From a virus: a stretch of 26,807 nucleotides of DNA. A program made the position numbers and the translations under genes. Location of the stretch: IMG/VR virus record IMGVR_UViG_3300044692_000080, positions 1-26,807 of that record; one strand, written 5' to 3'. Shown one piece after another: positions 1-26,807 of this stretch. The notes beneath the pieces were generated by a model. It did not search any database, was not told where the DNA came from, and saw only the letters and a list, made by a program, of their open reading frames with translations. Each line of letters starts with the position of its first letter. The first letter of the stretch is position 1.

Positions 1-2
1 GC

Positions 3-578
3 TTCAGCGATGCAGAGCAAGAGCAGATCGCGCAATATCTCGCAAAGGTCAACGTTGCGGGCCAGCACTTCGCCTACAGCCGCGATATGAGAGCAGCGGG
101 GCTACCTCCACAAATCGAGGAAAGTTTGTTCTCAAAGGTTGGCGATCTCATCACGTGGGGGCGGGAACAGGTCTCCTCGATTGTCTCGACCATGCATGAG
201 ATGTTGACCAACTTTGTCAGTAATCTCAAAGAGGGGAGCAACGTTGCCGAGCAGGTCGATGGCTGGATTGATCGCTATGCCGACTACAAAGCGCCGCAGG
301 TGGCAAATGTCGCCTGGGGAACTGGGGCTAACGATGGCAGCATGCAGGCCATTGAAGACATCATGGAGGCTGCGACAGATCCGAACAGAGCAGAGCCAAT
401 ATCAGTGGAGAGCATGAGGATAAAGGTCGTGCCTGACTATAGTAGCACTGATGAATGCTCAAATTATGCCGGGAAGAGCTACAGCTTCAATGAGTATTTG
501 CAGCTGGGGGTGTCCTGGCCCATGCATCCCAATTGCCGACATAGCATTGAGGTAGTCAAGAAGGATGGTGAAGCATAG
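3..578 (+). CDS. Phage minor head / head morphogenesis protein (MuF/SPP1 gp7-like), C-terminal part
   Basis: The reading frame is open to the left edge of the window, so the gene is truncated 5' and 191 residues of its C-terminal part are visible. The last 50 residues carry the pattern typical of MuF-like head morphogenesis proteins: an acidic segment with Cys ('STDECSNYAGKSY'), then 'P-x-HPNCRHS' just before the end. In this family the Cys/His residues of the C-terminal domain probably bind metal. The proteins sit inside the prohead next to the portal and a few copies enter the capsid. Position before the protease and capsid genes fits, and the portal gene would be expected just outside the window. 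The protein ends in Gly-Glu-Ala, an ending shared by two genes downstream. The family call is by motif and position only. Confidence 0.75.
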   Translation, partial: FSDAEQEQIAQYLAKVNVAGQHFAYSRDMRAAGLPPQIEESLFSKVGDLITWGREQVSSIVSTMHEMLTNFVSNLKEGSNVAEQVDGWIDRYADYKAPQVANVAWGTGANDGSMQAIEDIMEAATDPNRAEPISVESMRIKVVPDYSSTDECSNYAGKSYSFNEYLQLGVSWPMHPNCRHSIEVVKKDGEA

Positions 579-655
579 CTATGGGATATCAACCGCTGCG
601 TCCGATCTTGCCACGTACTCAAGGGCAACACTTGCCAGTAAAAGAGGAGCATCCT

Positions 656-967
656 ATGCAGGCGGAGTGGGATCGAATCGAGGAACCAACGCCAAGCGGC
701 CAAAGTCAGAACACAGAGACCTGCGCTCATCCTCGCCTCTTTGGATTGCCTGATGGCAATTCCTACACGCTGGTTTGTGAATCTTGCACAAAGCGACTTG
801 TCATCAGCTATGGCGCTTTCATCGGTGGCGTTGACGCAAAAGAGTTCTGCCTGACTGCGCTGGTCAAAGAAACGTTCGGCGACGCATGGGGACTCAAGGC
901 CGAACTGCAATGTCGGTGTTCAGCGTGCAAGGCAAAGAGGTATGGGGGAGGTCTGCGGTATGAGTGA
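656..967 (+). CDS. Small Cys-rich phage protein, unknown function
   Basis: Protein of 103 residues that I do not recognise. It has two Cys pairs, 'CESC' near the middle and 'CRCSAC' near the C-terminus, plus an isolated Cys-Ala-His, a layout that could form a zinc ribbon. The start at 656 is chosen because GAGGAG lies 6 nt upstream. An in-frame ATG at 581, two bases after the preceding stop, would add 25 residues and is preceded by a weaker GGTGA; both remain possible. The stop overlaps the next start. It opens a run of five small accessory genes between the minor head gene and the protease gene. Confidence 0.65.
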   Translation: MQAEWDRIEEPTPSGQSQNTETCAHPRLFGLPDGNSYTLVCESCTKRLVISYGAFIGGVDAKEFCLTALVKETFGDAWGLKAELQCRCSACKAKRYGGGLRYE

Positions 968-1454
968 GCAATCATTGAATGAGGCATTGTCCGGGCGTCG
1001 GGTGCGCATTACCAACGATCCTCAGCAACCGCCTACGGCATTCAGTGTCTCTGTCGTGGATGTAAGGACAAGCGAACCGATCCCGAATGTTTACAGGGCT
1101 GTAATCACCATTGACGTTCACGATGCGAACAAAGCAGAGATTTTCTGCTATGAGACCGATGCATCAGGAAAGTTGCTAGTGAAGGATGGCGATGTAGTGA
1201 GATCTACTGTGGAAAGCAACGATCCTGAAGTAGACATCACTGCGTTCGGGGTGAAGCCAGCGCTGGAAAAGCATGATGGCACGCTGGATGAACACGATAC
1301 CATCCATGTCTACTACAATAACTTCGATGGCATAGCGATTTCGGCGGGCGAACCAGTGTGGCTCACTGCAAAGCAAGCACTCTCCTTGTTTGCCTGGTTG
1401 CAACAAGAGCAACCGACGTTAGAGCGATTAGTGAAGACAGAGGGTGAAGCATGA
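960..1454 (+). CDS. Phage protein of unknown function
   Basis: Protein of 164 residues. The ATG at 960 has GGGGGAGG 8 nt upstream and overlaps the end of the previous gene; an in-frame ATG at 942 has no such site. The sequence is acidic and probably mostly beta in its first two thirds ('NVYRAVITIDVHDANKAEIF'), followed by a C-terminal helix rich in Gln and Leu ('ALSLFAWLQQEQPTLERLV'). No catalytic motif is evident. The last residues are Glu-Gly-Glu-Ala, and the stop codon overlaps the next start as ATGA. I cannot assign a function. Confidence 0.7.
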   Translation: MSEQSLNEALSGRRVRITNDPQQPPTAFSVSVVDVRTSEPIPNVYRAVITIDVHDANKAEIFCYETDASGKLLVKDGDVVRSTVESNDPEVDITAFGVKPALEKHDGTLDEHDTIHVYYNNFDGIAISAGEPVWLTAKQALSLFAWLQQEQPTLERLVKTEGEA

Positions 1455-1705
1455 GGGAGCAGACGCTGACTGTTAAACTGGAGATCCATGATGGGGATGT
1501 GACTGATCAGCGTCTTTGGCCGCTGGGTCAAACTGCTATCACCGATGTCGTCCGGGCCAGTTTTGTCGATGGAGAATGGACAATAGCAGGCGAGGTTGGT
1601 AATGTGCCGTTCGCAGGAAGAGCCGAGTATAAACAAGATGCCATCCTGAACTACTTTCGCGCACGGTTAGCAATACCAGAGAAAAGCGCTGGAGGTGAGG
1701 TATGA
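1451..1705 (+). CDS. Small phage protein, unknown function
   Basis: Protein of 84 residues starting on an ATGA overlap with the preceding gene, with GAGGGTGA directly upstream as ribosome binding site. The content is short beta-like stretches (TLTVKLEIHDGD, EWTIAGEVGNVPFAGRAEY) and a short C-terminal helix (AILNYFRARLAI). No Cys and no recognisable motif. It overlaps the next gene by 4 bases, so translation is probably coupled through the whole small-gene block. Function unknown. Confidence 0.65.
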   Translation: MREQTLTVKLEIHDGDVTDQRLWPLGQTAITDVVRASFVDGEWTIAGEVGNVPFAGRAEYKQDAILNYFRARLAIPEKSAGGEV

Positions 1706-2100
1706 GCGGCGGACATTGGGGATATCTCAGGACGCAATTAGAAGAGCGGGCAGGTCAGCCACTCAATGAGGTGTGGCGTTTGCTTGGCGAGATTGAACAC
1801 GAACTGGATTGGGGCATCTGCTGTGATACCTGCTATGACTGCGCAAAGATACGTGTTATTAATGCGCTTGAGGCATATTTCGATAGTGGCGCAACTTCTG
1901 TAGTGGACTCACTGCGTATCCTGAGAGATTCAGAGCCAGAATGTGAACGATGTAAGAAATGGCGCGAACAACGTAACACGCCACGAGAGCTTCAACCTCG
2001 TCAGTCAGCGACGGTAGAGACCATTGTAAACGGCAAGAAGTACAGAGGCGTCGCATATGCGGTAGAGGAGGGGATATCGCTAAAGGAAGGTGAAGCATGA
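1702..2100 (+). CDS. 'MSGGHW'-type small phage protein with Cys motifs
   Basis: Protein of 132 residues beginning MSGGHWGY, an N-terminus I recognise from a widespread small phage protein family ('MSGGHxxY') without known function. Residues about 39-47 carry CCDTCYDC and a second pair, CERC, follows near residue 75, so a metal-binding site is likely. The C-terminal 30 residues look like a separate short beta segment (TVETIVNGKKYRGVAY). The start overlaps the previous stop, with GGAGGTGAGG upstream as ribosome binding site, and the protein ends Glu-Gly-Glu-Ala. Confidence 0.7.
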   Translation: MSGGHWGYLRTQLEERAGQPLNEVWRLLGEIEHELDWGICCDTCYDCAKIRVINALEAYFDSGATSVVDSLRILRDSEPECERCKKWREQRNTPRELQPRQSATVETIVNGKKYRGVAYAVEEGISLKEGEA

Positions 2101-2372
2101 AAGTAAAAAATCTAAAAGCTGATGGCTGGTGCCCTGGCTGCCTGAAAGCAAAGGGCTATACCTATAATCTCGCCCATAGCAACGATCCTAACGCAGTGGA
2201 ATTGCCAGAAACATGCTCATGTGATGGCGCTGTTCCTGCCTTGCCTGCCAACGCCCCTACTGTTGTTGTGCATGGCGCTGTTCCTGAAGAGGTGCTGCGC
2301 GAAATGGTGCGCAAGATGGTCGCTGAATCACTGGCAGAAGTGAAGAATGTCAAGGAGGTGCCGCTTGACTAA
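2097..2372 (+). CDS. Small zinc-ribbon-like phage protein
   Basis: Protein of 91 residues. The N-terminal half has CPGC near residue 12 and CSC near residue 40, a spacing compatible with a small zinc ribbon, though only three Cys are clear. The C-terminal half has an Ala/Pro linker and an amphipathic helix (VPEEVLREMVRKMVAESLAEV) that might mediate oligomerisation. AAGGAAGGTGA precedes the ATGA overlap start. Its stop overlaps the start of the protease gene by 8 bases, so the accessory genes are translationally linked to essential head genes. Confidence 0.65.
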   Translation: MKVKNLKADGWCPGCLKAKGYTYNLAHSNDPNAVELPETCSCDGAVPALPANAPTVVVHGAVPEEVLREMVRKMVAESLAEVKNVKEVPLD

Positions 2373-4125
2373 GACCCTTGAAGCGCTGTTACAAGCCTAT
2401 GAATCACTTACCAAAGCAGAGCGCGATGCGATCCCTTTGGAAGACTTCGCGTGGCCAGAGGAGCGCAAATATCCCATCGATACCCAGGATCACCTTGATA
2501 GCGCGGCCACTCTCATTGGTCATGCACCCGATGCAATGCAGCCAAAGATCAAAGCACGCGCTATCCGCATTGCGAAACGCAAAGGATTTACGCTGCCTGA
2601 TGCATGGAAAGACGAGGGCGGCGATGACGACGGGAAGAAAGAGGAATCGGGGCGATGGGATAGACTCAAAGCAATCTCCAGGATGAATACTATTGCAGAG
2701 ATGGAGGCGGCGCGGCCTCGTCAGAAGATAGGCACCCTACCTATTTGCTGGCTGGAATACAATGCCCGTAGCCTGAACGGGCGGATCTACCCAAAGGCGA
2801 CGTGTGATGCCATCTTCAGAGCTGCGCAACGCAAGCTCGCCGATCCCAACGCATTGCCGCCGACTACCTTCGTTAGCCATGAAGCGGCCAATGGGAACGT
2901 CAACACGGCCCTGGTTGGCGCTCCGGTAAAGGTGTGGCAGGAAGGTAGCAAGTTCTGGGCACACATCGATATCGCTGATACCAGTACGGCTCACGACATC
3001 CTGGGCCTGGTCGAAGGGAAATATTTGCGCTCCGGGTCTATGCGTGTCCAGGGCGTCGAGTTGATGCATGATCGCAACTACGATCTGCCAATTGTGGTTG
3101 TGCAAGAGGGGGTAGAACCTGAGTTCTTAGGGATAGACTTAACAACGCGGCCAGGGCTGGTAGAGATTGCCAGGATACCTCAAGTGTTGTACGAGTCTGA
3201 CGGGCAAGCGCCGTATGTTGAATGCCTTGACTTCGAGGTATTGCCACTTGAGAAAGAGGAGACTTCTATCACGATGAACATTGCAGTTGATGGCCGCGTC
3301 TTAGCAAAAGAAGTGACGACGATCCTTGAGCAAATCAAGCAAGCGTCGGGCCACCGTAGCACACCGACTTCTGAAGCGATGACACCGGATCGCCAAGCGC
3401 ATCAGCGTGCGCACGATCATATCGCTGGTGTCCTGGATGAGTGCCTTCAGCCCATGCACGGCACTGAATCTGCCCGGCTGCGGGCGCTGGTCGAGGCAGA
3501 GCTAACCGAAGCTGGTCGGGCATTGGCAATGAAGCACGCAAAGCGCTTGGCTGCGGCCCATGACGAGGCGGCGAGGCAGTGTGGGATGGAGTGTGAGGGC
3601 TGCTACAACGATGTACTAGGCATGCCGCTGGACCCGGATAACGACGGGGATAGCATCGGCCATGATACCGATAATGATAATGAGTCCGCTCAGAAAGGAC
3701 AGGACGACATGACGGAAGAGCAGATGCTTGAGTTCCTCAAAGCAAAAGGATTCAACATCACGAAGCCGAAGACGATGCAGGAAGAATTGGAAGAGCTGCG
3801 CACTAAAGTTGCAGCGCTGGAAGAGGGCCGCCTCAGTGAGGCTCCGCAGCGACAGACGCAGGCACCCAGCGCATTGACTGAGGCGGCGGCCAGCGACTAC
3901 CAACCCGAACAGTTGTACATGGAAGGCGATTATCTCAAAGGGCCGCTGGCGCCTCGTAACTGGCGAGCGTTGGCTGATCCGCGTGTGCCCTGGCCAAAGG
4001 ATGTCGATCCTGCCGCTGCACTCAAGGAATTGTCGCCCTTCTTGGCATATCGGCTCAACATGGAAGAGGCGCATGCACGTGGCCGCGACATCTCCATGTA
4101 TATCGGCGAGTATGAACAGGTATAA
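2365..4125 (+). CDS. Prohead protease-scaffold fusion with DUF6582-like N-terminus
   Basis: Protein of 586 residues from a TTG start. The TTG is chosen because AAGGAGG ends 7 nt before it; the in-frame ATG at 2347 lies upstream of that site. Three regions are visible. Residues about 20-75 resemble DUF6582 ('FAWPEERKYPI...H'), found in phage structural genes. Residues about 110-290 resemble phage prohead proteases of the T4 gp21 type: 'NGRIYP', a candidate catalytic His near 172 in 'SHEA', and candidate Ser 223/225 in 'LRSGSMRV'. Residues about 300-586 are charged, with a coiled coil near 455-490, like a scaffold. The Asp-rich stretch near 425 (DPDNDGDS..DTDND) may bind divalent ions. Such proteases cut scaffold and capsid protein during maturation. 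Individual catalytic residues are inferred. Confidence 0.75.
   Translation: MTKTLEALLQAYESLTKAERDAIPLEDFAWPEERKYPIDTQDHLDSAATLIGHAPDAMQPKIKARAIRIAKRKGFTLPDAWKDEGGDDDGKKEESGRWDRLKAISRMNTIAEMEAARPRQKIGTLPICWLEYNARSLNGRIYPKATCDAIFRAAQRKLADPNALPPTTFVSHEAANGNVNTALVGAPVKVWQEGSKFWAHIDIADTSTAHDILGLVEGKYLRSGSMRVQGVELMHDRNYDLPIVVVQEGVEPEFLGIDLTTRPGLVEIARIPQVLYESDGQAPYVECLDFEVLPLEKEETSITMNIAVDGRVLAKEVTTILEQIKQASGHRSTPTSEAMTPDRQAHQRAHDHIAGVLDECLQPMHGTESARLRALVEAELTEAGRALAMKHAKRLAAAHDEAARQCGMECEGCYNDVLGMPLDPDNDGDSIGHDTDNDNESAQKGQDDMTEEQMLEFLKAKGFNITKPKTMQEELEELRTKVAALEEGRLSEAPQRQTQAPSALTEAAASDYQPEQLYMEGDYLKGPLAPRNWRALADPRVPWPKDVDPAAALKELSPFLAYRLNMEEAHARGRDISMYIGEYEQV
3709..4125 (+). CDS. Possible separately translated scaffold from an internal start
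   Basis: An in-frame ATG at 3709 within the protease gene has AAAGGA 9 nt upstream and would give a 138-residue protein that starts MTEEQML, contains the coiled coil (EELEELRTKVAALEEG) and shares the C-terminus of the long protein. Nested scaffold genes inside protease genes are well known, as in lambda C/Nu3. Another candidate internal start is 3274 (MNIAVDGR), with AGAGGAG about 11 nt upstream. This is inference from start context only. Confidence 0.35.
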   Translation: MTEEQMLEFLKAKGFNITKPKTMQEELEELRTKVAALEEGRLSEAPQRQTQAPSALTEAAASDYQPEQLYMEGDYLKGPLAPRNWRALADPRVPWPKDVDPAAALKELSPFLAYRLNMEEAHARGRDISMYIGEYEQV

Positions 4126-4128
4126 GCA

Positions 4129-4320
4129 ATGAGAATAGAGCAACGTATTGAATGCAACACCACAGAGAAGCTCCTTGCGCGTGTCACGGTGGAAGGAATC
4201 AAACTCTGGTGCGCTCAACATAAGCGCGAAGAACTCGTCACCTGGGAGCAGCTGGATACGTTGCGCGACTCATTGTTTGAAATCATTGCAAGCAATCAGA
4301 CCGCGATCATTTCACACTAA
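4129..4320 (+). CDS. Small protein of unknown function before the capsid gene
   Basis: Protein of 63 residues, probably mostly helical (GIKLWCAQHK, TWEQLDTLRDSLFEII). The start is 3 nt after the protease-scaffold stop; only a weak AGG precedes it, so coupling to upstream translation is likely. No known family recognised. The last codons overlap the -35 element of a predicted promoter for the capsid gene. Confidence 0.55.
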   Translation: MRIEQRIECNTTEKLLARVTVEGIKLWCAQHKREELVTWEQLDTLRDSLFEIIASNQTAIISH

Positions 4321-4338
4321 ACAAAAATCTGTTATAGT
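4311..4338 (+). promoter_or_regulatory. Sigma70-type promoter upstream of the capsid gene
   Basis: TTCACA (5 of 6 matches to TTGACA) and TATAGT (5 of 6 matches to TATAAT) are separated by 16 bp. This is the best promoter-like sequence I found in the late region. It would start a transcript near 4345, about 100 nt before the capsid start, allowing extra transcription of the most abundant structural gene. The prediction is by consensus match only, and host sigma factor preferences are unknown. Confidence 0.55.
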
Positions 4339-4380
4339 AGAGAAAACATAAGCGCAAGACGCTCAGGCAGAACCCTTTGA

Positions 4381-4411
4381 GGTCAGTCCATTCAATTGGA
4401 TTGGCCTTTTT
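4381..4411 (+). terminator. Terminator-like hairpin in the capsid-gene leader
   Basis: GGTCAGTCCA (4381-4390) pairs with TGGATTGGCC (4397-4406) over 10 bp including two G-T wobbles, around the loop TTCAAT, and is followed directly by TTTTT. This is the classic intrinsic terminator layout. It lies between the predicted promoter at 4311-4338 and the capsid gene, so it would either end the upstream operon or act as an attenuator in the capsid leader. Confidence 0.6.
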
Positions 4412-4422
4412 GTTGCCAATCC
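4398..4422 (+). promoter_or_regulatory. Alternative hairpin overlapping the terminator (possible antiterminator)
   Basis: GGATTGGC (4398-4405) is the exact reverse complement of GCCAATCC (4415-4422), with a 9-nt loop that contains the T run. The left arm is the right arm of the terminator hairpin at 4381-4406, so the two structures cannot form together. This could be a switch that lets RNA polymerase read into the capsid gene, or an mRNA-stabilising hairpin in the 5' leader. The pairing is seen directly; the role is inference. Confidence 0.4.
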
Positions 4423-4442
4423 TCACCAAAGAGGTTGACACA

Positions 4443-5888
4443 ATGGCAACTCTCAAGCAAATTCAGGAGACGTTGAGCCAGTCGTCGGGCGCGCAATACT
4501 TATATCAGCCAACGATTGACCGTGCGTTGATTACGCTCCTGCGCCGTTTCACTGCGACCCGTATGCTCATTCCCCGTCGCACGTGGAACACTCCGCGCTA
4601 CATCTTCAATAAAAGGTCTGGCTACCCAGTGCCCCAGGCGACCACTGAAGCGCCACCGACGACCGGAACCGGTTCAGTGGCCGCGACTAGCTCCGTCTAT
4701 AATCAGGTCAGCTTCCCTGTCAAACACTGGCAGGTCAACCTTGATCTGGCGAAATTTAGCATCCAGACCGCTCGCGTCAATGGTGATCTGATGTCTCTCG
4801 AATTGCAAGCAGCCAGTGAAGCAGCTGTATGGTTCGAGGAGGCACTCAATTTCTATGGCTCCAGTGGGGCCACGCTCAATACCCTTCGCCCGCAGTGGGA
4901 CGGCATGGATTTGCTGATGGCGAGCGGCAATAAGATCATTGCCAACTCCACTCCATCCATTGCCCTGCTCGACGCGCTGATCGATTCAGTGAAGCGTGCT
5001 ATGGGGAGCACTCTTGTTGGTAAATATGCATTTGTATTGACCCCTGAACTGCATAGCGCCTTCTCTCGCCTGTTTGTGCAGTATGAGCGCTATATGGGCC
5101 GAACGACGGTCTACCCACGCGACGACCGGGGCCAGATCAACGGTCAGGTCGGTGATAATGTCAACTATCCCGATGCTGGCGTCGAGGTTCCGACGTATCG
5201 CGGCATTCCGTTCTACGAGTCCAGCTTCTTAACCTCGCTCGGCACGATGACCAGCGTATCAGCAAGTGCTACTGGCTCTGATGGCGTTATCCCTGCTGGC
5301 ACCTACTACTACAGCGTTGAGGTCGTCACTGACTTCGGTATCTCGCTCGCTGCGGAAACGACACAGGTTACAGTGTCTGCCAACAACCACGTCGCTTTGA
5401 GCTGGTCAACCCCGTCGATCACCGATGCGCTGGGCAACGTCCGTCAAAACCTGCTCTTCCGTATCCATCGCACGGCGACAAACGGTGCTGTGGGCACTGA
5501 GACGCTGTATGCAGTAGTTTCGGCGCGGGATCTCAACTCGGATGCCGCGATCACCAGCTGGACCGATACTGGCGCGGTCGTTGACCCCACTGCTAACGGA
5601 TCTACTGCTATGGCTGTAACCGTTGCGACTAGCAACGGTAGCGTCGCGATCCCTGATGGGGTGACACCGCCTCGCCTGGACAGCGTGAATGGGCATACCT
5701 CGCAAGACATCTTCCTCATGCCTCGCGACCCCGACGTGATGGTAACTGCCTGCGTCAATGAGATGCAGACCGTTCCTCTCGCGTTGGTAAATGCCCGTAC
5801 GCAACAGGTTGCACTGTTGGGTGATGAGGTGCTAGCGGTGCGAGGGCCGAACTTCCTCGCCAAAGCCGGTAACGTCTACGTTGCCTAG
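4443..5888 (+). CDS. Major capsid protein, HK97-like fold with Ig/Fn3-like insertion
   Basis: Protein of 481 residues. The start at 4443 follows AAAGAGG at 9 nt; an in-frame ATG at 4377 lies upstream of the terminator hairpin and is unlikely. Its place after the protease-scaffold gene and before decoration and connector genes identifies it as the major capsid protein. No long N-terminal delta region is present, consistent with a separate scaffold. Residues about 1-265 and 410-481 look like one capsid fold ('RGIPFYESSF' before the insert; 'DIFLMPRDPDVMVT' and 'VRGPNFLAKAGNVYVA' after it). Between them, about residues 267-400, is an Ig/Fn3-like module ('PAGTYYYSVEVVTDFG', 'FRIHRT', 'SWTDTG') of the type common on phage surfaces. 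The fold call is from position and style, not from a search. Confidence 0.8.
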   Translation: MATLKQIQETLSQSSGAQYLYQPTIDRALITLLRRFTATRMLIPRRTWNTPRYIFNKRSGYPVPQATTEAPPTTGTGSVAATSSVYNQVSFPVKHWQVNLDLAKFSIQTARVNGDLMSLELQAASEAAVWFEEALNFYGSSGATLNTLRPQWDGMDLLMASGNKIIANSTPSIALLDALIDSVKRAMGSTLVGKYAFVLTPELHSAFSRLFVQYERYMGRTTVYPRDDRGQINGQVGDNVNYPDAGVEVPTYRGIPFYESSFLTSLGTMTSVSASATGSDGVIPAGTYYYSVEVVTDFGISLAAETTQVTVSANNHVALSWSTPSITDALGNVRQNLLFRIHRTATNGAVGTETLYAVVSARDLNSDAAITSWTDTGAVVDPTANGSTAMAVTVATSNGSVAIPDGVTPPRLDSVNGHTSQDIFLMPRDPDVMVTACVNEMQTVPLALVNARTQQVALLGDEVLAVRGPNFLAKAGNVYVA

Positions 5889-5912
5889 TCGAGCAGAGAG
5901 GAGTATACGGAC

Positions 5913-6335
5913 ATGGCGTTACCAACCACACAGCCTACTGATGGCAATGGCCGCACCGTCTCATGGATTGGGTGGGATGCAGCGGGTGGTCAGTTCGTTG
6001 TCCCAAAAGCCGGGGCGGGCGCAGCCGCTTCGGGACAACAGTTTGCCTATGGCGCGCTCTCTATGCAGCAAGAGGGCTACTCGTACAAGAACATCACCAC
6101 AGCAACAACAACAGTGGTGAAAAGTGGTGCTGGTGTGCTGCATAGCATTGTGATCAATAAGCCTGGTACTACTGATACGCTGACCATCTATGACAACACA
6201 TCTGGCTCCGGCACCAAGATCGGGACGATCACAGTTTCGGGCAGCACGCCCTATGTCTTCGATGTGGCATTTGGCACAGGGCTGACCATCGTGAGCGGTG
6301 GGACTGCCGGTGACTATACCGTCTCGTACCGTTAG
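5913..6335 (+). CDS. Probable capsid decoration / minor head protein
   Basis: Protein of 140 residues with GAGAGGAG 9 nt before the start. The N-terminal 45 residues are Gly/Ala-rich and probably extended. The C-terminal 85 residues form a Thr/Gly-rich beta pattern ('VLHSIVINKPGTTDTLTIYDN', 'KIGTITV') that I associate with small phage beta-sandwich domains on decoration proteins. Position immediately after the capsid gene supports a head decoration role. It has no signal peptide or membrane segment. Confidence 0.6.
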   Translation: MALPTTQPTDGNGRTVSWIGWDAAGGQFVVPKAGAGAAASGQQFAYGALSMQQEGYSYKNITTATTTVVKSGAGVLHSIVINKPGTTDTLTIYDNTSGSGTKIGTITVSGSTPYVFDVAFGTGLTIVSGGTAGDYTVSYR

Positions 6336-6349
6336 GAGAGTCTACGTCG

Positions 6350-6613
6350 ATGATCTTGCTCATCAGCCAGAAGCAACATGATATCGTTGCCGTGACAACA
6401 GCCTTTTCAGGGCTACCGACGCGGTTCTATGCTGTCGAGAATCATCACGTGATCCTTGACGGCTTGCCTGATGACGTGTTGCGTCATGACGCTGATGAGC
6501 TATTGGCTATTCCGAGTGGACCATATCGCATGCCAACGCCAGCAGAGCAAGAACAATTTGCGTGTGCGCAGCAAGCGAAGGGGATGATACAGGAGGGACG
6601 CGACGATGCCTAG
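6350..6613 (+). CDS. Small head-region protein, unknown function
   Basis: Protein of 87 residues with AGGAGAG 9 nt upstream. A beta-rich N-terminus (MILLISQ...AVTTAF...FYAVENHHVILDGL) is followed by 'DADELLAIPSGPYRMPTPAEQEQF'. Such short proteins with a C-terminal 'P-x-P-x-E' tail often sit between decoration and connector genes, with no assigned role. It overlaps the connector gene by 8 bases, suggesting coupled translation. Confidence 0.6.
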   Translation: MILLISQKQHDIVAVTTAFSGLPTRFYAVENHHVILDGLPDDVLRHDADELLAIPSGPYRMPTPAEQEQFACAQQAKGMIQEGRDDA

Positions 6614-7550
6614 ACTGTATCTCACGCCAACGCAATTCACGAGCTATCCACAGGCCATCACCTTTGCTGGCCAGGTAGCGCAGCTCACCGCGATCAGTGG
6701 CGCGATGGACATGTTGCTGGCCAGAGCTTCACGCCGCGTGGACAACTACGCTCGCAAGCGCATTGTGCGGCCTGGCGCGACGACGATAGGCACTGGCGGC
6801 ATCTCTCAAGGGGGAACATCGCTACCAGTGGCTAGCACGCTTGGCTTTGACAATGGGCAAGAGCAGGCGGTTATCATCGGCACCGGGGGAACACAGGAGA
6901 TCGTACCTATTCTGCCCGGCGGCGTGCAGGTCTCATCCTGGTCATCGCCGTATCCTGGGACGCTGACGCTGGCCAGCGGTGTCCTCTACAGCCATAGTAC
7001 AGGTGAGGCGGTCACTGGCTGCTACCAGGAAGTAAGCACCGTTGGTAGCTCTGGGAGTAGCGATGTGTACAGTGAATCCTTGTTGGCTCTTAACCAGGCG
7101 GCGCAGCTCGCGCAGGCCCACGCACCATCCTTCGATACGTCGGGACTCACAAGGATCATCTTTCTCAAGTGCTATCCTATCGTGCCGCCAATACTCAAAA
7201 TGGAACATATGCTCCCCATTGATAGCCAGTACTCAACACTGAACGCGTCGGAAGTCGGCATTCAGACGGCTGCGGGCTATCTTCGTCTGCCTATTGGTAG
7301 CTTCGTTCTTCCTGAAGGCTTGTTTCGCACGACGTACAAAGCAGGCTTCGCTTCGGCTCCTGACGACATCATGGACGCGACGGCATGGTATGCCGCTGAT
7401 GAACTGCAAACGATGCTGAGTCAGGGAGCCTATCAGGTCCAAATGGGCAAGCGGAATGTACGCTATGGCAACGGCAATCAGATCAAATCTAGCTACCAGC
7501 TCAAAGCTGAAGACATCATCGACTCAGGCAACTATCGGAGGCGCACATGA
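6606..7550 (+). CDS. Probable head-tail connector (gp6/gp15-type) with a beta-rich insert
   Basis: Protein of 314 residues, with GGAGGG 8 nt before the ATG. N-terminal helices (about residues 25-56: 'ISGAMDMLLARASRRVDNYARKR') and C-terminal helices ('APDDIMDATAWYAADELQTMLSQGAYQVQMGKR', shown here in outline) resemble the helical bundle of ring-forming connectors that bind under the portal. The middle, about residues 57-240, is Gly/Ser-rich and beta-like, making the protein longer than the usual 100-200 residues of the family. Its place between capsid and head-closure genes supports the call. Function is inferred from order plus helix pattern. Confidence 0.6.
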   Translation: MPRLYLTPTQFTSYPQAITFAGQVAQLTAISGAMDMLLARASRRVDNYARKRIVRPGATTIGTGGISQGGTSLPVASTLGFDNGQEQAVIIGTGGTQEIVPILPGGVQVSSWSSPYPGTLTLASGVLYSHSTGEAVTGCYQEVSTVGSSGSSDVYSESLLALNQAAQLAQAHAPSFDTSGLTRIIFLKCYPIVPPILKMEHMLPIDSQYSTLNASEVGIQTAAGYLRLPIGSFVLPEGLFRTTYKAGFASAPDDIMDATAWYAADELQTMLSQGAYQVQMGKRNVRYGNGNQIKSSYQLKAEDIIDSGNYRRRT

Positions 7551-7858
7551 GCCGAGATATCTCAGTGAGAGTTCTCCGTGCAGGCGTCCAGGTGCCAGGG
7601 TTGACCGATGTGTCTATGCAGGAAGACAACCTGAGTCAACAGGAAGCGGCGTACTACGGTGGAGCTGGACCCTATTTCCGGTACATGCTCTATCCAACAG
7701 GCATCTATGATATTCAGTTTCAGGATCAGTTGATAGACAACAGCAATACTGACCCAAAGACAGCCAGCGGCTTCAGAGAATACCGCGTGATCAACGAGCC
7801 AGAGCCATTCCCTGATAGCCATATGGAGATTGTTGCTGACCGAGTGAGAGGAAAGTAA
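7547..7858 (+). CDS. Probable head closure / head-tail joining protein
   Basis: Protein of 103 residues whose start overlaps the connector stop as ATGA, with GGAGG upstream. The end of the protein, 'YRVINEPEPFPDSHMEI', is the sort of segment seen at the C-terminus of small beta-barrel head closure proteins (SPP1 gp16 type), in which a discussion of position ('YxVxGxPxxFPxxHxE') recurs. These plug the connector after DNA packaging and provide the tail docking surface. Gene order (connector, this gene, then tail terminator) agrees. No other motif is visible. Confidence 0.6.
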   Translation: MSRDISVRVLRAGVQVPGLTDVSMQEDNLSQQEAAYYGGAGPYFRYMLYPTGIYDIQFQDQLIDNSNTDPKTASGFREYRVINEPEPFPDSHMEIVADRVRGK

Positions 7859-7861
7859 TCT

Positions 7862-8347
7862 ATGCCACTGCCTACGGCACCTGATACCCTCGCCGTCGCG
7901 CAGGCGATAGCGGGCTACATGGAAGCACTAACCTACACGGGCGGCGCACCAGTCTACAAGATGGTCCAGGTCGGCGAGATCAAAGATGTGACCGATCAGG
8001 TCGTGAACGGCGCGGCGTGCCTGGAGATCTACGGCGGCAGTGACGATTCGCAGCCGTTGGCCTTTGGAGGACCGAGGCAAGATCCACAGTCCTTCTTCCT
8101 GCTGTCGATGGTGAGCCTGGACGATGCGCAATCAGCGGAAGCGTCGATTTTCGCAGTGCGTGATGCCCTGGTTGTGCCACTCAGCACACATATTCGGCTT
8201 GGCGATACGACTGGTGTCATTATCCTGTCAGGCTTCAAACCGCACTCAGGGAAGTTTCTCGATGTCCCACGTAATGGGCAATACCTGAGAGCGCACGTCA
8301 TCGAATTGCTCGTAACGAGTCAGTGGCAAGTCACACTTGCATCGTAG
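7862..8347 (+). CDS. Probable tail terminator / tail completion protein
   Basis: Protein of 161 residues, with AGAGGAAAG ahead of the start. It has an N-terminal helix (APDTLAVAQAIAGYMEAL) and beta strands after it ('ACLEIYGG', 'FFLLSMVSL', 'VIILSGF', 'VIELLVTSQW'), the alternation expected for tail terminator proteins that form the ring at the head-proximal end of the tail tube. The order relative to the HK97 gp10-like gene downstream is somewhat flexible among phages. The assignment rests on size, predicted pattern and position. Confidence 0.5.
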   Translation: MPLPTAPDTLAVAQAIAGYMEALTYTGGAPVYKMVQVGEIKDVTDQVVNGAACLEIYGGSDDSQPLAFGGPRQDPQSFFLLSMVSLDDAQSAEASIFAVRDALVVPLSTHIRLGDTTGVIILSGFKPHSGKFLDVPRNGQYLRAHVIELLVTSQWQVTLAS

Positions 8348-8356
8348 GAGACCAGG

Positions 8357-8545
8357 ATGGAAGAACCGAAATGGGCGACTGAGTTGCGCGAAATGATCCG
8401 CCAGGTTGTGCGAGAGGAGATCGCGCTTCATATGGAGCGCACGGTACGCCATCGCGCCTGGGGGCCAGCTGGTAGCTCATTGCCACGCTTCATGACGCCG
8501 CGAAGTGAGCCGAGGCCAGCGAGCAGAGAGGAGACATCACAATGA
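8357..8545 (+). CDS. Very small charged protein, unknown function
   Basis: Protein of 62 residues with TAGGAG 8 nt upstream. A charged amphipathic helix (WATELREMIRQVVREEIALHME) is followed by an Arg/Pro/Ser-rich tail. Its stop overlaps the next gene start as ATGA. No family recognised. The helix could be an oligomerisation segment. Confidence 0.5.
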   Translation: MEEPKWATELREMIRQVVREEIALHMERTVRHRAWGPAGSSLPRFMTPRSEPRPASREETSQ

Positions 8546-8901
8546 GCGTCATCTGGGAAGGTTTGGACACCTGGATTGGCAAAGTCACCACGATGAAAGA
8601 GCGTGTACCAGAGCAGGCTGATGCCATTATGGAAGGCATTGGGAGTGAAGCGCTCGACATCATGCAGAGTAATACGCCCGTGTACGATGGTCCGCCAGAC
8701 AAAGACCATCATCCCGGTGAATTGAGGGAAGGCGATACGCTGACACCCATCGAAGGCGGCTTTGAGCTGAGCAATGCGGTGAAGTACGCGCCGTTCGTCG
8801 AGGGTGGCACGCGCAAGATGCAAGCAGAGCCATATCTGAAGCCTGCCGCTGAATTTGCAAAAGACGCAATGGCAGAACGTTTGCCAAAAGCTCTTGAATA
8901 G
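8542..8901 (+). CDS. HK97 gp10-like tail completion protein
   Basis: Protein of 119 residues with GAGAGGAG before the start. The layout matches the HK97 gp10 family: a long N-terminal helix (about residues 15-40), a central segment opening 'SNTPVYDG' and 'GELREG', then 'NAVKYAPFVEGGTRKMQAEPYLKPA' in outline near the end. The 'YAxFVExGT..M.A.P.L.PA' pattern is a strong marker of the family. These proteins act at the head-tail interface. I regard this as one of the firmer family calls in the connector region. Confidence 0.8.
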   Translation: MSVIWEGLDTWIGKVTTMKERVPEQADAIMEGIGSEALDIMQSNTPVYDGPPDKDHHPGELREGDTLTPIEGGFELSNAVKYAPFVEGGTRKMQAEPYLKPAAEFAKDAMAERLPKALE

Positions 8902-8912
8902 AGGAGGTCATC

Positions 8913-9302
8913 ATGCCGTATCCAACCCCTGGCGTGGGAGCAAAAGTGATGATCGGTAGCAATACCGTCGGCAACATCTCCGAGTGGGACGGAGGCCCAG
9001 AGTCTGAGGTCTCTGATACCACCTACTTCGGTGCTTCTGGCAGCTATCAGGTGAATACACCCACCATTTTGAAATGGAAGTTCAAGCTGGCTGGTAGTAC
9101 TGACGCTGGCGATACCAATGGTCAGGTACTCATGCGTAACGGTATCGGGACCACGCAGGCATTTAAATTCTACATCGACTCGACGCACTATTGGAGCGGA
9201 ACCGGCATTATACAAAAGGTGCAAGATAAAGCTAACGCACAAAAGGGCGTCGTGCAGGCAACCTACGATATCACTGGCACCGGCCCTGCTACCTGGAACT
9301 GA
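8913..9302 (+). CDS. Probable major tail (tube) protein
   Basis: Protein of 129 residues with GAGGAGG before the start. The pattern 'GVGAKVMIGSNTVGNISEW' at the N-terminus, 'SDTTYFG' and 'WKFKLAGSTDAGDTNGQVL' in the middle, then 'YWSGTGIIQKVQDKANAQK' and 'VQATYDITGTG', resembles tail tube proteins of siphoviruses (TP901-1/lambda V style): a beta-sandwich with residues that stack into hexameric rings. It lies directly before a second tube-like gene and the tail chaperones. Confidence 0.65.
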   Translation: MPYPTPGVGAKVMIGSNTVGNISEWDGGPESEVSDTTYFGASGSYQVNTPTILKWKFKLAGSTDAGDTNGQVLMRNGIGTTQAFKFYIDSTHYWSGTGIIQKVQDKANAQKGVVQATYDITGTGPATWN

Positions 9303-9317
9303 TGAGGAGCTGACGCT

Positions 9318-9965
9318 ATGACGTTAAGTTATCCTATCGCTGCTGTCATCGGCGGCGACGTATACGCCACAGGTAGCCCGTCAATTCCGCTGGTGTCAGC
9401 CGAAAGCTGCACTGACTCCGGCGATCATACAACGTACCAGGCGGCGTCCCATGAGTTTTGGGATTGGACGCAGGTACTTACTGTCCAGAACAGCCCGAAT
9501 GGCTCAACGTCGTGGGTGACTGTGACGGATTACACTTTTCAGTACGCCACCGGCAAGATCATTTTCAACACCGCTAGAACAGTCGGTGTCAACAACTTTG
9601 TGCAGATCTCGGTGGGGAACTACTTCACGGCCACGCAATACGGCAACTCCTACATGTGGATGAATACCGTCGAATGCAAGGTGGAGGATACCACTACTTT
9701 TCAGTCACCGGGGGGCTGGCAACTCAATACGCCGCTGATTAAAAGCGCAAAGGCTGAGATAGATACCTATCAGGTTGATAATAGAATGTTTGCCGAGCTG
9801 GGCAACATGGTCGGATTGAAGCTCTATATCGATAAACTAAACAACATTCGGTGGCAGTTTTTCGCCACGCCGCTTGCGCCAAAGACGACCGCGCAGGTGG
9901 CAAAGGTGGAGACGCAGAAAATTACCTTTGTCAGCGTGCATGATGTCTATTTTGCCATGTCGTAG
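9318..9965 (+). CDS. Second tail-tube-like structural protein
   Basis: Protein of 215 residues with GATGAGGAG before the start. The C-terminal half repeats the style of the preceding tube protein ('NTVECKVEDTTTFQ', 'GWQLNTPLIKSAKAEIDTY', 'VGLKLYIDKLNNIRWQFFA'), with an extra N-terminal beta part ('WDWTQVLTVQNSPNGSTSW'). It could be a tail tube paralogue, or the true major tail protein with the shorter gene as a minor component. Neither can be separated by eye. Position directly before the tail chaperone genes is where a major tail protein is most often found. Confidence 0.55.
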   Translation: MTLSYPIAAVIGGDVYATGSPSIPLVSAESCTDSGDHTTYQAASHEFWDWTQVLTVQNSPNGSTSWVTVTDYTFQYATGKIIFNTARTVGVNNFVQISVGNYFTATQYGNSYMWMNTVECKVEDTTTFQSPGGWQLNTPLIKSAKAEIDTYQVDNRMFAELGNMVGLKLYIDKLNNIRWQFFATPLAPKTTAQVAKVETQKITFVSVHDVYFAMS

Positions 9966-9976
9966 AGGGAATGGTT

Positions 9977-10465
9977 ATGCCTAACAATGATATGCCTGAA
10001 ATGATCACAACTGCCAATGAAGCTGAAGCGCGTCAGCATCTCCTCACACGCAAAAAGAAGCGTAAAGAAATATTGCTCCCGATCCCGGAATGGGATATGG
10101 AGGTGCTGCTCTGTTCGCTCACAGGGACAGAGCGCGCTGAATACTTCGCCTATAACAATGCAACGGTTGAGCAGTTCAAGGCGGGAACCAGCGAGTTCTT
10201 CAAGCGGATCTGGTTTGAGCAGGTGAGGCTTGGCTGTCTGCATCCGGTGACGCGCCAACGGATTCTCCAGCCAGCAGACCGGGACGAGTTTATGGATGGC
10301 GATGATGGCGCGGTTATTGAGGCCCTCGCATCCATCATGAGAGAAATCTCTGGACTGAAACCCGAGAGTATTGAGGATACCAAAAAAAAATTGCTCTCGG
10401 GGAGGAATTTCGATACCGCCAGCTTGCCGAACGGTTCCACTACCACAGTAGAGATGAACTCTTAG
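9977..10465 (+). CDS. Tail assembly chaperone, short form (gpG-like)
   Basis: Protein of 162 residues. The ATG at 9977 is preferred because AGAGGGA lies 6 nt upstream; the in-frame ATG at 9971 directly abuts that site. The charged N-terminus ('EARQHLLTRKKKRKEILLPIPEW') and helical body, lacking membrane or signal segments, match gpG-type tail chaperones, which bind the tape measure before tail polymerisation. It sits between tail tube and tape measure genes as expected. It contains an A9 run at 10382-10390 near its end, and a -1 shift there gives the long form listed separately. Confidence 0.75.
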   Translation: MPNNDMPEMITTANEAEARQHLLTRKKKRKEILLPIPEWDMEVLLCSLTGTERAEYFAYNNATVEQFKAGTSEFFKRIWFEQVRLGCLHPVTRQRILQPADRDEFMDGDDGAVIEALASIMREISGLKPESIEDTKKKLLSGRNFDTASLPNGSTTTVEMNS

Positions 10466-10608
10466 AACATCTGTCAACCGATGAACTGATAGACAAGATA
10501 GCCTATCTAGAGCTAGAAGAAGAACGCCAGCAGGAACGTATGACACAGGCAGTTGCAACCGCGCTTATACACGTTCTTTCGCAAATATCGAAGAAAGAAG
10601 AAGCATAG
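9977..10608 (+). CDS. Tail assembly chaperone, -1 frameshifted long form (gpGT-like)
   Basis: If ribosomes slip back one base on the A9 run, base 10390 is read twice and translation continues in the -1 frame to the TAG at 10606-10608. The product has 138 residues of the short form plus 72 new ones, 210 in total. The new segment ('IALGEEFRYRQLAERFHYHS', then 'LSTDELIDKIAYLELEEERQ') is typical of the T part of gpGT: aromatic and acidic, helical. It ends exactly one base before the tape measure start. Without this shift, 10466-10608 would be an unexplained open frame. The G/GT ratio is important for tail assembly in lambda. Confidence 0.75.
10382..10390 (+). promoter_or_regulatory. A9 slippery run for programmed -1 frameshift
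   Basis: Nine consecutive A follow ACC and precede TTG. In the zero frame they are three AAA codons, so tRNA-Lys can slip back one base and re-pair. GAGGA lies a few bases upstream at 10373-10377 and might stimulate slipping as a Shine-Dalgarno-like site. No convincing downstream stem-loop was found by eye. RNA polymerase slippage on A9 is an alternative mechanism that would give the same product. Confidence 0.7.
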
Positions 10609-12078
10609 ATGTCCGCTGAAGATCAGGTGATAACCGCCAAATTTGTCGCTGATACCGCTGGCTTCACTGCTGGAGCACAAGAAGTGATCAGCCAGAGTAA
10701 GGAGATCGAGGCGGCAACATCTGGGATGGGGAAGGGGGCTGAGCAGGCTGGTGCATCACTGGCTGCTTTAGGTGGTGATGCGGAAAAGGCTGGTAAGGGG
10801 GCAGAAGAAGCGGCAGCGGGTTTCACGGCAGTTGGCAAGGCGGGCGAGGAGGCAGGAGCTGGGACAAAGGCGGCAGCGAGCAATATTGCGGCGCTCGGAA
10901 CGACATCGGAAAAGACTGGGCAGTCTGCACAAACTGCAAGCTCAGGGATAGCAGCGGCGGGAACGGCGGGAGAGGAGGCGGCGGCAGGGGCAGAAATAGG
11001 AGCAGCGGGCTTCTCGCTGATGGGTGCGGCGATGGGAGCGCTCGTGGTCATTCAGATTGCGCAAATGATCATGCAGGTCGTCGGGGCACTCGCCGCAGCG
11101 CATGAGGCAGCTCAAAATACGGCAACTGCTTTCACCTATTTAACCGGAAGTGCTGTCAAAGCACAGCAAGAACTCAAGCAGCTGAATGACTCTTGGGCAG
11201 CGGCCCGCTTCGGTACACAGAACATCGACAATGTGGGGCAGCATTTATTGATGAGTGGTGAGGATGCGAAAACCGCTCAAAAAGAAATCGAGCGCGTGTC
11301 GGATGCTGTAGCCGCTATGGGTGGCAGCGCCCAACAGATACAGCCGATCATCGATAAGATGCACGACATCCAGGATGAATCGAAAGTCACAAAGCAAGAT
11401 ATGCAGCAACTTGTTAACGATGGTCTCCCAGCGTGGCAGGCGCTTGCTGATGGGATGTCTGAGGCGCGTGGACATCTCGTGACGGTTGCTGAGGCGCAGA
11501 AGGAGGTCAATTCCGGCGCAATTAGTGGGAAAGAGGCATACCAGGACATGATGACAGGTATGCAGCAGTATACCGGTGCCGCTCAGCAGTCATCAGAGTC
11601 TCTCGGGGCTGAATGGGAGCGCCTAAAGCAGCACGCTGCTAATGCCTTCGGGCCAATCGCTGACCTGTTGGCGAAGGATTTGGAGGCGATCAACGAAATC
11701 ATTGAGGGAACCAGTCGCCTCAGTGATGCCCTCCGGTCGGTTGGGGCCGCTCTCTCAAGCTTCGGTGGGACAACCATGACCCTTCCGATGTATGCAGGCG
11801 GTATCACAGACAGCCCGACGGGTCACTTTGGCGTTGTGGGCGAAAACGGACCCGAAGTGATGTACATCCCGCAAGGCGCGAGCATCTTCCCGAACGGCGT
11901 GGACCCTGGCTCAGCAGGCGGTGGTGGGATGTCTGCTCTGCCGTCGCTCGCCATTCTGGGCAATAGTGGCCCTCAGACGGTAGAACTGCACATCCACATG
12001 GATAGCGCGACCATTGCTAGGCAGACGATCCCGCTGATTGCGCCGCAAATCAGGGTATTGACAGGAGGGCGTCGGTAA
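10609..12078 (+). CDS. Tail tape measure protein (short)
   Basis: Protein of 489 residues starting right after the gpGT stop. Residues about 1-130 are Ala/Gly/Glu-rich helical quasi-repeats ('AGKGAEEAAAG', 'AGEEAGAG', 'AGTAGEEAAAG'). A hydrophobic stretch near residues 135-160 ('GALVVIQIAQMIMQVVGAL') could cross a membrane during DNA entry. About residues 220-325 resemble the TMP core ('TKQDMQQLVNDGLPAWQALADG'). A Gly-rich end holds 'GVVGENGPEVMYIP', a very common tape measure motif. By the usual rule of about 1.5 angstrom per residue the tail would be near 70 nm. The last base of its stop overlaps the next start (TAATG). Confidence 0.85.
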   Translation: MSAEDQVITAKFVADTAGFTAGAQEVISQSKEIEAATSGMGKGAEQAGASLAALGGDAEKAGKGAEEAAAGFTAVGKAGEEAGAGTKAAASNIAALGTTSEKTGQSAQTASSGIAAAGTAGEEAAAGAEIGAAGFSLMGAAMGALVVIQIAQMIMQVVGALAAAHEAAQNTATAFTYLTGSAVKAQQELKQLNDSWAAARFGTQNIDNVGQHLLMSGEDAKTAQKEIERVSDAVAAMGGSAQQIQPIIDKMHDIQDESKVTKQDMQQLVNDGLPAWQALADGMSEARGHLVTVAEAQKEVNSGAISGKEAYQDMMTGMQQYTGAAQQSSESLGAEWERLKQHAANAFGPIADLLAKDLEAINEIIEGTSRLSDALRSVGAALSSFGGTTMTLPMYAGGITDSPTGHFGVVGENGPEVMYIPQGASIFPNGVDPGSAGGGGMSALPSLAILGNSGPQTVELHIHMDSATIARQTIPLIAPQIRVLTGGRR

Positions 12079-15062
12079 TGGGCGTGTTGTCTTGCACGAT
12101 CAGTGGCATCCCCTATCTTGTCAAAAATGACAAATCAATCATGGGGGATCGAACACTGGAGGTGCGCGGCGTCTTAACAGTGACTATCATCGATCTCGCC
12201 GGGGCTTTCACGTTCCAGCGCGGCCAGCCCATTGTCGTCAGCGATAGTGATACCGGGCCGTTCTATCGAGGTTTCATCCAGGGCGATCAGCGCATGAAGT
12301 ATGGCCCGGCCAGCGCTGCCGTTGACCACGTATTGACCTGCTTTGATCGAGGCAAGTATCTTTTCGATAAGGGGGCCAACACAAAGAACTACGCTGGTTG
12401 GCGTGCTGGCGATGTCGTCGTGGACTTCGTGCAAAACGGCCAGCCAGGGCAAGAGGGCGCGACGGTGGCCGCTGGTCTGCACAGGGATTCGACGCAGGCC
12501 GACTTCAACACAGGCATCCTCACGAATACTGTAGGGGCATTGAATGTCGATGATGGAGACCTTGAGTTAGCGCCTGCTGGGAGCGCTGTCACGTATTCAG
12601 AAGAGACTATGGCGGATTTTGCGACTGGGACACTGACGAATGTGGTCGCATTGCCAAATAATACGCTTGTTCCAACGTCTGTCAACGCGATCAAGATGGT
12701 CGCAGAGCAGACGTTGGCGGGTACAAACTCTGTCGATGCTGTTTCTTCTGTGCTTGTGTGGCAGGGAACACAAAACGTCAGCGCGTCAGGTCAGACCTGG
12801 ATCGAATACGATATGTTCATCGATCCGGCAGCACCTGAAGCAAAGATGGCTGTTGATATCCTATTCTCGGATGGTTCGCTGTTCTCAGCAGTTGCCAACG
12901 CCTTCGGTGCCAATGAAGACGGCCAATTTATTTTGCCAGATGCGGGCAATGACCTGGCAGGTCTCGCTACAACCGCGTGGTATCACAGGAAGATGAGTAT
13001 CACGACTGGTAGTGGATGGAGTGGCGCTGGAGGCCTATCGGTAAAGGCGATTAGCGTTGTATGCAAAGGGACACGACCGGGTGTTTACACCGGCTATTTT
13101 AAAAACATTGTGCTCACTGGCACCACAACAGCCACGTTCTTTAATGGCACACTCAACGTGAATCCGCCACAACAGCTACAGTCATATGGATTCTCATCAA
13201 CATCAGTGAGCGTAGTTCCGACCTGTGACCTGTACGTCTCGACAGCACCAACCTATGGCGCAACGGCCTACAAGACGACCACCAGCATCTCTTTGAGTGC
13301 CGTGAACTTGCTCAAGTCGTCCTATCTGTCCTGGGTGGTCATCGAGCCAACAAACACAAAGCTTGCCGTTGCCTACAGCCTGGATGGTGGCAACTCTTAT
13401 ACGTCTTGCACCAATGGCGCAGCGCTGCCAAACTTACCGGCTGGCCTGTCGCTCACCGGCAAGTCGCTTTTGCTTCAATACCAATTCTACTATCTTGAAG
13501 GAGCACTACCTGACACATTTCCGATCCTTGAAAGCGTTTCACTCACCGTGCAACCAGCTGCTGCCGCAACGAAAAGCGATGTCACGTACATTGCGGCCAC
13601 ATCCTCGGATTGGAATGCGGGCACATTAACCGACCTTAAAACCTCAGCAGGTGGGGAGCTGATGATGAATGGCATCATTCGGCTATGGGACGACGGATCT
13701 GATGCCGGACAGACGCTTTATTCAACCAGTATTGGTGGTACAGGCTTCTTTCAGTCAGCCAATAACAGATCGATGATGTTCTGGAATATCCCTAGCGGCA
13801 TCATCGAAGCGCGGTCACGTTTCGATTTCGCTGGCAACACATGGCAAAATTTCATCGCTGAGATGGACATCAAAATGCAGACCGACTTCTGGACCGGGTT
13901 CGTGTACCGGACCACTGGCTGGCAGAATAATAATGATACCTATGCGTATACGCTCTGGCTGGCCGATACTGCGCTGGAAATACAGAAAGGCACAAACTCT
14001 GCATCTGGTGCTGGTTCACCTAGCACGGTCTCGTCGGTAGGGGCCACAGTCGGCGATGGCACGTGGCATAGACTCAGGATTGTGGTGAGCGGGACAACAC
14101 ACGACGCCTACCTTGATGGCGTTCGCCTCATCCATGTCACTGATGCAACCTACACAGCGGCAGGCTACTTTGGGGCACGTGTTGTCTATTTTGGCAGTGG
14201 TAGTGGCTTGACATCGTTCTACGACAATTTCGGGATTGTCTCTGCGCTCAGCGGCACCTGGGTCTCACCTTCAACGTCGCTCACGTCGATTGGCACCTAC
14301 GGCAACAGCATCATCTCCTGGTTGGACAAGTCGCCTTCTTATAACGGCCTGACCAACACTTCTATCAAAGTAGAAGTGACGTACAACGGTGGTACAACCT
14401 ACTTCACTTGCACGAACGGTGCGCCATTGCCCGGGCTGGTTGCCGGTCAGTCGCTCAGTGGCATCAATATGCAATTTAGAATAACGCTTGCCTCGACGAG
14501 CGCGAGCAGCCTTGCTGCTGTCGATAATCTGATAGTGCGCGTGATGGGGCAATACAGCAGCTCTGGCACACGCAGTACGAAGCCGCTCGGCATTGACTAC
14601 ATAGATCGTGCTGACCAATCGGGACTGGGCACCGCCAGTGATGGTCAGGTGTGGACCCCCATTGGGACGGCAACGGCGGCGGTGACATCAAATACGCTTG
14701 CTATCAGCAACACGACTGGTGACTTCTTTGAGCAACTGGGGAGTCGTACCGACGACGATATGGATATGACTGTGCCATTTATGCTGTCCTCATCGGCCAT
14801 CACTGCCGGGATGACACTGCGCTATGTGGACGCAAACAACCACTACAAGCTCCAGGCCAGTACCACGTCCATTGATATCGTCAAGAAGGTCAGCGGTGTC
14901 TCCTACACGCTGGTTTCTGTGCCGTCCACACTGACCATTAACACGCTCTACTACATGTGCTTTCGCGTGGTGAACCAGATGCCTGTAGATCTCTATGGTC
15001 GGATCTGGCTAGCTGGCACGCTTGAAGATCAAGAGAACTGGACTATTAGCACTTCTGACTAA
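12078..15062 (+). CDS. Large tail-tip protein: hub-like N-terminus with LamG-like adhesion modules
   Basis: Protein of 994 residues. About residues 1-125 look like the beginning of a baseplate hub ('LEVRGVLTVTIIDLAG', 'GQPIVVSDSD', 'YRGFIQ', 'WRAGDVVVDFVQ'). The rest consists of repeated beta domains: a sandwich around residues 190-350, a module containing 'SLDGGNSYTSCTNGAALPNL' near 435-465, a LamG/concanavalin-like domain near 585-710 ('FIAEMDIKM', 'DGTWHRLRIVVSG', 'AYLDGVRL'), a second copy of the NGaxLPgL module near 765-800, and another LamG-like segment at the C-terminus. It lies where distal tail and hub genes normally are. It probably contributes to cell-surface binding; the receptor is unknown. 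No catalytic residues recognised. Confidence 0.65.
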   Translation: MGVLSCTISGIPYLVKNDKSIMGDRTLEVRGVLTVTIIDLAGAFTFQRGQPIVVSDSDTGPFYRGFIQGDQRMKYGPASAAVDHVLTCFDRGKYLFDKGANTKNYAGWRAGDVVVDFVQNGQPGQEGATVAAGLHRDSTQADFNTGILTNTVGALNVDDGDLELAPAGSAVTYSEETMADFATGTLTNVVALPNNTLVPTSVNAIKMVAEQTLAGTNSVDAVSSVLVWQGTQNVSASGQTWIEYDMFIDPAAPEAKMAVDILFSDGSLFSAVANAFGANEDGQFILPDAGNDLAGLATTAWYHRKMSITTGSGWSGAGGLSVKAISVVCKGTRPGVYTGYFKNIVLTGTTTATFFNGTLNVNPPQQLQSYGFSSTSVSVVPTCDLYVSTAPTYGATAYKTTTSISLSAVNLLKSSYLSWVVIEPTNTKLAVAYSLDGGNSYTSCTNGAALPNLPAGLSLTGKSLLLQYQFYYLEGALPDTFPILESVSLTVQPAAAATKSDVTYIAATSSDWNAGTLTDLKTSAGGELMMNGIIRLWDDGSDAGQTLYSTSIGGTGFFQSANNRSMMFWNIPSGIIEARSRFDFAGNTWQNFIAEMDIKMQTDFWTGFVYRTTGWQNNNDTYAYTLWLADTALEIQKGTNSASGAGSPSTVSSVGATVGDGTWHRLRIVVSGTTHDAYLDGVRLIHVTDATYTAAGYFGARVVYFGSGSGLTSFYDNFGIVSALSGTWVSPSTSLTSIGTYGNSIISWLDKSPSYNGLTNTSIKVEVTYNGGTTYFTCTNGAPLPGLVAGQSLSGINMQFRITLASTSASSLAAVDNLIVRVMGQYSSSGTRSTKPLGIDYIDRADQSGLGTASDGQVWTPIGTATAAVTSNTLAISNTTGDFFEQLGSRTDDDMDMTVPFMLSSSAITAGMTLRYVDANNHYKLQASTTSIDIVKKVSGVSYTLVSVPSTLTINTLYYMCFRVVNQMPVDLYGRIWLAGTLEDQENWTISTSD

Positions 15063-15073
15063 AGAGGTAGAAC

Positions 15074-15826
15074 ATGAGTGACTACACAACAATAGGCATG
15101 GAGTATAACACGGCGACGGATGCCTCGCCGACATGGGGGACTGCACTGGCTCTGAGCGGCACCAGCGGGGCTAATGAGCTACGTATGGCGCTCAGCGGTG
15201 GCGGTGCGAACGGTTCAACAACTAGTGCATCATGGCCCTACATGGCGAAACCAACGTCAGGGCTGACGATTGTAGACCAGTTGTGGGCCTTTACGGCAAA
15301 CACTACTGGTTCGCAGGTCGCCACGTATGACGGTACCAACACCAAAGCAAGGGTGTTACGCTGGAGCTTCGACAACACTGGCACACCGGTCACGGCGATG
15401 CAATGCTCCTGCTTTGCCAACTCAACACACACCGCGCCGAGTCCTGGGACGCAGCCTCCGGGGGCGAATAACGATCCCTGGACTAATGGGCAGAGTAGCG
15501 ATACCTCATCCACGAGCTACATCAAATTCAACATGTACGGAAGCGGGCTGACTGCCGCTGGTTCGCAGGAGACGCCGAGCGCTGGCACAGTTGGCACCTC
15601 ACCGAGTGCAACAACTGGCACTGCTGGCGGCGTCTCGCCATCGGCGGGATCATGGCTCACGACCTGGCAGAGCGCGCAAGGATTCGTGCAGTACGTCGCT
15701 GGCCCGGCGATCCCGCAAGCTCTAACAGCGTTCAAGTGGTATCTCACCACGATTATCAGGATCGGCGCGAATATTACCGCTGGCAGCTACACGGTTGTCT
15801 GGACGCTGCAATACAGCTTTGCATGA
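15074..15826 (+). CDS. Tail-tip structural protein, unknown
   Basis: Protein of 250 residues with AAAGAGGTAG before the start. It is Gly/Ser/Thr-rich and probably all beta ('WAFTANTTGSQVATYDG', 'SYIKFNMYGSG', 'GFVQYVAGPAI', 'SYTVVWTLQY'). I see no enzymatic motif, signal peptide or coiled coil. The setting between two large tail-tip genes suggests a baseplate or fibre accessory component. Other phages carry similarly anonymous proteins here. Confidence 0.6.
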   Translation: MSDYTTIGMEYNTATDASPTWGTALALSGTSGANELRMALSGGGANGSTTSASWPYMAKPTSGLTIVDQLWAFTANTTGSQVATYDGTNTKARVLRWSFDNTGTPVTAMQCSCFANSTHTAPSPGTQPPGANNDPWTNGQSSDTSSTSYIKFNMYGSGLTAAGSQETPSAGTVGTSPSATTGTAGGVSPSAGSWLTTWQSAQGFVQYVAGPAIPQALTAFKWYLTTIIRIGANITAGSYTVVWTLQYSFA

Positions 15827-15834
15827 GGTGAAGT

Positions 15835-16419
15835 GTGGGACTCATTGAAGATCTCTTAGGATGTCCACTCCAACAAATAACGAGAAGCTATTGGGCAGTC
15901 AAACTCTCGACCGGTGAACGGCTCTGTGAGGCGCGTGTCACCACCGATCTGCTTCGTGCCACAGAGCGGCACTTCGATTGGACGCTCGATCTGGTCGCGA
16001 CCAGCGATGTGCTGAAGATCAAAGAGTTGTGGCTGCTGTGTCCACCGAGCAAGACATCACCGCTTGGAAACACAGCCCGGTTGGACATCAGCGAGCCAGG
16101 GACAGCGTTTCAGTTCAAGATCGCGATGGTGGATAGCGCTATTGCTTCGATGGTGGATAGAAGCGTGCAGGCGCATGTCATCGGCAGGGTCACAAACAAA
16201 GAGACCGGCGCATGCGACTGCTACATCTATGATCCGGTTGAGGGCGGGATGATAACGCCTGAGACACAGATCTATGATCCAGTGCAAGGCATAAGAAAAG
16301 ACGAGAACGGCCAACCGGTCTATGCCGGTCGCACCAACGTCTATAGCTTTCATTCATGGCGACCAGGACTAGCGCCGCCCGGACAACTCCATCTTGATCG
16401 GTTAGGAGTGCGTTTGTAA
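15835..16419 (+). CDS. Tail-region protein with internal YDPV repeat, unknown
   Basis: Protein of 194 residues. The GTG start at 15835 is preceded by GAGGTGAAG, and no nearby ATG exists. The text 'WAVKLSTGERLCEARVTTDL' and 'HFDWTLDLVATSDVLKIKELWLLCPP' shows a mixed alpha/beta N-terminal domain. Further on 'YDPVEGGM' and 'YDPVQGI' form an internal duplication around a dipeptide-rich stretch, and 'YSFHSWRPG' follows. The stop overlaps the next start as TAATG. Unknown family; probably a tail-tip assembly or structural protein. Confidence 0.6.
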   Translation: MGLIEDLLGCPLQQITRSYWAVKLSTGERLCEARVTTDLLRATERHFDWTLDLVATSDVLKIKELWLLCPPSKTSPLGNTARLDISEPGTAFQFKIAMVDSAIASMVDRSVQAHVIGRVTNKETGACDCYIYDPVEGGMITPETQIYDPVQGIRKDENGQPVYAGRTNVYSFHSWRPGLAPPGQLHLDRLGVRL

Positions 16420-19400
16420 TGAGCATTAGTCGTGTCCAGGGAAACGCTGTTAATTCTAGCGGAACAACAACGTCACAAGCAATAACCTTGCCATCTGGGA
16501 TCACACAAGGCAATCTTGTGGTGGCTACTGTCGCTTGTGGTGGCAACGACACGACGTTTTCAGGTCCGTCAGGGTGGACGCAGGCAACGTTCAACCAGCC
16601 TGCGGGTTCTGCAACCATTGAGACATCGATCTGGTATCTCATTGTGGACGCAGGCCGTGCTGGACAAACATCATGGACGTGGACCATCGGTGTCTCGCAC
16701 TCCATGTATATCTGCATTGAGGAATGGACTGCAACCAACGGATGGCAGGTGTCCGTTGTTGATAAAACTGCTAATGGGAACACGTCGGGGAGTCCAACGA
16801 CCTCCACGACCATCCAAAGTGGCACGACAGCGACCACTACGCAGGCAGAGGAGTTGTGGATCGCGTCGTTGGCTTATAAAGGTTCTGCGCAAAGCGAGAC
16901 CAGCATTACGACCGGTTGGACGAAAGACCTGGAGGCGACACTCGCCAGCAATAACACCATGACGATGCTCTATCGTGTGGTGAATGCGACGGGGGCAGCG
17001 GCATGCCAGTACACAATCTCTAGCGCGCAACACTGGGCTGGATGCGTAGCAACCTTCATGTCGGTGACAGGCACGCAGACCAACAAGGATGTCGTGATCC
17101 GAGGCCGCGTGAGCCAGCAGGTCAGCAAAGACGTGGTGATGCGTGGAAACATCTACACTGGCGTTGTGGCGAAAGACGTGACGATGCGCGGCAATATCGG
17201 CCTGCCGCTGGTTCTCTACGGCTCAAATGTCTCTGATGCCAACCTTTCGACAGCATCATCGATGTCCACCACGACGGGCGGCACTGAAGTAGCGCAGACA
17301 ACGACGGCAACAGGCACCGCTGTCTGGGTAGAAGTGCTTTCGAGGAGTGCGACCATTGCAACGGTGACAGCCATTGGCTCCCCATCGGACAAGGGGTGGG
17401 TGTATAGCCCTGGCGCAGGCACATTCCAGACAGGCAATTGGTCCGTCAGCATCACGCTCTCTGCTAGCTCGCCTGGGACCACTGACGTTACAGTCAGATT
17501 CTACAAGCTCTCAGGTGGCGTCCATACGCTTATCGGCACGATAAATAAGACAGGTGTGGTTGGCGCGAAGACCACCTATAGCTTTACGCCCACATCATTT
17601 TCAAGTGTGACGTTCGCTGCAGGCGACCTGCTCGTACGTGATGTGTGGTGGCATGACACCAGCGGAGCCGATGACAATCCAGTCATCTATGAATCGAACA
17701 GCGCCACGCAAGGTGTGGTCAGTGATGTCGTCACGACTTCAGTATTTATCCCGGCGGGGACGCAAACGTTGCATGATGTGGTGATGCGTGGCCTGGTCAG
17801 CCAGCAGACGTTGCACGACATCGTGATGCGTGGCCTGGTCAGCCAGCAAGTCGGCAAAGACGTGACGATGCGCGGAAACGTCGGCGCTCCTCCAGCGCCC
17901 AAAGATGTCGTGATGCGCGGCAACGTCAGCCAGGGGACGGCCAAAGATGTCAAAATGCGCGGCAACATTGGTCAACTGACGAGCGGCAGGGACATCGTGA
18001 TGCGTGGGAAGCCAGCGGACACATCGACGCACGACATCGTGATGCGTGGAAAGATCAGCGGGCCACGTATCACCTCGGGCGGCTTCACGCTGTTTGCCAA
18101 CGGCACGGGGACAGCCACTTTTGCCAGCGCATTCCGGGCCACACAATACCCAGATCCAGCGCTCAGCTTAGGGCCAGTCCTGCCACGCCTGGGTACGTCA
18201 AGCGTCTCCTGGAATGCCAACACTGCTACAGGCACCTCGGCGGCCATGAAAACGTCGCTCGACGGCATTCACTTTAGCAATGCGACCAACGGCGATCCTA
18301 TCCCTGGCCTCTCTGGTCAGGCTGATCCCGCCATCGATATCTTCGATGGCACCGCGTCAACAAGCTACACTGATACCTGCAAGTCAGGTGGCGCGGTGGC
18401 GGCAGTAACCGCTGATATCGCGAATAAGCGATTAATCCTCAGCGGTGGCAGTGGTGCGCTCTATCTCAATGAGTCCCTCGTCGCCGATGATATCGATGTC
18501 ATTTGTGATATGGATGAGTCGGACGCTGGAGGCCTCGTGTGGCGCTACCAGGACGGCAATAACTACTATGAACTGGGCTGCTATGACGATAGCTCAACCA
18601 GCGGCTTTACGAGCCAGTTGCGGCTCTACAAGGTGTCTGCTGGTGTGCGTAGTCTGCTTGGTTCTGCCAGCGCCGTCACATGGTATCGCAACACGCAAGG
18701 CTATTCACCATATAAGAGAATCCGCGTGACGATGCTTGGCGCTGTCATCACGGTGTACTTCGATGGCACGCAGGTTCAGCAGTACACCGACGCCTCTCCA
18801 CTCGGTGCTGGCCAGATCGGGTTACGCAACGACGGTGGAACATCGCGCTACTACCAACTGCGTGCGCAAGAGCAGGGCGATTATGTCAGCGGGACGCCGG
18901 CCGGCGATGTCGTTTCCGGCACCTTCGTCTATCTGGAGCAAGATCTGGCGACAACGGACCCTGCTGTTGGCCCACAAGTCTTAGATACCACGATCAGCGC
19001 ACGCAGCCCAAATATCGCAACTGGGGCACTGATCACCCAGCTCCACGATCCCACAAAGCCATTCGCTGCGAAATACAGCGATGAGATGACCTCGCTCGCT
19101 GAGGCCAGCGGCGATTATTGGTGGGACGTAGACGAGGAGACTGGCGAGACGCTCTTTGCAGGGCGTGAGGCGCAGCCTGCACCATTCTGTCTCTATTCGA
19201 CGGATTTCCTCAATAAGCCTGCAACGAGTAGCGCAGGCGCGAGCGGTGTACAGCCGACAAATTCAGCAGACACTTATAGGAATCAGCAGATCGTCAACAA
19301 CACGATCAGCCTGGTGACAATAAGCGGCGAGGAGAAGATCGCCAACGGCACGGACACCTCGTGGAACCTTGCCTTTCCACTGCACGACGCGCCGGAGATC

Positions 19401-19940
19401 ACTGTCGGCGGCGTTGTGAAGACTGTTGGCTTAAAAGGCGTCGATACTGGCAAGGACTTCTACTGGCAGCCCGCCAACAACACGATCAGCCAGGACAGCG
19501 GCGCTGCGAAGATCCCCAGTGGCTACATCCTCACGTTCTCCTATGTCGGCCAATACGCTGATCAGGTGATCGAGAATAACCTGCCTGAGCAAGCTGCACG
19601 TAAAGCCGTCGAGGGCGGCACAGGCATTGTCGTGGATATCGTTGATGGTCAGGGCATGCTCTCCACCAATGCTGTGACCTATGCACAGGGCTTGCTGGCA
19701 CGCAATGACAACAACGATACGGTATCGCTGATCGGCACGACGACAAGGCCGGGATTGCAGCAAGGCATGGTCGTGCCGGTGTTCTTGCCTGAGTATGGCT
19801 TAAACAATCGGCAATTGCTGATCATGAGACTCACCACCTCGGGGTATCAGAAAGCCGACGGGAGCACTTTCTACGAATATACCATCACCGCCACAGATGG
19901 CCCCAATCTGAGCAACTGGGCCGCTGCCCTGGGATTATAG
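16419..19940 (+). CDS. Giant tail-tip protein: adhesion domains, DVxMRG repeats and hub-like C-terminus
   Basis: Protein of 1173 residues with TAGGAG about 11 nt before the start. Residues about 1-215 form a beta jelly-roll of the 'GNLVVATVA...GPSGWT' kind seen on phage and secreted proteins. A first set of three D-[VI]-x-[MI]-RG repeats follows (about 222-263), a second beta domain (about 265-448), seven more repeats (about 451-550), an NGxPIPGL segment near 621, and a LamG-like domain (about 650-810). The last 330 residues resemble the C-terminal half of a siphovirus hub: 'EASGDYWWDVDEETGETLF', 'TYRNQQIV', 'YADQVIENNLPEQAARKAV', 'GLQQGMVVPVFLPEYGLNN'. I infer it reaches from the tail tip to the cell surface. 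Confidence 0.65.
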   Translation: MSISRVQGNAVNSSGTTTSQAITLPSGITQGNLVVATVACGGNDTTFSGPSGWTQATFNQPAGSATIETSIWYLIVDAGRAGQTSWTWTIGVSHSMYICIEEWTATNGWQVSVVDKTANGNTSGSPTTSTTIQSGTTATTTQAEELWIASLAYKGSAQSETSITTGWTKDLEATLASNNTMTMLYRVVNATGAAACQYTISSAQHWAGCVATFMSVTGTQTNKDVVIRGRVSQQVSKDVVMRGNIYTGVVAKDVTMRGNIGLPLVLYGSNVSDANLSTASSMSTTTGGTEVAQTTTATGTAVWVEVLSRSATIATVTAIGSPSDKGWVYSPGAGTFQTGNWSVSITLSASSPGTTDVTVRFYKLSGGVHTLIGTINKTGVVGAKTTYSFTPTSFSSVTFAAGDLLVRDVWWHDTSGADDNPVIYESNSATQGVVSDVVTTSVFIPAGTQTLHDVVMRGLVSQQTLHDIVMRGLVSQQVGKDVTMRGNVGAPPAPKDVVMRGNVSQGTAKDVKMRGNIGQLTSGRDIVMRGKPADTSTHDIVMRGKISGPRITSGGFTLFANGTGTATFASAFRATQYPDPALSLGPVLPRLGTSSVSWNANTATGTSAAMKTSLDGIHFSNATNGDPIPGLSGQADPAIDIFDGTASTSYTDTCKSGGAVAAVTADIANKRLILSGGSGALYLNESLVADDIDVICDMDESDAGGLVWRYQDGNNYYELGCYDDSSTSGFTSQLRLYKVSAGVRSLLGSASAVTWYRNTQGYSPYKRIRVTMLGAVITVYFDGTQVQQYTDASPLGAGQIGLRNDGGTSRYYQLRAQEQGDYVSGTPAGDVVSGTFVYLEQDLATTDPAVGPQVLDTTISARSPNIATGALITQLHDPTKPFAAKYSDEMTSLAEASGDYWWDVDEETGETLFAGREAQPAPFCLYSTDFLNKPATSSAGASGVQPTNSADTYRNQQIVNNTISLVTISGEEKIANGTDTSWNLAFPLHDAPEITVGGVVKTVGLKGVDTGKDFYWQPANNTISQDSGAAKIPSGYILTFSYVGQYADQVIENNLPEQAARKAVEGGTGIVVDIVDGQGMLSTNAVTYAQGLLARNDNNDTVSLIGTTTRPGLQQGMVVPVFLPEYGLNNRQLLIMRLTTSGYQKADGSTFYEYTITATDGPNLSNWAAALGL
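17082..17207 (+). repeat. Array 1 of DVxMRG protein repeats (3 copies)
   Basis: Three units of 13-15 codons each contain the core K-D-V-[VT]-[MI]-R-G ('NKDVVIRGRVSQQV', 'SKDVVMRGNIYTGVV', 'AKDVTMRGNIGLP'). The DNA copies differ at many third positions, so they are old or diverging repeats in a protein, not a recent DNA expansion. A second array lies at 17769-18068. Confidence 0.8.
17769..18068 (+). repeat. Array 2 of DVxMRG protein repeats (7 copies)
   Basis: Seven units of 14-15 codons share the core [KHR]-D-[VI]-x-M-R-G: LHDVVMRGLVSQQT, LHDIVMRGLVSQQV, GKDVTMRGNVGAPPA, PKDVVMRGNVSQGT, AKDVKMRGNIGQLTS, GRDIVMRGKPADTS, THDIVMRGKISGPR. The first two copies are nearly identical in DNA, which suggests at least one recent duplication. 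A regular spacing of one short strand per 14 residues would fit a fibrous stalk, but the fold is unknown. Confidence 0.85.
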
Positions 19941-19955
19941 GCGAAAGGAGGAGGT

Positions 19956-20270
19956 ATGACACTCATTCAAATTGTCAACACGATCATTGTGGTGAGCCTG
20001 TCACCTATGATTGCGATCTGCTATGTCTTTGCGCAGTTCTTTATTCAACGCTTTCCAGAGCCGCAGCGTAAGGCGCTAAAACAATATGCAGGCCAGGCGG
20101 CCAGATATGTCGAGTATCAGCACCCAGAGGCCAAAGCTGACAAGAAGGAGTTGGCTATTGCCTACACGACCGATATGTTCCGACTATCAGGCCGACCTGC
20201 ACCGCACGATGACATGGTAGAGATCGCCGTTGGTGCAGCTTTGTACGAAATACAACAGCGCAATGGGTAG
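19956..20270 (+). CDS. Holin, LLH family-like
   Basis: Protein of 104 residues with a strong AAAGGAGGAGG site before the start. One N-terminal membrane segment (residues about 5-28, 'IVNTIIVVSLSPMIAICYVFAQFF') is followed by a soluble part with 'KQYAGQAARYVEYQHPEAKADKKELAIAY' in outline, which resembles LLH-type phage holins ('A..AV..VEQ....G..K...A'). Such holins form pores in the cell membrane so the endolysin can reach the wall. Its place as first gene after the tail genes supports this, although a separate holin-like gene lies at 23751. Confidence 0.65.
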   Translation: MTLIQIVNTIIVVSLSPMIAICYVFAQFFIQRFPEPQRKALKQYAGQAARYVEYQHPEAKADKKELAIAYTTDMFRLSGRPAPHDDMVEIAVGAALYEIQQRNG

Positions 20271-20640
20271 AATCATGGATCTGCTCTCTCTGCTCTCAAA
20301 TGGGGTGGGCTTCATCAGTTTGGGAGTCACACTGGTTCTGGCATTCTTTGCCGTCAAATCTGGCAAGATGCAATCGGCGAATACAGCACAAGGAAGCACC
20401 ATTGCCGCGATGAAAGAAGAAATGGAGATTCTTGATCGAAGAGTTGCCGATGGCGAGCGGCGCGTTGCTGAAGCGGAACGGAAGAATGACAGGTTGGAGC
20501 TAACGATTGAGACGATGTGCGAAGCCCTCAAGTTGCATGGGCTTACCATCACTATCCAGGGAAACATGATTCATATTCAAGATGCCAATGGAACAACGAG
20601 TACACGAATGCATAGCACAAAGAATGAAAAAGATGCTTGA
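20266..20640 (+). CDS. Membrane-anchored coiled-coil protein (possible lysis accessory)
   Basis: Protein of 124 residues overlapping the preceding stop by 5 bases (ATGGGTAG). An in-frame ATG at 20275 is an alternative, and neither has a clear ribosome binding site, so coupled translation is likely. A membrane segment (about residues 12-30, 'GVGFISLGVTLVLAFFAV') is followed by a heptad-rich coiled coil (about 45-85, 'EEMEILDRRVADGERRVAEA'). Such one-helix-plus-coil proteins near holins act as antiholins, spanin-like or anchoring proteins in some phages. Which applies here cannot be told. Confidence 0.6.
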   Translation, partial: GRIMDLLSLLSNGVGFISLGVTLVLAFFAVKSGKMQSANTAQGSTIAAMKEEMEILDRRVADGERRVAEAERKNDRLELTIETMCEALKLHGLTITIQGNMIHIQDANGTTSTRMHSTKNEKDA

Positions 20641-20716
20641 TGCGCTGTATGTTGCGTTCATTATGTCTATTGTTGTCTGTTGCTTTATCTATCGAGATAT
20701 GAGGAAAGGATTATAA
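20624..20716 (+). CDS. Tiny predicted membrane peptide in the lysis region
   Basis: A 30-residue frame starting MKKMLDALYVAF and ending RDMRKGL, with a hydrophobic core (about residues 7-22, including 'IMSIVVCCFIY') flanked by Lys and Arg. It overlaps the end of the upstream coiled-coil gene in another frame and ends 4 nt before the next gene. The composition is what a small membrane peptide would have, and it fills the otherwise empty gap 20641-20720. No strong ribosome binding site is visible, so it may be non-coding. Confidence 0.4.
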   Translation: MKKMLDALYVAFIMSIVVCCFIYRDMRKGL

Positions 20717-20720
20717 GAGT

Positions 20721-22187
20721 ATGTCTCGTCGAAAATATGTCCTTCTATTCCTGTTCGCCTTATTCTACGTTATCACCAGCATCCTTGCAGTTGCCGGCGT
20801 TGCTGAGGCCGCGCCTACTGTATCGGGGCCAGTAGCGCAAAAATGGATCTTCGCAGAGGGCCGCGTTGGGTCTGGATTCAGAACGTTTTTCACGGTTGGG
20901 AATCCAACTGGGAGCGCCTGTGCCGTCAAAGCGACCTACTACTACACACTGGACGGCAGTACCATCACCAATACTAAGACAGTAAGCTTCATGGTGCCTG
21001 CTGCGACGCGCTACACGGCCAATGCCAATGGCGCGGTGCCCGGGCCATCTACGTTATCAGCGATAATCGAGGTAGATGCCGGAGCAACACCGACCTGTGC
21101 CGGTGTCGTCGTGGAGAGGCCAATGTATTTCAATGCCTTCCATAACACGAACAGCGGCACCGAAGTCATGGGGGCAACGCAGGCATCGCTCGCGACCAAG
21201 TTCTACTTTGCCGATGTCCCCACTGGGACAGCTGGCGAGTCGTTCCTCGCCGTGTTCAATCCACAAAGCACGGCGGCCAACGTCACCGCGACCTACTACA
21301 ATGCGGATACTGGCGCTGAAGTGAAGCATGAGTCGCTGATCGCCGGGCCAACGTCGCGCAACACGTTCCAGCCAGGTAATGATAATCTGCCAGCGCACGT
21401 CTCGGCAGTTATCACTTCAGATCAGCCCATCCTTGTCGAACGTCCGTCCTACTTTCCATCACAGCATGGCGTCTCCGGTTCAGCTGCACTCATGGGAGTA
21501 GCGACGCCGCTGAAGGATTGGTACTTTGCCGAAGGGTACGCCGGCAGTGGCACGCAAGAGTACCTCATCGTCACCAACGCCAGCGACAACACGGTCACAG
21601 TAGACGGCTCGCTCATCCCGGCCAGCGGTGCGAGTGCCGCGCTATCGTCCTTCAGCCTGGCTCCGCATGCGCAGAAGATCATCGATGTGGATGCCAACAA
21701 CACGACAGGATCAACGCATATTGCGGCGCACATTCATGGGACAGATAACCTTGTCGTAGAACGTCAGGTCTACACCACCTATAACGGCGATACCGGATGG
21801 CAGGCGCAAGGCGTGACTGCGACGGTTGGTGCAGCTGGTATCGCGTCCAACTACACCTTTGGCGAGGGCTTCACTAGCGTCGGATTCAATGAGTCGTTGG
21901 TGCTGCTTAACACTGGGGAGAGCCAGGAGATCGTCAACGTCACCCTCTCGAATATGCTTGGCCGCTCGATCACCCGCACTTACACGGTAGACAAATTGTA
22001 CACCGTCAATATTACTGATCTGGTCAAAACCGACCTCGTGCAGCCAGGCGATGACGCACGAGGCTACGCAGTGAGCATGGCTGTCAGCTCGGAAAACAAC
22101 GCGCCGTTTGTCGCTGAGAGAAGCATGTATTGGAACGCATTTGGCACACAGGGCGCAAATTCCGTTGTTGGTTATACAGGAGCATAG
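20721..22187 (+). CDS. Secreted protein with four tandem FAEG/VxERP repeats
   Basis: Protein of 488 residues with a clear signal peptide: basic MSRRKY, hydrophobic core through residue 26, probable cleavage after AEA near residue 30. The mature part is four repeats of about 105-120 residues beginning near 42, 161, 267 and 378. Each opens with [WF]-x-F-[AG]-[ED] ('WIFAEG', 'FYFADV', 'WYFAEG', 'YTFGEG') followed by 'GSG' or similar, and closes with a [VL]-V-E-R-x-x-Y pattern ('VVERPMYF', 'LVERPSYF', 'VVERQVYT', 'VAERSMYW'). These match the style of surface repeat proteins of Chloroflexota and some actinobacteria. The gene lies in a lysis cassette, which is unusual. Function unknown; cell-wall or surface binding is an inference. 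Confidence 0.75.
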   Translation: MSRRKYVLLFLFALFYVITSILAVAGVAEAAPTVSGPVAQKWIFAEGRVGSGFRTFFTVGNPTGSACAVKATYYYTLDGSTITNTKTVSFMVPAATRYTANANGAVPGPSTLSAIIEVDAGATPTCAGVVVERPMYFNAFHNTNSGTEVMGATQASLATKFYFADVPTGTAGESFLAVFNPQSTAANVTATYYNADTGAEVKHESLIAGPTSRNTFQPGNDNLPAHVSAVITSDQPILVERPSYFPSQHGVSGSAALMGVATPLKDWYFAEGYAGSGTQEYLIVTNASDNTVTVDGSLIPASGASAALSSFSLAPHAQKIIDVDANNTTGSTHIAAHIHGTDNLVVERQVYTTYNGDTGWQAQGVTATVGAAGIASNYTFGEGFTSVGFNESLVLLNTGESQEIVNVTLSNMLGRSITRTYTVDKLYTVNITDLVKTDLVQPGDDARGYAVSMAVSSENNAPFVAERSMYWNAFGTQGANSVVGYTGA

Positions 22188-22189
22188 CC

Positions 22190-22819
22190 GTGCGTATCCG
22201 CTGCTTTTTCTTAGAGCCGACTGGGCGCATCCAGGTCAAACTCCGACGCTATGCCCACGAAAAAAAGCGAGGCAATTGCCCGCTTCATCCTGGCAACAAC
22301 TATAGCTATCACGAAGCCTCCACGATCATTGGCAGTGAGCCAGTGGAACGTGATGATCGTGGCTACATTTCCAATGGCATGAAAGCTCCCGAGCCTCACA
22401 GCGATCCACGCTGGCCTGTGCAATGCGTATGTGGTTACACATTTCAGGAGGACGACGAGTGGCAGCGCTTCATCGAGGCCATCTATCGTCGTACTGATAC
22501 TGGCGAGGAAATGACGATTCGTGATGCACCAGCGGGGGCCATGTGGTATGCGCCCTGGCTCGATGATATGTTCGTACCTCAAGGCGAGCATGTCCTCGAA
22601 GTCAAGACGCCTGGCGGTGAGTGGACGGTCGATGGTCAGGCGTCGAACTGTACCATGAAAGATGACTTCAAACAAGAGCGTCATCATTGTTGGGTGCGTA
22701 CCGGGGAACCTCCAAATATCACAGCAGGCAAGGATGGACCAACATGCAGCGCTGGAGCAGGCAGCATTCAATGTGGCTCATATCATGGCTTTCTGCGCAA
22801 TGGCTATCTGGAGGATTGA
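22190..22819 (+). CDS. Cys/His-rich phage protein, unknown function
   Basis: Protein of 209 residues from a GTG start with AGGAG 7 nt upstream. The protein starts 'RIRCFFLEPTGRIQVKLRRY' and contains 'CPLHPGNNYSYHEAS', 'WPVQCVCGYTFQEDDEWQ', 'DAPAGAMWYAPW' and several later Cys residues, so a metal site is likely. I recall similar 'LEPTxRxxxxLRRY...C.CGY.F...DEWQ' proteins in phages of high-GC Gram-positive bacteria, but no function is known to me. A longer form from an ATG at 22130 would begin inside the previous gene and is unlikely. Confidence 0.65.
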   Translation: MRIRCFFLEPTGRIQVKLRRYAHEKKRGNCPLHPGNNYSYHEASTIIGSEPVERDDRGYISNGMKAPEPHSDPRWPVQCVCGYTFQEDDEWQRFIEAIYRRTDTGEEMTIRDAPAGAMWYAPWLDDMFVPQGEHVLEVKTPGGEWTVDGQASNCTMKDDFKQERHHCWVRTGEPPNITAGKDGPTCSAGAGSIQCGSYHGFLRNGYLED

Positions 22820-22852
22820 TGATCCCCACACGAAAGCACAGGAGATGACAAA

Positions 22853-23707
22853 TTGGCTTTAAATATTGTTGACATGGCCTCGCCCAATTACTCCTCGCGA
22901 GACGGGGCACTGGTGCGCTGGGTCATCCTGCACGGTACCGCTGGCTTTGAGACAGCACAGCAAGTAGGCACCTACTTTGGCGAACGAACAAGCCAGGTAT
23001 CGGCGAATTACTGTATAGGCACCGATGGCGTCATCGTGCGTAGTGTGCCAGAGCGCTTTGCCGCCTGGGGAAATGGGGTCATCAGCGGGCCGCCAGGCGT
23101 CGGTGGCGACGGTGTGCATCATGATGCATGGTGGGATGATTGTCCGCAGTGGGGAGGCTTGCCCAACCCGAACCCGGTGACGATCTCCATCGAGCACGTG
23201 AAACCATCGACGGACAACAGCGATATTCTGACCACTGCTCAGAAAAATGCAAGCTTTGCGCTGATCAAAGACATTTGCACGAGGCAACACATTCCCATGC
23301 GCCAGGCCGACAGCGCAGGGGGCATCACGGGCCATTTCTCGATGGACCCCGTGAATCGCAGCAGGTGTCCGGGGCCGTACCCCTGGAATGAGTTGTGGAC
23401 TTTTTTGAAAGGAGCAAGTACCGTGACCCCGAACAAATGGCAGATCGCCGATGCGCAGAAGGAGTGGGCATCGACAGCAGCGCTCTTTGGTGGCACCGCG
23501 CCGTCCTACAGCAGCGGCATCGCGCAAGCCTGGGCACAACGCGTCTATCAGGGGCAGCGGCTCGGCCCGCCAGTGACCACCGAGTATGACAGCACCGATT
23601 GGGGCGGCAACGCGATACGAGTACAACAGTTTGCCAACGCTCGCTGCGAATGGCGCACCGATGGCAGTTCGTGCCGCTTCTTCGATGCACACGGCGAAAT
23701 CGTTTGA
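22853..23707 (+). CDS. Endolysin: N-acetylmuramoyl-L-alanine amidase (Amidase_2 family)
   Basis: Protein of 284 residues from a TTG start with AGGAG 8 nt upstream. Residues about 20-175 match the Amidase_2/PGRP fold: 'WVILHGT' (His27), 'VSANYCIGTDGVIVRSV', 'VTISIEHV' and 'GHFSMDPVNRSRCPG' (His161, Cys172), giving the expected His-His-Cys zinc set. The enzyme cleaves the bond between muramic acid and the stem peptide. The last 90 residues ('WAQRVYQGQRLGPPV', 'WGGNAIRVQQFANARCEW') look like a separate LGFP-like wall-binding domain. No signal peptide is present, so export via the holin is expected. Clear identification of family; the C-terminal domain call is weaker. Confidence 0.9.
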   Translation: MALNIVDMASPNYSSRDGALVRWVILHGTAGFETAQQVGTYFGERTSQVSANYCIGTDGVIVRSVPERFAAWGNGVISGPPGVGGDGVHHDAWWDDCPQWGGLPNPNPVTISIEHVKPSTDNSDILTTAQKNASFALIKDICTRQHIPMRQADSAGGITGHFSMDPVNRSRCPGPYPWNELWTFLKGASTVTPNKWQIADAQKEWASTAALFGGTAPSYSSGIAQAWAQRVYQGQRLGPPVTTEYDSTDWGGNAIRVQQFANARCEWRTDGSSCRFFDAHGEIV

Positions 23708-23717
23708 TCGTCTGGAG

Positions 23718-23737
23718 TTATCCACAAGTTATCCACA
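23718..23737 (+). promoter_or_regulatory. Tandem perfect DnaA boxes
   Basis: TTATCCACA occurs at 23718-23726 and again at 23729-23737, same orientation, 2 bp apart, so starts are 11 bp apart (about one helical turn). Both equal the strong Escherichia coli DnaA box consensus. They lie between the amidase stop and the next gene, whose ribosome binding site AAGGAGG begins 3 bp after the second box. Two exact 9-mers side by side are unlikely by chance in a gene-dense region. A role in DnaA-dependent regulation or replication is inference. Confidence 0.7.
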
Positions 23738-23750
23738 CAAGGAGGCTGTA

Positions 23751-24293
23751 ATGGATTCACAGCCGTTTATCACCGGGGTTATCTCGATAGTTGCGAATGA
23801 GGCCGCTGGCTGGTTGCAACATGCAAAGCTGAAGCCCTGGCAAAACTACATGATTGTGACGATCTTCTTCGTGCTTGCCGTGATCATCAGCGTAGCGTGT
23901 AATGGAGGGCTTACTGGAGACCCCGGCCGCGATCTGGGAATCATCCTTGCTGAATGTGCTGCTATCTTCGCGGTATTAAAGCCCCTCAGAGAGCATGCAA
24001 CAACGGCGTTGCCATCGCCGTTGTCAGGCATTGCTCAGCGCCAGGAGAACCAGCGTGCAGCACAGGAAGAGGCGGCAGCGTGGGCTGCTGCGACGGCTGG
24101 CGTGCCACCCAGAGCCGGCGGTGGCACGATACCGCCACCGCCGCCGGGTATCACAGGGCCGTTGCCACCACAGCCCGGAATGTCAGGTACCTTCAACCAG
24201 CCTCTCAGACCTCGCCAGTTCGTTGAGGATGCACGGCCGACCGTCATAAATCTCCCTACGGTTCCAAAGCCGCCAACGAATCCTCTTCCGTAA
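23751..24293 (+). CDS. Second holin-like membrane protein with Pro-rich tail
   Basis: Protein of 180 residues with a perfect AAGGAGG 7 nt before the ATG. Two membrane segments are visible (about residues 32-52 'NYMIVTIFFVLAVIISVAC' and 61-80 'LGIILAECAAIFAVLKPL'), then a helical Ala/Glu/Gln-rich part and a Pro/Gly-rich tail (about 115-180) with runs of Pro. Two-helix proteins next to an amidase are typically holins. The long proline tail is unusual for one and might contact the wall or other proteins. It is the last gene of the rightward late region. Confidence 0.6.
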   Translation: MDSQPFITGVISIVANEAAGWLQHAKLKPWQNYMIVTIFFVLAVIISVACNGGLTGDPGRDLGIILAECAAIFAVLKPLREHATTALPSPLSGIAQRQENQRAAQEEAAAWAAATAGVPPRAGGGTIPPPPPGITGPLPPQPGMSGTFNQPLRPRQFVEDARPTVINLPTVPKPPTNPLP

Positions 24294-24306
24294 TCCCGCG
24301 TGTCGC

Positions 24307-24347
24307 GACAAAGAGCCATAGCAAGCGAGGTACTATGGCTCTTTGTC
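24307..24347 (+). terminator. Late-operon terminator (15-bp perfect stem)
   Basis: Bases 24307-24321 (GACAAAGAGCCATAG) pair perfectly with 24333-24347 (CTATGGCTCTTTGTC) around an 11-nt loop. The right flank is T-rich (TTCTCT) rather than a clean T run. Located 13 bp after the last rightward gene, it should stop late transcription, and its A/T-rich arms may work in the reverse direction too. Confidence 0.75.
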
Positions 24348-24390
24348 TTCTCTGTGACTTCAGCGATAGCTTGTTGTATTGATATGTACA

Positions 24391-24495
24391 ATGAGTTCTA
24401 TGAAGACATTGAAACGAAAACTACAAAGTTTCCTTGTGATGCTAGCTGTCCTCTGCTATCTCCCGGCTTTCTGGAAGGAGATCAAGGGCGAGTAG
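24391..24495 (+). CDS. Possible tiny membrane peptide in the convergence zone
   Basis: A 34-residue frame 'MSSMKTLKRKLQSFLVMLAV' followed by 'LCYLPAFWKEIKGE': basic N-terminus, a hydrophobic core of about 16 residues, charged end. This looks like a small membrane or signal-anchored peptide. It lies after a terminator and has no clear ribosome binding site, so coding is uncertain. A longer frame 24300-24506 in another phase crosses the terminator and was rejected. Confidence 0.25.
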   Translation: MSSMKTLKRKLQSFLVMLAVLCYLPAFWKEIKGE

Positions 24496-24513
24496 AGCCG
24501 CGATGATAGCCTG

Positions 24514-24639
24514 ATGGTCATTACCGCCTTGTGTGGCTTCACAGGCTGTGTTATCATTGTGTCAAGCCCCTGGCTGGGGAGAACGATGGATCAAATATAT
24601 ATACTGCCTTTGAGACGATGGAGCGGGGAAGACCTGTAG
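24514..24639 (+). CDS. Possible small ORF or small RNA region between terminators
   Basis: A 41-residue frame starting MVITALCGFTGCVIIVSS, then a basic 'PLRRWSGEDL' end, with no good ribosome binding site. The same stretch carries TTGTGT (24529-24534), a 17-bp spacer and TATCAT (24552-24557), which could be a promoter for a transcript of about 125 nt ending at the 24644-24685 terminator. Either reading is weak. Apart from these, the interval 24348-24643 holds nothing I recognise. Confidence 0.25.
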   Translation: MVITALCGFTGCVIIVSSPWLGRTMDQIYILPLRRWSGEDL

Positions 24640-24643
24640 TCAG

Positions 24644-24685
24644 CAAAGAGACCACCGGATAGTAATGTGTTCGGTGGTCTCTTTG
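24644..24685. terminator. Bidirectional terminator between converging operons (14-bp perfect stem)
   Basis: CAAAGAGACCACCG (24644-24657) pairs perfectly with CGGTGGTCTCTTTG (24672-24685), loop of 14 nt. It is 15 bp from the stop of the leftward gene at 24701 and should end leftward transcripts, while the T-rich right flank (TGTGTCT) suits rightward ones. Its outer arms CAAAGAG/CTCTTTG are the same as in the terminator at 24307-24347. Confidence 0.75.
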
Positions 24686-24700
24686 TGTCTATGACGAGGG

Positions 24701-24937
24701 TTAGACGTTACGGGGTGGCCAGTGCCAGCTATGAGGGACCGGCGTTGCGCTGATGTCTATTGCCACATCACGCACGATAGAAACAGGCCTCTTCTCATTG
24801 AGGGTCGTGAACTGATGCAGGGTGACTCTACCATGCTCTGCATCGATGACCTCACTAATGATCGCTGCATGCTTACGACTGTCGGTATCAACATAGATGA
24901 TCGGGTGGCCCAGGCCAAGCCCGGGTATAGTTGCCAT
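24701..24937 (-). CDS. Small early phage protein ('GLGxGHPIxYVD' type)
   Basis: Protein of 78 residues on the minus strand with an ideal AAGGAGG 7 nt before the ATG. It begins MATIPGLGLGHPIIYVDTD and continues with 'HAAIISEV', 'GRVTLHQFTTLN' and 'VSIVRDVAID'. I recognise this as a common short beta-barrel-like phage protein ('GHPVxYVD..G..HAAxV'), usually found near early genes, with no known function. An extended -10 promoter lies just upstream and a terminator just downstream, so it can be expressed alone. Confidence 0.75.
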   Translation of the reverse strand: MATIPGLGLGHPIIYVDTDSRKHAAIISEVIDAEHGRVTLHQFTTLNEKRPVSIVRDVAIDISATPVPHSWHWPPRNV

Positions 24938-24960
24938 TGTGAAACCTCCTTGTTTTTCCG

Positions 24961-24970
24961 CAGTATATCA
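24961..24970 (-). promoter_or_regulatory. Extended -10 promoter for the small early gene
   Basis: Read on the minus strand the sequence is TGATATACTG: TG, one base, then TATACT (5 of 6 matches to TATAAT), i.e. an extended -10 element. No good -35 is present at the usual distance, which extended -10 promoters do not require. The predicted start lies close to the AAGGAGG of the gene ending at 24937. Confidence 0.45.
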
Positions 24971-25003
24971 GAAAGAATGCTGAACTTCTCAGTAGAAATG
25001 CTG

Positions 25004-25037
25004 AGAGCCGGTGCCTATACTGCCAGACACCGGCTCT
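25004..25037 (-). terminator. Hairpin terminator after the leftward gene at 25043
   Basis: AGAGCCGGTG (25004-25013) and CACCGGCTCT (25028-25037) form a perfect 10-bp stem around a 14-nt loop, 5 bp after the stop of the leftward gene 25043-25411. On the minus strand the 3' flank is CAGCATTTCT, without a strong T run. It would separate the early operon from the promoter and small gene downstream. Confidence 0.6.
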
Positions 25038-25042
25038 GAAGG

Positions 25043-25411
25043 CTATGAAGTGATGATGTGGTCGAGCACTGTGGTCGCCTGGACCAATGCCAGGCGCACA
25101 TCGAGATCACAGACTGCGACATCGCGCTCCATGCGTTCAATGAGCAAGTTGAGAATCATGAATTCGCCACGCATCGTTGCGAGTGCAGATGGCGCCATGT
25201 GCAACGCCTGGACCAACTCCACTGACATAGAGAGGTCTTTGTGCTTCATATAAAAGCTCATGACCGTCATAAACAGGGTGCGTAGCGCGCAACTGAGTGG
25301 GGTCTGCGCAACTGGGGTCAGATCGCGCCGGCTACGCGCTTCAGCAAGTGCGCCAGTAGCCAGTGCCGCTGTGAGCGAAAGCGTGGGCCTGTCTTCGATG
25401 CGCGTCATCAT
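25043..25411 (-). CDS. Early-region protein, unknown function, helical
   Basis: Protein of 122 residues starting 'MMTRIEDRPTLSLTAALATG'. The start overlaps the stop of the upstream gene (ATGATGA) with AAGGAG about 10 nt before it; a longer in-frame form reaches into the upstream gene and is rejected. The sequence is almost entirely helical with many Met and Leu ('FMTVMSFYMKHKDLSMSVEL', 'EFMILNLLIERMERDVAV'). It lacks DNA-binding or catalytic motifs that I recognise. Translation is probably coupled to the upstream gene. Confidence 0.6.
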   Translation of the reverse strand: MMTRIEDRPTLSLTAALATGALAEARSRRDLTPVAQTPLSCALRTLFMTVMSFYMKHKDLSMSVELVQALHMAPSALATMRGEFMILNLLIERMERDVAVCDLDVRLALVQATTVLDHIITS

Positions 25412-25812
25412 AATACCTGCGCTCCTTCCTCGTGAGCAAAGACGGCATTGAGGATACGCTCTGAGGCACGGTTCATCACTCCAAATTCGCACTGATCGAC
25501 ATGGCAATTGACCAGGCTGATCGGGGACAGAGCAATGTTCAGCTGCTCAATGAGAGGTGTGGCCACCTGGAACACGGCGCTTGCCACGAAGCGTGATTCT
25601 TCATCGCGGACGACAATGATCAGCGCCTCGTTATCTTGCATAAGGAATGGTTCTGTTTCGCCGTCGCCCATGATGGTGTAGACCTTAGCTTCACCTGTAA
25701 CGGTCTCGCGGATGATGCTGAGGGAAAGCTGTGGCGCGTTGTCGCTGCGAATGCGGAGCGCGACGTGGTAGCCAGTCTGAAGAAAATGCACAAACAGTAA
25801 GATTGGATTCAT
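25408..25812 (-). CDS. Early-region protein, unknown function
   Basis: Protein of 134 residues. The ATG at 25812 is chosen because AGAGGG lies 8 nt upstream, inside a leader that is shared with the gene at 26291. A longer frame to 25863 would cover that leader. Sequence features: a hydrophobic start (MNPILLFVHFLQTGY), a beta-rich middle ('LSLSIIRETVTGEAKVYTI', 'ALIIVVRDEESRFVASAVF') and a C-terminal helix. No family recognised. Confidence 0.6.
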   Translation of the reverse strand: MNPILLFVHFLQTGYHVALRIRSDNAPQLSLSIIRETVTGEAKVYTIMGDGETEPFLMQDNEALIIVVRDEESRFVASAVFQVATPLIEQLNIALSPISLVNCHVDQCEFGVMNRASERILNAVFAHEEGAQVL

Positions 25813-25882
25813 GGTTGGTACCCTCTTTGAGTTGATGGGGGGCAGCGCAGTGTCGTCGGCCACGTTGCCCTGGACGATGGTT
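25813..25882 (-). repeat. Duplicated gene leader, copy B
   Basis: On the minus strand this starts AACCATCGTC (the first bases belong to the upstream TAA stop), later holds GACGACAC, CCATCAACT, CAAAGA and GGGTACCAACC just before the ATG at 25812. The same ordered blocks occur in copy A (26292-26372). The 3' part includes the ribosome binding site. It is either a duplicated 5' leader or a conserved regulatory or recombination boundary. Confidence 0.6.
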
Positions 25883-26291
25883 AGTGGTTGTTCTGTCGGA
25901 CCCTGCCAAAGAGGTCGGGATGAGATATGTGCAACTTGCCAACGGCCTCAGCCTGGGTTGCCCCTGATTCCCATTGTCCCCGTTTCGATGGAACGTAGGC
26001 AATCCAATCATCGGAGCGCTGCTCTGTGATGATGATGGTACGTGACACTGTTTCCGTGTGGATATCGAGGCCACACTCCTCTGTGGTCCATGCTCGCGTA
26101 AATCGTAGGGTGACAAGTGGGTGGCCGGGCAGATCGACGTATGCGCCGTCGCTGTCGGCTGCATACTTGTTAGCACTCTCAGGCAGTGTGACCATAAACA
26201 CTCCCTGTTTGAGTGATGGTGCGATGGTGCCGCCTGCTTGCTCGATGGCTTTGCGGGCCTCGTCGGAGATTTTGCCAACTGGGATGTTCAT
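25881..26291 (-). CDS. Early-region protein with HicB-like C-terminal segment
   Basis: Protein of 136 residues, ATG at 26291 preceded by AAGGGG inside leader copy A; longer in-frame starts would run through that leader. The first half has beta pattern ('PSLKQGVFMVTLPES', 'HPLVTLRFTRAWTTEE'). The last 45 residues, 'DDWIAYVPSKRGQWESGATQ' followed by 'AEAVGKLHISHPDLFG', look like HicB-type domains ('W.A..P....G..T..EAV..L'), which occur in antitoxins but also as isolated phage modules. No HicA toxin gene is next to it. The domain call is moderate. Confidence 0.6.
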   Translation of the reverse strand: MNIPVGKISDEARKAIEQAGGTIAPSLKQGVFMVTLPESANKYAADSDGAYVDLPGHPLVTLRFTRAWTTEECGLDIHTETVSRTIIITEQRSDDWIAYVPSKRGQWESGATQAEAVGKLHISHPDLFGRVRQNNH

Positions 26292-26372
26292 GATGGTTGA
26301 TACCCCTTCTTTGAAGTTGATGGAACGGCGGCCAGGCCGTGTCGTCTCAGCATGGCCGCGATGACGATGGTT
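26292..26372 (-). repeat. Duplicated gene leader, copy A
   Basis: On the minus strand this starts AACCATCGTC right at the stop codon of the upstream gene, followed by GACGACAC, a GC-rich palindrome CGGCCTGGCCG, then CCATCAACT, CAAAGA, AAGGGG, TATCAACCATC and the ATG at 26291. The order and most bases match copy B (25813-25882), which is about 10 bp shorter. Confidence 0.6.
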
Positions 26373-26806
26373 CAAGATACTTTACTGCTCTGCCTCTGCT
26401 CCTTGTACTCGGCTGTTAGCTGCTGGATCAGTTTCTTCGCAGCCAGGAAGCTGATCGAGGCCACATCTTCGGGCGCGCTCTTTCCCAGGTACGTGTAGAG
26501 CTTATGAATGCTAGAGATCTGCTGTCCGGTGGCGGCAGCTTCTGCCTCATTTACAGGAGCGAAACGCGAAGCATTGTTGGAGGGAGCCTCTGAGCGAGTG
26601 GTGGTAGTGGGAGCATGACCATTGTTGCCGGCTTCGTTACGACCCAGATCGACCGGGGCATCAACGATCCTGTGGTTCTCTCCAAACTCGGGTGCGAACT
26701 GAGTACCGTACCCAAGCGCCGCTAATGCTCTTCCTACCGCCTTAGTTTCAGCCTTTTCGATGTAATCTGGAAAATCGACCGCCGCTTCTGAGCCGGTAGC
26801 GGTTGC
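26372..26806 (-). CDS. Probable ssDNA-annealing / recombination protein, C-terminal part
   Basis: The frame is open at the right edge of the window, so only the C-terminal 144 residues are visible. It starts 'DFPDYIEKAETKAVGRALAA' preceded by 'TGSEAAV', then 'LGYGTQFAPEFGENHRIVDAP'. The 'ExKAETKAxGRALxxLGYGT' pattern is what I know from phage Rad52/ERF-like annealing proteins. A long disordered Asn/Thr/Ser/Pro-rich linker follows, then a C-terminal helical unit ('ISSIHKLYTYLGK', 'ISFLAAKKLIQQLTAEYKEQ'). It is the most upstream leftward gene in the window and points to a replication/recombination region beyond. The function is inferred from one motif. Confidence 0.6.
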   Translation of the reverse strand, partial: ATATGSEAAVDFPDYIEKAETKAVGRALAALGYGTQFAPEFGENHRIVDAPVDLGRNEAGNNGHAPTTTTRSEAPSNNASRFAPVNEAEAAATGQQISSIHKLYTYLGKSAPEDVASISFLAAKKLIQQLTAEYKEQRQSSKVS

Positions 26807-26807
26807 T

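Follow-up and report, generated by a model that had tools for sequence, protein, structure and literature searches.

The window analyzed here, i.e., the whole of an incomplete virus record of 26,807 bases from an uncultured phage, raises the question of why two exact matches to the binding consensus of the replication initiator DnaA should lie between an endolysin gene and a candidate holin gene, and what they might do there. The features of this region are as follows.

22853-23707, plus strand: Amidase_2 endolysin gene; it starts with TTG and encodes 284 aa, of which the C-terminal domain is conserved (Pfam PF01510, E 1.5e-18; PHROG endolysin/amidase families).
23716-23737, plus strand: perfect 11-bp tandem repeat, AGTTATCCACA twice, the predicted double DnaA box (direct reading, repeat analysis).
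23718-23726, plus strand: DnaA box 1, TTATCCACA, exact (motif match).
23729-23737, plus strand: DnaA box 2, TTATCCACA, exact, 2 bp past box 1 (motif match).
23739-23745, plus strand: AAGGAGG, the ribosome binding site for the membrane-protein gene; one base separates it from box 2 (read directly).
23751-24293, plus strand: candidate holin gene; the 180-aa product is a membrane protein that has two hydrophobic segments and ends in a Pro-rich tail (translation, hydropathy; 43% identical homologue in the related locus L125).
24307-24347, plus strand: 15-bp hairpin directly past the membrane-protein gene, ending in TCTTTGTCTT, a likely terminator of the late operon (fold of -26.2 kcal/mol including flanks, z -4.9).

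From the last base of the amidase stop codon, 23707, to the next ATG, at 23751, the gap between the two genes measures 43 bp, half of which is occupied by the repeat. A reading made from the sequence only had described two exact boxes 2 bp apart in this gap, and motif and repeat analysis confirmed it: both boxes agree with the consensus (TTATCCACA / TTWTNCACA) at 9/9 positions, and the AG before each TTATCCACA extends the repeat to a perfect head-to-tail 11-mer. Box 2 is separated from the ATG by 13 bases, with AGGAGG starting at 23740. The scan for further clusters that the same reading had proposed was run over the 26.8-kb record and yielded no TTWTNCACA beyond the pair. Chance expectation was modeled with 400 window-sized second-order Markov sequences, for which a single exact box is expected 0.095 times per sequence, while box pairs at most 20 bp apart occurred in 0/400; the analytic expectation for the exact tandem is 1.8e-7 per window.

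The prediction that the repeat is a DnaA-binding element is well supported by the host-type consensus, the preferred spacing and the retention of the pair in one relative. In E. coli, ChIP-seq revealed that DnaA prefers pairs of boxes 2 or 3 bp apart, named the double DnaA box (PMC11317965), that is, two same-facing TTATCCACA-type boxes, and the phage pair falls within this type, both of its boxes being perfect and equally oriented with a gap of 2 bp. The E. coli double boxes are chromosomal and lie, e.g., upstream of mutH, polA and purH (PMC11317965), whereas the phage pair is a predicted site within a late operon.

The same 9-mer forms arrays in genomes of the probable host class. Among cellular sequences, the amidase is most closely related to one in a Ktedonobacteraceae MAG (83% identical), and this one relative points to Ktedonobacteria as the probable hosts. 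In each of five Ktedonobacteria genomes (G034-G038), 23-55 exact TTATCCACA are packed into about 1.3-1.6 kb (L193 2410-3938; L194 2483-4056; L198 2595-3866; L204 1995-3451; L205 2510-4114), with repeated spacings of 10, 11 and 14 bp, the 11-bp spacing including same-strand pairs. In sampled stretches of G036, GC skew stays below zero as far as 2222-2242 kb and lies above zero from 2252 kb onwards, and because the array sits where the skew changes sign, it was taken as oriC, a very box-rich one. Moreover, the TTATNCACNNNTTATNCACA pattern was detected in 13/47 genomes of the class and the reversed pattern in 0/47. The phage thus shares with these oriC arrays the identical 9-mer and the identical 11-bp same-strand spacing, whereas the arrays comprise 23-55 boxes in both orientations and the phage has one lone pair. 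All eight Ktedonobacteria genomes checked for this (8/8) have two DnaA genes (Bac_DnaA_C); those of G036:C1 are located at about 1238 kb and 2704 kb, both away from the box array, and the 20 kb sampled around either gene showed no exact box. Additionally, conserved lone pairs or triples of boxes occur in intergenic DNA distant from the array in Ktedonobacteria chromosomes (L195 2626, L196 2428, L197 2688, L199 2675, L200 2517, L201 2406, L203 3449) and are candidates for DnaA reservoirs or regulated sites.

Furthermore, paired boxes are not peculiar to this phage. Among viral contigs, exact boxes paired on one strand are most often separated by 2-4 bp, and secondary maxima near 12 and 23 follow the helical period, while the reversed-motif control displays a three-base coding rhythm instead. 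Tandem pairs with gaps of 2-3 bp lay within an ORF of at least 150 aa in 38/304 cases, in a set enriched for gap 2; in a less selected viral set, 16/45 pairs with gaps of 2-4 bp lay within an ORF, compared to 79/123 control pairs and 55% of random positions. Given the host arrays, this spacing and intergenic bias in viruses and the preference seen by ChIP-seq in E. coli, DnaA binding is the reading of the repeat with the best support. Whatever their role in lysis, DnaA boxes paired at the preferred gaps of 2-4 bp recur among viral contigs, mostly in intergenic positions. A general association of double boxes with lysis genes was not seen in viral contigs, the single example being the unrelated contig L331: there, a double box with a 4-bp gap (10343-10364) begins immediately past an endonuclease VII gene, with 21 bp between its end and a transglycosylase-like gene, a similar layout with another wall-degrading enzyme.

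Conservation was followed in loci with related amidases. In L125, whose amidase is 52% identical, the 42-bp gap behind the amidase holds TTATTCACGAATTATTCACA in the same register just ahead of the ribosome site, and 16/20 bases (80%) are identical to the window pair as compared to 46% at fourfold sites of the amidase (P = 0.002). The L125 boxes differ from those of the window at positions 5 and 9: both have T as the fifth base, as the TTATNCACA form permits, and the first ends in G. In L125, the boxes adjoin the gene of a membrane protein other than that of the window, whose homologue (43%) follows as the second gene. No box is present in L122, whose amidase is 61% identical, nor is there a TTWTNCACA nearby in five more distant amidase loci with sequence beyond the amidase (L218, L221, L236, L242, L243); therefore, the element appears dispensable in this gene order. 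A search via the tail protein gave 51 loci; seven other loci with an amidase relative came out of it, 1/7 of which has boxes, namely L207, which is the L125 contig. The sequence of L206, whose tail protein is 87% identical, stops short of the amidase. The locus of the 83% identical amidase, L126, was discarded as a test of the gap because it is a cellular gene that stands by itself, no lysis gene following it. As judged from these sequences, retention of the pair is confined to one branch rather than general, and selection is backed by one relative only. Absence from close relatives had been named beforehand as grounds for rejecting the sequence-only reading, and the outcome is divided, with boxes present in L125 and absent from L122.

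Other elements were observed in related gaps and cassettes. In the L122/L124 relative, the gap behind the amidase contains, in place of boxes, two GAACNNNNGTTC palindromes 31 bp apart (L124 6782-6793 and 6813-6824), with 0.15 expected in the locus; these palindromes look like operators. Control of the L122 gap by LexA was considered and not confirmed, as no GAACNNNNGTTC-type motif precedes lexA in any of seven class genomes. In G039, a genome of the Ktedonobacteria class, two near-identical cassettes of an amidase and a membrane-protein gene lie 40 kb apart (G039:C1:5080859-5082096 and 5121046-5122283), probably in two related prophages, and neither has an intergenic box pair.

The gene behind the boxes was described earlier as holin-like. 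Its two hydrophobic segments and its place after the Amidase_2 gene are those of a small membrane protein beside an endolysin and speak for this rather weak label, whereas the absence of any Pfam or PHROG match at E 0.1, and hence of a match to a known holin family, does not; the 180-aa protein may belong to a new holin family. A nucleotide search of phage records gave no match, and protein searches of phage and plasmid records returned distant amidases only and nothing for the membrane protein. An alternative frame for the downstream gene that starts upstream and passes through the boxes (ORF from 23586) was rejected, since L125 has no such frame and a good ribosome site serves the start at 23751. 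The strong hairpin follows directly, and the membrane-protein gene is therefore probably the last of the late operon. A second, very strong hairpin at about 24644-24687 (z -7.7), between the convergent late and opposite-strand genes, is likely a two-way terminator; by eye, a similar inverted repeat is seen behind the late genes of L125 at about 8010-8052.

How could DnaA act at such a site? No sigma-70-like promoter was detected in 22700-24800, and an ordinary promoter plus operator would not fit into so short a gap. In E. coli, DnaA has been described as a roadblock to elongating polymerase within transcribed regions (PMC11317965). The phage boxes likewise lie within transcribed DNA, past the end of one gene and ahead of the next, and differ in that the block is one we infer from position alone. 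Following this, we propose that a dimer of host DnaA would bind the two same-facing boxes, that bound DnaA would slow or stop RNA polymerase arriving from the amidase gene, and that the membrane-protein gene, the candidate holin, would be held down while DnaA stays bound; release would come when active DnaA falls after host initiation, or when many phage genome copies dilute DnaA. A roadblock is the likeliest mode of action because the pair lies inside a co-directional late operon, the gap has no promoter-like sequence and the boxes adjoin the DNA of the ribosome binding site. A genuine double DnaA box predicted to act as a transcriptional roadblock on the downstream gene is our main reading, held tentatively at a probability of roughly 0.4. 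The analysis shows the repeat, its departure from chance, its likeness to the box arrays of the probable host class and its retention in one relative; binding in this host, the roadblock, release by dilution and an effect on lysis timing are what we infer from these. The arrangement suggests that the phage may couple its lysis genes to a signal from host replication. The fuller version, in which DnaA on the double box would block transcription from endolysin to holin, lysis would await the replication state and dilution of DnaA over accumulating genomes would form a copy-number timer, is unlikely. If it were true, lysis timing would be tied to occupancy of a replication-initiator site and the number of phage genomes would itself free the brake. 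The sequence-only reading had proposed that DnaA could repress or time lysis; its premise of predicted DnaA boxes stands on consensus, spacing and the L125 pair, whereas its regulatory part is plausible but weakened by the lack of promoter-like sequence in the gap, a downstream gene that is only a candidate holin and the other relatives without boxes.

The identity of the two 11-mers, as from a recent duplication, might also be due to a neutral course of events, in which chance or capture supplied a single box and an 11-bp slip then duplicated it, with DnaA perhaps binding without consequence. The missing boxes in L122 and the five other amidase loci are in line with this account; it becomes doubtful in view of the diverged L125 pair, which keeps the same register and place and exceeds fourfold-site conservation, in one comparison (P = 0.002). 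That the repeat acts instead as an A/C-rich mRNA leader tuning translation of the next gene, its likeness to DnaA boxes being incidental, would fit the single base between box 2 and the Shine-Dalgarno sequence in the window and the direct contact of the two in L125. We regard it as quite improbable, since neither the window nor the L125 leader is structured beyond shuffles, and neither the exact 9-mer of the host origin nor the preferred 2-bp spacing is predicted by an RNA role.

Two further accounts accept DnaA binding and place its effect in replication. The boxes could titrate or hold DnaA on replicating phage genomes and so affect host initiation, their place in the lysis operon being incidental, a role for which the small conserved intergenic pairs and triples outside oriC in Ktedonobacteria chromosomes and the mostly intergenic position of viral pairs would be precedents. 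With two boxes on each phage genome, compared to about 50 at the host origin, the sink would be weak unless the phage copy number is high, and the position beside the ribosome site and its retention in L125 would be left unexplained, which renders this account improbable. A DnaA-dependent phage origin in the late region, the alternative offered in the sequence-only reading, is suggested by the exact pairing of boxes, a common trait of origins that the host arrays also show. An origin, with several boxes plus an AT-rich unwinding stretch or iterons, was not found in the record: it has just the two boxes (in a record that is incomplete and covers part of the genome), the 151 bp around the pair contain no further repeats, and the flanks are ordinary coding sequence and not AT-rich. 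Because further boxes and repeats are lacking, this alternative is considered very improbable, though an origin may lie elsewhere in the phage genome.

The proposed control of the lysis operon by the double box has a counterpart in Alphaproteobacteria, in which the host cell-cycle regulator CtrA controls phage genes and 'lytic deferment' has been proposed (PMC9437464). DnaA sites showed no uneven distribution in the phages of that study (PMC9437464), and a search of the open-access literature turned up no case of a lysis gene controlled through DnaA boxes. Both here and in the CtrA phages, the phage bears sites, predicted ones in the present case, for a host cell-cycle regulator with a proposed link of lysis to the host state. 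The CtrA phages have many promoter sites each and experimental proof, whereas the present case concerns another regulator and one predicted site, with no promoter seen, ahead of a gene that is only a candidate holin. Host cell-cycle control of phage genes is therefore already known from CtrA, and predicted DnaA boxes at a lysis operon would be a new case whose functional half is putative; if it is true, control of lysis by host regulators would widen from CtrA to the nearly universal DnaA.
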